64,000 bases of DNA, taken from the NCBI GenBank assembly GCA_945860245.1, contig CAMAPO010000001.1, positions 62,001-126,000 on the forward strand, read 5' to 3'. The stretch is from Bifidobacterium breve. Its GTDB lineage: Bacteria; Actinomycetota; Actinomycetes; Nanopelagicales; Nanopelagicaceae. This document shows positions 1 to 64,000 of the stretch, in pieces (the stretch's first letter is position 1; the number at the start of each line of letters is the position of its first letter). Both the position numbers and the translations under genes were made by a program. A model generated the notes under the pieces. That model was not told where the DNA came from. It saw nothing but the letters and a program-made list of their open reading frames with translations, and searched no databases.

Positions 1-2
1 CT

Positions 3-449
3 CAGGCTGCGATCCCGTATCTTCGCGCCTCTGCCGAAGCTGGCCGCAACCCACATATCTTGACTCTTTCACCACCACTTTCCATGAAAGCAAAATGGTT
101 CCAGCATCACGTTGCCTACACAATGGCGAAGTACGGAATGTCAATGTGCGTACTTGGAATGTCAGAAGAATTTCGTAAGACCGGCATCGCAGTAAATGCC
201 TTATGGCCACGCACTGCTATTGATACAGCGGCACTTCAGATGATTCCGGGTATCGATACCGCAGCCTGCCGCACCCCAGAAATCCTGGCTGATGCAGCGT
301 ATGTAATTTTAAATCGTGTTTCTAAAGAAACCAGCGGAAACTTCTTCGTAGATGATGAAGTCTTAGCTTCGGTCGGCGTTACTGATCTTGAAGGCTATTC
401 AGTAGTCCCAGGAACAAAAGATTTCCTCCTTGATTTTTTTCTTGATTAA
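3..449 (+). CDS. HSDL2-like short-chain dehydrogenase, 5'-truncated by window edge
   Basis: C-terminal part of an SDR-family NAD(P)-dependent oxidoreductase. The frame is open to the first bases of the window, so the gene begins upstream; the TTG at 60 is internal. The catalytic Tyr-x3-Lys is visible in HVAYTMAKYGMSM, followed by the NALWPRTAIDTAA stretch typical of hydroxysteroid dehydrogenase-like protein 2 relatives, a subgroup of predicted lipid or ketone oxidoreductases. The Rossmann glycine motif lies outside the window. The substrate cannot be read from sequence. The next gene starts 33 nt downstream on the same strand but appears to have its own promoter. Confidence 0.8.
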   Translation, partial: QAAIPYLRASAEAGRNPHILTLSPPLSMKAKWFQHHVAYTMAKYGMSMCVLGMSEEFRKTGIAVNALWPRTAIDTAALQMIPGIDTAACRTPEILADAAYVILNRVSKETSGNFFVDDEVLASVGVTDLEGYSVVPGTKDFLLDFFLD

Positions 450-482
450 GAAAAGGTTAGAGAAATACCGTAACCTAGCGTG

Positions 483-1895
483 ATGAATCTAGAAGTAAAT
501 GGCACCAATGTTATTTCTGAATCTGAACGCACCGGAAAAGCCGCATCGCTCTTTTGGCCGTGGTGCGGTGCAAATGTCTCACTACTGGCTCTTTCATACG
601 GTTCTTTCTTTCTTGGCTTTGGTATCTCATTCTGGCAAGCGACAGCTGCCGCCTTTATCGGCACAATTCTTTCCTTTCTCTTAGTAGGTTTTAGCTCGCT
701 TGCGGGCAAGCGGTCGAACGCGCCAACTATGGTTTTATCCCGAGCCGCTTTTGGAATTAAAGGCAATATTGTTCCGGGACTTCTCTCCTACCTGGTATTT
801 GTTGGCTGGGAGACAGTTCTAGTCTCACTAGCAACGCTAGCCACCGGAACAATTCTGGTTCGATTGGGAAATTTTGATCGAGATGTAGCAATGGTTCTAG
901 GATTTCTTATAGCAGCAGCTCTGACGATTTACGGTGGCGTGCTCGGACATGGCGTGATTATGCGCTTACAGAAATATCTGACAATTATTACCGTTGCCAC
1001 AACCTTTCTGTACATCTTTCTCACAGTTGACTCTGTCAATTGGAGCGCAGTATCCGTAATTCCTTCCGGAAACCTTCAAGGATTTATCGGTGCTCTGATC
1101 TTTGGAATTACTGGAATTGGACTCGGTTGGGTGAATTCCGCGGCTGATTATTCGCGTTATCTGCCGCGCACAACATCTAGTCGCTCTGTTGTTGGCTGGA
1201 CCGTCTTTGGCGCATCAATTGTTCCGATTGGATTAGTTACTTACGGGGCGCTCTTAGCCGGCAGCGATCCGAAGTTATCCGAGGCAATTGCCATGGATCC
1301 AATTGGCGCATTAACTACTTTGCTTCCAACTTGGTATCTGGCGATATTCGCACTAATCGCAATTTTTGGATTAGTCGGTGGAGCAATTCTCGATTTATAT
1401 TCCTCTGGATTAACTCTGATATCCGTCGGGCTTCCAGTTAAACGCCACGTAGCGGCAAGCATTGATGGCAGCGTCATGTTGGTTGGAACTATCTACATTG
1501 TCTGGATCGCGGATAATTTCTTCTATCCATTCCAAGGTTTTCTAATCACCTTAGGCGTGCCCATCGCAACTTGGTCTGCCATCTTTGTTACCGATGTTTT
1601 GCTGCGCAAACGTGCCTACGATGAAATTGATCTTTATCGCCTTGAAGGGCGTTATGGAATCTGGAACTTAAAATCACTGACCCTGATGGCGATAGGTTCA
1701 ATTATCGGCTGGGGTTTTGTTACCAACACTTTTGCTAGTTGGCTATCTTGGCAAGGATATTTTCTCTGGCTAATTGGCGGAAAAGATGGGGAGTGGGCAT
1801 ATGCAAACGTTGGAGTTTTATTTGCGTTAGCTATAGGCGCTGGCGGCCACTTTCTAATTGCGAGGAAGGTTATCTCGCAGCAGGAACTTTCTTAA
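483..1895 (+). CDS. NCS1-family purine/cytosine permease
   Basis: Integral membrane transporter of about 470 residues with roughly twelve hydrophobic segments. The N-terminal FWPWCGANVSLLALSYGSF and the APTMVLSRAAFG stretch are typical of the NCS1 nucleobase:cation symporters (CodB/FCY2-like), which import cytosine, purines or related compounds. GTG at 480 directly precedes ATG at 483. I prefer the ATG because TAACCT at 471-476 sits 6 nt before it and would give a leaderless mRNA; there is no good Shine-Dalgarno sequence. The 3' end overlaps the convergent NhaA gene by 26 nt. The exact substrate is unknown; scavenged nucleobases would suit a streamlined planktonic cell. Confidence 0.85.
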   Translation: MNLEVNGTNVISESERTGKAASLFWPWCGANVSLLALSYGSFFLGFGISFWQATAAAFIGTILSFLLVGFSSLAGKRSNAPTMVLSRAAFGIKGNIVPGLLSYLVFVGWETVLVSLATLATGTILVRLGNFDRDVAMVLGFLIAAALTIYGGVLGHGVIMRLQKYLTIITVATTFLYIFLTVDSVNWSAVSVIPSGNLQGFIGALIFGITGIGLGWVNSAADYSRYLPRTTSSRSVVGWTVFGASIVPIGLVTYGALLAGSDPKLSEAIAMDPIGALTTLLPTWYLAIFALIAIFGLVGGAILDLYSSGLTLISVGLPVKRHVAASIDGSVMLVGTIYIVWIADNFFYPFQGFLITLGVPIATWSAIFVTDVLLRKRAYDEIDLYRLEGRYGIWNLKSLTLMAIGSIIGWGFVTNTFASWLSWQGYFLWLIGGKDGEWAYANVGVLFALAIGAGGHFLIARKVISQQELS

Positions 1896-2679
1896 GCCAA
1901 AAGTATCCGATCACCCCGGAGATAAGTGCTGAAATCACCAGGCCGGCTCGTATCTCACCCTGAACTCTTTCACTGGCAATCGCAACTTCTGCGATAACAA
2001 TCGAAACGGTAAGTCCCATGCCGGCCAGTGCGCCGACTCCAACTATTTCGGAGAAGTGCAAACCATCTGGAAGAATCGCAAATCGCACACGTAGCGCTAG
2101 CCAAGCAAAGAGAGAAATACCGAGGATTTTGCCAACGATGCGCGCAATCACCAGCGCTGTAGTTGTCTTTGAAGTTAAGTCGCTGATGGCAAAGCCTTGT
2201 GAAAGTTTGCTGATCACGTAAATCGGAACAATTAGGTAAGTACATAGCGGCGCAAGAAGTCGAATTACTTTCTTAGTAGGTAGCGCCGGAATTGATGCAA
2301 AGATGGCGCCAAGAGCTGCTGCTCCGAGGGTTGTTGCGCTATGGATGAGATCTAAATCTTTCGAGTAAAAGATCGCTAAAATAATCAGCGAGAAGAGATC
2401 ATCAGCAACTGCCAAAGTCAGCAAAAATAGTCGCACCGCGGGGTTGGCTTTGCTCCCTAAAAGTGCAAATACTCCGAGGGCTAGCGCTAAGTCGGTAGGC
2501 ATGGCAGTAGCCCATCCGCCACTTTCTGAGTCAATTACTAAAAAAATAACTGCCGGAAAGATCATTCCGCCTAAGGCTGCTATCGACGGAAGGAGTATCT
2601 GCTTTGGGTGGCTGAGTGTTGTCGTGATCTCTAAACCAATGAAGAAGAAAAAGATTGCGATCAACAGATCCATAGCCAT
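1870..2679 (-). CDS. nhaA: Short NhaA-type Na+/H+ antiporter lacking the first helix
   Basis: Predicted membrane Na+/H+ antiporter of 269 residues against about 390 in E. coli NhaA. It starts at MAMDLLIAIFFFFIGLEI, which corresponds to helix II, so the N-terminal amphipathic helix and helix I are absent; the middle also looks shorter. Catalytic aspartates are kept: D63 in PTDLALALGV (E. coli D133) and D93-D94 in VADDLFSLII (D163/D164). The C-terminal MGLTVSIVIAE helix is intact. An in-frame TAA four codons upstream rules out a longer protein. TAATAT at 2686-2691 (minus strand) lies 6 nt before the ATG. Either a genuine reduced antiporter or one losing function. Confidence 0.8.
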   Translation of the reverse strand: MAMDLLIAIFFFFIGLEITTTLSHPKQILLPSIAALGGMIFPAVIFLVIDSESGGWATAMPTDLALALGVFALLGSKANPAVRLFLLTLAVADDLFSLIILAIFYSKDLDLIHSATTLGAAALGAIFASIPALPTKKVIRLLAPLCTYLIVPIYVISKLSQGFAISDLTSKTTTALVIARIVGKILGISLFAWLALRVRFAILPDGLHFSEIVGVGALAGMGLTVSIVIAEVAIASERVQGEIRAGLVISALISGVIGYFWLKKVPAAR

Positions 2680-2685
2680 GGCTTC

Positions 2686-2691
2686 ATATTA
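2686..2691 (-). promoter_or_regulatory. -10 element for leaderless nhaA
   Basis: Minus-strand TAATAT ends 6 nt before the ATG at 2679 and lies just beyond the glnA-nhaA hairpin. It gives the shortened antiporter gene its own promoter and supports this start. Inferred from spacing only. Confidence 0.45.
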
Positions 2692-2695
2692 CTGG

Positions 2696-2741
2696 GTAAG
2701 CCAAAGGCCCCGCCGAGTAATCGACGGGGCCTTTGGCTTAC
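2696..2741 (-). terminator. 17-bp perfect hairpin after glnA
   Basis: Perfect inverted repeat: arm 2696-2712 (GTAAGCCAAAGGCCCCG) and its complement 2725-2741, with a 12-nt loop. It starts 18 nt after the glnA stop codon, so it most likely terminates glnA transcription. Neither strand has a U-run after the stem, so it would be a U-less terminator or a processing/stability hairpin. The nhaA promoter begins only about 5 nt beyond it. Confidence 0.75.
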
Positions 2742-2759
2742 CTTACTTCTGACTGTGAC

Positions 2760-4193
2760 TTAGATGTCGAAGTAGAGTTCAAACTCAGCTGGATGTGGAC
2801 GCAAGCGAACATAATCAACTTCGTTCTTACGCTTCCATTCAATCCATGTATCGATGAGATCCTTAGTAAAGACTCCGCCCTTAGTTAGGAACTCATTATC
2901 TTTTTCGAGGTTATTAAGCACCGCTTCTAGTGAACCCGGAACCTGTGGAATCGCGGCAGCTTCTTCGCCATCGAGTTCGTAGAGATCCTTATCAACTGGA
3001 GCCGGTGGTTCGATCTTATTTAGGATTCCATCTATACCGGCCATTAACATCGCAGCGAATGCGAGGTATGGATTAGATGATGGATCTGGGCAACGGAATT
3101 CAATGCGCTTTGCCTTTGGTGATGAACCGGTAATTGGAATACGGATACAGGCAGAACGGTTACGCGCTGAGTAAACGAGATTAACTGGCGCTTCATATCC
3201 TGGAACCAAGCGACGGTATGAGTTAACCGTTGGGTTGGTGAAGGCTAGAAGTGATGGCGCATGCTTTAGAAGCCCACCGATATACCAACGAGCCATATCT
3301 GAAAGATCGCCGTAAGTTCCTGCTTCGAAGAATAGTGGCTTGCCATCTTTCCAAAGTGATTGGTGAACGTGCATGCCTGAACCGTTATCGCCGAATAGCG
3401 GCTTTGGCATAAAGGTTGCAGTCTTGCCACCCTCCCAAGCTACGTTGCGAATTATGTATTTAAATTTCATTAACTCATCACCGGCGCTAAGGATGTCGGT
3501 GAAGCGATAGTTAATTTCCATTTGACCAGCAGTACCGACCTCGTGATGTGAACGCTCAACGAGAAGACCGGCGCGACCGAGTTCCATAACCATCTCATCG
3601 CGCAAATCAGCGAATTGATCAGTTGGTGAAACAGGGAAGTAGCCACCCTTAATACGAGTGCGGTAACCGCGGTTTGGCGTGCCATCTGGATCGGCAACTA
3701 TGCCGGTGTTCCATGCACCTTCGTAAGAATCGATGTGGTGGTAAGACTCGTTGATACCGGTACTGAAGCGAACTGCATCAAATACATAGAACTCAGCTTC
3801 AGGTGCGAAGAAGGCTTGATCTGCAATTCCAGTTGACTTCAAATAGTCAACCGCTTTTGCCACAACGCCACGTGGATCGCGTGAGTAAGGACTGTTATCA
3901 CTTGGGTTATGAACTGAGAAGAGAATTACGAGCGTCTTCTCAAGTCGGAAAGGATCGATAAATGAAGATGAAGGAATCGGCAGTAACTTCATATCTGATT
4001 CGTGAATTGATTGGAAGCCGCGGATAGATGAACCATCAAACATCAAGCCATCTGTGAATACTGCTTCATCAAATGATTCAACTGGAACGTTGAAGTGATG
4101 CTGGATTCCCGGAAGGTCGGTAAAACGCACGTCGACAAGTTTTACATCTTCCTTTTTGATAAATGCAAAAATTTCTGCAGAATTCTTAAACAT
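2760..4193 (-). CDS. glnA: Type I glutamine synthetase
   Basis: Cytosolic enzyme joining ammonia and glutamate to glutamine with ATP, the main high-affinity ammonium assimilation route. At 477 residues it has normal GSI length. Visible family blocks include [13 protein letters not shown], the ATP/metal-site stretch [31 protein letters not shown] and the C-terminal [17 protein letters not shown]. The tyrosine at about residue 405 in [10 protein letters not shown] matches the adenylylation site of GSI-beta enzymes, so GlnE-type control is likely. A Shine-Dalgarno TAGGAG lies 9 nt before the ATG. The upstream 267-nt gap is shared with the divergent RDD gene and holds three 35-bp hairpin repeats. 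Confidence 0.97.
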
Positions 4194-4347
4194 TGAGTTT
4201 GCTCCTAGTATCTTCGAATTTTTCTAGAGTAAGGCCGGATAGCTACATCTGCCAGAGTTACTCGGGCCTTCACCTTTGAGGGCGACCGATCCAGGTAAAC
4301 CCTAAGACTTGTAAGGCCTTTTGACATAACTGGTGTGTTACAGCCAT

Positions 4348-4452
4348 GTAAATCCTTCAGCTCTCAGGCGCGATCTGAAGATGTTAATCCTTCAACTCTC
4401 AGGCGCGATCTGAAGACGTAAATCCTGCAGCCCTCGGTCGCGGTCTGTAGGC
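4348..4452. repeat. Three tandem 35-bp hairpin-forming repeats between glnA and RDD gene
   Basis: Units begin at 4348, 4383 and 4418. Each carries a short stem around a conserved 14-nt centre: CTTCAG/CTGAAG in unit 1, CTTCAA/CTGAAG in unit 2, CTGCAG/CTGTAG in unit 3. Pairing survives in unit 3 through a G-U pair although the sequence changed. Units 1 and 2 are nearly identical and unit 3 has diverged. Unit 3 runs into the -10-like TAGGCT of the RDD gene. They could be operator sites upstream of RDD, or a structured part of a long glnA leader on the other strand. Confidence 0.75.
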
Positions 4453-4453
4453 T
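4448..4453 (+). promoter_or_regulatory. -10 element for leaderless RDD gene
   Basis: TAGGCT ends 7 nt before the ATG at 4461, at the very edge of the third 35-bp repeat. If used, the repeats are upstream promoter DNA for this gene and not part of its RNA. Confidence 0.45.
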
Positions 4454-4460
4454 CACCCGC

Positions 4461-4847
4461 ATGAAACATGAGATCAGTCTTGGTCGTCGCTTCCTTGGTT
4501 TGAGCATCGATTGGCTGATGTGTTACGCGATCGCGCTCGGTTTCTTCGGCGGCGGCGGTTCATGGAGCGAGCGGGTCCCTCAAGCTCGAGTTCCGCACCT
4601 AGTCATCTTCTTTATCGAAGTCTTGATCTTGACCGCCTTTGGTGGGGCCACCGCTGGCCACCGAATCGTTGGGTTAAGAGTGGTCCAATTCCAAGGCGGA
4701 GGAAATCCAACGCCAGTTCAAGCGCTAATCAGAACTGTCTTGCTCTGTCTGGTCGTTACCGCAATTACTTATGATGATAACGGCCGTGGAGTACACGAGC
4801 GCCTGAGTGGAACTAGGTTGATTGATATGCGAAAGAGAAAAGTATAA
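4461..4847 (+). CDS. RDD-family membrane protein
   Basis: Small membrane protein of 128 residues. The family's Arg-Asp pair appears in GRRFLGLSIDWLMC near residues 8-21, and GATAGHRIVGLRVVQ near 75 is the usual second conserved block. About three hydrophobic segments are seen. RDD proteins are poorly characterised; some act in ion or solute transport. In actinobacteria an RDD protein commonly sits between glnA and DUF4191-lipA-lipB, as here. The gene ends exactly where convergent DUF4191 ends. A leaderless start is likely. Confidence 0.8.
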   Translation: MKHEISLGRRFLGLSIDWLMCYAIALGFFGGGGSWSERVPQARVPHLVIFFIEVLILTAFGGATAGHRIVGLRVVQFQGGGNPTPVQALIRTVLLCLVVTAITYDDNGRGVHERLSGTRLIDMRKRKV

Positions 4848-5528
4848 TTACCGTTTTGGAACGCGAATTCCCTTTGGCATTGGTCCCTTTGGAATTGGTA
4901 TAGACATTCCGCCAACGGCTTTGAAGCGGGCGCGAACCTCGCGCATTTGATGCGCAGATAATTTCTTAGGTAATTTGGCTAGATGCTTCTGCAGTTTACG
5001 AAGCGGGACTTGACCAGTGCCATCTCCGACGTAGATCTCTGTAACCGGAACACCTGGCGCAAAGCGCTCAGCTTTTCGATGTTCATCTTGCAACATTGCA
5101 CGCACTGCTTGTGTACCTTCACCAGTTAAGACAATTCCGGCGCGACCAACACTGCGGTGGACCATATCTTGGTTCTTGGTTACCGCAACGGCTGGGGTAG
5201 TTGTCCAACCCTTACGAATCGCCATAAGAACACTGGCGCCTGCACCCATCTGTCCTTCAATTGAAAGATAAGCAGCAGATGATGCAATTCGAGTGAAGAA
5301 GAACATTGCAGCAAGTGCTGCAAAAGGTAGTGCGACAAAGGCGATATAAATAGGTTGACCGATTGCTATCCCGATGGAAATTCCAATTGCCCACGTGATG
5401 GCAAATACGCCGAAAATGCCGGCACCTATCCAGGGTTTGACTTTCTTGGTTACCGAATATGCATCACGCAAAGTCTTGAAACGGACCTTTTTAATCTTTG
5501 GCTCTTTCGCCTTATTCCTTTTAAACAT
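4848..5528 (-). CDS. DUF4191 membrane protein
   Basis: Actinobacteria-specific protein of unknown function, 226 residues. A basic N-terminus (MFKRNKAKEPKIKKVRFKT) precedes two transmembrane segments at about 38-58 and 62-82. A soluble basic C-terminal half contains GRAGIVLTGEG and ends in an Arg/Lys/Pro-rich tail. It is habitually found beside lipA in actinobacteria, which hints at a link to lipoate or membrane metabolism but proves none. TAAACT at 5535-5540 (minus strand) lies 6 nt before the ATG, so it is probably transcribed separately from plsC-lipA. Confidence 0.85.
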   Translation of the reverse strand: MFKRNKAKEPKIKKVRFKTLRDAYSVTKKVKPWIGAGIFGVFAITWAIGISIGIAIGQPIYIAFVALPFAALAAMFFFTRIASSAAYLSIEGQMGAGASVLMAIRKGWTTTPAVAVTKNQDMVHRSVGRAGIVLTGEGTQAVRAMLQDEHRKAERFAPGVPVTEIYVGDGTGQVPLRKLQKHLAKLPKKLSAHQMREVRARFKAVGGMSIPIPKGPMPKGIRVPKR

Positions 5529-5532
5529 AGCG

Positions 5533-6231
5533 TTAGTTTAGGGGCGCAGGCGCTGTACCGCCAAGGCGAGTCGGCGCCCAACGCTGACCATTGTGGTTAT
5601 CTGGATATTTCTCTTGCACCTCGTGTAAGAGATTGAGCAAAGTTTCACGTAGCGCTCTTTCACCGGCCTCAACATCGGACGCTTTATCAAAGAACATTGG
5701 CGCACCAAATGAGACAAATATTGGGAATCTTTTACGGCCCAGGTCACGCCTTACACCTTTCGTCCAGATGCGTTGTGACCCCCAAATAATTGCTGGAATC
5801 ACCGGAACGTTAGCGCCCATAGCCAGACGCACAGCACCGGATTTCAACTCTTTAATCTCAAAGCTCTTTGAGATCGTGCCCTCAGGGAATATGCCAACTA
5901 CTTCTCCTGATTTAAGTGCGCGAAGTGCGGCAACGAAGGAGGCAGAGCCGCTACTTCGATCGACGTTAATGTGATGCATCCCGCGCATTAGCGGGCCAGC
6001 TAACTTATGATCGAAAATTTCTTTCTTTGCCATAAATCTAACTAAGCGACCAGCGGGAAGAGCGGCTGTTCCGATGAGTGCAAAATCTAAGTAACCGATG
6101 TGATTCATCGCCAGAATAGCCCCACCTTTACGGGGAATATGCGCATCTCCTTCAAAGTGAAATTGAAGTCCTAGATATTTCCAAAAAGTTTTGAGCGCCA
6201 CAATAACTGGCGGGTAAACAATTTCAGCCAC
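5533..6231 (-). CDS. PlsC-like 1-acylglycerol-3-phosphate acyltransferase
   Basis: Membrane-associated acyltransferase transferring an acyl chain to lysophosphatidate or a similar acceptor. The HX4D catalytic motif is in MNHIGYLD, and the substrate-binding block FPEGTISKS follows about 80 residues later. The longest frame begins at 6315, but that would overlap lipA by 92 nt. The GTG at 6231 gives 232 residues, an 8-nt overlap with the lipA stop (GTGGCTGA) and a normal distance to the HX4D motif, so I chose it; TTG at 6261 is another option. Translational coupling to lipA is likely. Confidence 0.85.
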
Positions 6232-7168
6232 GCAGCGAGCCCAGATTGGTACGCGCTTCAACAGCTTGCTTATATAAGCGCCCAGCTCGGTAACTCGAGC
6301 GAACCAGCGGTCCACTCATAACTCCTAAGAAACCAACCGCGGTTGCTTCAGCAGCTAGCTCTACAAATTCTTCTGGCTTGACCCAACGCTCTACGGGGTG
6401 ATGTTTATTCGTTGGACGCAGGTATTGAGTAATAGTGATTAAATCGCACCCGGCGCTGTGCAGATCAATCAGCGCTTGTGAAATTTCTTCACGAGTTTCG
6501 CCTAGCCCAAGAATCAAATTTGATTTTGTTACTAGACCGAAATCACGAGCCATACCGATTACTTGCAGAGATTTTTCATAGGTAAATGCTGGGCGAATCC
6601 GCTTGAAAATGCGGGGGACTGTCTCAAGATTATGGGCAAATACTTCAGGTTGGGTTTCAAAGATTTGATTAAGGAGTTCGGCCTTGGCATGAAAATCTGG
6701 AGCCAACATTTCAACGCCACATCCAGGATTTAATTCGTGCACTTGACGAATAGTTTCGGCATACAACCAAGCGCCTTCATCAGGTAAATCATCGCGGGTT
6801 ACACCGGTGATCGTGGCATAACGCAGCCCCATAGATTTAACTGATTCAGCAACTTTGCGCGGTTCTTCACGATCAAGGGGTAGTGGTTTACCAGTATCGA
6901 TATTGCAGAAATCGCAACGTCGGGTGCAACGATCGCCACCAATTAAGAAAGTCGCTTCTTTATCTTCCCAACATTCAAAAATATTTGGGCAGGCCGCTTC
7001 TTGGCACACTGTATGCAGGCCTTCACTTTTTACGAGAGAGCGGAGTCTGGTGTATTCCGGCCCCATATTTGCTCGAGTCTTAATCCACTCGGGTTTACGT
7101 TCAATCGGAGTTTCAGTATTTCGCGCTTCGATTCGTAGCATTTTGCGGCCGTCAGGGGCGAGAGTCAT
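6224..7168 (-). CDS. lipA: Lipoyl synthase
   Basis: Radical-SAM enzyme that inserts two sulfurs into protein-bound octanoyl groups to form the lipoyl cofactor. Both iron-sulfur clusters are visible: auxiliary cluster C55/C60/C66 in [12 protein letters not shown] and radical-SAM cluster C81/C85/C88 in CTRRCDFC. The terminal serine ligand lies in [11 protein letters not shown]. Length (314) is normal. It overlaps lipB by an ATGA junction, and the two act in sequence on the E2 protein encoded at 12.1-13.8 kb. Confidence 0.97.
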
Positions 7169-7833
7169 ACGCTTACCTTACTCAGTGCTTCTAGGAGATG
7201 CTTCTCTACGATCGGGGTAATTTCGGCGATATCTATCGAGCGTCCAAGTTCGATTGCCAAAGAAGTAACGGAGGCATCATCAATCCCACAGGGGATTATC
7301 TGGCTAAAGCTAGTCAAGTCAGCCGAGACATTTAAGGCAAAACCGTGCATTGTCACGCCACTTGCCACCCGAATTCCAATCGCTGCGATTTTACGTTCAC
7401 CTTTACTGTCGCAAATCCAGACACCTGATCTGCCATCAACTGGAACTGCATTGACTCCAAATTCGCCACAAACTTTTATGAGAGCACTTTCCAGGGTTCG
7501 CACAAATCCAACCAACTCGGTTGGTTTTAATAATTTAACTATTGGATATCCGACCAATTGACCTGGCCCATGCCAAGTAATGCGACCACCTCGGTCAACG
7601 TTAATCACGGGGGTGCCATCTGTCGGCCTTTCAAAATCTTGGGTCCGCTTTCCGGCGGTATAAACCGACGGGTGCTCTAGGAGTATCAAAGTATTGGGAC
7701 GTTGTCCGGCCACCACTTCTGAATGGAAGCTCCGCTGTAATGCAAGGGCGTCTTCGTAATCCATCAGGCCGCTGTGATTTAGTGCAACATTCACAGAGAG
7801 TTTTTCAGGGGTGATCGGCGTTTGAAGTGGCAC
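7165..7833 (-). CDS. lipB: Octanoyl-ACP:protein octanoyltransferase
   Basis: Moves octanoyl groups from acyl carrier protein to lipoyl domains, the first step of endogenous lipoate synthesis. The 222-residue protein has [13 protein letters not shown], the substrate pocket [17 protein letters not shown], Lys148 (ERKIAAIG) and the catalytic Cys182 (IIPCGI). Translation starts at GTG. Minus-strand TACGCT at 7840-7845 lies 6 nt before it, consistent with a leaderless lipB-lipA-plsC transcript. The 72-nt gap to the divergent MMPL gene must hold both promoters. Confidence 0.96.
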
Positions 7834-7839
7834 GGGTAC

Positions 7840-7845
7840 AGCGTA
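7840..7845 (-). promoter_or_regulatory. -10 element for leaderless lipB
   Basis: Minus-strand TACGCT ends 6 nt before the GTG start at 7833. The same hexamer precedes the erpA-like gene and the hydrolase at 36754 with the same spacing. Confidence 0.5.
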
Positions 7846-7905
7846 AAGGTAGGCTGAACTCCTAGCGAATTTTGCTCAAACTCCAGCCCGAAAGGCCCTC
7901 ATATC

Positions 7906-10059
7906 GTGTCCATGCAACGCGCCCAAACGAATCGTAAACCTTACGCCATCGCAATGTTGGTGGTCATAGCTTGGTTCATCATCACTGGCATCTTCGGCCC
8001 GCTATTTGGCAAGTTAACTTCAGTTCAAGAGAATAATAACTCTTCGTTTTTGCCAAAAGGTGCTGAAGCAACCTTGGCTGCAGATCAGATTAAGAATTTC
8101 TCATCGCAAGACTCGTTTAACTTTCCAGCGCTAATTCTCTTTGAGGGAAACTTCACCCCCGCAACGCTTTCGGCAGTCAGCGATCATATTGCCAAGGTTG
8201 GAGAACTTACTTTGGCCGGCACATCGGCGAAAATCAGTGATTATTTGGCGCCAGGTCAGGAGATATCAGTCTTTCCATCGCAAGATGGAAAAGCGCTTTT
8301 GGCAAATATTCCGCTAGATGGAAACGCTATCTCCAAATTACTACCGAACGATGAGCCGGTACTTCCTGCAGCAATTGAAGCGCTGCGTGAGGATATTAAG
8401 CCAATCGCTGAAGCTAATGGTTTCACGCCATATGTAACTGGTCCTGGCGGATTACTAGGTGATTTATTTGGGGCTTTTGGTGATATCGATTCAACTTTAT
8501 TGCTAACAACCCTTGCCGTTGTGGCCGTAATTCTCATAGTTGTTTATCGTTCGCCGATTCTATGGATAATTCCGCTGCTTTCATCGCTCTTCGCGCTCTC
8601 AACCGCCGGTGGAATTGTCTATCTTCTTGCGAAGAACGACATCATCGATGTCGATGGTCAATCTCAGGGAATTCTTTCAGTATTAGTTATTGGCGCTGCA
8701 ACAGATTATGCACTTTTGCTTATCGCTCGCTACCGCGAAGAGTTACATTTTACCGATAATAGATTTGTTGCAATGCGCGCTGCTTACAAAGGCGTATGGG
8801 AGCCTATTCTTGCTTCTGGTTCTACCGTGGCGATTTCGCTTCTGGTTCTACTCTTTAGCCAATTAACGAATACTGCTGGCCTCGGTCCAATCGGCGCGAT
8901 CGGCATCGTAGTTTCAATGTTCACAATTTTGACGCTACTACCAGCGCTACTTTTGATCTTTGGGCGTTGGCTCTTCTGGCCGAGAATTCCAAAAAATGAT
9001 GGTGACGATCACGTAATGACCGGCAGTTGGTCGAAAGTTGCCAATGGGATTGGCCGCAATCCGCGTAAAGCTTGGGTTATTACCGGAGTAATTCTGTTGG
9101 GCTTTGCAATAACTTCAACAACTCTAAAGACCGATGGACTTGGCACCGTTGACTCATTTACAGGTAATCCAGAATCCGTAGTCGGTCAGAAACTTCTCGA
9201 AACACATTTCCCTGGCGGTGAAGGTGATCCAACTCAGGTTGTGGTTGATGTCAGTAAGATTGCTGCAGTTACCGCGGCCGTAAAGAAGGCACCCGGTGTC
9301 ACAAATGTAACTCCGATGCTTGATGGTATTGAAATTCCTGGACAGCCAGCGCCTGAGACGAAGATCGTAAATGGGCGTGCGATTCTAAATGTGACGCTTG
9401 ATAAAGTCCCAGATAGCGTCGAAGCTGGTAATGATATTCCGAAGATTCGTGAACTCGCTAAAGAAGCAGATTCAACTGCCTTGGTTGGCGGAACAAGTGC
9501 GGTCTACTTTGATGTACGCACAGCTAACGATCGTGACAACAAGACGATCATTCCAATTATTTTGTTGGTAATCACCCTGATCTTGGGTGTGTTGCTGCGA
9601 AGCATAGTAAGCGCAATCGTGCTCTTAGGAACCGTTGTTCTTAGTTACTTCGCAACTCTCGGTGTTTGCGCACTCGTCTTTAATCACATCTTTGGCTTTG
9701 CTGGCGGAGATAACTCATTCCCACTCTTTGCATTTATATTCTTGGTCGCACTTGGTATCGATTACAACATCTTCCTTATGACTCGCGTGCGTGAAGAAAG
9801 CGCCAAGATCGGTACCCGAGCTGGTGTTATTAAGGGCGTGACTGTTACTGGTGCGGTAATTACCTCAGCGGGTGTTGTGCTTGCTGCAACCTTCGCCGTT
9901 CTTGGTTTACTGCCACTCGTGCCACTTGCCCAACTTGGTTTCGCAGTCGCCTTTGGAGTCCTGTTAGATACCATCATTGTTCGTTCGATCTTGGTGCCGG
10001 CTATGGTGCATGAGATTGGGCCAAAGATCTGGTGGCCATCTAAATTGCAAAACAAGTAA
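7906..10059 (+). CDS. MMPL/RND-family transporter
   Basis: Large membrane protein of 717 residues with two repeats of the RND fold: helix 1, an extracellular domain, then a cluster of five helices (about 195-355 and 540-700). Charged membrane motifs GAATDYALLLIARYREEL and ALGIDYNIFLMTRVREE are the hallmark MMPL helix-4 motifs. In actinobacteria these proteins export lipids or drugs by proton motive force; the cargo here is unknown. GTG 7906 and ATG 7912 are both possible starts. TATCGT at 7902-7907 overlaps the GTG, which slightly favours ATG 7912. Confidence 0.9.
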   Translation: MSMQRAQTNRKPYAIAMLVVIAWFIITGIFGPLFGKLTSVQENNNSSFLPKGAEATLAADQIKNFSSQDSFNFPALILFEGNFTPATLSAVSDHIAKVGELTLAGTSAKISDYLAPGQEISVFPSQDGKALLANIPLDGNAISKLLPNDEPVLPAAIEALREDIKPIAEANGFTPYVTGPGGLLGDLFGAFGDIDSTLLLTTLAVVAVILIVVYRSPILWIIPLLSSLFALSTAGGIVYLLAKNDIIDVDGQSQGILSVLVIGAATDYALLLIARYREELHFTDNRFVAMRAAYKGVWEPILASGSTVAISLLVLLFSQLTNTAGLGPIGAIGIVVSMFTILTLLPALLLIFGRWLFWPRIPKNDGDDHVMTGSWSKVANGIGRNPRKAWVITGVILLGFAITSTTLKTDGLGTVDSFTGNPESVVGQKLLETHFPGGEGDPTQVVVDVSKIAAVTAAVKKAPGVTNVTPMLDGIEIPGQPAPETKIVNGRAILNVTLDKVPDSVEAGNDIPKIRELAKEADSTALVGGTSAVYFDVRTANDRDNKTIIPIILLVITLILGVLLRSIVSAIVLLGTVVLSYFATLGVCALVFNHIFGFAGGDNSFPLFAFIFLVALGIDYNIFLMTRVREESAKIGTRAGVIKGVTVTGAVITSAGVVLAATFAVLGLLPLVPLAQLGFAVAFGVLLDTIIVRSILVPAMVHEIGPKIWWPSKLQNK

Positions 10060-10073
10060 GTCTTCTTACTAAG

Positions 10074-11240
10074 ATGTATGTAGTTATTGGGGCGGGGCTA
10101 GCAGGTTTGAGCGCAGCTCTAACTCTGCAAAATTCCGGCGCGCAAGTAACAGTTCTGGAGTCAGCAGATAGGGCAGGCGGGCGAATTGCCAGCGATTTAA
10201 TTGATGGCTTTATCCTTGACCGCGGCTTTCAATTAATTAATGCAAATTATTCCGAAATTAAGCGCTGGGGGATTGCCAGCGAATTAGATTTTAAAGAAGC
10301 CCCACGTTCGGTTCGGGTATCTTTTGGCACAGATTATGTAGCCCTTGGCGATCCGCGTACTTCACCATTCTCAATTTTTTCATCGGCTTCAGGGTCGTTG
10401 GCCTCCAAGGCAGCCTTTTTAAAGTATTCAATTTCAAAACCAAGGCAAAGTGAGAGTTTAGAAACACATTTGCTACGTTGTGGAACGGCGGATCTTTACC
10501 AGAAGGTCTTGAGGCCATTTCTGCAAGGGGTATTTCTAGCTGATCCCTCGCGAGTTAGTGCGGTGGTCGGTAAAGAAATTATCGCTACCTTCATTTCGGG
10601 GCGCTCGGGGATTCCAGCAGAGGGCGTTGCCTCTTTGCCTATAGCACTTGCAAAACGCATAAAGGATTTGCGCTTGAATACTCGAGTTGAGCAGATTCGA
10701 GACGGCGTTGTATCAACTAACGATGGCAATTTTGTAGCTAAAAAGATTATCTTGGCAACTGATTTAACAACGGCTGGTCAACTTTTAGAGGCGGATGAAG
10801 TTACTCCTTTTTTGAGCGCGACTACCTGGTATCACACGACTAGTAACTCTCCTTCTGACCAGGCGCAATTGGTAATCGATTCCCAGAATCGGGGACCGGT
10901 GGTTAATTCCATTGTGATCTCAAATCTTTCACACAAGTACGCACCAATTGGACAGTCACTTATCTCTTCTACAACTATTTCACATGCCTCTGAATCAGAA
11001 GTACGTCGCCACTTAGCACTTATGTGGGGTGTCTCTACAAGCACCTGGCGCTTCTTAGCAAAATATGAGATTCACTCCGCGCTGCCACTATTTGCACCAG
11101 GAGTTGAGAGAATGAAGAGTCTTCGAGTTAGCGAAGATATTTATCACGCTGGAGATTATTTGACTGCGCCTTCTCAGAATGGTGCGTTGCTTGCGGGCCG
11201 CCTAGCCGCGCAGGAGTTAATTCTCGACGAGGGCTTGTAG
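10074..11240 (+). CDS. FAD-dependent amine-oxidase-fold oxidoreductase
   Basis: Flavoprotein of 388 residues. The N-terminal dinucleotide-binding motif is VVIGAGLAGLSAALTLQNSG, followed by ESADRAGGRIAS, the second FAD motif of the amine oxidase/protoporphyrinogen oxidase/phytoene desaturase superfamily. The C-terminal FAD block is YHAGDYLTAPSQNGALLAGR. The substrate is not deducible. It starts 14 nt after the MMPL transporter on the same strand, so both may share a transcript. Its end overlaps the convergent epimerase gene by 24 nt. Confidence 0.85.
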   Translation: MYVVIGAGLAGLSAALTLQNSGAQVTVLESADRAGGRIASDLIDGFILDRGFQLINANYSEIKRWGIASELDFKEAPRSVRVSFGTDYVALGDPRTSPFSIFSSASGSLASKAAFLKYSISKPRQSESLETHLLRCGTADLYQKVLRPFLQGVFLADPSRVSAVVGKEIIATFISGRSGIPAEGVASLPIALAKRIKDLRLNTRVEQIRDGVVSTNDGNFVAKKIILATDLTTAGQLLEADEVTPFLSATTWYHTTSNSPSDQAQLVIDSQNRGPVVNSIVISNLSHKYAPIGQSLISSTTISHASESEVRRHLALMWGVSTSTWRFLAKYEIHSALPLFAPGVERMKSLRVSEDIYHAGDYLTAPSQNGALLAGRLAAQELILDEGL

Positions 11241-12107
11241 AGCAGTTGAAATATGTGGGTAATCCCATTTGAAGCCGGCTTCAGTTAGCACGTTTGGCAT
11301 AACTTTCTTCGAGCCGAGAACTTCACTTGAAAATCCGCCGAGGGCAATCTTTAGCGCAATTGCTGGCGCAGGAAAGAGCGCAGGTCGTTTCATTGCCCGG
11401 GCTAAAGCGGCAGTGAATTCTTGGTTGGTTACTGGATTCGGCGAAGTTAAATTGATTGGACCTGCAACCTTCTTCTCTAAAGCGAAGACAATCGCGCGAA
11501 CCACATCATGCAAAGTGATCCAAGACCACCATTGCTTACCTGAACCTAACTTTCCACCTAGCCCAAATCTAAATAGCGGCAACATTCGACCAAGCGCACC
11601 ACCGGTGGGATCGAGAACTAACCCGGTGCGTAGTTTCACGGTGCGAATATCTCCTGCTAAATCTGCGGCACCTTCCCACTCGCGACATACTGCCGCTAGA
11701 AAATCTTGACCTACTGAATCACTTTCCACTACCGCGCGATTTCCAGAATCTCCGTACCAACCAATCGCACTGGCTGAGATAAAAACTTGTGGTTTAACTT
11801 CCGCCACCGCATTTGCTATGGCAGTCGTGCCTAGTAAACGTGAATTCAAGATCTCTGATTTAAATCTCTTTGTCCAGCGCTTATCTCCGACGCCGACTCC
11901 AGCTAAGTGAATTATCGCATCCACGCCACGCAAAGCTTCGATATCTACAAAACCCGTCTTTGGATCCCATCTAATTTCATCTGGAGCAACGGTTTCTCGG
12001 CGAACCAAGCGCTGCACCGTGTGTCCTTCAGATTTTAGATGACCAACCAGTGCGCTTCCGATTAAACCGGATGCACCAGTAATTGCAATTCTTTGTGCAA
12101 CAGCCAT
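11217..12107 (-). CDS. TIGR01777-family NAD-dependent epimerase
   Basis: Extended-SDR protein of 296 residues with the N-terminal Rossmann motif ITGASGLIGSALVGHLKSEG, a mid-protein SASAIGWYGDSG block bearing the family's active-site tyrosine, and the C-terminal DUF1731 segment (AIALKIALGGFSSEVLGSKKV). Relatives include YfcH and plant SulA-type proteins; the biochemical role is undetermined. It begins 5 nt after the E2 gene on the same strand and is probably the distal gene of lpd-sucB-TIGR01777, an arrangement common in actinobacteria. Confidence 0.9.
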   Translation of the reverse strand: MAVAQRIAITGASGLIGSALVGHLKSEGHTVQRLVRRETVAPDEIRWDPKTGFVDIEALRGVDAIIHLAGVGVGDKRWTKRFKSEILNSRLLGTTAIANAVAEVKPQVFISASAIGWYGDSGNRAVVESDSVGQDFLAAVCREWEGAADLAGDIRTVKLRTGLVLDPTGGALGRMLPLFRFGLGGKLGSGKQWWSWITLHDVVRAIVFALEKKVAGPINLTSPNPVTNQEFTAALARAMKRPALFPAPAIALKIALGGFSSEVLGSKKVMPNVLTEAGFKWDYPHISTALQALVEN

Positions 12108-12112
12108 AGGAG

Positions 12113-13756
12113 TTAGAGACCCAAATCTGATTCAAAAGCGCCGCCTTCAAGGCGCTCCTTTAATGTAACTAAGAATCGAGCAGCATCTGCACCATCGACT
12201 ACGCGATGATCATAAGAAAGTGCGAGGTAAACCATCGAGCGAATTGCAATTGTCTCGCCACCATCTTCACCCTTTACAACCATCGGACGTTTTACAATCG
12301 CGCCAAGGCCAAGGATCGCAACTTGTGGTTGGTTAATGATCGGTGTATCAAAGAGAGCGCCACGACTTCCGGTATTGGTCAGCGTGAATGTTCCGCCACC
12401 TAATTCATCGGGAGTAACTTTATTTTCACGAGTGCGCGCGGCCAGATCAGAGATCTTCCGAGCGATTCCTCCCATATTTAGATCACCAGCGCTATGAATA
12501 ACTGGTACTAATAGTCCACGTTCAGTGTCTACTGCGATCCCTAAATGTTCTGTGCCGTGATAGATAATCTGATCATCTTCCACAGATGAGTTAAGGACTG
12601 GGTGTTGCTTCAGAGCTTCGCAAACTGATACGGCAAAGAATGGTAGAAAAGATAGTTTTACACCTTCGCGAGCTTCGAAGGTAGCCTTTGAACGATCACG
12701 CAGGCGGGCAATCTTTGTGACATCGACTTCAATGACAGTTGTTAGCTGTGCGCTAACTTGAAGAGATTCAACCATTCGCGTCGCGATAACTTTACGTAGT
12801 CGAGACATCTTCACAGTTGTTCCACGAAGTGGTGACACCGGAACTATCGATGTGGTGTGTTGCGCAGGCGCCGTCGAAGAGGCAACTACGGGCGATGAAA
12901 CTGTGGCAGCAGGAGCCGCAGGCGCAGCCTTTGGTGCGGCAGCTTGTACATCTTCTTTACGAATTCGCCCACCCACACCTGTACCTGTAACGGTTGCAAG
13001 GTTTACACCCAGCTCGGAGGCAAGTTTACGAACGATCGGAGTTACGTAGGCATCAAGTGGTTGCGCTGCAACAACTGGCGCTGCAACAACTGGCGCTGCA
13101 ACAACGGGCGCTGCAACAACGGGCGCTGCAAGAACTGGCGCTGCAAGAACTGGCGCTGCAACAACTGGCGCTGCAACAACTGGCGCTGCAACGGCAGCTC
13201 CGCCGACAACGGCAAGGCGCGCACCAACAGGAACAGTTGTATCAACAGGAACATCAATAGACATTAAAACTCCGGCAACTGGTGAAGGAATCTCAGTATC
13301 GACTTTATCTGTAGAAACTTCTAACAGCGCTTCGTCAACTGCAACGCTCTCGCCAACCTTCTTTAACCAACGTGTAACGGTTCCTTCGCTAACGCTCTCA
13401 CCAAGTGCCGGCATAGTAATAATTGTTCCAGCGCTACTTGGCGCAGCTGCAGCAGGGGGAGGAGTGACTGGTGCGGCGGCAACAGGTGCGGCGGCAACAG
13501 GTGTTGAAGCAGGAGCAGCACCATCTGCAATTATCGCAAGTTCAGCGCCGACCGGAACGGTCTGATCAATTCCGACAACAATCTTTTGCAAGGTACCAGC
13601 AACAGGTGAAGGAATTTCAGTATCAACTTTATCGGTAGAGACTTCAAGGAGTGGTTCATCCATGGCAACGTGATCGCCTTCTGCCTTAAGCCATCGCGTG
13701 ACTGTTCCTTCGCTAACACTTTCACCAAGTGCAGGCATCGTTACTGAGAAAGTCAT
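12113..13756 (-). CDS. sucB: 2-oxo acid dehydrogenase E2 (dihydrolipoamide acyltransferase) with two lipoyl domains
   Basis: Core acyltransferase of a 2-oxo acid dehydrogenase complex, 547 residues. Two N-terminal lipoyl domains each carry the lipoylated lysine in [12 protein letters not shown] (about residues 40-50 and 160-170). An Ala/Pro/Val linker at about 190-235 follows, then the peripheral subunit-binding domain ([15 protein letters not shown]). The catalytic domain ends in [16 protein letters not shown], containing the active-site His and Asp. Actinobacterial E2 proteins labelled SucB often serve pyruvate dehydrogenase as well, so the substrate is open. Lpd is encoded 20 nt upstream; LipA/LipB supply its cofactor. 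Confidence 0.93.
13063..13192. repeat. 15-bp coding minisatellite in the E2 linker
   Basis: About 8.7 tandem copies of a 15-bp unit, plus-strand GCGCTGCAACAACTG with single-base variants (AACAACG, AAGAACT). On the coding strand it encodes repeats of the pentapeptide Ala-Ala-Pro-Val-Val/Leu. Because 15 is a multiple of three, copy changes would alter the length of the flexible swinging-arm linker without breaking the frame. Confidence 0.9.
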
Positions 13757-13776
13757 AATCTTTTCCTTTTCCTTAA

Positions 13777-15144
13777 TTAACCGTGAGCGTGCAATGGTTT
13801 GCCGGCAAGTGCCATGTGAGCCTCGCCCATTGCTTCGGAAAGCGTTGGGTGAGCATGAATAAAAGGTGCAACATCATCAGCTGATGCTTGCCAGTTAAAG
13901 ATTAGTTGCGCCTCAGCCAGAAGTTCGCCAACGCGCGATCCGACCATATGAATACCAAGTACTGGTCCGCCTTTTTGCGATACCAACTTGATTGATCCAG
14001 AGGTGCGTAAAATTTGTGCTTTGCCGTTTCCAGCCAAATCGTAATTAAGTTCAAGCACATCAAAGCCACGCTCTTTTGCTTGCGCAGTCGTGAGTCCAAC
14101 TGAAGCGACTTCCGGCTCAGAGTATGTAACGCGAGGAACACCGTCGTAATTAATTGGAAGTGGGTTAAGTCCGGCGATTTCTTCTGCTACCAAAATTCCT
14201 TCACCAAATCCGACGTGTGCTAATTGCAGGGTTGGAATCAGATCACCAACGGCCCAGATACCAGGAACGTTGGTGCGGCACTTGTCATCAACCAAGATGT
14301 AGCCACGATCCATAGATATTCCTTGTTCTTCATACCCCAGATTTGCTGAAACTGGACCTCGTCCGACAGCAACAAGGAGAATTTCTGAGCTAAATGTCTT
14401 GCCATCTTCTAAAGTGACAGTTACTCCGTCAGCCGTAACTACGTGAGATTTAAAGCGCACACCGAGTTCGAAGTTAATACCACGTTTACGATAGGCGCGC
14501 TCTAACTGCTTGCTTGAAGATTCATCTTCAAGGGCAACTAAGTGAGAGAGCCCTTCAATAATTGTTACTTCAGCGCCAAAAGATTTCCAAACAGATGCAA
14601 ATTCACACCCAATTACGCCTCCACCAAGAACAATGACGCTCTTGGGAACGTAATCTAATTTAATTGCGTGCTCTGAGGTCATTACGCGTTTGCCATCAAC
14701 TTCTAGGCCAGGAAGGGTCTTTGGGTAAGAGCCGGTTGCGAGAACAATGTTTTTGCCGGTGTACCTAACTCCATTTACTTCAACGGCATCTTTGGCGACG
14801 AGTTTTCCGTGCCCTTCGATGTAGGTGATATTTCGAGATTTTACTAAGCCCTGTAGCCCTTTATGGAGTTTGGTTACGACACCATCCTTATAAGAATTCA
14901 CACCCGTCATATCGATTGAGTTAAATGTGGCGTTGATTCCAAAATGGCTAGCCTCGCGCGTGCCATCGGCGATCTCGCCGGCGTGCAGTAGCGCTTTAGT
15001 AGGAATACATCCACGGTGCAGGCAGGTCCCGCCGAGTTTATCTGCTTCGATCAAGGCAACGCTTAAGCCGAGTTGGGCCCCGCGTAGAGCAGCTGCATAT
15101 CCGCCGCTGCCGCCACCTAAAACTACGAGATCAAAGTTGGACAC
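13777..15144 (-). CDS. lpd: Dihydrolipoyl dehydrogenase (E3)
   Basis: FAD flavoenzyme that reoxidises dihydrolipoyl groups on E2 and passes electrons to NAD+. The 455-residue protein shows the FAD motif [20 protein letters not shown], the redox disulfide [14 protein letters not shown], the NAD-binding [15 protein letters not shown], the second FAD block [14 protein letters not shown], and the catalytic His-Glu pair in [13 protein letters not shown]. Translation starts at GTG with a good AAGGAG about 9 nt upstream. It is probably the first gene of the lpd-sucB-TIGR01777 operon. Confidence 0.96.
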
Positions 15145-15208
15145 CTGTGCGCGCTCCTTTGTAAAGATATCTACCGAATGAGCCTATCTTGCCAGTTCAA
15201 GCCTGTGA

Positions 15209-16720
15209 TTACGAAATTGCGGCAGATTGAGCCAGCGCGACCAAGGATCGAAGAGCCATACCGGTTCCGCCCACTGGCGTGTAGCCGTAGGCATCACCTT
15301 CATTATAGGCAGGGCCTGCAATATCAAGGTGGAGCCAAGGTAAATCTGCAGAGATAAATTCTTTTAGGAATAAGCCCGCCACCAACATTCCACCCATGCG
15401 TTCACCAATATTTGCCATATCTGCAACTGGTGAATCTAGCGATGCGCGAAGTTCAACTGGAAGTGGCATCGGCCAGAAAGCTTCTCCCGCTACTTTACTA
15501 ATTGCAAAGAAGTGATCACTAAAATCTTGATTATTTGTCATAATCGCCGCAGTGCGCGTACCGAGTGCGACAACTTGTGCGCCGGTAAGTGTTGCTACAT
15601 CGACTATTCCGTCGAGGCCTTTATTCTCTTGTGCCTTGACTAGGGCATCACCAAGAACGAGGCGACCTTCAGCATCAGGATTTAACACCTCAATAGTTTT
15701 TCCACCATACATCGTGATGATGTCACTTGGTCTAGTTGCATTGTCGCTAATCATATTTTCGGCAAGAGGTGCATAACAATCAATTGCAACTGGAAGTTTC
15801 ATCACCGCAATTGCAATCGTGGCAGCGCATACAGCAGCCGCCCCCGACATATCCGATTTCATCGCTTCCATACCAGCAGCTGGCTTTAGTGCCAGACCAC
15901 CAGAATCAAAAGTTATTCCCTTGCCGACATAGGCGTAATTCTTCTTCGCCGCTGCTTTTACAGGGCGATAAGAAATATGGAGCAATCGTGGTGGATTTGC
16001 TGAGCCTTGTCCCACCGCGGTAATTCCACCGTAACCTTTAGCTTTGAGTTGTGTCTCGGTCATAATCGAAATCTTTAGTCCTGCTGCTGTTCCACCGATT
16101 TTTTTAACGATACTGGTGAACTCCTTGCAGAATGAATCTGGAGTTAAATGGCTGGGGGGAGTATTGATTAAATCGCGAGTGAGCGCCGAGTACTTCCCAA
16201 TTACGCTGGCGCGCTTGATCGCTTCTTTTGCGCCAGGGCTACCGGCTTGCTTTGAATGCAAAGTGGCAGATTTTAAACTGGGATTTCGTTCGGCGAGAGA
16301 ATCCACACGGAACTTATTGAAAATATATGAACCAAGTAATACGCCTTCTGCAATTGCTTCAAGAGTAGAGATCTTTTTGGTAGGAAGCGAAAATGTTGCG
16401 CTAGAACTTCCAGAAAGGGCTCGTGCGGCTGCCCCAGCTGCGCGCCTAAGCACTTCATCATCAATTGCAGCTTTATTTTCACCCAATCCAGTAAATACAA
16501 GTAATCGGGTGGTGATGCCAGGAATCTTTATTACTTCATCGCTATTTCCGGTGGCACCCATATCGGCCAGGATAGAAAGTAACTTCTTCGTATCTAGCGC
16601 GATATCTCCGCTTTCAATTACCAAACTCGCTTTACCATCACGCATTGACTTCTTATGGGATAAACCAACGACCAGAATTTCGTCTTTGATGATTCCATCG
16701 GATAGATAAAGCGTGGTCAT
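15209..16720 (-). CDS. pepA: Leucyl aminopeptidase (M17)
   Basis: Cytosolic dinuclear-metal aminopeptidase removing N-terminal residues from peptides. The M17 motifs are present: GKGITFDSGGLALKPA with metal ligands, MKSDMSGAAAV, and NPDAEGRLVLGDAL with the catalytic Arg. The frame extends upstream to 16762, but the ATG at 16720 has an excellent Shine-Dalgarno (AGAGGAG, about 6 nt spacing), and the extra 14 residues would run into the divergent gcvT promoter, so I use 16720 (503 residues). This length is normal for the family. Confidence 0.95.
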   Translation of the reverse strand: MTTLYLSDGIIKDEILVVGLSHKKSMRDGKASLVIESGDIALDTKKLLSILADMGATGNSDEVIKIPGITTRLLVFTGLGENKAAIDDEVLRRAAGAAARALSGSSSATFSLPTKKISTLEAIAEGVLLGSYIFNKFRVDSLAERNPSLKSATLHSKQAGSPGAKEAIKRASVIGKYSALTRDLINTPPSHLTPDSFCKEFTSIVKKIGGTAAGLKISIMTETQLKAKGYGGITAVGQGSANPPRLLHISYRPVKAAAKKNYAYVGKGITFDSGGLALKPAAGMEAMKSDMSGAAAVCAATIAIAVMKLPVAIDCYAPLAENMISDNATRPSDIITMYGGKTIEVLNPDAEGRLVLGDALVKAQENKGLDGIVDVATLTGAQVVALGTRTAAIMTNNQDFSDHFFAISKVAGEAFWPMPLPVELRASLDSPVADMANIGERMGGMLVAGLFLKEFISADLPWLHLDIAGPAYNEGDAYGYTPVGGTGMALRSLVALAQSAAIS

Positions 16721-16791
16721 TAAATCTCCTCTTAGACGGCCTCGGTGGTAACTTACCTGCATTAAGCGTTAGGTAAGTGTAAGTTGTCGCT

Positions 16792-17880
16792 ATGAAAAAT
16801 TCACCACTTGCCGATCGACATATCCAACTTTCGGCAAAGATGGCCGATTTTGGTGGCTGGCTGATGCCGATTGAATATCCTGGCGCCGGTGTTCTAGCCG
16901 AACATGCAGCGGTTCGCGAGAAGGTGGGAATTTTTGATGTCTCCCATCTAGGAAAGGTGAGTGTTAAAGGCCCAGGTGCTCTGGAATTTCTAAATTCCAT
17001 CTTTACCAATGATTTAAACCGCATAAGCGATGGCCAAGCCCAATACACGTTGCACTGCAATACCAGCGGAGGCGTGATCGATGATCTAATCGTTTATCGC
17101 AATAGCCCAAGCGATCTCTTTCTGATTCCCAACGCTTCAAATACAACTTTTGTGGTGGCTGATTTAATTGCGACGGCTCCAGCAGAAATTGAGATAGTCA
17201 ATTTGCACGAATCTTTTGGAGTAATTGCTGTGCAAGGTCCCCTTGCAAAGGATGTAATAAGAAGTTTTGGAATTGATCCAGCGATGGATTACATGGCATT
17301 CGAGCATTTAACTATCGCTGGTTGTGAAGTAATACTTTGCCGCACTGGATACACAGGAGAACATGGTTATGAAATAGTTCCAAGATGGAGTGAGGCCGCT
17401 CAGGTTTGGGATGCTCTTGCAGCAGAGATCGCTCCACTTGGGGGTTTAATTTGTGGCCTGGGTGCACGCGATACTCTCCGAACAGAAATGGGATATCCAC
17501 TGCACGGTCACGAATTATCACTATCCATTACTCCAGTACAAGCCGCCGCAACTTGGGCGATCGGTTGGGGGAAAGTTAGCTTTAGTGGAAGCGAAGCCTT
17601 GCGTGATGAAAAGAGCGCAGGAGCGCATCCGCGGATTCGCGCACTAGTGAGCCAAGACCGCGGTATTCCACGCGCCGGCATGGAAGTTAAAAACTCTTCT
17701 GGAGAAGTAATTGGTGTAGTTACCAGCGGAACGTTCTCACCAACGTTGAAGAAAGGTATCGCCCTCGCATTAATTAGTAACTCAAGTAAGTTAGGCGATC
17801 AGGTGATAATTGATGTGCGTGGCCGAGATAGTGTGGCCGAAGTTTCTAAGTTGCCGCTAGTTACCTCAAACGTTCGCTAA
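16792..17880 (+). CDS. gcvT: Aminomethyltransferase, glycine cleavage T protein
   Basis: Tetrahydrofolate-dependent T protein of the glycine cleavage system, 362 residues. Recognisable blocks are GVFDVSHLGKV-like near residue 47, the FLNSIFTNDL segment, and CRTGYTGEHGYEI with the folate-pocket glutamate. C-terminal SGTFSPTLKKGIALALI matches the GCV_T C domain. gcvP and gcvH are not in this window, and no glycine riboswitch precedes it. TAAGTT at 16780-16785 lies 6 nt before the ATG, suggesting a leaderless mRNA. It overlaps the convergent S-component gene by 20 nt. Confidence 0.94.
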   Translation: MKNSPLADRHIQLSAKMADFGGWLMPIEYPGAGVLAEHAAVREKVGIFDVSHLGKVSVKGPGALEFLNSIFTNDLNRISDGQAQYTLHCNTSGGVIDDLIVYRNSPSDLFLIPNASNTTFVVADLIATAPAEIEIVNLHESFGVIAVQGPLAKDVIRSFGIDPAMDYMAFEHLTIAGCEVILCRTGYTGEHGYEIVPRWSEAAQVWDALAAEIAPLGGLICGLGARDTLRTEMGYPLHGHELSLSITPVQAAATWAIGWGKVSFSGSEALRDEKSAGAHPRIRALVSQDRGIPRAGMEVKNSSGEVIGVVTSGTFSPTLKKGIALALISNSSKLGDQVIIDVRGRDSVAEVSKLPLVTSNVR

Positions 17881-18664
17881 ATTCGATTGGCGTTAAGAAA
17901 GCTGCCTTCTTCTTGGTCCGCCGAAGCGCGGCCAAGACCGCCGGACCAGTTGTTATTACGAGAACACTAGTTAGTACCGCCCTTGGAATATCCCAAGCCA
18001 TGGCAGATAGAAAATGGAAAGTGATAAATCGGTGCAAGTTGGTTTGTAAATCTCCACCGGCGATAAATGAGAGTTGCGTATTTCCCCCGAGCGCCCAGGG
18101 CCAGAATTGCAGATCCATTAATAGCCCGTAACCAAAGGCTGAAATAATTGCGATACAAAGTAGAAGTAACTGCTCACGCCAGCCACGTAGCGCTTTTGCA
18201 AATGAACCGGCCAAGAGTCCGATTAATCCCGCCGCAAATATTTGATAGGTAAGCCAGGGACCGATGCCTCCTGTGAGAAGGGCGGAAGTCAGCATCCCAA
18301 GTGCGCCGAGGAGAAAGCCAAAGGCGCTCCCGAAAACTCGCGCCGCCAAGATGAGGAGAAACCACATTGGTTCAAGTCCAACTGCGCCTGCGCCAAGTGG
18401 ACGCAGTGCGGCAAGAAGTGCAGCCAACATGCCAAGCAGAGCCACCGATTTAGCATCAAGAGTGCGATCGCTTAACTGAGTTAGTAACAAGATAAAGGCA
18501 AGTGGCATGGCGATCCAGAAAAAATATTGCGCAAATTGTGCAGTTGCAAGATCGGGGGCAAAAAATGGCCAAGTAAAACCAGCTGCGGCGAAGATGAAGG
18601 TAAAGATTAACGCTAATTTAGAAGCTAATGAAAACCTATAAATATCAGCAGTTAGCGTCTTCAT
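17861..18664 (-). CDS. ECF transporter S component, predicted cobalamin-specific
   Basis: Substrate-binding membrane subunit of an energy-coupling-factor importer, 267 residues with about seven hydrophobic segments. Family-typical features are LLGMLAALLAALRPLGAGA, then FWFLLI-type aromatic stretches and FGFLLGALGMLTSALLTGG. It closes a minus-strand operon of SCO2322-like protein, EcfT, fused EcfAA and S, and overlaps the ATPase gene by 4 nt. The operon lies behind a cobalamin riboswitch, so vitamin B12 (or cobalt/cobinamide) is the probable cargo, as for actinobacterial CbrT-type systems. Specificity is inferred from regulation. Confidence 0.85.
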   Translation of the reverse strand: MKTLTADIYRFSLASKLALIFTFIFAAAGFTWPFFAPDLATAQFAQYFFWIAMPLAFILLLTQLSDRTLDAKSVALLGMLAALLAALRPLGAGAVGLEPMWFLLILAARVFGSAFGFLLGALGMLTSALLTGGIGPWLTYQIFAAGLIGLLAGSFAKALRGWREQLLLLCIAIISAFGYGLLMDLQFWPWALGGNTQLSFIAGGDLQTNLHRFITFHFLSAMAWDIPRAVLTSVLVITTGPAVLAALRRTKKKAAFLTPIEFSERLR

Positions 18665-20259
18665 TCTGCAACCGCCCGCAATACATCAGAGACGGTCAGC
18701 CATTTTCGGGGCGCCATAACTTTGGCAACTTGTGGAGCAAAGGCAGGGGAAGAGAGAAGGATCTCTAAAGTTGGGCCATCTGCGACTACTTCGCCTTCTG
18801 CTAAAAATATTACACGATCACACAGTTCGGCAACGAGCTCCACATCATGTGTAGCTATAAGAACCGATCGATTTAACTCTTTCGCAAAGTTCTTTAATAA
18901 ACCTACCAGCAGCGCCTTTGATTGGTAATCCAGTCCGCGAGTTGGTTCATCTAATATCAAAACCTTTGGTTGGGCTGACAGGACTATCGCCAGTACGAGA
19001 GCTAAACGTTGTCCTTCTGATAAATCGCGGGGATGCGTCTGCGGATTTATTGATGGAACTATCCGTTGTAGCAGTGCAAAGGTTGAACCAGTACTACTCT
19101 GACTATCTTTATCGGCTTGTTGGCACTCGCCCTGAACGCTCTGGCCGTAAAGCAGATCACTCGGTTCTTGGGGAATGTATCCGACTGCTTCTCGTCTAAC
19201 TTTTCCTTTAAGATCTAATGACTTAACTCCGCAAATCTCTGAACTTCCGGTGGATTGCTTATTTACCCCGACCAGAGTTGTCAGCAGCGAACTCTTGCCC
19301 GCACCATTTCTACCCATCAAAGCGACAATTTCACCGCTATAAATCTGCGTTGAGACACCGTTTAAAGCTTTCTTACCTGCGTAAGAAAGCGAAAGGCTCT
19401 GAGCGCTGACTGTAACTGCACCAGGTTTGACCTTCTCGATCTCGATATCTCTTCCACTCGTTCTAATATCCTCGGTCATCCGTCTTACATCGCGCACACT
19501 TAGCCCAACATCGGAAAGCCCTAAAGCGCGCGCCAAATGCACGATCGGTGGCGCAATCTCAGAGCGCTTTAAAATCTCTTCTGGCAGATTTATTTCGGCG
19601 CTGCCATCTCCGGCGATATGGATAATACGATCGGCAAAACCAATTACTCGCTCCAGCCGATGTTCTGCGATTACAACGGTGAGACTCAAATCGTGAACTA
19701 GGCGATGGAGAATCGAAAGCACTTCTTCAGCGGCGATTGGGTCTAGTGCGCTAGTTGGTTCATCGAGAACTAAGACCTTGGGATTCATTACTAAAGCGCT
19801 GCCGATAGCCACACGTTGTTGTTCACCTCCGCTGAGAGTAGAGATTGCACGATTGCGAAGATGTGAAAGCGCTAAGAGATCTAAAATTTCTTCGACACGC
19901 TTGCGCATTACTTCGGGGGCGATATTTAGCGCCTCCATTCCGAAGGCCAACTCTTCTTCGACAATATCTGTTACAAAACCTTGCGCGGGATTCTGTCCGA
20001 CAATGCCGACTAAGTGGGCGAGTTCACCGGGACGTACTAGTTGGGTGGAAATACCATCAACTGTTATATCTCCAGCAAGGATTCCTCCGGTGTGATGGGG
20101 GACTAGTCCGTTAATAAGACGCAATAGTGAAGATTTACCAGTGCCTGTTGAACCGATTACTAGGACCATTTCACCTTCAGTAATTTCAAAGGAGAGATCT
20201 TCCAAGATTGTCTTGGTTGAGGTTGGGTAGAGAAGTGAAACTCGTGAAAAATTAATCAT
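18661..20259 (-). CDS. ECF transporter fused double ATPase
   Basis: Two ABC ATPase domains in one chain, replacing separate EcfA1 and EcfA2. Domain 1 has Walker A GSTGTGKSS at residues 36-44, signature LSGGEQQR and Walker B VLVLDEPTSALDP. Domain 2 has GRNGAGKSS, a variant signature LSEGQRLALVL and VLILDEPTRGLDY. Each ends with an H-loop (AEHR, THD). The frame opens at 20331, but the ATG at 20259 forms an ATGA overlap with ecfT and begins at MINFSRVSLLYP, the true ABC start, giving 532 residues. It energises import with EcfT and the S component. Confidence 0.93.
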   Translation of the reverse strand: MINFSRVSLLYPTSTKTILEDLSFEITEGEMVLVIGSTGTGKSSLLRLINGLVPHHTGGILAGDITVDGISTQLVRPGELAHLVGIVGQNPAQGFVTDIVEEELAFGMEALNIAPEVMRKRVEEILDLLALSHLRNRAISTLSGGEQQRVAIGSALVMNPKVLVLDEPTSALDPIAAEEVLSILHRLVHDLSLTVVIAEHRLERVIGFADRIIHIAGDGSAEINLPEEILKRSEIAPPIVHLARALGLSDVGLSVRDVRRMTEDIRTSGRDIEIEKVKPGAVTVSAQSLSLSYAGKKALNGVSTQIYSGEIVALMGRNGAGKSSLLTTLVGVNKQSTGSSEICGVKSLDLKGKVRREAVGYIPQEPSDLLYGQSVQGECQQADKDSQSSTGSTFALLQRIVPSINPQTHPRDLSEGQRLALVLAIVLSAQPKVLILDEPTRGLDYQSKALLVGLLKNFAKELNRSVLIATHDVELVAELCDRVIFLAEGEVVADGPTLEILLSSPAFAPQVAKVMAPRKWLTVSDVLRAVAE

Positions 20260-21002
20260 TTCATCACCACCCAAGTAACCGCGAAAAATAGCGTTGCGGC
20301 AAGAACTATCGCGGAATCGGGAGTTCGCCAAGGTATTGGGCGGTATCGGGAGCGCTTACGACTGATTCCATATCCGCGTGAATCCATCGCTGCAGCTAAC
20401 TCTAGTGATCTAGATAGTGAATCTTCTAGGAGTGGAAGGGCGATGGAGCGCCAAGATGGTTTCTCATCGCCACGTAGCAATCTAGCGCGACGAATCCGCG
20501 AAATACTCTGCACCAAATTAGGAAGTGCCGAAGTTGCGATCACCGTGGCCACACCAAATTCATAAATCACTATTGGTGTAACCCGCAGCAATTTATGGGG
20601 ACTAGTTAAAGATACGGCTGCGCCAAATAGCGAAATTACCGCAACAATAATTAGCCCTTCGTGTATTGAGGAAAGTAATCGCTCCTGCGTTACTACTCCA
20701 CCGATCCGGATTCCGGCCAACCAACTTGGTAGGGGCAGAATCGGCAGCGTAAAGATGCTGGTGCCGGGTATTGGAACACCAATTAAGACGCCGACTATGG
20801 TGCGGATTACCAGAATGAAAGCGCCGATCTTTAGTGAAAACCAGAAGCTGCGCGCCCACGGGGCATCTGCTGCAAACCGCCAAACTAAAATCGTTGCAGC
20901 CGCAATTGATGAACCGGCTAGCCAGGAACTATTTGTACCTATCACAGCACAAATAATCATTAGCGACCAGATCCACCAAGTAAGCGGATGCAACGACTTC
21001 AT
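20256..21002 (-). CDS. ECF transporter transmembrane component EcfT
   Basis: CbiQ-family scaffold subunit, 248 residues, with hydrophobic N-terminal helices and a cytoplasmic coupling region. The two EcfT Ala-Arg-Gly-type helices that contact the ATPases are represented by RIRRARLLRGDE and AAAMDSRGYG. It links ATP hydrolysis by the fused EcfAA to toppling of the S component. It starts 10 nt after the secreted SCO2322-like gene, inside the cobalamin-riboswitch operon. Confidence 0.92.
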   Translation of the reverse strand: MKSLHPLTWWIWSLMIICAVIGTNSSWLAGSSIAAATILVWRFAADAPWARSFWFSLKIGAFILVIRTIVGVLIGVPIPGTSIFTLPILPLPSWLAGIRIGGVVTQERLLSSIHEGLIIVAVISLFGAAVSLTSPHKLLRVTPIVIYEFGVATVIATSALPNLVQSISRIRRARLLRGDEKPSWRSIALPLLEDSLSRSLELAAAMDSRGYGISRKRSRYRPIPWRTPDSAIVLAATLFFAVTWVVMK

Positions 21003-21012
21003 TTATGAAGAG

Positions 21013-21549
21013 CTATTTTCTGAGAGCGTAAGGAGTTGGTATTTCAACACCGCACTCTTTTGCCGGATAACCGTTTATTCCACAGATCAGCCCATCTGCA
21101 CCACGGACTTTTACCGCCTTGCCAAGTACATCGATTCCTTGAGCTGACTTTGCTATTTGCACGCAAGTTATAAAGCTCTTTTGGACCTTCTCACCTTTTG
21201 GTGCATATGCAGATCGCCCAAAGTCAATTACCAGGGCGATTCGCTTTAAGTTCTTATCAACTTTGACTCTTCGGCAGATTGAGGCAAAGTCAGGTTTAGT
21301 GGATGGAGCAATCGTTGGAATATCACTTGCGTCGAAGACAAAAGACCAGCCTTCAACAGCGCCATCTTGCACATCTACGGTGGGTCCGGTCATCGCTGCA
21401 GTCCATGTCTTTGCGCCAGGTGCGGCTTGGTAATAACCCCAATATCGCCAACCCTTTCCTGCCGCATCCGCAGGAGATGTAAATACGAAGCTTGTGGTCA
21501 GGATTAGGGCGAGTGAAACAACACTTGATATTTTTCTTTTGATATTCAT
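21013..21549 (-). CDS. SCO2322-family secreted protein of the B12 ECF operon
   Basis: Exported protein of 178 residues with a clear signal peptide: basic MNIKRKISS, hydrophobic core, and a cleavage-like site after SPADA near residue 29. The mature part contains GWRYWGYYQ and a C-terminal CGINGYPAKECG with paired cysteines. This actinobacterial family regularly precedes cobalamin ECF transporter genes. Its function is not established; an extracytoplasmic role in B12 capture is a reasonable guess. It is the first gene behind the riboswitch, about 80 nt after its last hairpin. Confidence 0.85.
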   Translation of the reverse strand: MNIKRKISSVVSLALILTTSFVFTSPADAAGKGWRYWGYYQAAPGAKTWTAAMTGPTVDVQDGAVEGWSFVFDASDIPTIAPSTKPDFASICRRVKVDKNLKRIALVIDFGRSAYAPKGEKVQKSFITCVQIAKSAQGIDVLGKAVKVRGADGLICGINGYPAKECGVEIPTPYALRK

Positions 21550-21624
21550 TTAATCTGTAGAGCCTCTCGAATAGAAAGAGTCTTACAGGGGTAGTTGCAA
21601 TAAAAGTAGATAGATACTTTCCTT

Positions 21625-21772
21625 GTGACTACACCCCGCAAACCTCGGCGGGTGTCTGTCTTTCTTCACTTAGCGATTCAGGTAATCCGACTTAAGCGCC
21701 GAGGCGCTCTTACGGTTGCGGGTCAGCGTCGGATTTTCACCGACTTCCCCTGAAAGGCAAGCTGTATTGCAT
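21625..21772 (-). promoter_or_regulatory. Cobalamin (B12) riboswitch
   Basis: Minus-strand RNA upstream of the ECF operon. The core reads GGGAAGTCGGTGAAAATCC, then GACCCGCAACCGTAA (B12 box) and AAGTCGGATTACCTG, close to the class-I cobalamin aptamer. The L5 hairpin (minus strand of about 21693-21711) exposes CCTCG. The downstream hairpin at 21631-21655 exposes CGAGG, exactly complementary, giving the L5-L13 kissing loop needed for B12-dependent repression. No U-tract terminator follows and the hairpin does not cover the ribosome site, so the output mechanism is unclear. The remainder of the 21550-21889 gap shows no gene. Confidence 0.95.
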
Positions 21773-21876
21773 TTATTACATACTACTTTTTAAAAGGTAC
21801 TGCTTTATCCTACGTGCGAACCAAACCATATGCCTGGGCCAAATGCAACTAAACACGCAAGGCTTGACAGCGCAGG

Positions 21877-21882
21877 TATGGT
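21877..21882 (+). promoter_or_regulatory. -10 element for leaderless aldo/keto reductase
   Basis: TATGGT ends 7 nt before the ATG at 21890. It supports that ATG over the upstream ATGs at 21830 and 21878. Confidence 0.45.
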
Positions 21883-21889
21883 CAGCGCT

Positions 21890-22891
21890 ATGGAATATAG
21901 ACGCCTTGGCTCATCAGGAATGTATGTCTCAGAAATCGCATACGGCAATTGGATAACGCATGGTTCGCAAGTTGAATCAGAGGCTGCGATTAAATGTGTT
22001 CGCACTGCTTATGACCTTGGGATAACCACTTTCGATACCGCCGATGTCTATGCCGGCACCAAAGCCGAATCTGTATTAGGCAAGGCGCTTAAAGGAATCA
22101 AAAGAGAGTCGTATGAACTCTTCACTAAAGTTTATTGGCCTACCGGATCAGGAAAAAATGATCGTGGCTTATCGCGCAAACACATTATCGAATCCTGTAA
22201 TGCATCTTTGAAGCGCTTAAATACCGACCATATAGACTTGTATCAGATGCATCGCTTTGATTACGAAACTCCGCTAGAAGAATCACTTAGCGCTTTCGAT
22301 GACCTGATTCGCTCCGGAAAAGTTCATTACATAGGTTTTTCTGAATGGAATGCCAAGCAGATTTCGGAAGCGTTAAAGATCCAAGATGGCAAGGGTTACA
22401 ACCGCTTTGTCTCGAGCCAACCGCAATATTCCGCTCTCTGGCGCGTTATAGAAAGTGAAGTTATTCCGTTAAGTGCGAAAGAAGGAATTGGCCAGATCGT
22501 TTGGTCGCCGATGGCACAGGGAGTCTTAACTGGAAAGTACTTGGCTGGAAAGAAGCCTCCAGCTGGCTCGCGTGCAACAGATAAGAAATCTGGAGCAGGG
22601 ATGATCTCTAATTGGTTGCGCGAGGAGGTACTAACAGCTGTTCAAAATCTAGCGCCGATTGCTAAAGATGCCAGTCTAACAATGGGCCAATTGGCTATTG
22701 CGTGGGTATTACAAAATCCCAATGTTTCAAGTGCAATTATGGGAGCGACTAAGCCTTCGCAAGTTAAAGAGAATGTAAAGGCTGCGGGCGTGAAACTTTC
22801 AATTGATCAAATGAAGGCGATAGATAAGGCGCTTGGTTCGCTGCCAAATAGTGATCCCAGTGCAACCAAAAGCCCAAATCCGCGCGCTTAG
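21890..22891 (+). CDS. Aldo/keto reductase, Kv-beta-like
   Basis: NADPH-dependent carbonyl reductase of the AKR superfamily, 333 residues from this start. The TIM-barrel motifs are MEYRRLGSSGMYVSEI, catalytic Asp and Tyr in TFDTADVYAGTKAE, catalytic Lys in LFTKVYWP, and QMHRFDYETP; the NADPH-binding end has IMGATKPSQVKENV. It resembles the potassium-channel beta-subunit branch and YghZ/IolS-type enzymes. Physiological substrate unknown. The frame opens at 21830, but homology begins at the ATG at 21890. It ends in a 4-bp stop overlap with convergent DUF3043. Confidence 0.88.
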   Translation: MEYRRLGSSGMYVSEIAYGNWITHGSQVESEAAIKCVRTAYDLGITTFDTADVYAGTKAESVLGKALKGIKRESYELFTKVYWPTGSGKNDRGLSRKHIIESCNASLKRLNTDHIDLYQMHRFDYETPLEESLSAFDDLIRSGKVHYIGFSEWNAKQISEALKIQDGKGYNRFVSSQPQYSALWRVIESEVIPLSAKEGIGQIVWSPMAQGVLTGKYLAGKKPPAGSRATDKKSGAGMISNWLREEVLTAVQNLAPIAKDASLTMGQLAIAWVLQNPNVSSAIMGATKPSQVKENVKAAGVKLSIDQMKAIDKALGSLPNSDPSATKSPNPRA

Positions 22892-23427
22892 TTAATTTTC
22901 TCTCCAGCTTTTACTTGTGGTTTAGGTGCACGCATTCGCCGCATCTGAGTAGATCTGAGCCATCCGTAAAGCCCTAAACCTTTGGTGCTTTTTTCAGGGA
23001 AACGTTGCGCAACTTCAGCTTTGATTTTTCGCGAGAGAAAGAAGCCGTCAAAGACGGAGACGAGTAGAACGCTATACATAATCGCAATTCCGGCTACTGC
23101 GAAAGCGCTAATTGGGATTAACGACAGTATGAGAACGAAGCCAATTACGGGAAGAAAATATTCGCCGATAGAACGGCGTGAATCAACATAGTTTCGAACA
23201 AACTTCTTCTCGGCTCCACGATCGCGTGCCGGCAGCGCTGATTCATCTCCACGCAAGTACGCAGCACGTTGGTTCATGCGTGCTACGCGGGCAGCTTCTT
23301 TAGCGCGTTTCTTCTCCGCTTTTGTAGACGCTGGAGCAAGTGATGCAAACTTGTTTGACGCTTGGGCATCTTTACGCTTGGGAGTAGGTCGCCCTTTTTT
23401 CTGCGAGTTTTCTTCTGAAGTAGTCAT
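22888..23427 (-). CDS. DUF3043 membrane protein
   Basis: Actinobacteria-specific protein of unknown function, 179 residues. The N-terminal third is highly basic (KKGRPTPKRKDAQ, KAEKKRAKEAARVARMNQR), then YLRGDESALPARDRG and FVRNYVDSRRSIGEYFLP, which are strong family signatures. Two transmembrane segments follow at about 94-112 and 114-130, then a basic tail. It neighbours nadA and the HesB-like gene, as in many actinobacteria. Its -10-like TATAGT (23435-23440, minus strand) overlaps the nadA stop codon and lies 7 nt before the ATG. Confidence 0.88.
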   Translation of the reverse strand: MTTSEENSQKKGRPTPKRKDAQASNKFASLAPASTKAEKKRAKEAARVARMNQRAAYLRGDESALPARDRGAEKKFVRNYVDSRRSIGEYFLPVIGFVLILSLIPISAFAVAGIAIMYSVLLVSVFDGFFLSRKIKAEVAQRFPEKSTKGLGLYGWLRSTQMRRMRAPKPQVKAGEKIN

Positions 23428-23435
23428 AGCGCAAA

Positions 23436-24590
23436 CTATAGAGCGAGCATCTGCTCTAGAGCCAACTTGGAGAAGCGGGCAATATCTGGCGCAACTTTGA
23501 TCTGATTAACCACATGACCGGCTACTAGAGATTCCATCGCCCAAACCAGGTGTGGCAGATCGATACGGTTCATCGTCGAGCAGTAACAAACGGTCTTATC
23601 TAGGAAGACAATCTCCTTATCCGGATGGGTTTTCCCTAATCTCGAAACTAAATTGAGTTCGGTGCCGATCGCCCACTTGCTGCCGGCGGGAGATTGTTTA
23701 ACAGTGCGTATTATCACCTCGGTGCTTCCAACCACATCTGCTATTGACACAACATCGTGCTGGCATTCCGGATGAACCAGCACTTTAACTCCTGGAAGAC
23801 GGTTGCGAACTTCGTTAACCGCATCAACTGTAAATCGCCCGTGCACGGAGCAGTGTCCACGCCAAAGAATTACCTTCGCGGCGCGAAGCTGATCAGCAGT
23901 AAGTCCACCCATCGGCTTCCAGGGATTCCAGAGAACGCAATCGGAGAGAGATAGACCTAAAGACAGTACAGCGGTGTTGCGCCCCAAATGTTGATCAGGT
24001 AGGAAGAGGATTTTTTCACCCTTACTTAGCGCCCATTCCATACTTTGCTTAGCATTTGATGAAGTGCAGATGGTTCCACCATTTTCGCCAGTAAAACTTT
24101 TTATTGCAGCAGATGAGTTCATATAAGTAACTGGAATAGTTTTATCGGCAATTCCAAGTGCCGATAGTTGGCTCCAACATTCTTGTACTTGATTGGCAGT
24201 AGCCATATCTGCCATTGAGCAACCAGCTGCCAGATCAGGCAAGATCACCTTTTGATTTGTAGAGGTTAAAATATCCGCGCTCTCTGCCATGAAATGTACT
24301 CCACAGAAAATTATGTACTCCGCAGTTGATTGCTCCGCCGCTTGTGCTAATTTAAATGAATCACCTGTGATATCTGCGAAGGCAATTACCTCATCGCGTT
24401 GATAGTGATGGCCAAGTACCAGCGCGCGATTACCTAAGGCTGCGCGCGCGATCTTTGCGCGAGAGATTAAATCTGGATCGCTAGCTTCAGGTAGATCGCC
24501 AGTGCAAGAGACGCCTCGTTCAGATTCCAAGTCTTGACCACGACCAAGGAGCAGTAAATTGGTTAGCGCACCGCTTTGGGATGTGGACAT
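23436..24590 (-). CDS. nadA: Quinolinate synthase
   Basis: [4Fe-4S] enzyme condensing iminoaspartate with dihydroxyacetone phosphate to quinolinate in de novo NAD synthesis. Cluster cysteines are visible in FCGVHFMAESADIL, VHPECQHDV and KTVCYCSTMNRIDL; the substrate region has LGHHYQRDEVIAFAD. nadB and nadC are not in the window. The frame opens at 24728, but that would cross the divergent erpA-like start. The ATG at 24590 (384 residues) fits family length; the ATG at 24608 is an alternative. No strong ribosome site is seen at either. Confidence 0.95.
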   Translation of the reverse strand: MSTSQSGALTNLLLLGRGQDLESERGVSCTGDLPEASDPDLISRAKIARAALGNRALVLGHHYQRDEVIAFADITGDSFKLAQAAEQSTAEYIIFCGVHFMAESADILTSTNQKVILPDLAAGCSMADMATANQVQECWSQLSALGIADKTIPVTYMNSSAAIKSFTGENGGTICTSSNAKQSMEWALSKGEKILFLPDQHLGRNTAVLSLGLSLSDCVLWNPWKPMGGLTADQLRAAKVILWRGHCSVHGRFTVDAVNEVRNRLPGVKVLVHPECQHDVVSIADVVGSTEVIIRTVKQSPAGSKWAIGTELNLVSRLGKTHPDKEIVFLDKTVCYCSTMNRIDLPHLVWAMESLVAGHVVNQIKVAPDIARFSKLALEQMLAL

Positions 24591-24645
24591 GCCCACATTC
24601 TCGCGCATGAGAGGCGTTGCTGTCGCATCGGCGCATTGGGACGGG

Positions 24646-24651
24646 TACGCT
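24646..24651 (+). promoter_or_regulatory. -10 element for leaderless erpA-like gene
   Basis: TACGCT ends 6 nt before the ATG at 24658. It excludes the N-terminal extension available from 24559. Confidence 0.5.
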
Positions 24652-24657
24652 GAGCCC

Positions 24658-25017
24658 ATGACTACTGAAACAACTGAGACATCCACAACTTCAACATCGA
24701 TCTCTCTAACCGATGTTGCCGCCGCCAAGGTGGCCGCCCTCCTGGCTCAAGAAGGTCGCGATGACCTTTACCTACGCGTTGCAGTGCAACCCGGTGGATG
24801 CTCTGGTCTTCGTTACCAGCTCTACTTCGATGAGCGTAATCAAGAGGGCGATATCGCGCGCGAATTTGGTTCTGTAAAAGTTGTTGTCGACAAGATGAGT
24901 GATCCATACCTAATGGGTGCAACTATTGATTTCGTAGACACGATCGAGAAGCAGGGCTTTACAATTGATAATCCACAAGCACAAGGCTCTTGCGCTTGTG
25001 GCGATTCATTTAATTAA
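24658..25017 (+). CDS. erpA: HesB/IscA/ErpA-type iron-sulfur carrier
   Basis: A-type carrier delivering iron-sulfur clusters to apoproteins, 119 residues. The three cluster cysteines are present: Cys in QPGGCSGLRYQLYF and the pair in GSCACGDSF, where the usual Cys-Gly-Cys is Cys-Ala-Cys. An acidic Thr/Ser-rich N-terminal tail (MTTETTETSTTS) is typical of actinobacterial members. It is divergent from nadA, itself an iron-sulfur enzyme, a neighbourhood common in actinobacteria. ErpA and IscA paralogues cannot be told apart with certainty here. Confidence 0.88.
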   Translation: MTTETTETSTTSTSISLTDVAAAKVAALLAQEGRDDLYLRVAVQPGGCSGLRYQLYFDERNQEGDIAREFGSVKVVVDKMSDPYLMGATIDFVDTIEKQGFTIDNPQAQGSCACGDSFN

Positions 25018-25046
25018 AGTTAAGCACTTACTTTTAATTTAACGTT

Positions 25047-26027
25047 ATGAAAATTGGCGTTGCAGGCTCGGTTGGTCTTGACCATTTAATGACCTTTTCC
25101 GGAAAATTTACCGATTCACTTGTCGCCGGATCTCTCGAAAAAGTCTCTCTCTCCTTTCTCGTTGATGGACTAGAAGTTCGTCGTGGGGGATGTGCGGCAA
25201 ATATTGCATATGGCATGGGCGTCTTGGGCTTAAATCCAATTTTGATTGCTGCAGTTGGTATTGATTGGCCAGATTACGACGCTTGGCTGGTGCGCCACGG
25301 AGTAGATACATCGCACGTGTTAATTTCCAAGACTTTGCATACCGCACATTTCATGGTGACAACCGATACTGAACTTAATCAGATCGCATCCTTCTTTCCT
25401 GGTGCTATGTCTGAGGCGCGCAATATTGAGTTAGCGCCAATTATGGATAAGACCGGCAAACTCGATCTACTTGTTGTATCTCCGGATGATCCAGAAGCGA
25501 TGCTGCGTCATACCGAGGTGGCTCGTCAAATGGGTATTGCAATCGCCGCCGATCCATCTCAACAAATGGCGCGCATGAATGGTGAAGAGATTGAGCAGTT
25601 AATAACCGGTGCAACATATTTATTCTTAAATGAGTACGAACTGGCGCTGGCTATTCAAAAGACGGGCTGGAGTGATCGCGAAATTCTGGAGCAGGTAAAG
25701 TTTCGTATCGTGACTTTAGGTTCTGAGGGCGCGCGTGTTGAATCATTACAAGGCGAAACGATAAAAATTGGTTGCCCAAAAGAGAAGGGCAGAGTCGATC
25801 CAACTGGAGTTGGCGATTCATTTAGATCTGGTTTCGTTGCCGGTCTGGCTTGGGGCCTAGGACATGAAAGATGTGCACAACTAGGCGCGATGATTGCAAC
25901 CTATGTAATTGAAACTACCGGCACCCAAGAATATCGATTTACCCCTGCTGAATTTATCGACCGCTTTCGCCAGGCTTATGGCGCTAGCGCTGCCGCTGAG
26001 ATCCAACCGCACTTAGTAACGCGCTAA
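25047..26027 (+). CDS. PfkB-family carbohydrate/nucleoside kinase
   Basis: Ribokinase-fold kinase of 326 residues. The N-terminal glycine pair appears in EVRRGGCAANIAYGMGVLG, and the C-terminal anion hole with catalytic Asp in RVDPTGVGDSFRSGFVAGL. It resembles actinobacterial adenosine-kinase-like members found next to the ctaC/nadA region; adenosine is a plausible but unproven substrate. TAATTT at 25035-25040 lies 6 nt before the ATG, so it may be transcribed separately from erpA, which ends 29 nt upstream. It overlaps the convergent class-V protein by 44 nt. Confidence 0.87.
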   Translation: MKIGVAGSVGLDHLMTFSGKFTDSLVAGSLEKVSLSFLVDGLEVRRGGCAANIAYGMGVLGLNPILIAAVGIDWPDYDAWLVRHGVDTSHVLISKTLHTAHFMVTTDTELNQIASFFPGAMSEARNIELAPIMDKTGKLDLLVVSPDDPEAMLRHTEVARQMGIAIAADPSQQMARMNGEEIEQLITGATYLFLNEYELALAIQKTGWSDREILEQVKFRIVTLGSEGARVESLQGETIKIGCPKEKGRVDPTGVGDSFRSGFVAGLAWGLGHERCAQLGAMIATYVIETTGTQEYRFTPAEFIDRFRQAYGASAAAEIQPHLVTR

Positions 26028-27051
26028 TTAAACCCTTAATCTCTGATTCGCTGCTGTCGGCGTGAAGAGCAATTCTTATATTTCCATCTGTAGGCAGCCC
26101 CATCGCTGATAGAACGTGGCTCGGCTGTAGATTCATAGCTGTGCATGCCGAACCAGAATCAACTGCAAATCCCTTAACCGCTAATGCGCGTAGCAACTCT
26201 TCACCATTTGCCTGAGGAATTACGACTGAGATTAAGTGCGGCAGTGCGAGATCTAAATCCCCAGCAATAATCGCATCAGGTACCGCTGATTTTATTGTGG
26301 TGCGAATTTCTTCGTTGAATCGCCGAATTTTTAGATCATCTGGACGAAAATTTTCTATAGCAACGGCGCTGGCTAGCAAAAGTGGAAGTGAGTAAGTGCC
26401 GTAAGTCCGGCGAGTACTTGAGATATGGGGGAGTGGATTGGTCCAGTGCGCTGCCTTATTTATTGCAACTATCGCTAAACCAGCAGGACCACCCCAACTT
26501 CGTGAATCAAAAGTTGCGGTACCCCAATTGGTAGGCAGGGCAAGGCGGGCGCCACTTGCGGTAGCGTCAACTGCAATCAATAAATCATCGGGCATTTCAC
26601 TTGGGAGCGAGTTGATCGCTCCCGTTTCACCATTAGCTAATTGAAAAGCTAGAACTGAATCTCTTTTTATGGCTGTCTTGGTGAAGTCGAGCCGGCCATC
26701 GCCAAGTAATGGAATTTCAGAGATCGCACCTTGATGTGCGCGAACCGTTGCAATAACCCCGCTGCGATCGCCTGCGCCAAAGTGCAGTGACTTTGCTGGC
26801 GTTAAAAATCCAGCGAGTGAAAGAAAGTAACCAAGTCCGACTTCTCCGGTAATTTCAATCTGATCTGGTGAAAGTCCGAGACAGCTAGCAATCGATTCGA
26901 CCGCGTTATTTCGCATAAGCGCGGCTCGATTTGGGTGCTGACCAATCTTCTTGGGGTCGGCCCAGCCAGATTCGAAGGCAGTTAATAGCGCCTCTTGAGC
27001 CAGCGGATTAAGTGCTGTCTCGGCTTGGAAATTTCCTGTGACTGGAACCAC
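25984..27051 (-). CDS. Cysteine-desulfurase-like class-V aminotransferase without the PLP lysine
   Basis: Fold-type I homologue of IscS/NifS, about 355 residues. The N-terminal NPLAQEALLTAFESGWADP and C-terminal cysteine loop DSGSACTAMNLQPSHVLSAMG match desulfurases. However, the stretch aligned with the PLP-lysine motif (S-G-H-K-x-x-G-P in IscS) reads DSRSWGGPAG, with serine in place of lysine. The neighbourhood (divergent from ctaC) is conserved in actinobacteria, so this may be a distinct non-PLP or altered family. The frame opens at TTG 27072; GTG 27051 has TAGCGT 7 nt upstream and is preferred. Function unassigned. Confidence 0.75.
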   Translation of the reverse strand: MVPVTGNFQAETALNPLAQEALLTAFESGWADPKKIGQHPNRAALMRNNAVESIASCLGLSPDQIEITGEVGLGYFLSLAGFLTPAKSLHFGAGDRSGVIATVRAHQGAISEIPLLGDGRLDFTKTAIKRDSVLAFQLANGETGAINSLPSEMPDDLLIAVDATASGARLALPTNWGTATFDSRSWGGPAGLAIVAINKAAHWTNPLPHISSTRRTYGTYSLPLLLASAVAIENFRPDDLKIRRFNEEIRTTIKSAVPDAIIAGDLDLALPHLISVVIPQANGEELLRALAVKGFAVDSGSACTAMNLQPSHVLSAMGLPTDGNIRIALHADSSESEIKGLISALLSAVGSQRQR

Positions 27052-27058
27052 CCCGCGA

Positions 27059-27064
27059 ACGCTA
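27059..27064 (-). promoter_or_regulatory. -10 element for leaderless class-V protein
   Basis: Minus-strand TAGCGT ends 7 nt before GTG 27051. It lies inside the longer TTG-initiated frame and so argues for the shorter protein. Confidence 0.4.
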
Positions 27065-27110
27065 CTAGTCAAGGAGCAGATGAGGGAAATGCAGCACTAT
27101 CCTTAGACCC

Positions 27111-27863
27111 ATGCCTGCTAAGCCATCCCGCCCTTTACCGCGGGCGTTACTTTTAGCGCCGCTTGGCGTCTTACTAACGGGCTGCGCCAAAGTATCAGGA
27201 CTTGGATTTGAAGAGGGCATAACCAGCGTTAACGACACATCTCTTTCTCTCTGGCAAGGGGCCTGGATCGCTGGCGCAGTTGTCGGCGTTTTTACTTTGA
27301 TTTTAATTTTATGGCCAGCGGTTTTTCATCGCGCCAAAGTAGGCCAGGGCGAATTTCCAAAGCAGACGCAATATAACGTCCCGGTTGAAGTTGCCTACAC
27401 AGTAATTCCGTTTATTATCGTTGCAGTGTTATTTTACTTTACCGCGGTTAAGCAGACAGAAATTTTTGAAAAGACGACTAATTACAAACACGAGATCCTA
27501 GTAAGCGGATTCCAGTGGTCTTGGCAATTTTCTTACCCTGAAGCAGGACCGGAAGCTGTAGTTACCGGAACTCCTGCCAGTCCACCAACGCTTTACGTTC
27601 CACTTGGTGAAAAAGTGCGCTACACAATTACCTCGAATGATGTTGTTCACGGTTTCTGGATCCCAGCATTTATGATTCAGATGCAGAACTTGCCGGGCGT
27701 GACCAACTATCTAGAATTCACCGCCAATAAGCTTGGTACTTATCCCGGCCGATGCAATATTCTCTGCGGCCGAAATCATTCGCAAATGCTTTTCTCAGTT
27801 AAAGTGGTTACTCCATCTGAATACAAGACTTATCTAGAGACTCTGAAGGTGAGTGCAGCATGA
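27111..27863 (+). CDS. ctaC: Cytochrome c oxidase subunit II
   Basis: Membrane-anchored CuA subunit of the aa3 oxidase, 250 residues. A lipoprotein signal ends in LLTGC (Cys25), so the mature N-terminus is probably lipidated. Two transmembrane helices follow (about 50-70 and 97-117). The CuA site is complete: His in SNDVVHGFW, then [12 protein letters not shown]; the aromatic [11 protein letters not shown] lies at the electron entry point. It overlaps ctaD by an ATGA junction. TATCCT at 27098-27103 lies 7 nt before the ATG. Confidence 0.96.
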
Positions 27864-29512
27864 CAACCTACGCAGAACGTCCGACCTTAAACGCGACAGC
27901 AATCGCACCTTCTCCCAAAGGTAAGAATTTTGTAAAGTGGGTTACCTCGACTGACCACAAGATAATTGGCTATTTGTATTTAATAACCACTTTTATGTGG
28001 TTTTTAATTGGCGGTTTATTGGCTTTATTCCTGCGCGCTGAGCTAGCGCGCCCAGGGATGCAATTCCTCAGTAATGAGCAATATAACCAAATCTTTACAA
28101 TGCACGGAACGATCATGCTCTTGATGTTTGCAACACCGCTCTTTGTTGGTTTCGCCAACGTGATTATGCCGCTGCAAATTGGCGCGGCAGATGTCGCTTT
28201 TCCGCGGTTGAATATGTTGTCTTTCTGGCTCTTCTTCTTCGGCAGCCTGACAGCGGTCGCGGGGTTCTTAACCCCAGGCGGTGCCGCGTCATTTGGTTGG
28301 ACTGCTTATGCACCGTTGGCCAATTCAACTTATTCACCAGGTATTGGTGGTGACCTTTGGGTGATCGGACTTGCAGTCTCTGGTCTTGGAACGATTTTGG
28401 GCGGCGTTAACTTCATTACAACAATCTTTACGATGCGCGCGCCAGGTATGACTATGTTTCGCATGTCGATCTTCTCTTGGAACGTTCTGCTGACCTCAAT
28501 TCTTGTACTGCTTGCCTTTCCTCCTTTTGCAGCTGCGTTACTCGCACTCGAATCTGATCGTTTATTTGGCTCGCATATCTTTGATCCTGCTAACGGTGGC
28601 GCAATGTTGTGGCAACACTTATTCTGGTTCTTCGGTCACCCAGAGGTTTACATATTGGCGCTGCCATTCTTTGGTATCGCTACAGAGATTTTGCCGGTCT
28701 TTAGCCGCAAGCCAATCTTTGGCTATAAAGGCTTAATCGCTGCAACAATCGCTATTTCTGCACTCTCGGTTGCGGTCTGGGCACACCATATGTTTGCAAG
28801 CGGTCAAGTGTTATTGCCTTTCTTCTCGTTTATGACATTCTTAATTGGTATTCCTACTGGTGTTAAATTCTTCAATTGGATCGGCACCATGTGGCGTGGT
28901 CACGTAACCTTTGAAACTCCGATGCTCTGGGTAATGGGCTTCTTAGTTACATTCTTATTCGGCGGTATCACGGGAATAATTTTGGCTTCGCCGCCACTTG
29001 ATTTCGCTGTCTCAGCCTCATACTTCGTAGTTGCGCACTTCCACTACGTGCTCTTTGGCACGGTGGTCTTTGCAATGTTCGCTGGATTCTATTTCTGGTG
29101 GCCAAAGATGACTGGCAGAATGTTAAATGAGCGCTTGGGCAAGATTCACTTCTGGACCCTCTTCGTTGGCTTCCACACGACCTTTTTAATTCAGCACTGG
29201 CTAGGAATCAAGGGATTCCCTCGTCGCTACGCAGATTACCTGGCTACTGATGGCTTCACTGGAATGAATATGATTTCAACTTTTGGCTCAGCGCTATTGG
29301 CTCTTTCTATGATCCCGTTCTTTGTAAATGTTTGGATTACCCGCAACTCACCGTTAGTTAATTGTGATGACCCTTGGGGCTATGGCTCATCGTTGGAATG
29401 GGCCACTTCTTGCCCGCCACCCCGCCACAATTTCCTAACTATGCCGCGTATTCGCTCAGAGCGCCCAGCTTTTGATCTGAATCATCCGCACATTAAGACA
29501 GAAGGTCACTAG
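27860..29512 (+). CDS. ctaD: Cytochrome c oxidase subunit I
   Basis: Catalytic heme-copper subunit of the aa3-type terminal oxidase, 550 residues and about twelve helices. Heme a ligand His is in [12 protein letters not shown]. The CuB/Tyr crosslink region is [14 protein letters not shown]. The CuB histidine pair is in [10 protein letters not shown], and heme ligands are in [10 protein letters not shown]. The gene lies between ctaC (4-nt overlap) and ctaF (1-nt overlap). It reduces oxygen using electrons from the bc1 complex encoded at 30.4-33.8 kb and pumps protons. Confidence 0.98.
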
Positions 29513-29919
29513 TGAAAACTAATTGGAGCCTCTTCGTAGGCCTCTCTATCTTCTACGTCATTATGGCGATTATTTATTACTACGTAGGTGGAGAAGCCGT
29601 TGGAATCACCGGAATGATTTTGGCCGCTTGCTTAGCGGGCATGGTTGGTTTCTATATCTGGTTTACTGCCAAGCGAATTGGCCACGATCTCCCCGAAGAT
29701 CGCCCAACTGCTGAAATAGCAGATAGCGCCGGTGAGCTAGGTTTTTATAGCCCGCATTCATGGTGGCCACTACCTGTTGCGCTAAGTGCAATGGCTATGG
29801 GTCTCTCACTTGTTATCGGTTGGTGGTTAACCCTTATCTCACTAGGTACCTTAATAATTAGCATTATCGGTTTTGTTACCGAGTATGAGAAGCCGCAAGC
29901 TGAGAACTCATCTCACTAA
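29512..29919 (+). CDS. ctaF: Actinobacterial cytochrome c oxidase subunit IV
   Basis: Small accessory subunit of the actinobacterial bc1-aa3 supercomplex, 135 residues with about four hydrophobic segments. Family features are the N-terminal YYYVGGEAVGITGMIL, FTAKRIGHDLPEDRP on the cytoplasmic side and YSPHSWWPL. It starts with a GTG that overlaps the ctaD TAG by one base, so translation is probably coupled. Confidence 0.92.
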   Translation: MKTNWSLFVGLSIFYVIMAIIYYYVGGEAVGITGMILAACLAGMVGFYIWFTAKRIGHDLPEDRPTAEIADSAGELGFYSPHSWWPLPVALSAMAMGLSLVIGWWLTLISLGTLIISIIGFVTEYEKPQAENSSH

Positions 29920-29943
29920 TATTTTTTCTTAGGAATCAGCGCT

Positions 29944-30417
29944 ATGGATAAAGTAAGAGCTGAAATTCTTGCAGGAACGGCCCCGCGCACCACGGGTGCT
30001 CGTATCGTCATTGAAGCACCCGCCCAAAAGATCTTTGATCTAATCGCCGACCCCAGATGCCACCCGCTCTTTGATGGCTCAGGGACGCTGCAGGGGAGTA
30101 TCTCAGGACCTTTACGTCTTCACCTAGGTGCAAAATTCGGGATGGCTATGAAGATAAAGGTGCCGTATCGCATCACTAACACCGTTGTCGCCTTTGAAGA
30201 GGGACGAAAAGTTTCTTGGTCTCACCTAATGAAGTGGACCTGGAGTTACGAGTTGAATGATCTTGAAAACGGCAAAACTGAAGTTACAGAAACTTTTAAC
30301 GCGCAGGACATTCCGTGGCTGGCAGCTAAATGGTTAAACGCAACTGGTTCTCTAGAACGCAATCCAAAGTGGATGGCGAAGAGTTTGGTCCAACTTAAGG
30401 CTCTCTGCGAGAGTTAG
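29944..30417 (+). CDS. SRPBCC (START-like) family protein
   Basis: Predicted ligand-binding protein of 157 residues with the helix-grip fold of the polyketide cyclase/SRPBCC superfamily. Recognisable features are RIVIEAPAQKIFDLIADPR at the N-terminus, a central KVPYRITNTVVAFEEGRKV and a long C-terminal helix. The ligand is unknown. It follows ctaF by 24 nt with an AGGA ribosome site and ends in a 4-bp stop overlap with qcrB, so it sits inside the respiratory cluster. Whether it has a respiratory role is unclear. Confidence 0.8.
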   Translation: MDKVRAEILAGTAPRTTGARIVIEAPAQKIFDLIADPRCHPLFDGSGTLQGSISGPLRLHLGAKFGMAMKIKVPYRITNTVVAFEEGRKVSWSHLMKWTWSYELNDLENGKTEVTETFNAQDIPWLAAKWLNATGSLERNPKWMAKSLVQLKALCES

Positions 30418-32000
30418 TGGTGTTCGATCTCTTTGAGATCTGCTGCAGTTGCCTTTGGAACAGCCACTGCGTGTGCCTTACTCATTCGAGCGCGTAACTT
30501 ATTTTTGAGAACTCCGGGGCGACGTACACCACGAAGATCGCTCTCTTCCAGTGCAAGCGCCGGGTTCTGTTCGTGCTGAGTAAGCAGCCAGGCTTTTTCA
30601 GCAGAGATCGGCTCGTGGACTTCTACAAATTCACCGTGCTCCATCATTACTAGGCGTCCAGTTTCACGTCCGTGCAGTACTAGATCACGATCTGCACGCT
30701 GCAAGGATAGACATAGACGCTTAGTAATTACAAAGGCGAGCGGTGGCAGAATCAAAATACCGATGCGCGAGAACCACATGATCTGATTGATTGTTAGATC
30801 AAATGTTGTGGCAATAATGTCGTTACCGCCGTTAATCAACGCAACCAACATAAAGGTTAGTGACATTACGCCAAGTGCGGTGCGATTGGGGACATTACGA
30901 GGGCGATCTAGCAGGTGGTGTTCGCGCTTATCTCCAGTAATCCAACTTTCAATAAAGGGATAGAGCGCCATTCCGGTAAATAAAATTCCCGGAACTATCA
31001 GACCTGGGATCAAGATATTCCACGAGACGGTGTGGCCAAAAAAATGTGATTCAAGCGGTGGCGACATTCGGACTAAACCATCGAGCCATCCCATATACCA
31101 GTCAGGTTGTGAGCCGGCAGAAATTTGTCCTGGAGTGTAAGGACCGTAGAGCCAAATCGGGTTGATAGATGCGACGGCACCGAGAAATGCGGTAACGCCA
31201 AAGACGATAAAAAAGAAACCACCAGCTTTTGCCATGTAGACCGGCATTAGGGGATAACCAACAACATTCTTTTCGGTACGTCCTGGTCCCGGATATTGAG
31301 TGTGCTTTTGATACCAGACCAGCATCAAGTGAACTGTGATCAAGGCAAGAAATGCACCAGGTAGAAGTAATACGTGCACTGTATAAATTCGTGGGATAAA
31401 TGCTTCACCAGGGAACGCTCCACCGAAGGCGAAGAAAGCGAGATATGAACCAACTAAGGGGAGCGCTTGAATAATTGCTTCCGCGATACGAATACCAGTT
31501 CCGGAGAGTAAATCATCAGGAAGTGAGTAACCCAAGAACCCTTCAACGATTCCGAGGGTAAGTAATCCAACGCCGATAATCCAGTTAAATTCACGAGGTT
31601 TGCGGAATGCGCCTGTGAAATAAACGCGCATTAGGTGGACGACGATCGCCGCCATGAAAATTAGCGCGGCCCAGTGATGTATTTGGCGCATCAACAATCC
31701 GCCACGAACTTCAAATGATATGTGCAGAGTCGAGGCATATGCCGCAGACATCTTTAATCCTTCGAGCGGGGCGTAAGCACCTTCGTAAATAACTTCGCGC
31801 TGTGAAGGATCAAACCAGAAAGTTAAGAATGTTCCAGAGAGTAACAAGATTACAAATGAGTAAAGCGCGATTTCGCCGAGCAAGAATGACCAATGATCAG
31901 GGAAGACCTTTGTGAGGTTCTTCTTCATCCATTTGGCAGCGCCAGTTCGCTCGTCGACATAGTTTGCTACGCTGCCTGCGATTTTTTCACGTGCTGTCAT
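30414..32000 (-). CDS. qcrB: Cytochrome bc1 complex cytochrome b subunit
   Basis: Quinol-oxidising diheme subunit of complex III, 528 residues. Heme b histidines lie in RQIHHWAALIF and VHVLLLPGAFLALITVH. The Qo-site PEWY equivalent is QPDWYMGWLDG, the actinobacterial variant. An extended cytoplasmic C-terminal tail is typical of actinobacteria. It overlaps qcrA by an ATGA junction and is last in the operon ctaE-qcrC-qcrA-qcrB. Confidence 0.97.
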   Translation of the reverse strand: MTAREKIAGSVANYVDERTGAAKWMKKNLTKVFPDHWSFLLGEIALYSFVILLLSGTFLTFWFDPSQREVIYEGAYAPLEGLKMSAAYASTLHISFEVRGGLLMRQIHHWAALIFMAAIVVHLMRVYFTGAFRKPREFNWIIGVGLLTLGIVEGFLGYSLPDDLLSGTGIRIAEAIIQALPLVGSYLAFFAFGGAFPGEAFIPRIYTVHVLLLPGAFLALITVHLMLVWYQKHTQYPGPGRTEKNVVGYPLMPVYMAKAGGFFFIVFGVTAFLGAVASINPIWLYGPYTPGQISAGSQPDWYMGWLDGLVRMSPPLESHFFGHTVSWNILIPGLIVPGILFTGMALYPFIESWITGDKREHHLLDRPRNVPNRTALGVMSLTFMLVALINGGNDIIATTFDLTINQIMWFSRIGILILPPLAFVITKRLCLSLQRADRDLVLHGRETGRLVMMEHGEFVEVHEPISAEKAWLLTQHEQNPALALEESDLRGVRRPGVLKNKLRARMSKAHAVAVPKATAADLKEIEHH

Positions 32001-32989
32001 GATGAGCGCTCCCAGAAGCTAGGTCCTACCGGTTCGTTAAATGGACTTTGTGCGACTAAGTATCCCTCGGAATCCACTGTTATCGCGAGTTGAGGCAGCG
32101 GGCGAGCAGACGGTCCGAATATGACTTTGGCCGCACGGGTAACATCAAAAGTTGATTGGTGGCAGGGACAGAGAAGATGTTTAGTCTGCTGTTCATAGAG
32201 CGCCACAGCGCAGCCCATATGAGAGCAAATTTTAGAGAAGGCGATGATGCCTTCGTACGTCCACGATAAACGCTCGGCATCTAAGTTAAATTCTTCTGGG
32301 CGCAGGCGAATAAGTAGAACCGCATCTTTACCGATATCAGAGAGCGCGCGATGGGCACCTGGTTCGATCTCAGGCAGAGTCTGAGCAACAGCGCCAACTT
32401 CTAAATCTTCGGCACGAATCGGACGATCCCCCGGATCCGTTACTAAACGTGTCCCAGCTTTCCAAGAAGTCTTCGATAGCTCATCTCCCGGTAGCGGGCC
32501 AAGATCACCGAGCAAAATTAGCGGTGAGAGCCCAACCAAACCAAGTGAAAGCCCAAGTGATCGCTTAATAAGTGAGCGACGACCCAAACCTGCAGCGGCA
32601 GCGCCTTCTTTCACAGTCTTTATAAACTCAGCTCGGTCTTCATCTGGAGAACGAAACTCGTGGCGTTGAATAATTACTTCCTCATCAGGCATCAAAGTTT
32701 TAGCCCAGTGAATTGCTCCCATGCCAATAAAGAAAAGGGATGCTGCCATACCCAACCCGAGAAAGAGTTGGTGCGCATTGGTATTTCCGAGAACCGGAAA
32801 GTAGAAAAATACATCTTGCGGGATAAAGATGTAAGAACCAATTAGCGTTACAGTGCCAAGTGCAGATAAAAGAAAGAGAATTGCAACTTGGCGTTCGGCT
32901 TTCTTTGCCGCCTTTGGATCTGTATCTGCGCGACGGTGAACGTGAGCAGGAAGGCCTGGATCCTTAATCGCTTCGATTTCATTCGACAT
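31997..32989 (-). CDS. qcrA: Rieske iron-sulfur subunit of the bc1 complex
   Basis: [2Fe-2S] protein of 330 residues that moves electrons from quinol toward cytochrome c. Three N-terminal transmembrane helices (about 34-53, 66-86 and 145-163), an actinobacterial trait, precede the Rieske domain with cluster ligands in CSHMGCAV and CPCHQSTF. The region between them, EQQTKHLL, is short. It lies 3 nt after qcrC and overlaps qcrB by 4 nt. Confidence 0.96.
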   Translation of the reverse strand: MSNEIEAIKDPGLPAHVHRRADTDPKAAKKAERQVAILFLLSALGTVTLIGSYIFIPQDVFFYFPVLGNTNAHQLFLGLGMAASLFFIGMGAIHWAKTLMPDEEVIIQRHEFRSPDEDRAEFIKTVKEGAAAAGLGRRSLIKRSLGLSLGLVGLSPLILLGDLGPLPGDELSKTSWKAGTRLVTDPGDRPIRAEDLEVGAVAQTLPEIEPGAHRALSDIGKDAVLLIRLRPEEFNLDAERLSWTYEGIIAFSKICSHMGCAVALYEQQTKHLLCPCHQSTFDVTRAAKVIFGPSARPLPQLAITVDSEGYLVAQSPFNEPVGPSFWERSS

Positions 32990-32992
32990 TTT

Positions 32993-33784
32993 CTATCTCG
33001 CCTTCATTGCTAGCCAGACTGCAACGCCAACTAGTAGGCCGAGTCCAAGTGTCCAAACTAGAAGCCCTTCAGTAACCGGTCCAACTCGACCGAGTGATGC
33101 ACCACCTAGTTGTGGTTCCGCTTCAGCCGCTTTAATCCATTTGATAATCGAAAGCTTTTCTGCGGGTGTAATTGTTTTATCAGAGAAGACTGGCATTGAT
33201 TGTGGTCCGGTAATTAACGCTTCATAGATATGACGTGGCGTAACTCCCATCAGCGTTGGTGCGTATTTTCCTTGAGTAAGCGCGCCGCCTTGGGCAGCGA
33301 AGTTATGGCACATCGCACAGTTGGTACGGAAGAGTTCCCCACCTTCAGCCGTGGATCCATTACGTTCGTAATTCAACGACTCTTCACCCGGTACATCTGG
33401 TCCAGGAGCAAGTGATGATACATAAGCGGCTAAAGCTTCAACTTCTTTCTCGTTATAAACCGGATCCTTTCTGGTGATCTGTTGGCTCATATCAGCAACC
33501 GGCATACGCCCGGTTGCTACTTGAAAATCTACTGATGCTGCGCCAACGCCAATCAAAGAAGGCGCGATTGCAGAACCTTCTAAATTTAAGCCGTGACAGG
33601 ATGAGCAGCCTTTTAGAAAGATACGCTGACCTTCATCAATCAGAGCGCTGCGTTCAGCGGCAGTTAGCGGAGTACTGGTGGCTGCACCTGCAACTGAAAA
33701 TGTTGTGCCGATTGAAAATAATGCCAGAGCCAAGAGCAAGGGAGCCACCGCACGGTGCCGGCGAAATCTAGAGAGATGCTTCAA
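32993..33784 (-). CDS. qcrC: Diheme cytochrome c subunit of the bc1 complex
   Basis: Membrane-anchored diheme cytochrome c, 263 residues. It replaces soluble cytochrome c by wiring bc1 directly to the aa3 oxidase. Two heme sites are visible, CSSCH (residues 60-64) and CAMCH (near 157), with likely distal methionines in GRMPVADM and GPQSMPVF. There is an N-terminal signal/anchor and a C-terminal transmembrane helix (about 240-258). Translation appears to start at TTG with GGAAAA just upstream. It follows ctaE by 29 nt. Confidence 0.95.
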   Translation of the reverse strand: MKHLSRFRRHRAVAPLLLALALFSIGTTFSVAGAATSTPLTAAERSALIDEGQRIFLKGCSSCHGLNLEGSAIAPSLIGVGAASVDFQVATGRMPVADMSQQITRKDPVYNEKEVEALAAYVSSLAPGPDVPGEESLNYERNGSTAEGGELFRTNCAMCHNFAAQGGALTQGKYAPTLMGVTPRHIYEALITGPQSMPVFSDKTITPAEKLSIIKWIKAAEAEPQLGGASLGRVGPVTEGLLVWTLGLGLLVGVAVWLAMKAR

Positions 33785-33813
33785 GATATTTTCCGTTTCC
33801 TTTTTATCTGTTC

Positions 33814-34443
33814 TTACTTAATTAAATAAATCGCTGAGAAGAGGGCAATCCAAACAACATCGACAAAGTGCCAGTAATACGAGACCACTATCGCGGTAGT
33901 TGCTTGGTTATGAGTAAAGCGACGCGCTTTCGAGATACGAACCATCACAATTAAAAATGCAATCAAGCCACCAGTAACATGTAACCCGTGGAAACCTGTA
34001 GTCATGTAGAAAACTGAACCGTAAGCATCCGAGGAGAGCGTAACGCCTTCGACTACTAAGTGGGCATATTCATAAATCTGGCCGGCGATAAAGAAAGCAC
34101 CCATTAAGAAAGTTAGCGAGAACCATTCGCGCATTCCCCAGGATTTGAAATTAAAGAGCGAACCAGTGCGCTTGGCTTGGAAACGCTCTGCCGCAAATAC
34201 ACCAAATTGACAGGTTACAGATGAGAGAACTAGCACCGTTGTGTTGAGCGCAGCAAATGGGATATTTAAAACTTCTGTCGATTCCAACCAGATCGTCGGA
34301 CCCTGCACCGCGCGAGTAGTGAAATACATGGCAAAGAGTGCGGCAAAGAACATCAACTCACTTGAGAGCCAGACGATAGTTCCAACCGCCACCAGATTGG
34401 GGCGATTGATCTTGTGAGGTGTCGCGAGGGTTGAGCTGGTCAT
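33814..34443 (-). CDS. ctaE: Cytochrome c oxidase subunit III
   Basis: Seven-helix structural subunit of the aa3 oxidase, 209 residues. The conserved [12 protein letters not shown] and the C-terminal [14 protein letters not shown] are diagnostic. It heads the ctaE-qcrCAB operon, which is split from ctaCDF on the opposite strand, the usual actinobacterial arrangement. A GATACT on the minus strand 7 nt before the ATG may be the -10 of a leaderless start. The 150-nt gap to the divergent receiver-like gene holds both promoters. Confidence 0.96.
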
Positions 34444-34593
34444 AGGGGTAAGTATCCCTGAAAGTGCGCTCTCCTTTCTATTTGGCGGTTCAGTTCTGGC
34501 CCTTAAATCAACCGTTTTTAGGTGAAACGGGTCACGCTTTATTGACCTTGAAATCTGGCAGTTCTAGGCCGGGCCATTGATTAGACTTGCCCT

Positions 34594-35022
34594 ATGTCTA
34601 CATCACGCAAGCCGATAATCATCGTGTATTCCGATGACTCTTCGGTGCGCTCTGCCATAACCGCAGCCCTCGGAAAGCGCGTTGCCGATGACCTGCCAGA
34701 ACATCAAATCGAAGAGTTTGCAACGGCTGCGGCGCTGCGCGCTTTCGTAGATCGCAAGAGCACCTCTGGCGCGCTGCGCGCTGATTTATTTATCCTTGAT
34801 GGCGAAGCGGTACCTGAAGGCGGCATGGGCGTTGCTCGTCAGCTAAAAGATGAAGTCTTTAACTGCCCACCAGTACTTTTAATTACGGGGCGACGCGAAG
34901 ATGCTTGGCTGGCGGCTTGGTCACGCGCTGAGGCAAGTGTTATCCATCCGATCGATCCATTTACATTGGCAAATACGGTTGCGGATTTACTGCGAACAAA
35001 TTCTGCAGCCGCAATCGGCTAA
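34594..35022 (+). CDS. Degenerate response-regulator receiver protein
   Basis: Stand-alone receiver-fold protein, 142 residues, with no DNA-binding domain. The acidic pair is in VYSDDSSV, the would-be phosphoryl Asp in LFILDGEAV and the switch Thr in LLITGRRED. The conserved Lys (normally Lys-Pro) is replaced: the loop reads VIHPIDPF. It may be a pseudo-receiver working without phosphorylation. It lies 14 nt upstream of trpD, and such a gene next to trpD occurs in other actinobacteria. TAGACT at 34582-34587 lies 6 nt before the ATG. Role unknown. Confidence 0.7.
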   Translation: MSTSRKPIIIVYSDDSSVRSAITAALGKRVADDLPEHQIEEFATAAALRAFVDRKSTSGALRADLFILDGEAVPEGGMGVARQLKDEVFNCPPVLLITGRREDAWLAAWSRAEASVIHPIDPFTLANTVADLLRTNSAAAIG

Positions 35023-35036
35023 GTAGAGGTTTGAAA

Positions 35037-36083
35037 ATGAGCTCTGTCGATTGGGCTTCATCCATCTCAAAGATGGAGAACGGCCAGGATCTTTTGCCGC
35101 AAGAAGCACAAGATTTGATGCGTGAAGTACTGGAAGGTCGCGCCGATAAAGAGATCTTAAAGCACTTCTTACTTGCTCTAAAAAATAAAGGTGAGACAGC
35201 AGAAGAAGTTGCTGCGCTAGTTGAACAAATGTATATCCACTGCGCGCCAATAGTGATTGGTGAACGCGCTGTCGACACAGTTGGCACCGGGGGAGATGGC
35301 GCAAATACAATTAATATTTCAACTACTGCAGCGATCATCGCTGCCGCCGCCGGATCGCGCGTGGTTAAACATGGCAATCGAGCCGCATCTTCCAAATCTG
35401 GGGCAGGGGATTTATTGGAGGCTCTTGGAGTTGCGATAGATCTCGATGGCGAAAAGGTTGCTAAGACAGTGGCCGATTTAGGTATTGGTTTCTGCTTTGC
35501 ACCTATCTTTCACCCCGCGATGCGTTTTGCTGCACCTGCTCGCAAGGAGTTAGCTACCGCCACCGTCTTCAATATTTTGGGTCCCTTGGCAAATCCGGCG
35601 CGTCCAAAGGCTGCGGCGATTGGTGTCGCAAACGAACGAATGCACTTGGTGATGGCACAAGTATTGGCAGATCGTGGCGTCGAAGGTTTTGTTTTTCGCG
35701 GCGATGATGGACTCGATGAGATAACTCTTGCCACCAGCACATCAGTTTTAACGATTGGTGGCGGTGAAATCTTTAATGATCGTATCGATGCCAAAGATTT
35801 TGGCTTAGCAAACGCGCCAATTTCTGCCCTGGTCGGGGGAGATGCGAAAGAGAATGCGGCAATCACCACAGCGATTTTTGCAGGGGAGGCAGGTGCACCT
35901 CGCGATGCCGTCTTGCTAAATGCCGCAGCCGCGATCGCCGCATTTGATGGTGAAGTTGGGAAATCTATTCACGAGCGCATTTCAGCATCCCTGATCAAGG
36001 CCTCAAATGCCGTTGATTCCGGGGCGGCAACAAATTTATTAAATCAATGGATAATGCTGAGTCAGGAATTGGCGAAGAGCTAA
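35037..36083 (+). CDS. trpD: Anthranilate phosphoribosyltransferase
   Basis: Second committed step of tryptophan synthesis, joining anthranilate to PRPP. The PRPP/anthranilate motifs are TVGTGGDGANTINIST, KHGNRAASSKSGAGDLLEAL and the FNILGPLANPA loop. The frame opens at TTG 35031, but the ATG at 35037 has GTAGAGG at ribosome-site spacing, giving 348 residues. The rest of the trp operon is not in the window. It is probably co-transcribed with the receiver-like gene and ends in a 4-bp stop overlap with the exonuclease. Confidence 0.96.
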   Translation: MSSVDWASSISKMENGQDLLPQEAQDLMREVLEGRADKEILKHFLLALKNKGETAEEVAALVEQMYIHCAPIVIGERAVDTVGTGGDGANTINISTTAAIIAAAAGSRVVKHGNRAASSKSGAGDLLEALGVAIDLDGEKVAKTVADLGIGFCFAPIFHPAMRFAAPARKELATATVFNILGPLANPARPKAAAIGVANERMHLVMAQVLADRGVEGFVFRGDDGLDEITLATSTSVLTIGGGEIFNDRIDAKDFGLANAPISALVGGDAKENAAITTAIFAGEAGAPRDAVLLNAAAAIAAFDGEVGKSIHERISASLIKASNAVDSGAATNLLNQWIMLSQELAKS

Positions 36084-36700
36084 TCGATTGGTCGGCGTGG
36101 GCGTTTTCTCTTAAATTTCAGTAACTCTTCCAGGGTTGTCACATTGTGCGAACCGAGTCTTTCAAAAATCCCATGTAAAACATCGACGGTAGCACGGGCA
36201 TCATCTAAGGCGCGATGGTTAGGAGACGTGGGTGAACCAAAGAACGGGGCCAAGGTAGATAGCTTGCAATTTGGAACTTCATCGCGATCTAAAACATAAC
36301 GAGCGATGCGAGCAGTGTCGATTACCGCATATTCGGGCCAGATGTATGAATGAGCATCCGCCGCGGCTTTCATAAAACTCATATCAAAGGGGGCGTTGTG
36401 TGCCACCAGAACTGTTTCATGTACTGGTCCGAGGAAATCTATAAAGGTAGGGAGTATGTGATCAATGTCTGGAGCATCAACCAACATTGCATCGGTGATT
36501 CCTGTAAGTGAAGTGATGAAGTCAGAGAGATAGTGACCAGGATTTACAAAGCTTTGAAACTCACCGATTATTTCTCCGCCCAAGACTTTAACAGCGCCAA
36601 TTTCGGTGACCGCCGCGCCAGTTGAAGGAGCAGCACCAGATGTTTCTAAGTCGAATACGACAAAGGGCACATCGATCAATAAACGCGATCTACCACTCAT
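36080..36700 (-). CDS. DEDDh 3'-5' exonuclease (DnaQ-like)
   Basis: Polymerase III epsilon-like exonuclease domain, 206 residues. Metal ligands are D17 and E19 in VVFDLETSGAAP, Asp in AHNAPFDMSF, and the final His-x4-Asp in HRALDDARAT. It lacks a polymerase-binding tail and could be a proofreading subunit or a stand-alone nuclease such as actinobacterial DinG/CHO-like fragments. Minus-strand TAGCCT at 36708-36713 lies 7 nt before the ATG, back to back with the hydrolase promoter. Confidence 0.88.
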   Translation of the reverse strand: MSGRSRLLIDVPFVVFDLETSGAAPSTGAAVTEIGAVKVLGGEIIGEFQSFVNPGHYLSDFITSLTGITDAMLVDAPDIDHILPTFIDFLGPVHETVLVAHNAPFDMSFMKAAADAHSYIWPEYAVIDTARIARYVLDRDEVPNCKLSTLAPFFGSPTSPNHRALDDARATVDVLHGIFERLGSHNVTTLEELLKFKRKRPRRPID

Positions 36701-36753
36701 AAATGTAAGGCTAATGCATGGCTATGACAGTGACTCCTTAGTACGCTAAAGAT

Positions 36754-37524
36754 ATGGCGGTAATAGGAGCTCCCAATGGCTTAATCAATGATTGGTCTGC
36801 AATTGGTTCTGGAGTAAATAAAGAAATCGGCGTTCTCCTTATTCACGGTTACACAGGTTCGCCTTCCGCAATGCGCCCGTGGGCTGAGTATCTAAATCAA
36901 AAGGGCTACACAGTCCGCGTTCCATTGCTGCCCGGCCACGGAAGAAAGCCGGAGGATCTCAATGAGATCAATTGGCAGCAATGGCCAGAGAAAGTTGAAT
37001 CAGAGATGGCCGAACTTTTGAGAAACTGTACGAAGATTTTTATTTGTGGCTTTTCAATGGGTGGGGGAACGACTTTGTATATCGCCACTAAGTATTCCAG
37101 TAAATTGTCGGGCATTATTCTGGTCAACCCAATGATTCATATCCCTTTTGTAGGACCAAAGTTGGCCTTCCTCTTCTCGTGCATTAAAAAGTTTCGGAAT
37201 TCATCTGGCGATGACATCAAGCGTCCTGGGGTCACGCAAGGCGGATATAACTCCATGTCAACCAAGGGCATCTATCAGATACTTCAAATGCTCAAATACA
37301 CCAGAGCGCACCTTCACAATATCAATGTCCCGATGCAACTCTTTCATAGCGTTGATGATCACACCTTGCCAGTTTCGAATACTGAAATCATTATGAAGGG
37401 GGTGGGTTCAAGGACCAAGCAGCGGATTGAGCTGACCAATAGTTTTCACGTTGCAACCCTTGATTACGATGCTGAGGTTATCTTCGAAAACTCTAGAATC
37501 TTTATCGAGAGCCATTCGGCTTAA
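36754..37524 (+). CDS. Alpha/beta hydrolase, carboxylesterase-like
   Basis: Cytosolic serine hydrolase of 256 residues related to Est30-type carboxylesterases and monoacylglycerol lipases. The oxyanion HG motif is in LLIHGYTGSPSAMRPW, the nucleophile S101 in CGFSMGGG, the acid in FHSVDDHTLP and the His in NSFHVATLDYD. Substrate unknown. TACGCT at 36742-36747 lies 6 nt before the ATG. It opens a 2.7-kb zone of less conserved genes running to tRNA-Val, so it could be a lineage-specific insertion. Confidence 0.85.
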   Translation: MAVIGAPNGLINDWSAIGSGVNKEIGVLLIHGYTGSPSAMRPWAEYLNQKGYTVRVPLLPGHGRKPEDLNEINWQQWPEKVESEMAELLRNCTKIFICGFSMGGGTTLYIATKYSSKLSGIILVNPMIHIPFVGPKLAFLFSCIKKFRNSSGDDIKRPGVTQGGYNSMSTKGIYQILQMLKYTRAHLHNINVPMQLFHSVDDHTLPVSNTEIIMKGVGSRTKQRIELTNSFHVATLDYDAEVIFENSRIFIESHSA

Positions 37525-37548
37525 CTGAGTTGCCTGGATTCTCTAACT

Positions 37549-38097
37549 TTATTCTGCCAGCGTTGCCTTAACCATCTGGTGAAGCAACTTTTCATCAATT
37601 TGCCAATCACTCGGTATCTGAATCGTCTTTTTATTCACTTTATAACCTTCAAGTTTTGGGCGGAATTTTTCCAAAACATCGCTGCTCCACGGAGCGATCA
37701 GTAAGTAACCCTTAGTCGCGGAAATCCCAAAAACATATCTGGCCCCGTCGCGAAGCATCGGTTGGTTCCAGGCTATAACGAGTTCCAACTTCGGATACTT
37801 GCTCTGAATTGTCTTCATAATCCCACTAACAGTCTTGGCCTGTTGAGGCGTAATTGACTTGAAATATTCAGCAGTTGTTGCAAATCGTTGCGCCGAGGTG
37901 GAGCCGCGAGAGTACATAACTAGCGCGTTTGCGTGGGCTTGAGAAAAACCGTAATTCTCACGCAGGTGTGCAATTTGTTCTGGGTACTTCTTATCTTCCA
38001 ACTTTGCCATTACAGCAAACCAAAATTTCATCTTCTCGCCATACCTTTTTTCTATGGCGGGAAAATGTGCCTCTCGACTGGGATCTTTAGGCGGCAT
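37549..38097 (-). CDS. DUF4287/DUF1801-type protein
   Basis: Cytosolic protein of 182 residues with two parts. The N-terminus (EKRYGEKMKFWFAVM, then HLRENYGFSQAHANALVMYSRGS) matches DUF4287. The C-terminal half (YPKLELVIAWNQPMLRDG, YLLIAPWS) matches the DUF1801/YdhG-like fold with its IAW-x-P pocket. DUF1801 relatives have been called iron chaperones without firm proof. It follows a 58-residue membrane protein gene by 5 nt and is probably co-transcribed with it. Confidence 0.8.
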   Translation of the reverse strand: MPPKDPSREAHFPAIEKRYGEKMKFWFAVMAKLEDKKYPEQIAHLRENYGFSQAHANALVMYSRGSTSAQRFATTAEYFKSITPQQAKTVSGIMKTIQSKYPKLELVIAWNQPMLRDGARYVFGISATKGYLLIAPWSSDVLEKFRPKLEGYKVNKKTIQIPSDWQIDEKLLHQMVKATLAE

Positions 38098-38102
38098 ACT
38101 TC

Positions 38103-38279
38103 TTATTCCTTATTTCGTCTATCTCGAATATTTAGAAGGACGGCATATGCCAAAAAGAGAAAGGCCGATGGGGGATAGTAAATCATTGGGACAATTATGA
38201 GAATCGCAGCAACAATTTTCATCTTTGGGGTTAGGCGATCCCATTCGCCTAGAATCCCTGAACGTGGCTTATCGCCCAT
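38103..38279 (-). CDS. Small membrane protein, 58 residues
   Basis: Short gene read from the minus strand. The charged N-terminus MGDKPRSGILGEWDRLTPK is followed by a hydrophobic hairpin (about residues 21-50, broken by MIYYPPSAF) and a basic end NIRDRRNKE. GGAG lies 9 nt before the ATG. The stop is only 5 nt before the DUF4287/DUF1801 start, so translation is probably coupled. Reading-frame quality, ribosome site and spacing support a real gene. No family recognised; two short helices with a Pro-Pro turn are likely. Confidence 0.65.
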   Translation of the reverse strand: MGDKPRSGILGEWDRLTPKMKIVAAILIIVPMIYYPPSAFLFLAYAVLLNIRDRRNKE

Positions 38280-38465
38280 CGTATATTTCTCCTCATCCTT
38301 CAGACCTATTAATCGCTTTAAATTCTAAGGCACTTCCAGTTCGTTATCCAGATTAGCGGATAAACGAGCAATCCCCGTTTGAATCTTAGGCTATCTATTG
38401 AATATAGGATTTTCGTACTAAATTGTCCCAACTCGGGGATAGGTTTAATTGCAAAGGAAATGGCA

Positions 38466-39443
38466 ATGCAAAAGTCACGGTTTGCTCTCCTTTCTGTGGA
38501 GGCGCAAAAAGAGCATATCTCAGATTTAGCGCACGCCATCCTTCTCCAGTACCACTTTGAACTCCAATCAATTGAGTTAATTAATTTTGAATTCAACGCC
38601 ACATATAAAGTAATAACATCAAAAAATGAGATGTATGCCTTACGGATAAATGTGAATTCGGATCGGAATCACGAAAATTTACTGGGCGAAATCGCATTTG
38701 TAGATTTTCTCAATCACAAAGGCGTAGTCAATCTGCCAAAACCAGTACATACGAAAAGTAAGGAGCTGGCACAGACGATTCATTCTCCTCTGATGGAACG
38801 CGAATTGGGCGTGGTACTTTATACGTGGTTACCCGGTGAAGAGCTTGGAGATGAGCCAAGCGAGGACTCACTCAAAAAACTTGGGGCCGCTATGGCGGCT
38901 ATGCATCAGGCAGCACAAGGTTTCAGATTGCCCCAAGGCGCAAAACTGCCGTTTCTGCGTGACTTCTTGTGGGAAACAACGGACATTATTTTTTCCTCCA
39001 ATAGTCCACTCTCCAGAGAGGAAAGGGAAATACTTTCTGAAGCAAAGAGCAAGATCGAGCAGATAATTGATGACTTGTATTCCAAGAGTGAGGCAATCGT
39101 TATTCACGCAGACCTGCATGGCGGTAACGTTTTTAGTCATGCAGACGAAGTTTTCCTTTTTGATTTTGATGATTCTGGCATCGGTTTGCCGATCCAGGAT
39201 CTGGCAACCGCCTTGTATTACCTAGACACTCCCGAGCAAGATGCAGCGATGTTGGATGGTTACCGATCTGTCTGTGAGTTACCCGCGTACAGTGAATATC
39301 AATTAAAAGGCCTGCTTTTGCAGCGGCGGATTATTCTGCTGAACTATCTCTTTGAGACAACCAATCAGGAGCATCAAGCAATGGCTCCCGAATATCTTGT
39401 TGAGACAATTCGGCGAGTTAAGGGCTTCTTAGAACAGAAGTGA
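38466..39443 (+). CDS. APH-family phosphotransferase
   Basis: Kinase-fold protein of about 325 residues related to aminoglycoside/homoserine/choline phosphotransferases. Nucleotide-site residues appear in MYALRINVNSDR, the Brenner catalytic loop is VIHADLHGGNVFSH, and the metal Asp is in FLFDFDDSGIG. Substrate unknown; a cell metabolite is likelier than an antibiotic. The frame opens at TTG 38379; ATG 38460 and ATG 38466 follow AAAGGA, and 38466 has the better spacing. The 186-nt gap upstream shows no gene. The stop is 7 nt before the tRNA-Val-derived repeats. Confidence 0.83.
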   Translation: MQKSRFALLSVEAQKEHISDLAHAILLQYHFELQSIELINFEFNATYKVITSKNEMYALRINVNSDRNHENLLGEIAFVDFLNHKGVVNLPKPVHTKSKELAQTIHSPLMERELGVVLYTWLPGEELGDEPSEDSLKKLGAAMAAMHQAAQGFRLPQGAKLPFLRDFLWETTDIIFSSNSPLSREEREILSEAKSKIEQIIDDLYSKSEAIVIHADLHGGNVFSHADEVFLFDFDDSGIGLPIQDLATALYYLDTPEQDAAMLDGYRSVCELPAYSEYQLKGLLLQRRIILLNYLFETTNQEHQAMAPEYLVETIRRVKGFLEQK

Positions 39444-39450
39444 TGTCTGG

Positions 39451-39538
39451 CTGCGTTACGTGGACGATGTCTTTGCGCCACTTCACTGCGTTACGTGGAC
39501 GATGTCTTTGCGCCACTTCACTGCGTTACGTGGACGAT
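39451..39538. repeat. 35-bp direct repeats derived from the tRNA-Val 3' end
   Basis: Two full copies (39451-39485, 39486-39520) of a unit beginning CTGCGTTACGTGGACGATGT, plus a third partial copy (39521-39538) whose last 8 bases are the 3' end of tRNA-Val. GATGTCT at 39442 looks like the tail of an earlier copy. The full copies are identical, so the duplication is recent or maintained. It could be a slippage array or a trace of integration at the tRNA. Confidence 0.85.
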
Positions 39539-39602
39539 ACTGGGATCGAACCAGTGACCCCCACAATGTCAATGTGGTGCTCTACCGCTGAGCCAATCGT
39601 CC
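39531..39602 (-). tRNA. tRNA-Val (GAC)
   Basis: Minus-strand cloverleaf. Acceptor GGACGAT pairs with ATCGTCC, anticodon stem CCACA/TGTGG encloses loop TTGACAT (anticodon GAC), and the T-arm has GGTTCGATCCC. CCA is not encoded. The 3' end runs directly into the 35-bp repeats. Confidence 0.95.
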
Positions 39603-39656
39603 GGGTCTAAATCTTTCGGTATGTATTAAATTGTTAAGAAAGTATACCCGAGCGAT

Positions 39657-40001
39657 TTAACGCCCGAAATCATCCTCAATACGCTCAATATCATCTTCAC
39701 CAAAGTAGGTTCCGGTTTGAACTTCTACGAAAATGACTTCCTCTGAGCCGATATTTTCGATGCGGTGTAAATCACCGATTTCGATATCAATCGAATCTCC
39801 TGCGCCCATTTCAAAGGTGTCACCGTTTAAAGTAATGCGCGCATCTCCTTGCACAATAAACCAATGCTCAGCACGTTTTTCATGGCGCTGATATGAAAGC
39901 CGCTTACCTGGATTTACCCAGATAGTTTTTACTTTATAGGCATCGCTTTCTGACAAGATTTCATAACGCCCCCACGGACGTTGTGATTCATCTTCTGCCA
40001 T
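39657..40001 (-). CDS. Cupin, mannose-6-phosphate isomerase type-II-like
   Basis: Single-domain cupin of 114 residues resembling the isomerase half of bifunctional GMP-PMI enzymes. Metal ligands are in RLSYQRHEKRAEHWFIVQG, and the second cupin motif in GDLHRIENIGSE. The signature opening RPWGRYEIL is present. It may interconvert fructose-6-P and mannose-6-P, feeding GDP-mannose for PimA; that link is inference. The frame opens at 40028, but the ATG at 40001 follows AGGAG at good spacing. It lies between tRNA-Val and tRNA-Cys. Confidence 0.85.
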   Translation of the reverse strand: MAEDESQRPWGRYEILSESDAYKVKTIWVNPGKRLSYQRHEKRAEHWFIVQGDARITLNGDTFEMGAGDSIDIEIGDLHRIENIGSEEVIFVEVQTGTYFGEDDIERIEDDFGR

Positions 40002-40039
40002 CTGCATCTCCTGATCGACTCTGATCATGTTCTACTTGG

Positions 40040-40110
40040 AGGTCGGAACGGGATTTGAACCCGTGTAGAGGGATTTGCAGTCCCTTGCCTCGCCTCTCGG
40101 CCATCCGACC
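40040..40110 (-). tRNA. tRNA-Cys (GCA)
   Basis: Minus-strand cloverleaf. Acceptor GGTCGGA pairs with TCCGACC, anticodon stem AGGGA/TCCCT encloses loop CTGCAAA (anticodon GCA), and the T-arm is CGGGTTCAAATCCCG. CCA is not encoded. Confidence 0.95.
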
Positions 40111-40147
40111 AAACTCTTTACTGCTGGACATCTTGTAACGATAGAGA

Positions 40148-40183
40148 AACCGCCACCTGAAAAGTTTATTCTCAAGCGGCGGT
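40148..40183. terminator. Hairpin between tRNA-Gly and tRNA-Cys
   Basis: Inverted repeat AACCGCC ... GGCGGTT separated by about 22 nt, sitting 8 nt after the 3' end of tRNA-Gly. It may be a processing signal or weak terminator between the two tRNAs; there is no U-run. Confidence 0.4.
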
Positions 40184-40190
40184 TAATCCG

Positions 40191-40263
40191 AGCGGACGAC
40201 GGGGTTCGAACCCGCGACCTGAACCTTGGCAAGGTTCCGCGCTACCAGCTGCGCTACGTCCGC
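40191..40263 (-). tRNA. tRNA-Gly (GCC)
   Basis: Minus-strand cloverleaf. Acceptor GCGGACG pairs with CGTCCGC, anticodon stem GAACC/GGTTC encloses loop TTGCCAA (anticodon GCC), and the T-arm is CGGGTTCGAACCCCG. It is divergent from pabB. Confidence 0.96.
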
Positions 40264-40326
40264 ATTTCGTGCGTGGACAAATCTATCGCAGCAAGGGGCT
40301 ATCCGCCAAAGCGAGAGTTTTCACCG

Positions 40327-40332
40327 TAGCGT
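40327..40332 (+). promoter_or_regulatory. -10 element for leaderless pabB
   Basis: TAGCGT ends 7 nt before the ATG at 40340. The longer frame from 40226 would run through the tRNA-Gly gene, so this site helps fix the start. Confidence 0.45.
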
Positions 40333-40339
40333 TGGGGGT

Positions 40340-41338
40340 ATGGATCTGGGTCAAGACTGCTTTTGGATGGGCGGCAGGTTTGCACATTCGCTAATCGAAG
40401 AAAGTGAAGATTTAGCTCGCCTAGATGATGGCAATTTCTGGGCGGTCAGTATTTCTTACGAAGGGCAAGTACGGCTAGCAAGGTTTGCAGAGGAATTTGA
40501 TTCACCTTTTCCTTTTGATTCCTCTAAGTGGAATGAAAGATTAAATAAGTGGGGATCATCTTTAACCGAAGTTGAGTACTGCGAATATGTAGAAGAAATT
40601 CGCCAAGCGATAGCAAGTGGTTGGGTCTACCAAGTAAATGCTTGTCGAGTTTTAAGCGCGGCTTTTTCGGGTGAGGAGTTAGCCTCGCTCTTTTCCAAGA
40701 TTCTGCAGGAGAACCCAGCGCCATACGCTTCCTATTTATCACTACCTGGAATTCAAATTGCTTCCGCATCTCCCGAACTTTTTCTGCTGCGCAAAGGCGG
40801 CAAATTAATGACATCTCCTATAAAAGGTACGCAGGAGTTGGCTCTGCAAGGTTTTGGAAATAAAGACCAGAGCGAGAATGTGATGATCGTTGATCTGATG
40901 CGCAATGATTTGGGTCAGATCTGCCAACCCGGGAGCGTTGAAGTGGCAGAGCTCTTGCGAAGTGAAGACCATCCTGGATTACGTCATTTGGTATCAGATG
41001 TAGTCGGAATGCTTAAAGAAGATTTAAGTTGGGCCCCGATTCTAAATGCGTTATTACCTGCCGGATCAATTAGCGGCGCCCCAAAGAGTTCAGCGATGCA
41101 GGTTATTGCAGAATACGAGCCAGTACCTCGTGGACCTTACTGTGGGATTTTGGGTTGGGTGAAGGGCGATGCTGCAGAACTTTCGGTTGCTATTCGTACC
41201 TTTTGGAACGCTAAAGATGGATATCTGCGTTTCGGAACCGGTGCGGGGATAACTTGGGGGAGTCAGCCGAAGGCAGAATGGGAAGAGACGCAATTAAAAG
41301 CTCGTAAATTGATTTCAATTGCTGGAGGATTTATCTGA
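40340..41338 (+). CDS. pabB: Aminodeoxychorismate synthase component I
   Basis: Chorismate-binding enzyme producing 4-amino-4-deoxychorismate for folate synthesis, 332 residues. Visible motifs are QVNACRVLSAAF, SPIKGTQELA with the active-site Lys of the family, VDLMRNDLGQI, LLPAGSISGAPK and FGTGAGITWGS. It is shorter than the about 450-residue E. coli enzyme because the N-terminal tryptophan-pocket lobe is reduced, as in many compact pabB proteins. Its stop overlaps the pabC ATG (TGATG). The glutaminase pabA is not in the window. Anthranilate synthase was considered, but adjacency to pabC favours pabB. Confidence 0.88.
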   Translation: MDLGQDCFWMGGRFAHSLIEESEDLARLDDGNFWAVSISYEGQVRLARFAEEFDSPFPFDSSKWNERLNKWGSSLTEVEYCEYVEEIRQAIASGWVYQVNACRVLSAAFSGEELASLFSKILQENPAPYASYLSLPGIQIASASPELFLLRKGGKLMTSPIKGTQELALQGFGNKDQSENVMIVDLMRNDLGQICQPGSVEVAELLRSEDHPGLRHLVSDVVGMLKEDLSWAPILNALLPAGSISGAPKSSAMQVIAEYEPVPRGPYCGILGWVKGDAAELSVAIRTFWNAKDGYLRFGTGAGITWGSQPKAEWEETQLKARKLISIAGGFI

Positions 41339-42102
41339 TGCAGATCTGGTTTAACGATCAACTAGTCGATGCTAAATCAGTTGGAGTCGCGCTGGATGGC
41401 TGGCCTGATGGCGAAGGAATTTTTGAAACCATCAAGACCGAAAATGGTGAAGTCTTCGAATTAGGTCGGCATATGCGTCGAGCAGTTGATGCGGCAGACA
41501 AGAAAGGTATTTCCCTGCCTAATGAAGACCAAATCCGAAGCGCTATTTTGCAATTATTAGCCGTTGAGTCGCATCAAATCGGACGACTGCGTTTGCTCTT
41601 TTCTGATGATCGGTTTGTGGCGGTCCACCAAAGGTATGAGGAGATAACCCAGCCGGCAAAGCTGACTGTTATTACAGATCCGTCTGACGCTGATTCGATA
41701 TCTATAAAGACTTTTCCCTACCAACATCGACTCGATTTACTGGCGAAAGCACAAGCAAAAGGTTTTGATGAAATCATCTGTGTTAATGAAAGTATTGAAG
41801 TTACTGAAGGTGCGGTCTCGAATTTCCTCTTCCGTATTGACGGGAAATGGGTTACAACCCCACTCTCTTCTGGAGTTCTGCCAGGAGTACAGCGGGGGAT
41901 AGTTATTGAGCGATGTGGAATCGAAGTGCGTCTAATTGATAGATCAGATTTAGAGAAGGTCGATGCCGCATTTGTAATATCAAGTTTGAAAATTGCGCTC
42001 TCTGTAAGCGATATAGATGGTCGTCGAATGGAAATAGATGGAGATTGCGCAGCGCTGGAAGCAGATATACGGGCAAAGACGTTAAGGCATTCGGTAGGCT
42101 AG
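41338..42102 (+). CDS. pabC: Aminodeoxychorismate lyase (class-IV PLP enzyme)
   Basis: Fold-type IV PLP enzyme releasing pyruvate from aminodeoxychorismate to give p-aminobenzoate, 254 residues. The N-terminal [19 protein letters not shown] and [14 protein letters not shown] match the family. [20 protein letters not shown] is the conserved block with the cofactor-binding Glu, and [15 protein letters not shown] follows. A branched-chain or D-amino acid aminotransferase is the alternative, less likely next to pabB. It ends 4 nt before the thrS start. Confidence 0.87.
42095..42100 (+). promoter_or_regulatory. -10 element for leaderless thrS
   Basis: TAGGCT ends 6 nt before the ATG at 42107 and overlaps the pabC stop codon. 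thrS could thus be transcribed on its own, although it nearly abuts pabC. Confidence 0.5.
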
Positions 42103-42106
42103 GCAC

Positions 42107-44095
42107 ATGTCGCAGATTTCGATCACCATAGACGGCGCGAAAACCAGCGTCGAAAGCGATGCTCGCCCGACCCAGATATTTGCTGACCGTAAAGAGATCA
42201 TCGTTTGTAAAGTAAATGGAGTTTTAAAAGATCTCTGGACTGAACTCGCTGAGGGTGATGCCGTAGAAGCGATTGCAATTTCCTCGCCCGAAGGTCTATC
42301 TGTACTACGACACTCAACTGCCCATGTTATGGCGCAAGCGGTGCAACAAGTCTTCGCGCAAACTCGTCTCGGAATTGGTCCACCAATCACCGATGGTTTC
42401 TATTACGACTTCGATCCGGAGCGACCATTTAATCCAGAAGATCTTGAGAAAATTGAGAGCGCGATGCGCAAGATCGTAAAAGATGGACAGAGATTTCGCC
42501 GCCGTGTGACAACTGAAGCAGATGCGTTGAAGGAACTCGCACATGAACCATATAAATGCGAATTGATTGGTTTGAAATCTGGCGCAGGAGATGAAGCTAG
42601 CGTTGAAGTTGGTGGCAGCGAATTAACAATTTATGACAATTTGGGTCGTGATGGTCAACCGGTTTGGTCAGATCTCTGCCGCGGTCCACATCTGCCTTCA
42701 ACCAAACACATCCCTGCCTTTAAATTAATGCGAAGTGCTGCTGCGTATTGGCGTGGTTCTGAAAAGAATCCGATGTTGCAACGAATTTACGGAACTGCCT
42801 GGCCATCATCAGAAGAGCTAACCGCTTATCTGGATTTACTTGCAGAAGCGGAAAAACGCGATCATCGTCGCCTCGGTACCGAATTAGACCTATTCTCATT
42901 TCCGGAAGAGATCGGATCTGGTCTTGCGGTATTTCATCCCAAAGGCGGAATCGTTCGCAGAGCGATGGAAGATTACTCGCGCAAGCGCCATGAAGATGAA
43001 GGTTATGAATTCGTTTACTCACCGCATCTAACTAAAGCTGCGCTCTTTGAAAAATCAGGTCATTTGCAGTGGTACTCCGAAGGTATGTATCCACCGATGA
43101 TTCTGGATGAAGAGCTCCATGCCGATGGCACAGTCAAGCGGGCTGGCCAGCAGTACTACATGAAGCCAATGAACTGCCCTTTCCACAATTTGATTTTTGC
43201 ATCTCGCGGACGTTCATACCGCGAACTTCCGCTTCGCCTCTTTGAATTTGGAACTGTCTATCGCTATGAAAAATCGGGCGTTATTCACGGCTTAACTCGC
43301 GCACGTGGTTTCACCCAAGATGATGCGCATATCTATTGCACCAAAGAGCAGATGGTGGACGAACTCGATTCACTCTTAACTTTCGTTCTCAATTTGCTCC
43401 GTGATTATGGTTTAGAAGATTTCTATCTAGAACTTTCTACGCGAAATCCAGAAAAGTCGGTCGGCGAAGATGCTGATTGGGCGGAGGCAACTGAGGCCCT
43501 TCGCAAAGCCGCACTTGCCCAAAAGTTAGAACTAGTACTCGATGAAGGCGGCGCCGCTTTTTACGGACCTAAGATTTCTGTACAAGCTAAAGATGCGATC
43601 GGTCGCACTTGGCAGATGTCAACCATCCAAGTTGATTTCCAACTTCCGCAACGCTTTGAACTTGAATATTCAGCAACTGATGGAACCCGTCAGCGCCCCG
43701 TGATGATTCATCGTGCGCTCTTTGGTTCAATTGAAAGATTCTTTGGTGTTTTAACTGAGCATTATGCAGGAGCTTTCCCGCCCTGGCTTGCACCTGTACA
43801 AGTCACCGCTATTCCAGTTGCTGAAGCCTTCGCAGATTATCTAGCTGGCGTTGTTAAAGAGTTTAAATCTGCCGGTATTCGTATCGATCTGGATGCATCA
43901 GATGATCGAATGCAGAAGAAGATTCGCAATGCCCAAATGCAGAAAGTGCCATATATGTTGATCGCTGGCGAAGAAGATCAACTCGCTGGCAAGGTTTCAA
44001 TTCGTTACCGCAGCGGAGAGCAGAAGAATGGAATTGCGGTCGCTGATGCGATTGCAGAGATTCAAAGCGCTATCGGCGATCGCAAACAGGTTTAA
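42107..44095 (+). CDS. thrS: Threonyl-tRNA synthetase
   Basis: Class-II synthetase charging tRNA-Thr, 662 residues. Domains in order: N-terminal TGS (about 1-60), the editing second additional domain with [15 protein letters not shown] and the later Cys-x-x-x-His zinc motif ([10 protein letters not shown]), the catalytic core with zinc-binding MKPMNCPFH, motif 2 [12 protein letters not shown] and motif 3 [12 protein letters not shown], then the anticodon-binding domain ([10 protein letters not shown] onward). No T-box leader precedes it and the start appears leaderless. Downstream HIT begins 2 nt after the stop. Confidence 0.98.
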
Positions 44096-44097
44096 CA

Positions 44098-44619
44098 ATG
44101 GTGGAACAAATCCCCGGAATGCCAGATCGTTGGGCACGCCTTTGGGCGCCTCACCGCATGGAGTATTTAAAAGGTGAGAACCGACCACTTTCTGAAAATG
44201 GAGTCGACTGCCCTTTCTGCCAGATAACAACTCTCAGCGATGCAGAAGGATTGGTTGTTGCGCGCGGTGAAAGCGCCTTTGTTGTAATGAATTTGTATCC
44301 ATATAACGCCGGACATTTATTGATTTGCACCAACCGCCACGTCGCTGATCTTACAGATCTGACAAAAGCGGAGAGAGATGAAATCTCAGATCTAACTTCA
44401 CACGCCATGGTCACTTTACGAAAAGTTTCGGCCCCTGCAGGATTTAATTTAGGTATGAATCAGGGGGCGATATCTGGTGCTGGTGTCGCTGAACATATCC
44501 ATCAACATGTAGTTCCACGTTGGGCAGGGGATGCAAACTTCATGCCACTGATTGGACAGACCAAGGTGATGCCGGCGCTACTATCGCAAACTCGTGATGA
44601 GCTGTCCGCCGCTTGGTAA
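44098..44619 (+). CDS. HIT-family nucleotide phosphohydrolase/phosphorylase
   Basis: Histidine-triad protein of 173 residues. The active-site triad His-x-His-x-His is in AEHIHQHVVPRW; the N-terminal CPFCQITT has paired cysteines and MNLYPYNAGHLLI is the family's strand motif. Homologues cleave dinucleoside polyphosphates such as Ap4A. It follows thrS by 2 nt, an arrangement kept in many actinobacteria. It converges on the EF-G-like gene with a 6-nt gap. Confidence 0.93.
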   Translation: MVEQIPGMPDRWARLWAPHRMEYLKGENRPLSENGVDCPFCQITTLSDAEGLVVARGESAFVVMNLYPYNAGHLLICTNRHVADLTDLTKAERDEISDLTSHAMVTLRKVSAPAGFNLGMNQGAISGAGVAEHIHQHVVPRWAGDANFMPLIGQTKVMPALLSQTRDELSAAW

Positions 44620-44625
44620 TCTTCT

Positions 44626-45195
44626 TTAAAGCTGATCTATAAAATCTTTAACAATATTTATACCTAGGCCATTTGAGATAACAATCGGTATTGCCGGAAA
44701 GAGCAGACCGGCTGCAAAGGCGTGTTCCCCAGCTCCTGCCATCTCTTCCAAATATTCTTCGCGAAATTCAGCGACCAACTCTTGATGTTCGGTCTCGCTC
44801 TGCGAAGTTGTTGGTGGATTGGAGCTGTAATCAAAGATTTGCAGATCATCTAATGAAATTAAGGCAATCGGACTTCCAGATTGTGAATGAAGAACTAAAT
44901 ATGGCGTAACTAACTGATCTAATACACGATTGGCCAACATGATTGCATCTTCAAAATCGGCATCCGAACCATCTAGTTCATTAACAACTACCAATCGCGG
45001 TAATTGATAGTCACTTAAAGCCTGCCATTGATCGATAGTATTCTGATCAATTCCGGCGGCGGGATTTATGGCAAATATTGCAAGATCTGATTCGGCGTTA
45101 ACTTCGCTGGCAAGTTGAGCGCCAAATAGATTGGCGATCGCCTGTGGTTGGGCAGAAACATGGCCGTAGACATGGATGCGTTTATCAGAACTCAC
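44626..45195 (-). CDS. Degenerate EF-G-like G-domain protein
   Basis: Protein of 189 residues that reads like an eroded G domain of elongation factor G. Residues about 36-85 (SDLAIFAINPAAGIDQNT, then LPRLVVVNELDGSDADFEDA) parallel the EF-G stretch around its NKxD motif, here Asn-Glu-Leu-Asp. A later helix (ELVAEFREEYLEEMAG) and IPIVISNGLGINIVKDFI parallel the G' region and the SAF-like loop. The P-loop position reads VYGHVSAQPQAIANLF, with no GKS/T, and both switch regions are missing, so GTP hydrolysis is not expected. GTG start; TATTCT at 45203-45208 (minus strand) lies 7 nt upstream. Function unknown. Confidence 0.65.
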   Translation of the reverse strand: MSSDKRIHVYGHVSAQPQAIANLFGAQLASEVNAESDLAIFAINPAAGIDQNTIDQWQALSDYQLPRLVVVNELDGSDADFEDAIMLANRVLDQLVTPYLVLHSQSGSPIALISLDDLQIFDYSSNPPTTSQSETEHQELVAEFREEYLEEMAGAGEHAFAAGLLFPAIPIVISNGLGINIVKDFIDQL

Positions 45196-45230
45196 AGGCG
45201 TCAGAATAGGTGAATTTCAACCCTTGAGCC

Positions 45231-45236
45231 TACGAT
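45231..45236 (+). promoter_or_regulatory. -10 element for leaderless pgsA
   Basis: TACGAT ends 7 nt before the ATG at 45244 and overlaps the alternative ATG at 45235. It favours the start three codons further in. Confidence 0.45.
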
Positions 45237-45243
45237 GGTGGCG

Positions 45244-45837
45244 ATGTTAAGCGCTTATTTAAAGCCCGCCATAACCCGCGCCATCATTCCAATAGCGCGA
45301 GGTGCCCTTCGCGTGGGGTTAACACCTAATGCGGTTACTTTCGTGGGAGCGCTCGGATTAGTTTCAAGTGCTCTTTACTTCTATCCGCGCCAAGAGTTCT
45401 TTGTCGGCACCCTACTTATCTCTTTCTTCGCACTCAGTGATTTATTTGATGGAGCAATGGCGCGCATCTCGAAACGTGGCGAGAGCAAATGGGGCGGATT
45501 TTTAGATTCTACAATCGATCGGATAACAGATTCAGCAATTTTGCTTGGGCTAATTCTTGCCTTGATCGAAAGCGATGATCGATTGCTTCCGGTTGCACTT
45601 GGTGCACTAGTTGCTGGAACTTTAGTTCCCTACATTCGGGCCAAGGCTGAATCGCTTCAGATCGAGTGTTCGGGTGGAATAGCCGAACGGACCGAGAGAT
45701 TGATCATTGCCTTAACAGCGATTGGCTTCGAAGGTCTTGGCATCCCCTACGCATTGGCAATTGGAGTCTGGGTCCTCTTCGTACTTGCAGTGGTAACCAT
45801 CGTGCAGCGAATCTTGATAGTTAAGGCGGCGTTGTAA
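45244..45837 (+). CDS. pgsA: CDP-alcohol phosphotransferase, phosphatidylinositol phosphate synthase
   Basis: Membrane enzyme joining CDP-diacylglycerol with inositol phosphate, the first step toward PI and PI mannosides. The full CDP-alcohol motif is visible in DLFDGAMARISKRG followed by GFLDSTIDRITD (D-x2-D-G-x2-A-R ... G-x3-D-x3-D). About six helices, 197 residues. Following patA and pimA support inositol phosphate as substrate over glycerol phosphate. The ATG at 45235 is possible, but 45244 fits the promoter spacing. Confidence 0.9.
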   Translation: MLSAYLKPAITRAIIPIARGALRVGLTPNAVTFVGALGLVSSALYFYPRQEFFVGTLLISFFALSDLFDGAMARISKRGESKWGGFLDSTIDRITDSAILLGLILALIESDDRLLPVALGALVAGTLVPYIRAKAESLQIECSGGIAERTERLIIALTAIGFEGLGIPYALAIGVWVLFVLAVVTIVQRILIVKAAL

Positions 45838-45841
45838 AGAT

Positions 45842-46729
45842 ATGAACTTTGACTTCCTGGCAGCAAGCGCCTATTTCACGGGTTGGAAATTAGTTAGGTT
45901 GCTACCAGAGAAATTTGCATATTCTACCTTTGAACAAATTGGCGTTATTACCTTGCATCGCAATGGCGCACGTATCAAAAGACTGCGCAGTAATTTACAG
46001 CGCGTATGTCCGGATAAAGATACAGCGGCGATGGATCAATTAATGAGTGCAGCGGTTTCATCTTATATGCGTTACTGGTGTGACACTTTTCGCTCACCTG
46101 ATTGGTCAAAGGAGCGAATTTTAGCGACCGTAACTGTTACACGTGAAGATTTATTAACTACCCCAATGCGAGATGGTCGTGGCGTCGTTGTAGCGGTGCC
46201 ACATGCTGGCAATTGGGATCACGCTGGTTTTTATTTCTGTGCAATGGGTTTTCCGTTGGTGGCTGTGGTCGAAAAGTTAAAACCCGAAGCGCTCTTTAAT
46301 AAGTTTCTTGAGTATCGCCAGAACATGGGTATGGAAATTCTATCCACGGAAAGTAGATCAATGGCGACGCTGATGCAGCGCGCACGCGAAGGAGCCATAG
46401 TTGCTCTAGTCTCCGACCGCGACTTATCGCGCAGCGGTGTTGATGTTGATTTCTTTGGGTATCCGGCGCGTATGCCAGTTGGTGCCGCGCTGCTTGCAAT
46501 ACGCACGGGTGTCCCACTAATTACTGCACAGGTTTCTTATACCGAAAGTGGAATTCACATTGAGTTCAATAGCGTAGCCATACCAACCGATGGCACCGAT
46601 ACCGAACGTGTATCACAAGTCGTTCAGAAGTGTGCAGATCTCTTCGCAGCCGGTATTGCAAAGACGCCGCAGGATTGGCATATGTTGCAAAGAATCTGGG
46701 TTGATGGCGATTTCCAGGAGCGCAGCTAA
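45842..46729 (+). CDS. patA: Phosphatidylinositol mannoside acyltransferase
   Basis: LpxL/HtrB-superfamily acyltransferase of 295 residues that acylates the mannose of PIM. The catalytic HX4D is in VPHAGNWDHAGFYF, and the second block VSDRDLSRSGVDVDFFG lies about 90 residues later. Its position between pgsA (4-nt gap) and pimA (1-nt overlap) matches the mycobacterial and streptomycete PIM operon, which is the main reason for calling PatA. Confidence 0.9.
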   Translation: MNFDFLAASAYFTGWKLVRLLPEKFAYSTFEQIGVITLHRNGARIKRLRSNLQRVCPDKDTAAMDQLMSAAVSSYMRYWCDTFRSPDWSKERILATVTVTREDLLTTPMRDGRGVVVAVPHAGNWDHAGFYFCAMGFPLVAVVEKLKPEALFNKFLEYRQNMGMEILSTESRSMATLMQRAREGAIVALVSDRDLSRSGVDVDFFGYPARMPVGAALLAIRTGVPLITAQVSYTESGIHIEFNSVAIPTDGTDTERVSQVVQKCADLFAAGIAKTPQDWHMLQRIWVDGDFQERS

Positions 46730-47907
46730 TGGCGCTAAAGAAGTTACGAATTGGCTTGGTATGTCCCTACGGATGGGATACGCCAGGTGGGGTACAAAAT
46801 CACGTACGCGATCTCGCCGAGTATCTAATTGCTAAAGGTCATTTCGTTTCAGTTCTTGCACCAGTGATAGATGAAGGTGCAATTCCAAATTATGTAACTA
46901 GCGCCGGAAAGCCAATCTCTATTCCATATAATGGCGCAGTCGCGCGAGTTTTATTTGGGCCGATTGCTTTTGCGCGGGTTAGGCAATGGATTTCCAATGG
47001 CAAGTTTGATCTACTTCACTTACACGAACCGGCAATCCCATCTATATCACTGCTTGCATGTTGGGCGGCAGAGGGGCCACTAGTCGGTACCTTCCATGCC
47101 GCAGCGAAACGGCAGAAGGCGATCTTCGCTATCGGCCCCATTTTAGAGCCAGTAATTGAGAAACTCACTGCGCGCATTGCAGTAAGCGAGGCTGCACGAT
47201 CGACTCTCACCGAACATTTAGAGACCGATGCAGTTGTAGTACCAAATGGAATATACGCAGATCGCTATCGCGATGGTGAAGTCCGCGCACAATGGAGCGG
47301 AAATACCCTTGGCTTCATTGGTCGATATGAAGAGCCACGTAAGGGTTTATCGGTATTACTGGAAGCTTTGCCGATTATTGCGCGTTTTGCTCCAGATGTG
47401 AGGGTCCTAGTTGCTGGACCTGGTGATAGTAAAGATGTGCAGGATCAAATTGATCCGCAATTACGCCAGCGTTTCGAATTCCTAGGACGTATCAGCGAGA
47501 AAGATAAGGCTGATTTTCTATCTTCTGTTGCTTTATATATCGCCCCAAATACCGGGGGAGAATCTTTTGGAATTATTCTCGCCGAAGCACTTGCTGGAGG
47601 AGCTGCCGTTGTCGCCAGTGATATCCCGGCTTTTGAATCGTTGCTAGGTAAGGGGGAATACGGAGCGCTCTTTCAATCGGAGAATCCGCAAGATCTGGCA
47701 AAGGTGGTTATTGAGTTACTGCGCGAAGATGAAAAACGCCGTGAATTAGCGCAAAGAGGAAAAATTTATGCACAACGCTTTGATTGGGATGTTGTCGCAG
47801 AAGATATATATTCGATTTATGAAATGGCTTTAGTCGGCAGTGATGGCGTTACCCTTTCTTCAGAAAATCGCGCCTGGAACCGCTTCCTAGGTCGGGAAGG
47901 AAATTAA
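46729..47907 (+). CDS. pimA: Phosphatidylinositol alpha-mannosyltransferase
   Basis: GT4-family GDP-mannose-dependent glycosyltransferase, 392 residues. The N-terminal acceptor lobe has CPYGWDTPGGVQNHVRDLAE and DLLHLHEPAIPS; the donor lobe has LGFIGRYEEPRKGLSVLLEA and the catalytic E-x7-E stretch NTGGESFGIILAEALAGG. It adds the first mannose to PI at the inner membrane face. The C-terminus runs directly into the LemA-like gene. Confidence 0.92.
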   Translation: MALKKLRIGLVCPYGWDTPGGVQNHVRDLAEYLIAKGHFVSVLAPVIDEGAIPNYVTSAGKPISIPYNGAVARVLFGPIAFARVRQWISNGKFDLLHLHEPAIPSISLLACWAAEGPLVGTFHAAAKRQKAIFAIGPILEPVIEKLTARIAVSEAARSTLTEHLETDAVVVPNGIYADRYRDGEVRAQWSGNTLGFIGRYEEPRKGLSVLLEALPIIARFAPDVRVLVAGPGDSKDVQDQIDPQLRQRFEFLGRISEKDKADFLSSVALYIAPNTGGESFGIILAEALAGGAAVVASDIPAFESLLGKGEYGALFQSENPQDLAKVVIELLREDEKRRELAQRGKIYAQRFDWDVVAEDIYSIYEMALVGSDGVTLSSENRAWNRFLGREGN

Positions 47908-48411
47908 ATGGAGCAATATTTTCTCGGATCTTTTCTTGCAATATTTGTGCTTTGGTATCTCTCATATTCTGCAACGCGTCTGGATCGCCTGCATCATCGA
48001 GTAGAAACTAGTTGGGCAAATCTCGATGGCTTGCTGCAACGTCGCGCTGCGGTCGCTTTAGAAATTGCTAAGAGTGAATTAGCAGATCCCGCGTCCTCAC
48101 TTCTACTTACGGCAGCAGCGCATCAAGCCAGAGATGCGCAGATGCAGAGTCGTTCACAAGCAGAGAGTGGGTTATCAGGCGCTCTCGGGCTGCTACTTAA
48201 CGATGGCCATTTGGTTGATGGGTTTATTGAGAAAGATTTATTGCGCGAACTCTCTGAGCTAACCGACAAAATTCGCGTTGCAATTAGTCTGCATGTTGAT
48301 GCGGTTACTCGCACCCAGATGGTTCGCCAGAAGCCAGTATTTAAAATCTTTCGCCTAGCAGGCACCGCACCACTTCCGGTTACATATGAATTTGAAACAG
48401 ATGTCCTTTAA
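47908..48411 (+). CDS. LemA-like membrane protein
   Basis: Protein of 167 residues with one N-terminal transmembrane helix (about 5-22), then a helical domain. The stretch RVETSWANLDGLLQRRAAVA resembles the LemA-family start, where a helix follows the membrane anchor. The rest is helical with no catalytic motif. It begins right after the pimA stop and overlaps the DUF3048 gene, so it belongs to the PIM/pdx transcription unit. Function not established for the family. Confidence 0.7.
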   Translation: MEQYFLGSFLAIFVLWYLSYSATRLDRLHHRVETSWANLDGLLQRRAAVALEIAKSELADPASSLLLTAAAHQARDAQMQSRSQAESGLSGALGLLLNDGHLVDGFIEKDLLRELSELTDKIRVAISLHVDAVTRTQMVRQKPVFKIFRLAGTAPLPVTYEFETDVL

Positions 48412-49456
48412 AAGAGTATTAAAAGGTACAGCCGGATTGGGTGCAATCGGGATCGTCTTATTTGCGCTTTTCAATTTTCTCCCATCTGAAAATTTAACAA
48501 CGCTCCTACCTATCACAGAGAAAATCGAACCGAAGAATTCATTGAGTGGTCGTATCGGTAGCGATGGCCCAGTTTTGGCGGTAAAAATCGATGACACAGC
48601 GCCCGCTCATCCGCAGGCAGGTTTGGAAGACGCGGACATCGTTTACATAGAACAAGTTGAGGGTGGACTCACCCGATTGGCGGCGATCTTTAGCTCCGTT
48701 ATACCTCAAGTAGTCGGGCCAGTACGTAGCGCCCGAATATCTGACATTGAGATTCTTGAGCAGTTCGGAAGAGTCGCCTTTGCCTACAGCGGTGCACAAT
48801 CAAAGTTATTACCAGTCATCGCCGCCGCTAATGTAATTAATTTAGGGGCGCAGCGGCAATCGCCCAAGATATATTCCACCGATCCATTGCGCAGATCACC
48901 AACTTCGATGATGCTACAAGCTCAAGATTTAATGGCCAATGTCGCTAAGGCGAAATTATCGGTTGCTATTTCTAAGCCAATCGGCTGGAACTTTGGAGAA
49001 AAGCCAGAAACTGGAACCGCAATTTCTTCTGTCAAAGTTTCTTGGCCCGCCAATTCTTATAATGCGACTTGGTCTGCTAAAGAGAAGCGTTGGCTGCTTT
49101 CTCAAAAAGAGAGACCTAATCTATCTTTTTCGGGAGTGCATCTTGGGCCAACTACATTAGTCATTCAATTGATTTCAATCACCGATTCGATTTACCGTGA
49201 CAAAGCCGGCGGAGTTACGCCGTATTCGCAAACAGTTGGTGCAGGTAAGGGATATGTATTACGAGATGGTTTAGCAATTGAAGCGAACTGGAGCAGACCA
49301 AGTGGAGATCAAGGCACTTCTTGGACGACTGCGACAGGAGATGAAATTAAATTTGCGGCAGGACAGGTATGGATCGCGTTGACCGATAAAGCCCCCGCTT
49401 TCACGCCTGTAGCCGTGGCCATAAATGAGGATGCAACACCGCCCGCCGCAAAGTAG
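48386..49456 (+). CDS. DUF3048 domain secreted/anchored protein
   Basis: Exported protein of 356 residues with an N-terminal hydrophobic segment (about 13-30) acting as signal or anchor. DUF3048 blocks are VLAVKIDDTAPAHPQAGLEDADIVY split over residues 64-88, EGGLTRLAAIFSS, GPVRSARISDIEIL and GAGKGYVLRDGLAIEANW. YerB-type relatives are cell-envelope lipoproteins of unknown role; no lipobox is obvious here. It overlaps the LemA-like gene by 26 nt; ATG 48401 is an alternative start with a shorter overlap. Neither has a clear ribosome site. Confidence 0.87.
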   Translation: MNLKQMSFKRVLKGTAGLGAIGIVLFALFNFLPSENLTTLLPITEKIEPKNSLSGRIGSDGPVLAVKIDDTAPAHPQAGLEDADIVYIEQVEGGLTRLAAIFSSVIPQVVGPVRSARISDIEILEQFGRVAFAYSGAQSKLLPVIAAANVINLGAQRQSPKIYSTDPLRRSPTSMMLQAQDLMANVAKAKLSVAISKPIGWNFGEKPETGTAISSVKVSWPANSYNATWSAKEKRWLLSQKERPNLSFSGVHLGPTTLVIQLISITDSIYRDKAGGVTPYSQTVGAGKGYVLRDGLAIEANWSRPSGDQGTSWTTATGDEIKFAAGQVWIALTDKAPAFTPVAVAINEDATPPAAK

Positions 49457-49504
49457 TATTAACTCTAGATTTTCGTAGTAAGAGCTAAAAAAGGGGAGTA
49501 AGTC

Positions 49505-50392
49505 ATGTCAGAGGCAGTGGGCACAGCGCGCGTAAAGCGCGGAATGGCAGAGATGCTCAAGGGCGGCGTCATCATGGATGTCGTTAACTCAGAGCAAGCC
49601 AAGATTGCCCAAGATGCCGGTGCGTGTGCTGTGATGGCGCTCGAGCGAGTGCCTGCAGATATTCGCGCGCAAGGCGGAGTCGCGCGTATGTCAGATCCCG
49701 ACATGATCGAAAAAATTAAAGCCGCGGTAACCATTCCTGTTATGGCAAAGGCACGTATCGGCCACTTTGTGGAAGCCCGAATTTTGGAATCACTTGGTGT
49801 GGATTACATCGATGAATCAGAAGTATTAACACCTGCAGATTATGAAAACCATATCGAAAAATGGGATTTCAAAGTCCCATTTGTTTGTGGTGCAACTAAT
49901 TTGGGCGAAGCGTTGCGTCGCATCAATGAAGGTGCTGCGATGATCCGTTCAAAGGGTGAGGCAGGAACCGGTGATGTTTCCAACGCGATGATGCATATGC
50001 GCAAGATTGGTGGCGAGATTCGTCGCCTTTCTTCAATGCGTGAAGATGAACTCTATGTTGCGGCTAAAGAGTTGCAAGCACCTTTTGCTCTTGTGAAAGA
50101 AGTGGCTGAAACTGGAAAACTTCCCGTCGTACTTTTCACCGCTGGTGGAATTGCAACACCGGCAGATGCTGCGCTAATGATGCAGATGGGCGCAGATGGC
50201 GTATTTATCGGTTCTGGAATCTTCAAATCAGGAGATCCCGCAACGCGTGCTGCAGCTTGCGTTAAGGCAACAACCTTCTTTGAAGATGCCAAAGTGTTAG
50301 CCGATGTTTCTCGTGGACTTGGCGATGCGATGGTCGGAATTAACGTTGCTGATTTACCTGCGCCACATCGTTTAGCCGAGCGCGGCTGGTAA
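49505..50392 (+). CDS. pdxS: Pyridoxal 5'-phosphate synthase, PdxS subunit
   Basis: TIM-barrel synthase that builds PLP from ribose-5-P, glyceraldehyde-3-P and ammonia supplied by PdxT. The 295-residue protein shows [20 protein letters not shown], the ribose-5-P lysine in [13 protein letters not shown], and [16 protein letters not shown], typical of the family. A strong GGGGAG lies 7 nt before the ATG. pdxT starts 14 nt downstream. Confidence 0.98.
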
Positions 50393-50405
50393 CGATTTAA
50401 TTACA

Positions 50406-50999
50406 ATGAAGATAGGTGTTCTTGCGCTGCAAGGCGATTTTCGGGAACATATCCAAGCGGTGAAGATGGCAGGGCATGCTGGCCTTACTGTGCGTCGCCC
50501 AGAGGAGTTAGCCGAGATTGATGCGCTAATTATTCCAGGCGGTGAATCTACAACTATTGCACTTCTTGCCCAGAGTTTTGGGCTACTTCAACCAATCAGA
50601 GAACGAATCGCCGCAGGTATGCCAGTTTATGGTTCTTGTGCCGGAATGATTTTATTGGCCGATCGAATTCTTGATGGAACTGAGGATCAAGCAACATTTG
50701 GCGGAATAGATATGACGGTTCGTCGCAACGCTTTCGGACGCCAGGTTGATTCCTTTGAGAGTAATCTGGATTTTAATAACTCGCCTCTGCGAGCGGTATT
50801 CATCCGAGCTCCTTGGGTGGAGCATCTCGGTAAAGCGGTAGAGGTCTTATCCGAAATTCAAGGAAGTGATGGTGCTCGCCACCCCGTGGCAGTGCGGCAA
50901 GGTTCGCTCTTTGCGACATCCTTTCATCCAGAATTGACGGGGGATTTACGCGTACATCGCTACTTCTTTGATCAAGTCTGTGTGGGCGCGATAAAGTAA
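50406..50999 (+). CDS. pdxT: Pyridoxal 5'-phosphate synthase glutaminase, PdxT subunit
   Basis: Class-I glutamine amidotransferase delivering ammonia to PdxS, 197 residues. The catalytic cysteine is in [11 protein letters not shown], the His-Glu dyad in [10 protein letters not shown], and the oxyanion region in [12 protein letters not shown]. It functions only in complex with PdxS. Confidence 0.97.
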
Positions 51000-51044
51000 G
51001 CGATATATTTTTAATTCCATCAAAAGTTGATTGAGGTGTTTTAA

Positions 51045-51797
51045 ATGTCCGGCCATTCCAAATGGGCAACGACCAAACATAAGAAGGCTGTCATCGATAG
51101 TCGTCGTGCCAAGAATTTCGCGAAGTTGATCAAGGCGATCGAGGTCGCATCTCGCAATGGCGGACCTGATGTTGATGGTAACCCAACGCTCTTTGATGCA
51201 ATTGCTAAAGCAAAAAAGAATTCAATGCCGGCTGACAATATCGATCGCGCGGTAAAGCGTGGCGCTGGTCTGGAATCTGGTGGAGCGGATTGGCAAACGA
51301 TTATGTATGAGGGTTATGGCCCTAATGGTGTGGCAATCATGATCGAATGTTTATCTGATAATCGAAATCGCGCAGCATCTGAAGTTCGCGTCGCAGTGAC
51401 TCGAAATGGTGGATCTATGGCTGACCCTGGATCGGTGGCGTACCTATTTAATCGCAAGGGCGTGATCATTGTAAATAAGGTCGATGGCGTTAATGAAGAG
51501 AAGATTTTAGAAGCGGTACTGGAGGCTGGTGCAGAAGAGGTAAATGATCTCGGTGAATCTTTTGAAGTTGTATGTGAAGCCAGTGATTTGGTTACCGCTC
51601 GTACTGCGCTACAAACCGCCGGTATTGATTACGAATCAGCTGATTCATCTTTCTTGCCATCTATGACAATTCCTTTAGATGCCGAAGGCGCTACCAAGGT
51701 ATTTGAATTAATCGATGCCATTGAAGAATTAGACGATGTGCAGAACGTCTTCAGCAACTTCGATGTCTCTGATGAAGTTATGGCGAGCCTTTCCTAG
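51045..51797 (+). CDS. yebC: YebC/TACO1-family protein
   Basis: Cytosolic protein of 250 residues beginning [20 protein letters not shown], the invariant family opening, with [18 protein letters not shown] in the middle. Family members have been described as transcriptional regulators (PmpR) and as translation factors easing proline stretches on the ribosome. It stands between pdxT and ruvC, the standard actinobacterial order. The region upstream has a weak GAGG ribosome site. Confidence 0.96.
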
Positions 51798-51830
51798 CCC
51801 CATGCACTTGCCGTCGTAGGCTATGAAGTT

Positions 51831-52385
51831 ATGAGCCAACGAGTGATGCGTGTCTTGGGAGTTGACCCAGGCCTTACTCGCTGTGGCGTAGGCGTAATAG
51901 AAGGTGCTCCTGGCTTGCCACTTCGCCTGATAAATGTTGGTGTTATTTTGACTCCGAGTACGGCTGCGCTAGAACTTCGTTTACTTCAATTAGAGCGAGA
52001 GTTAACTGAGTGGGTTGAAGTAAATCGTCCTGATGTAGTTGCAGTAGAACGCGTCTTCTCACAACACAATGTGCGCACCGTAATGGGAACTGGCCAAGCG
52101 GCAGGGATCGCACTTCTTGTTGCTGCTCGAGCTGGCATTCCAGTTGTGATGCACACTCCAAGTGAAGTGAAGGCGGCAGTCACCGGTTCAGGCCGGGCAA
52201 ATAAAGTTCAGGTCGCCGAAATGGTTAAGCGACTGCTATCTCTTAAAGAAATTCCCAAACCGGTAGACAGTACAGATGCGCTTGCTCTTGCGATCTGTCA
52301 CATCTGGCGCGGATCAGGGGATGCAAAGCTGGCGACGGCGCTAGCCGCAGAAAAATCTCGCTTATCAAAATTGGTGCGCAAATGA
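51831..52385 (+). CDS. ruvC: Holliday junction resolvase
   Basis: RNase-H-fold endonuclease that cuts Holliday junctions, 184 residues. The first catalytic Asp is in [17 protein letters not shown], the Glu in [15 protein letters not shown], and the C-terminal acidic pair in [12 protein letters not shown]. It works with RuvAB, encoded next. TAGGCT at 51817-51822 lies 8 nt before the ATG, slightly longer than the leaderless spacing elsewhere. It overlaps ruvA by 4 nt. Confidence 0.96.
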
Positions 52386-52987
52386 TTTCGCTGCTCAATG
52401 GCGTAGTGCGATCAATTGCCTCTGACCGCGCAGTTGTGGATGTTGGGGGAGTTGGTCTCGCAGTAACCATCACGCCTGCAACGAGTGCGCTCTTAAATAT
52501 TGGTGCACCTGCACAGTTTTACACTTCTCTAGTAGTTCGTGAGGATTCACTTACTCTCTTCGGTTTTCTAGATGATGAGGCACGCTCCCTCTTTGAACTG
52601 GTGCAGACAGTTAGCGGAATTGGACCTAAAGTTGCGATGTCGATCGCTGCGGCGCTAACGCCCAACCAACTTGCTTTAGCCGTTGCGCAAGAGGATATTT
52701 CAGCAATTGAGAAAGTTCCGGGAATCGGTCGTAAAGGTGCACAACGCTTGATTTTAGAGCTGAAAGGTAAGCTCTCTGATTTTGGGACGAGCCATAAGAG
52801 CGCTCACCATCAACCAGTCTGGCGCGAACAACTAGCCAGCGCGCTTATGTCACTTGGTTTTACCGCGAAAGAATCTGATAACGCAATTACAAATGTGGTC
52901 AATCAGATCTCTGAAGAAGGTGGCGATGCCAACTCAGTTGAACTTGCAGAATTATTAAAACGCGCGCTGCAAAAGGGTGGTCGCTGA
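52382..52987 (+). CDS. ruvA: Holliday junction branch migration protein RuvA
   Basis: Junction-binding subunit, 201 residues. An N-terminal OB domain ([20 protein letters not shown]) is followed by paired helix-hairpin-helix motifs ([16 protein letters not shown] and [16 protein letters not shown]), a flexible linker and the RuvB-binding three-helix domain ([16 protein letters not shown]). It targets RuvB to four-way junctions. Confidence 0.96.
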
Positions 52988-52989
52988 TT

Positions 52990-54042
52990 ATGAGCGATGA
53001 TCGCTTGATTTCGTCGGAATTTGCCAATGATGATTCGGCTGCCGAACACGCACTTCGTCCTAAAACTCTAAAGGAGTTCATTGGCCAACAGCGAGTCTGC
53101 GATCAAATTGATGTGCTTTTAACCGCAGCAAGGCAGCGTAATTCCGCCGCAGATCACATTCTCTTATCGGGTCCACCAGGGCTCGGCAAGACAACTTTGG
53201 CACTTATTTTGGCTAGTGAGATGCAGACACCGATTCGTATTACTAGCGGTCCAGCGATTACTCACGCCGGTGATTTAGCGGCGATATTATCTTCACTCGT
53301 TGAAGGTGAAATTCTCTTCTTAGATGAGATTCATCGGTTACCGCGTCCCGCGGAGGAGTTGCTCTATTTAGCGATGGAGGATTTTCGAGTTGATGTGATA
53401 GTCGGCAAAGGCCCAGGTGCAACAGCGATTCCGTTGCAATTGCCGCGATTTACTTTAGTAGGTGCAACAACGCGCGCCGGATTATTACCAAGTCCACTAC
53501 GCGATCGCTTTGGATTTACCGCTCATTTAGATTTTTATGAAGAGAACGAATTGGAAGAAGTATTACGTCGAAGCGCTGCGCTCTTACAATTAGAGATTGA
53601 TGCCAAGGCAGTATCAGAAATTGCCAGCAGATCGAGAGGAACTCCGCGAATTGCTAATCGATTATTGCGCCGCGTTAGAGATTATGCGCAAGTTCGTTCA
53701 GGTGCTAAAGGGTCGAGCCATCTGACTCATAGCGATGCCATGGCCGCTCTAGAAATGTATGAAGTAGACGAGAAAGGGTTAGATCGTTTAGATCGCTCTG
53801 TCCTGATTGCGCTGATCGAAAGATTTAATGGGGGACCGGTTGGCCTTTCAACGTTGGCGATAGCGGTAGGTGAAGAGACAGAGACAGTTGAATCCGTTGC
53901 CGAGCCATTCTTAGTTCGAAATGGCTTTATGGCGCGCACGCCTCGAGGTCGAATTGCAACGGCGCAGGGTTGGGCACATGTGGGACGTACGCCACCTGCG
54001 GCAGCTGCGACGCTTTTCGACACGCCCGCCGTTGACGCCTAG
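52990..54042 (+). CDS. ruvB: Holliday junction helicase RuvB
   Basis: AAA+ motor driving branch migration, 350 residues. Walker [16 protein letters not shown], Walker [12 protein letters not shown], sensor 1 LVGATTRAG, the arginine finger in SPLRDRFGF, and the C-terminal winged helix ([13 protein letters not shown]) are all present. The ATG lies 2 nt after the ruvA stop. Confidence 0.98.
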
Positions 54043-54053
54043 ACTCTGCTCCT

Positions 54054-55583
54054 ATGTCCACACCTAATAAAACTGTGAAGAGCCCTGCCCGCTCTGGCCG
54101 CTCCCTTGTGATCCTGACCGTGATTTTGCTCGGCCTGATTGTCACCACCTTTATTCAAGGCGCATCTTCAGTCCGCCTTGGCCTTGATCTGCGCGGTGGA
54201 ACCAGCGTGACGCTACAACCGCGCGCATCAAATGATGCAAATAAAATTACTTCAGAAGCGATTGATCAAGCAGTCACCATTATCCGCCAACGCGTTAACT
54301 CTTTAGGTGTTGCCGAGAGCGAAGTTACTGCGCAAGGAAGTGGAACAAATCGCCAGATTGTTATCTCGGTACCGGGTGATAGCGGACGCAGGGTTGTAGA
54401 TCTAGTTGGCCAAACCGCAGAACTACGTTTCCGCCAAGTTTTGGCTGAAACCGCCGGTGTAGCAAGCCCAACGGATACTTCAACAGCTGCAACTCCCGCA
54501 GGTGGCGTAAACGATGATATTGGTAATCGTTTCGCAGCCCTGGATTGCAGCATCGCGGCAAACCTTGAAGGAACGGGTGCAGATTCACCGACTGACACAA
54601 TTATCGCTTGCTCTCGTGATGGTGGAACAAAATATATTCTGGGACCAGCCGAAGTTCTCGGTCAGCAAGTTTCATCTGCCGAAGCGGGTTACGATCCTTC
54701 ACAAGGTCTGGCTTGGTATGTATCTCTAGCATTTGACGGAGACGGAACAAAGGCATTTGGAGCAATTACTAGTCGCGTGACAACTCTGGAATCACCTTTA
54801 AACCAAGTAGCAATTGTTCTTGATGGATTGGTTGTTTCTGCCCCGCGAATTAACGAGGCTATTCCATCAGGTAATGCGCAGATCACCGGATCTTTCTCGC
54901 AGCTTGAAGCGCAAGATCTGGCAAACGTACTTAAATATGGAGCGTTGCCTTTGGCATTTGATCGTGGTGAAGTACAACAAGTCTCACCTACCTTAGGCGC
55001 AGATCAATTAAACGCTGGACTGCTCGCTGGATTTTTAGGTCTTGGACTCGTCGTTATCTACTCACTTCTTTATTACCGCGGTCTTGGTCTAGTAACTGTT
55101 GGCTCACTCGCAATCGCAGGAGCCCTGGTCTATCTTCTCTTCTTAGTTCTCGGTGCAACAATCGGCTTTACGCTGACTCTGGCCGGCATAGCCGGAGCAA
55201 TTGTTGCGATTGGCGTTACTGCAGATTCATTTATCGTCTTCTTTGAACGTATTAGAGATGAAGCGCGTGAAGGACGATCGCTGCGTTCTGCAGTTGATAG
55301 TGGCTGGTTAAAAGCTCGCCACACAATCCTGGTAGCCGATGCGGTCTCATTAATTGCAGCAGTGCTCCTGTACTTCTTTGCAGTCGGTGGAGTACGAGGA
55401 TTTGCCTTTACTCTCGGATTAACAACACTTGTGGACCTCGTAGTTGTCTTCTTATTCACTAAGCCGATAGTTACCATTTTGGCCGGCGTCAAGTTTTTCT
55501 CTTCAGGGCACAGACTCTCGGGTCTTTCACCTAAGAGCATTGGTATGAAGATAACTAAAACTGCTACAACATTGGAGGCGTAA
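54054..55583 (+). CDS. secD: Protein translocase subunit SecD
   Basis: RND-like accessory subunit of the Sec translocon, 509 residues. It has one N-terminal helix, a large external domain starting at VRLGLDLRGGTSVTLQP, and a five-helix C-terminal bundle with the proton-path motif GVTADSFIVFFERIRDE. A Thr/Ala/Pro/Gly-rich insert lies near 145-160. It pulls secreted proteins across using proton motive force, together with SecF 3 nt downstream. Only 11 nt separate it from ruvB, so yajC, usual at this spot in actinobacteria, is absent. Confidence 0.96.
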   Translation: MSTPNKTVKSPARSGRSLVILTVILLGLIVTTFIQGASSVRLGLDLRGGTSVTLQPRASNDANKITSEAIDQAVTIIRQRVNSLGVAESEVTAQGSGTNRQIVISVPGDSGRRVVDLVGQTAELRFRQVLAETAGVASPTDTSTAATPAGGVNDDIGNRFAALDCSIAANLEGTGADSPTDTIIACSRDGGTKYILGPAEVLGQQVSSAEAGYDPSQGLAWYVSLAFDGDGTKAFGAITSRVTTLESPLNQVAIVLDGLVVSAPRINEAIPSGNAQITGSFSQLEAQDLANVLKYGALPLAFDRGEVQQVSPTLGADQLNAGLLAGFLGLGLVVIYSLLYYRGLGLVTVGSLAIAGALVYLLFLVLGATIGFTLTLAGIAGAIVAIGVTADSFIVFFERIRDEAREGRSLRSAVDSGWLKARHTILVADAVSLIAAVLLYFFAVGGVRGFAFTLGLTTLVDLVVVFLFTKPIVTILAGVKFFSSGHRLSGLSPKSIGMKITKTATTLEA

Positions 55584-55586
55584 GCG

Positions 55587-56651
55587 ATGTCAAAACTTTC
55601 AGGTCTTGGTGGTCGTCTATACTCTGGTGAAACTTCTTTTGATTTCATCGGCCAACGCCGCCGTTGGTATTCAATTTCAGCAATTTTTATTCTGGCCTCG
55701 ATTGGCGCGCTAGTTATTCAAGGCTTACACCTTGGTATCGAATTTAAGGGTGGATCTTCTTACACTGTGAACAAATCTGGCATAAGCGTTGAAGAAGCAC
55801 GTGCATCTGTGGCAGGTGTCGAGATTGAAGGCGAAATTATTGTTCAAAAAATTGGTGATAGTAAGGTAAGAATTCAGACTGGAGCGCTCACCTCAACACA
55901 ATCCAAGGCCGTTGAAGCAGCTTTGACTCAAACATTTAACGTGGCTATTGAATCCATTGACACTCAACTTGTTGGCCCATCGTGGGGTAAGGAGATCACG
56001 AAGAAGGCTCTTTATGGTCTCTTCGCCTTCTTAATTGTGATCATGCTCTTCTTAGCGATGGCCTTTGAGCCTAAAATGGCCATTGCCGCAATTGTTGCGG
56101 TAGTACACGATGTCTTTATTACCGTAGGAATCTATGCACTAGTTGGTTTTGACGTTACACCTGCGACCATTATTGGTTTCTTAACGATTCTGGGTTATTC
56201 GCTCTATGACACGGTTGTTGTATTCGATAAGGTGCGCGAAAATACTAAGTCAGTGGCTGCTGTCGGAAAATATACCTATTCCCAAGCTGCGAATCTGGCT
56301 GTGAATCAGACGATCGTTAGATCAGCGAATACATCACTGATTGCGCTTCTTCCAGTTGGTTCAATTCTCTTTGTCGGTGCTGGTCTTCTTGGAGCTGGAA
56401 CGCTGAAGGATCTCTCATTGGCGCTCTTTATAGGTCTTGCAGTCGGTACTTACTCTTCAATATTTATCGCACCTCCTTTTCTGGCATCTCTTCGCGAGAA
56501 AGAACCTGTGATGCAGGCGCTAGCAAAGCGCGTGGCGGCGCGCGGTAGCGCAGCAACCGGAACGGTTGATTCTGCAAACCCACGTCCAACGATCCAACCC
56601 AGCGTTAATCGCGGACCGCGTAATCAACCTAAACGTAAAGGTCGCAAGTAA
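55587..56651 (+). CDS. secF: Protein translocase subunit SecF
   Basis: Partner of SecD, 354 residues and six helices. Family motifs are GIEFKGGSSYTV, LFLAMAFEPKMAIAAIVAVV and GYSLYDTVVVFDKVREN. The extended basic, Pro/Arg-rich cytoplasmic tail (NRGPRNQPKRKGRK) is typical of actinobacteria. The next gene is relA after 27 nt; the adenine phosphoribosyltransferase gene often found between them is missing. Confidence 0.96.
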   Translation: MSKLSGLGGRLYSGETSFDFIGQRRRWYSISAIFILASIGALVIQGLHLGIEFKGGSSYTVNKSGISVEEARASVAGVEIEGEIIVQKIGDSKVRIQTGALTSTQSKAVEAALTQTFNVAIESIDTQLVGPSWGKEITKKALYGLFAFLIVIMLFLAMAFEPKMAIAAIVAVVHDVFITVGIYALVGFDVTPATIIGFLTILGYSLYDTVVVFDKVRENTKSVAAVGKYTYSQAANLAVNQTIVRSANTSLIALLPVGSILFVGAGLLGAGTLKDLSLALFIGLAVGTYSSIFIAPPFLASLREKEPVMQALAKRVAARGSAATGTVDSANPRPTIQPSVNRGPRNQPKRKGRK

Positions 56652-56666
56652 AGTCTTTTCAGAAGT

Positions 56667-56672
56667 TAGGCT
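56667..56672 (+). promoter_or_regulatory. -10 element for leaderless relA
   Basis: TAGGCT ends 6 nt before the ATG at 56679, so relA can be transcribed independently of secDF. Confidence 0.5.
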
Positions 56673-56678
56673 GTCTAA

Positions 56679-58832
56679 ATGAACCTTCTAGTAGCGCCGC
56701 TTCTGGAGACGCTTAAAGAGAACCATCCTGCTAGTCGACTAGCAGAGGTGGAGCGCGCCTTTGAAATTGCAAAGACGGCGCACCTGGGACAAACGCGTAA
56801 GTCTGGTGAAGAGTACATAACACACCCGGTTGCGGTGTCGCAGATACTCGCAGAACTTGGCCTGAATGACACCACGATAATCGCATCTTTACTGCACGAC
56901 ACGATTGAAGACACTCCTTATTCGCTCCAGCAGTTGCGCAGTGATTTCGGTGATGAGATTGCTGATTTAGTTGATGGTGTGACTAAGTTAGATAAATTAA
57001 CTTATGGACCAACGGCCGAGGCTGAAACTGTCCGTAAAATGGTTGTTGCTATGTCGCGCGATATTCGCGTACTTGTTATCAAATTAGCTGATCGCTTGCA
57101 CAATGCTCGTACCTGGAAGTACGTCACGGTCGAAACGGCAGAACGTAAAGCTCGTGAAACTCTTGATATTTATGCACCACTTGCTCACCGCTTGGGAATG
57201 AATGCGATCAAGTGGGAGCTAGAAGATTTATCTTTCGAGGTACTAGAACCAAAGAAGTTTGAAGAAATTTCACGCTTGGTTGCAGAGCGATCTCCATCAC
57301 GCGATGCTTTGACTAAAGAAGTTATAGATGCAGTACAGGGTGATCTAACTCGCGACGATATAAGTGCAACGGTTACTGGCCGAAAGAAGCACTTCTTTAG
57401 TGTTTATCAGAAGATGGTGGTTCGTGGACGCGACTTCAATGATATTTATGATCTAGTCGGTATTCGTGTGCTCGTCACCGATGTTCGCGATTGTTATGCG
57501 GTCTTGGGTTCAATCCACGCGCGCTGGTCTCCAGTACCGGGGCGATTTAAAGATTACATTGCAATGCCTAAATTCAACCTCTATCAATCTCTGCACACCA
57601 CGGTAATTGGTCCAAATGGTAAGGCGATTGAGATCCAGATTAGAACTTTCGATATGCACTCACGCGCCGAATTTGGTATCGCCGCACACTGGAAATATAA
57701 GCAGGGCAGTGAATCCAACGCTTCTTCACCAGAAATGTTGTGGCTGCGCCAGTTACACGATTGGCAGAAAGAGACCGAGGACCCTTCAGAGTTTCTTGAG
57801 GCGCTGCGTTTTGATTTAGGTTCGCCAGAAGTATTTGTGTTCACACCGAAGGGCAGTGTTATCGCTCTACCTGGAGGTTCTACGCCAGTGGATTTTGCAT
57901 ATTCGGTCCACACGGATGTCGGTAGTCGTTGTGCAGGTGCGAAGGTGAATGGTCGCTTAGTTCCTTTAGATTCACGGTTGGTAAATGGTGATGTTGTAGA
58001 GATCGTAACCAATAAGAGTGAGAACGCTGGACCTTCAAGAGATTGGCTTAACTTTGTAAAGTCACCTAGAGCGCGCTCCAAAATTAAAGCGCACTTTAGT
58101 AAGGAACGTCGCGAAGAGGCGGTCGATGCTGGACGCGAATCGATCGCTCGTCAGATGCGCAAGGCAGGTTTACCGCTGCAGAAGATTTTCGCGGGCCACT
58201 CACTTCTTGAATTAGCTCATGATCTTCGCTATCCCGATATCTCTGCGTTATACAGCGCGGTTGGAGATGGGCATGTGTCAGCAGCATCAATAATCGAAAA
58301 ATTGGTGCAAGCACTTGGTGTGGAAGATTCGCATCCAGAAACGACAATGGAACAGATTCCAACGGGTTCACATTCAGTGCGTCGTTCCAGTAGTTCTATT
58401 GAAGTTGAAGGTGTTGGGGACGTTCTAGTAAAACTTGCACGATGCTGCACCCCCGTACCTGGGGATCCAATTATCGGATTCATTACTAAGGGAAGCGGAA
58501 TTTCAGTTCATCGCGAAGATTGCATTAACGCCGCTGATTTGCAGCAGAATCAAAGGGAGAGAATTGCCAATGTGAAGTGGTTAGACGGGGCGGGCAGCGT
58601 CTTCTTGGTCAATATCCAGGTTGAGGCTTTAGATCGTGCGCGTTTACTGGCAGATGTCACACGCACTCTCTCAGAGCAACATGTAAATATTTTAAGTGCC
58701 GCGGTTAATACTTCGAAAGATCGCACAGCGATCTCAAAATTTACCTTTGAAATGGCAGATGCAACTCACTTAGATTCGGTACTGGCTGCGGTGCGAGCGG
58801 TTGAGGGCGTATACGACGTCTATCGAAATTAA
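56679..58832 (+). CDS. relA: Bifunctional (p)ppGpp synthetase/hydrolase
   Basis: RelA/SpoT homologue controlling the stringent response, 717 residues. Domains in order: HD hydrolase (ASLLHDTIEDTPYS near residue 70, intact), synthetase (YDLVGIRVLVTDVRD and MPKFNLYQSLHTTVIGP), TGS (VFVFTPKGSVIALPGG), a conserved-cysteine region (LARCCTPVPGDPIIG), and C-terminal ACT (VNIQVEALDRARLLADV). Both activities look preserved. It ends in a TTAA stop overlap with convergent DUF349. Confidence 0.97.
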   Translation: MNLLVAPLLETLKENHPASRLAEVERAFEIAKTAHLGQTRKSGEEYITHPVAVSQILAELGLNDTTIIASLLHDTIEDTPYSLQQLRSDFGDEIADLVDGVTKLDKLTYGPTAEAETVRKMVVAMSRDIRVLVIKLADRLHNARTWKYVTVETAERKARETLDIYAPLAHRLGMNAIKWELEDLSFEVLEPKKFEEISRLVAERSPSRDALTKEVIDAVQGDLTRDDISATVTGRKKHFFSVYQKMVVRGRDFNDIYDLVGIRVLVTDVRDCYAVLGSIHARWSPVPGRFKDYIAMPKFNLYQSLHTTVIGPNGKAIEIQIRTFDMHSRAEFGIAAHWKYKQGSESNASSPEMLWLRQLHDWQKETEDPSEFLEALRFDLGSPEVFVFTPKGSVIALPGGSTPVDFAYSVHTDVGSRCAGAKVNGRLVPLDSRLVNGDVVEIVTNKSENAGPSRDWLNFVKSPRARSKIKAHFSKERREEAVDAGRESIARQMRKAGLPLQKIFAGHSLLELAHDLRYPDISALYSAVGDGHVSAASIIEKLVQALGVEDSHPETTMEQIPTGSHSVRRSSSSIEVEGVGDVLVKLARCCTPVPGDPIIGFITKGSGISVHREDCINAADLQQNQRERIANVKWLDGAGSVFLVNIQVEALDRARLLADVTRTLSEQHVNILSAAVNTSKDRTAISKFTFEMADATHLDSVLAAVRAVEGVYDVYRN

Positions 58833-60157
58833 TTAAATTCGGCGAGCGCCTTTTCAGCATCGGCTAGCCAAATTTTACGAGCAGCGGCAGATTCAAGAGC
58901 TTCCTGAGCCTTCTTGGAATTTCCGGCGCTCTCTGATTTAGCGGCAACCTTCTCGTAATTTGCAATTGAGTCAGTAAGTTGTTTGACAACATCAGCTGCG
59001 CGCGCCTTGGCGGCGGGATCAGTCTTGCGCCAAATTTCGGCTTCAGCGCTCTTAATCGCATCTTCCACCTTGGCAACTCGAGCATCCATTGCAGCGCGTT
59101 TGTCGCGATGGGTGATGCCGATTTTTTCCCAAGAGCGTGAGAGTTCGCGGAATGCCGCCTTGGCTACTTTGGCATCTGTGAACGGCACTAGCGCTTCAAT
59201 TTGCACGATTAGCTCTTCACGCTTAACTAGATTTGCAGCCATAGATACCTCGCGCTTTTCTAGATCAGCGATCTTTGCTGTGAAAAATTGGTCTTGTGCG
59301 GCTCTAAATTTTGCCCACAACTTGGCATCTTCACTTGGCTTGCCGCGACCGGCTGCCTTCCATTGATCCATAAGTGTTTTAAATTTACGGGCAGTCGGTA
59401 CCCATTCAGTTGAAGTCGCGAGTGCAGTCGCTTCTGCGACCAGCGCTTTCTTAGCGGCAGAGACGAGAGATGTTGTCTCCTCCAACGTTGCAAAGTGGGT
59501 GCGGCGTCGTTTATCAAATTTATTCCGTGAAGCAGAAAAGCGCTTCCAGAGATCGGCATCTGCTTTCTTATCTAAGCGAGGAGCCGACTTCCATTCTTCA
59601 AGGAGAGTCTTTAGACGATCTCCGGTCACTTTCCAACTCTCAGAGAGGGCGAGCGATTCGGCCTCAGCAACAATCTTCTCTTTCTCAATTAAAACCTGTG
59701 CCCGGCGCTCGGCCTTGACCGCAGCTTCGGCAGCCTTCTTCGCTTCGTAGGCTTCACGATGGCCTTCAATTAACGGTTCGATCTGTTCTACAGATGTAGA
59801 TAGCGCGGCAAGATCTCCAACGCCGTTTAATTCTGACACTTGTTGGCGCAATTTCTTAACCGCATCGTATGCATCAGCGGGCACCATTGCACCGCTGGTA
59901 ATACGCGCCGCAGTGAGAGCTACTTCAGATGCCAAGGCTTCGAACTTACGAACGAAGTATTGCAACGCCTCATCTGCACTCTTTCCGGGATAAGAGCCAA
60001 CCGCTTTCTCGCCTTCGGGAGTAATTACATACACAGTTCCGTCTTCGCCTACCCGACCGAATTTCGAAGGATCACCGATTAAGGCGCTAGCCGCACTTGG
60101 AGTTGTTGGTGCAATGGGTGCGATATTTATTGATCCTGGAGTTGCGTTCTCGGTCAT
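58829..60157 (-). CDS. DUF349 repeat protein
   Basis: Cytosolic, highly charged protein of 442 residues, rich in Ala, Lys and Glu and predicted helical. After an N-terminal segment (FGRVGEDGTVYVITPEGEKA) it has several DUF349 units marked by W-K-x-[AV]-x-[RP] cores: SWKVTGDRLKTLLEEWKSA, RKFKTLMDQWKAAGRG and SWEKIGITHRDKRAAM. Function unknown; actinobacterial members usually lie next to relA, as here, which suggests a stress or translation link. AAAGGGAA precedes the ATG. Confidence 0.9.
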   Translation of the reverse strand: MTENATPGSINIAPIAPTTPSAASALIGDPSKFGRVGEDGTVYVITPEGEKAVGSYPGKSADEALQYFVRKFEALASEVALTAARITSGAMVPADAYDAVKKLRQQVSELNGVGDLAALSTSVEQIEPLIEGHREAYEAKKAAEAAVKAERRAQVLIEKEKIVAEAESLALSESWKVTGDRLKTLLEEWKSAPRLDKKADADLWKRFSASRNKFDKRRRTHFATLEETTSLVSAAKKALVAEATALATSTEWVPTARKFKTLMDQWKAAGRGKPSEDAKLWAKFRAAQDQFFTAKIADLEKREVSMAANLVKREELIVQIEALVPFTDAKVAKAAFRELSRSWEKIGITHRDKRAAMDARVAKVEDAIKSAEAEIWRKTDPAAKARAADVVKQLTDSIANYEKVAAKSESAGNSKKAQEALESAAARKIWLADAEKALAEFN

Positions 60158-60298
60158 GGTTTTCCCTTTCAGCGCGTCGGCTCGAATAAGCCTTCGTTGT
60201 TGGTGAGTGCGGTGCGGATATTGCAGAGGTAAAAGGTACCCTGTCTTACTGCGCAGTGAAAATTGGCGCTTAAAAATTGGCTTACGAAGGGGTGATTT

Positions 60299-60955
60299 AT
60301 GTTTGTCGCCTCATTTCCAGCGCCCATGTTCGCCACCAATTGTTGGATCATCGCAGATAAGCCAGGGCAAGAGTGCATCATCGTGGATCCCGGAATGCCT
60401 GATATTTCACACGAAATCACCGCCATTATTGAAGAGAATAATTTGAAGCCCGTTGCCGCACTCATCACCCACGGGCACCTTGACCATACTTTTTCAGTCA
60501 AGCCGTTGGCCGATGGTTACGGAATCGCGAGTTACATCCACGCGGAGGATCGTGAATATTTACTGAAACCACAAGGTGCGCATGGGGCGGAATTTATTGC
60601 GACACTTGATGCGATGAGTTTTGAAGAACCTGCCGATACTAGAAATTTGCGTCACGGTGAATTACTTGAGATCTTAGATATGAAAATCACCGCGATACAT
60701 TCCCCGGGACATACAAAGGGCAGCACGATGTTTTCGATTAATGACGAATTACTGGTTTCTGGAGATGTGCTCTTTGCCGGCTCCATAGGCAGAACAGATC
60801 TACCATCTGGGTCAGCGGAGGCGATGGTTAAGACGTTGAAAACGAGAGTACTGCCGCTAAGTGATGATCTACGCGTGTTGCCTGGACATGGCCCCGAGAC
60901 AACAATTAAATTCGAGCGAAAAAATAACCCTTATCTGAAAGAATTGCGGACATGA
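60299..60955 (+). CDS. MBL-fold metallo-hydrolase, glyoxalase II-like
   Basis: Zinc-dependent hydrolase of 218 residues. The metal motif H-x-H-x-D-H is in [10 protein letters not shown], with further ligands in [25 protein letters not shown] and LPGHGPET. It resembles glyoxalase II/YcbL-type thioester hydrolases; the substrate is uncertain. GAAGGGG lies about 7 nt before the ATG. It overlaps hisS by 4 nt, a linkage common in actinobacteria. The 141-nt gap before it holds the divergent DUF349 promoter and nothing else recognisable. Confidence 0.9.
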
Positions 60956-62214
60956 AGTACGAAAAGATTCAAGCGCCAAAAGGGGTTAGCGAATATGCGC
61001 CTCCACTTTCGGCTGCCTTCGAATGGGTGAGGGAATCTTTAATTGCTCCAGCAAAGTTAGCTGGATATCAATTGATAGAGCTGCCGGTCTTTGAAGATAC
61101 TGCTCTTTTTTCACGCGGTGTCGGAGAGTCAACCGATGTGGTTTCGAAAGAGATGTATACCTTTGAAGATCGTGGCGGCAGATCAATAACGTTACGCCCC
61201 GAGGGGACTGCGGGGGTAATGCGCGCAGTAATCGAGAATGGTTTAGATCGCGGACAACTTCCCGTAAAAGTTTGGTACTCAGGGCAATTCTTTAGAGCCG
61301 AACGCCCGCAAGCCGGGCGTTATCGCCAGTTCTATCAAGTCGGAATTGAGGCGATCGGTCTAGATGATCCGGCAATTGATGCAGAAGTTATTGCTATTGC
61401 AGATCAAGGCTTCAAAGCTATTGGTTTGCGAAATTACCGTTTGGAAATTACCTCACTTGGCGATGCCAATTCGCGCGCGGCTCATCGCGTTGATTTACTC
61501 AAATTCATAGCCAAGTTGAATCTTGATGAAGCAACTAATTCCCGCGCCGCGATTAATCCACTTCGCTTATTTGATGATAAACGCCCGGAGATGCAAGCGG
61601 CGATGCAGAGCGCCCCACTTCTCCTTGACTATCTATCCCCAGAATCTCTCGCCAATTTTGCACAAGTAAAAAAGTATCTTGATCAACTTGGAATTTCCTA
61701 CCAAGTGAATCCTCGAATGGTTCGCGGCCTGGATTACTACACAGGTACAACCTTCGAATTCATTCATGAAGATCTAGGGGCCCAATCTGGCATTGGTGGG
61801 GGAGGGCGCTATGACGGATTAATGGAGATCCTTGGCGGACAATCACTTTCTGGAATTGGTTTTGGCTTAGGTGTAGACCGCGCGCTTTTAGCAGCGCAAG
61901 CTGAAGGTGTCATTTCGCCAGATCAATTCACATCTGATCTCTTTATTATTCCGCTCGGTGATGATCAAAAATCATTAGCCCTCACTCTTGCTGCGCAACT
62001 TCGTGGCGTTGGAATTCGTACCGAGATCGCTTTTGGTGATCGCGCTTTGAAGGGGACGATGAAAGCTGCTGATAAGAGTGGATCTCGCTATGTAGTGATT
62101 ATTGGAGATGATGAGGTTGCATCTGGCAGCGTTGAACTTAAGCGTATGAGCGATGGCACGATAACTTCAGTTAAGATTAGCGAATTGCAGAAAGCCCTAA
62201 TCGGGGCTCTCTAA
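60952..62214 (+). CDS. hisS: Histidyl-tRNA synthetase
   Basis: Class-II synthetase charging tRNA-His, 420 residues. Motif 2 appears around [13 protein letters not shown] and [16 protein letters not shown]; the histidine-specific motifs are [12 protein letters not shown] and [15 protein letters not shown]; motif 3 is [14 protein letters not shown]. The C-terminal anticodon domain starts at [11 protein letters not shown]. Translation is coupled to the MBL hydrolase by an ATGA overlap; aspS follows after 33 nt. Confidence 0.97.
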
Positions 62215-62247
62215 AGTTTTACAACCTTAAAGGCGGGCAAAGAAGAG

Positions 62248-63996
62248 ATGTTACGTACTCACGACGCTGGCTCATTGCGCGCAACGGATGCGGGTCAAGT
62301 TGTTTCCTTGGCTGGTTGGGTTGCGCGTCGCCGCGATCACGGTGGGGTGGCATTTATCGATCTTCGCGACGCTACGGGTTCGGTGCAGGTTGTAATTCGT
62401 GACGAGGCGCTTGCTGGGCAACTTCGTGCCGAATGGTGTCTGCAAATCACAGGTGAAGTTGTGCTTCGGCCAGAAGGAAATGCGAATTCTGCTCTTCCAA
62501 CAGGTGCGATCGAGATTATGGGCGATGATGTAAAAGTTCTGAGCGAATCTGCGGCTTTGCCATTTCCTGTGGATAGTGGCAACGACTCAGAAATTTCAGA
62601 GGAAGTTCGCTTGAAGTATCGCTATCTAGATCTGCGTCGTGAAAAGCCGGCTGCCAATTTAAGATTGCGTTCAAAGGTAACCTCAACGATTCGTCGCGTG
62701 ATGGAAGATCTAGATTTTCTAGAAATTGAAACGCCATATTTAACACGTAGCACACCCGAAGGCGCGCGTGACTTTCTAGTTCCGGTTCGCCTCCAGCCTG
62801 GCAGTTGGTATGCACTTCCTCAGTCCCCACAATTATTTAAGCAGTTATTGATGGTGGCTGGCATGGAGCGTTACTACCAAATAGCACGTTGCTTCCGTGA
62901 TGAAGATTTCCGTGCAGATCGCCAACCTGAATTTACGCAACTAGATATCGAAATGTCATTTATCGATCAGGCCGATATTTTGGCAGTAGCCGAGAAGTTG
63001 CTTGTTAAAATTTGGAGAGAAGCTGTTGGCTACGATATCAAGACGCCGATTCGCCACATGACTTACGCCGATGCGATGCAGAATTATGGCTCCGATAAGC
63101 CAGATCTTCGTTTTGATTTAAAATTGGTAGAACAAACTCAATTCTTCGCTAAGACTGAGTTTCGAGTATTCCAAGCGCCGTATATTGGCAGCGTAGTAAT
63201 GCCGGGAGGTGCAACTTCGCCGCGTCGTGAATTAGATGCTTGGCAAGATTGGGCGAAGGCTCGTGGCGCAAAGGGTCTGGCGTACATTCTTGTTAATGAA
63301 GATGGAACATTGGGTGGGCCGGTCTCGAAGAATATTTCACAGGACGAGCAAGATGGGATCGTTGCGGCAGCTGGCGCAAAAGCGGGAGATGCAATCTTCT
63401 TCGCAGCGGGAGAACGCAGTGCGGCACTTGCCTTACTAGGCGCGGTTCGTCTTGAGATCGGTAAACGTTGTAACTTAATTGCTGAGGGAGCTTGGGAATT
63501 TCTCTGGGTTGTAGATGCTCCAATGTTTGAACCAACGGATAACGGTGGTTGGACTGCAGTTCACCATCCATTTACCGGCCCTAAACCAGAGTTTGCCCAG
63601 AGCTTTAAATCAGATCCAGCTAGCGCTTTGGCTTACGCCTATGACATTGTTCTAAATGGAACCGAACTTGGTGGGGGTTCGATACGTATTCACGATCGCC
63701 AAATTCAGAAAGATGTCTTTAACGTTATTGGTTTAAGTGATGAAGAAGCGGCAAGCAAATTCGGCTTCTTATTAGAAGCATTTAATTACGGTCCGCCTCC
63801 ACACGGTGGAATCGCCCTTGGTTTAGATCGTGTCTGCGCCTTGCTAACGGGGAGTGATTCAATCCGAGAGGTGATTGCATTTCCGAAGACCGCCAGCGGT
63901 GGCGATCCGCTTACTGGTGCACCAACTCCGATTACGCCAGCGCAGCGAAAAGAGAGTGGAATTGACGGGCTACCGAAAGCCGAAAGCAAGGGCTAA
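62248..63996 (+). CDS. aspS: Aspartyl-tRNA synthetase
   Basis: Bacterial-type class-II synthetase of 582 residues. Domains: N-terminal OB anticodon domain ([20 protein letters not shown]), catalytic motif 1 near [18 protein letters not shown], motif 2 [19 protein letters not shown], the bacterial GAD insertion (about 290-400) and motif 3 [15 protein letters not shown]. The stop codon is within the window. Whether it also makes Asp-tRNA(Asn) depends on whether gatCAB or asnS exists elsewhere. AAGAAGAG precedes the ATG. Confidence 0.98.
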
Positions 63997-64000
63997 GGCC

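Follow-up and report, generated by a model that had tools for sequence, protein, structure and literature searches.

Mini-EF-G2, a pseudo translational GTPase and G/G' remnant of EF-G2 in freshwater actinobacteria

Within the 64,000-nucleotide stretch of DNA analysed here (the window), positions 44626 to 45195 of the minus strand hold an open reading frame of 189 amino acids with a GTG start, which on the basis of sequence, homology, orthologues, selection and fold is described here as mini-EF-G2, a pseudo translational GTPase representing a G/G' remnant of EF-G2. Gene context shows the frame to be convergent with the gene of a HIT-family protein (44098..44619, plus strand) and divergent from the gene of a pgsA-type phosphatidyltransferase (45235 or 45244 to 45837, plus strand), both of which are conserved neighbours. 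Coordinates, GTG start and location between HIT and pgsA are exactly those proposed in an earlier interpretation made without database searches (sequence-only reading). The gene order thrS, HIT, EF-G2, pgsA, acyltransferase, with only EF-G2 on the opposite strand, is common to the mini-genes and to full-length EF-G2 genes in most outgroup loci examined (L082-L095). Since full-length EF-G2 occupies the same slot in outgroup families, mini-EF-G2 and actinobacterial EF-G2 (fusA2) are positional orthologues. Variations of the locus were seen in three genomes: two contain about 0.7-0.9 kb of additional DNA between HIT and the mini-gene (G062, loci L048 and L079; G031, locus L011), and in the third no HIT gene was found between thrS and the mini-gene, the end of thrS being 2 nt away from the mini-gene match (G071, L076).

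The -10-like hexamer TATTCT is located 7 nt upstream of the GTG (45203..45208, minus strand), and comparison of loci identifies it as leaderless promoter of the window's clade, TATTCT-N5-8-GTG being found in all 12 loci of this close clade. Further upstream a block that is conserved across much of the family, CATCGTAGGCT (45227..45237, not assigned to one strand), contains TAGGCT, the -10 element of most mini-EF-G2 genes, overlapping with TACGAT on the opposite strand, a possible -10 element of pgsA that was recognized by inspection only. With TAGGCT-N5-8-ATG/GTG at 57 of the 78 loci and the TATTCT form at 12 more, the promoter-like leaderless signal named in the sequence-only reading is conserved. 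Moreover, because the block offers TACGAT to pgsA, the two divergent genes may share overlapping -10 elements.

To which protein family does the 189-residue protein belong? The best NCBIfam match is EF-G2 (NF009377, E=2.2e-16), aa 36-153 aligning to profile positions 102-219, and the match to canonical EF-G (TIGR00484, E=1.8e-4) is far weaker. NF009377 is matched by 46 of 47 members of the mini-EF-G2 family, albeit the window protein with 59.5 bits does not reach the curated equivalog cut-off of 890 bits. Pfam GTP_EFTU (E=3e-5) was not considered decisive because its score of 24.1 bits is below the curated cut-off of 26.5, and the decision was left to the NCBIfam and PDB searches. The latter returned M. 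smegmatis EF-G2 (9k0z, E=2.5e-9) as best solved relative, and Thermus thermophilus EF-G-2 (PDB 1wdt/2dy1) is also among the closest. In a profile-profile comparison the 47 orthologues matched 22 actinobacterial EF-G sequences with E=5e-29 over 155 columns. The homology to EF-G is therefore far above chance, and the relative of the mini-protein is EF-G2, not the translocase EF-G; the earlier verdict of an eroded, EF-G-like pseudo translational GTPase is upheld with this refinement. Freshwater actinobacteria of the acI/Nanopelagicales type thus contain a conserved protein that profile libraries overlook at curated cut-offs.

Alignment of the orthologues reveals which parts of the GTPase have been lost (all coordinates on the minus strand). 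The P-loop (aa 11-18, 45142..45165) has degenerated to GHVSAQPQ as compared to GHxxxGKT in EF-G, lacking the lysine as well as the serine or threonine, and the pattern GxxxxGK[ST] occurs in none of the 47 aligned orthologues. The G4 motif NKxD is reduced to NELD (aa 72-75, 44971..44982), and [NT]KxD is equally absent from all 47, so that both motif losses claimed in the sequence-only reading hold. The same is true for the deletion of the switch regions, which is supported in addition by the predicted fold and by profile-profile comparison: b1-a1 (aa 7-23) runs nearly straight into b4 (aa 38-44), and the bridge at aa 28-36 (45088..45114) joins EF-G residues that are about 65 apart, switch I, b2, b3 and switch II with its DxxG motif (about residues 36-98) being gone. 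The same three lines of evidence place b6 and a degenerate G5 region at aa 166-178, FPAIPIVISNGLG (44662..44700), corresponding to FPV..GSA...G of EF-G. The chain ends with a5 of the G domain, leaving no domains II-V. From these losses it is inferred that mini-EF-G2 should neither bind nor hydrolyse GTP in the manner of a normal GTPase, nor act in translocation.

Best conserved is the shortened G' subdomain (aa 94-163, 44707..44916; alignment, fold, profile-profile comparison), consisting of a four-stranded sheet and a long acidic helix. About 22 residues including the second G' helix are deleted, and the sheet and the long first helix are kept. Among the 47 orthologues L100, L102, G107, Y123, F144, F160 and G163 are invariant and H103 and E147 nearly so. 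According to alignment and fold the helix (aa 135-155, 44731..44793) corresponds to the helix through which EF-G touches the bL12 (L7/L12) stalk (PMC8446442); it is acidic in all 47 sequences with a net charge of -2 to -9, albeit no binding data exist. The proteins as a whole are also strongly acidic (net -16 to -24).

An AlphaFold2 model, for which only the window and locus sequences served as input, has a pLDDT of 94.4 and a pTM of 0.90. When superimposed onto residues 7-279 of S. aureus EF-G, 188 of the 189 residues align with a Z-score of 21.5 and an rmsd of 2.3 Å, and the top Foldseek matches are EF-Gs as well. The model predicts a compact half of the EF-G G domain (b1-a1, b4-a3-b5-a4, b6-a5) together with a trimmed G' subdomain. 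An unrelated fold, which would have refuted the sequence-only reading, is thus not what is predicted.

The gene is present without internal stop codon in nearly all of 60 relatives and 151 genomes of the family. Matches were obtained in 146 of the 151 genomes, and as 6 of these are due solely to canonical EF-G, about 140 have a gene of the mini-EF-G2 lineage; absences such as in G100 (94% complete, no match) are rare. The form of about 190-250 amino acids is found in 15 of 17 genera, one genus (g29) contains a form of about 330 amino acids, and another (g38, represented by G073) a full-length EF-G2 with intact P-loop. Identity between the window protein and the mini-proteins of most other genera is only 30-48%. 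Nei-Gojobori dN/dS values for close pairs are 0.04-0.18 for the mini-gene, those of the neighbouring genes (0.02-0.14) being similar or somewhat lower. Orthologues at the same locus, open frames and purifying selection therefore bear out the earlier notion of a maintained protein, the alternative outcome of missing orthologues or decaying frames not having materialized.

Canonical EF-G with domain IV is encoded separately in 13 of 14 family genomes tested, including the complete ones, and a second full-length EF-G only in G073. The exception is the window's own draft genome (G000, 93% complete), in which no canonical EF-G was found, most likely owing to an assembly gap.

How did the short form arise within the family? 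In a tree of concatenated ThrS, HIT, PgsA and acyltransferase sequences the full-length G073 lineage is outermost, followed by the genus with the 330-residue form and then by all mini forms together, the basal position of G073 being supported by bootstrap values of 95 and 100 at the nodes on either side. In a second tree, to which other families were added, G073 groups with the 330-residue genus with a support of 66. Because the two trees place G073 differently, a single stepwise erosion cannot be distinguished from two parallel ones. The C-terminal stretch of the 330-residue form resembles domain V, with shuffle z-values of 5.6, 2.9 and 1.9 for three sequences as compared to at most 1.5 for other domains, and the hhalign match to domain V is weak. 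The AlphaFold model of this intermediate (L062) is of low confidence (pLDDT 54), wherefore the fold search with it was left out of the evidence.

Erosion of EF-G2 is not restricted to this family. A class-wide scan revealed short EF-G2 frames in two further actinobacterial families (f34 and f39), and the loci read in them have the frame in the same gene slot, contain neither GxxxxGK[ST] nor switch II (DTPG), and keep the b4-G' region. Frames are 317-364 amino acids long in f39 (genus g94; one frame has 458, probably because of a 5' extension), and in f34 232-249 (genus g97) or 262 and 423 amino acids (g103); those of genus g87 (377-422 amino acids, one locus read) occur alongside full-length members of the same genus. 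As full-length relatives interleave with the eroded forms on the tree, the P-loop must have been lost at least five times independently, once in the window's family, once in f39 and three times in f34, provided that it was never regained. The dN/dS values in f39 are 0.06-0.17. All eroded forms that were aligned match EF-G2 across the b4-to-G' stretch, in whole or in part. Two f34 loci (L143 and L155) encode versions of about 480 amino acids that still contain the P-loop, which demonstrates that intermediates of different age exist. The amount of domain II left varies among the same-locus truncations of 232 to about 480 amino acids at L114-L119 and L155-L175.

By sequence, fold and gene position mini-EF-G2 is orthologous to actinobacterial EF-G2/FusA2 (NF009377; 9k0z), with which it has the b4-a3-b5-a4 half and the G' subdomain in common; but EF-G2 has about 700 amino acids and not 189, and the mini-protein has neither P-loop, switches and NKxD nor domains II-V and the second G' helix. 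Mtb EF-G2 in contrast has kept the G1, G3 and G4 motifs (PMC8446442). With canonical EF-G it shares the G/G' fold but neither the GTPase motifs nor the translocation domain IV, and T. thermophilus EF-G-2 differs in being full-length and reportedly having ribosome-dependent GTPase activity (PMC9067457). Mini-EF-G2 thus belongs by descent to the EF-G2 lineage yet lacks what defines a translational GTPase. Pseudo-enzymes that have retained the GTPase fold and lost GTP binding exist and are, like mini-EF-G2, under selection. Neither a bacterial pseudo translational GTPase nor a truncated or pseudo EF-G2 was found to be described in the open-access literature that could be searched, which does not prove absence of such reports.

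What could the function of such a protein be? Computation shows descent from the EF-G2 of the same locus, loss of motifs and domains, purifying selection and repeated reduction, and we consider it very likely that EF-G2 origin, dead GTPase and maintenance all apply together. Full-length M. smegmatis EF-G2 reportedly shows no GTPase activity that depends on the ribosome, an activity predicted to be absent from the mini-protein too, and what M. smegmatis EF-G2 does is unresolved (PMC9067457, PMC3832671). Since in addition b4-a3-b5-a4 and G' survive each reduction, it is probable, though inferred, that the function kept resides in the G/G' half and does not depend on GTP. In this view the useful activity of EF-G2 would have been GTP-independent and located in the G/G' half already before the reduction. 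The L7/L12 stalk is touched by G' glutamates of EF-G, most of which are also found in Mtb EF-G2 (PMC8446442); a structure of M. smegmatis EF-G2 on the ribosome also exists (PDB 9k0z, 'EF-G2 bound 70S ribosome complex of M. smegmatis'). Because G' is best conserved, its helix is always acidic and the EF-G glutamates contact the stalk, we propose that the acidic G' face docks, nucleotide-free, onto the C-terminal domain of bL12 at the factor-binding site. Docked mini-EF-G2 might regulate how readily EF-G, EF-Tu and other factors reach this site, or might shield idle ribosomes.

As G' has been kept by each of the lineages that eroded independently, binding to the stalk is the favoured hypothesis. 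Nevertheless, of the three stalk-contacting glutamates of Mtb EF-G1 only two can be placed in the mini-protein, and these approximately and by sequence (aa 150, glutamate in 30 of 47; aa 157, glutamate or aspartate in 41 of 47), and the deletion in G' including the second helix also speaks against docking. Furthermore, the mini-protein no longer has those regions with which EF-G reaches the sarcin-ricin loop and the small subunit, so that the stalk would be the only contact left for binding to the ribosome. Without binding data, the inference that bL12 or the ribosome is the partner is slightly more likely to prove wrong than right, and the whole reading, a pared-down EF-G2 orthologue under selection whose G' docks without nucleotide onto bL12, is given a probability of roughly 0.5. 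The idea of the sequence-only reading that the protein occupies the factor site or acts as decoy is neither borne out nor excluded, retention of G' favouring stalk binding.

The main rival assumes that the G/G' scaffold was repurposed as acidic adaptor or regulator for a non-ribosomal partner, ribosome binding being lost together with GTP binding. In favour of it are the deletion of most known ribosome contacts of EF-G, the strong negative charge of the protein and the far divergence between genera, which leaves room for a change of partner. However, the same EF-G2 core including G' is kept in each independent eroded lineage, for which one ancestral partner is the simplest account, and the G' helix is acidic throughout; this explanation is rated as less likely than not. 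Less convincing is an antagonist or decoy, the latter raised already in the sequence-only reading, that competes with EF-G, EF-Tu, IF2 and others for bL12 and would slow down translation, perhaps when cells starve or are in the dark. Its anatomy would be identical to that of the main explanation and canonical EF-G coexists; in addition, no ribosome hibernation factor HPF (PF02482) was detected in five complete or near-complete genomes that all have mini-EF-G2 (G014, G060, G068, G077, G089), leaving room for another ribosome silencer. Against this unlikely alternative, no dosage, expression or binding data support it, and many other family genomes contain both HPF and the mini-protein, so that no pattern of replacement is seen. 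HPF loss as such was also rejected as explanation of the mini-protein, there being no exchange pattern among the complete genomes tested. A sensor binding guanine nucleotides or alarmones in a non-canonical manner is very improbable: the G-domain scaffold and a GHxSA loop persist in the window's genus, but the loop is missing in several other genera, and P-loop Lys and Ser/Thr, NKxD, the G5 motif and both switches are lost. A dying pseudogene left over from EF-G2 loss, for which the extent of the loss and rare genomes without match could be invoked, is practically ruled out by frames that are open in almost every genome of the family, low dN/dS, conserved promoter and confident fold, and a random or antisense frame is rejected given its presence in the family genomes, the same-locus orthologues and the fold.

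If the preferred reading, GTP-independent docking of a selected EF-G2 remnant on bL12, is taken further, actinobacterial EF-G2 would functionally not be a translational GTPase at all; its conserved task would be a GTP-independent action of G/G' at the ribosomal stalk, to which streamlined aquatic actinobacteria would have cut it at least five times independently, thereby giving rise to a novel class of small ribosome regulators that bind the stalk without nucleotide. We would wager against rather than for this bolder version, by a moderate margin. EF-G2 is widespread in actinobacteria including mycobacteria, and its role is unresolved. What survives of it after several parallel reductions probably shows what EF-G2 is for; repeated natural truncation narrows the function to a module of about 190 residues and predicts GTP-independent activity. 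The surprise lies in the recurrence of the erosion and in an open question about EF-G2 having become testable.

Mini-EF-G2 is, moreover, a small protein that has persisted across a lake-dwelling bacterial group of very high abundance. Among named complete genomes the closest, linked to the window by a single-protein scan that returned 5 loci, is that of the cultured freshwater acI isolate IMCC26103 (CP015604) with 85% identity. A further locus (L176, CAMBGS010000028.1), titled Bifidobacterium breve, encodes an 85% identical mini-EF-G2 of the freshwater lineage, the title apparently being a mislabel.
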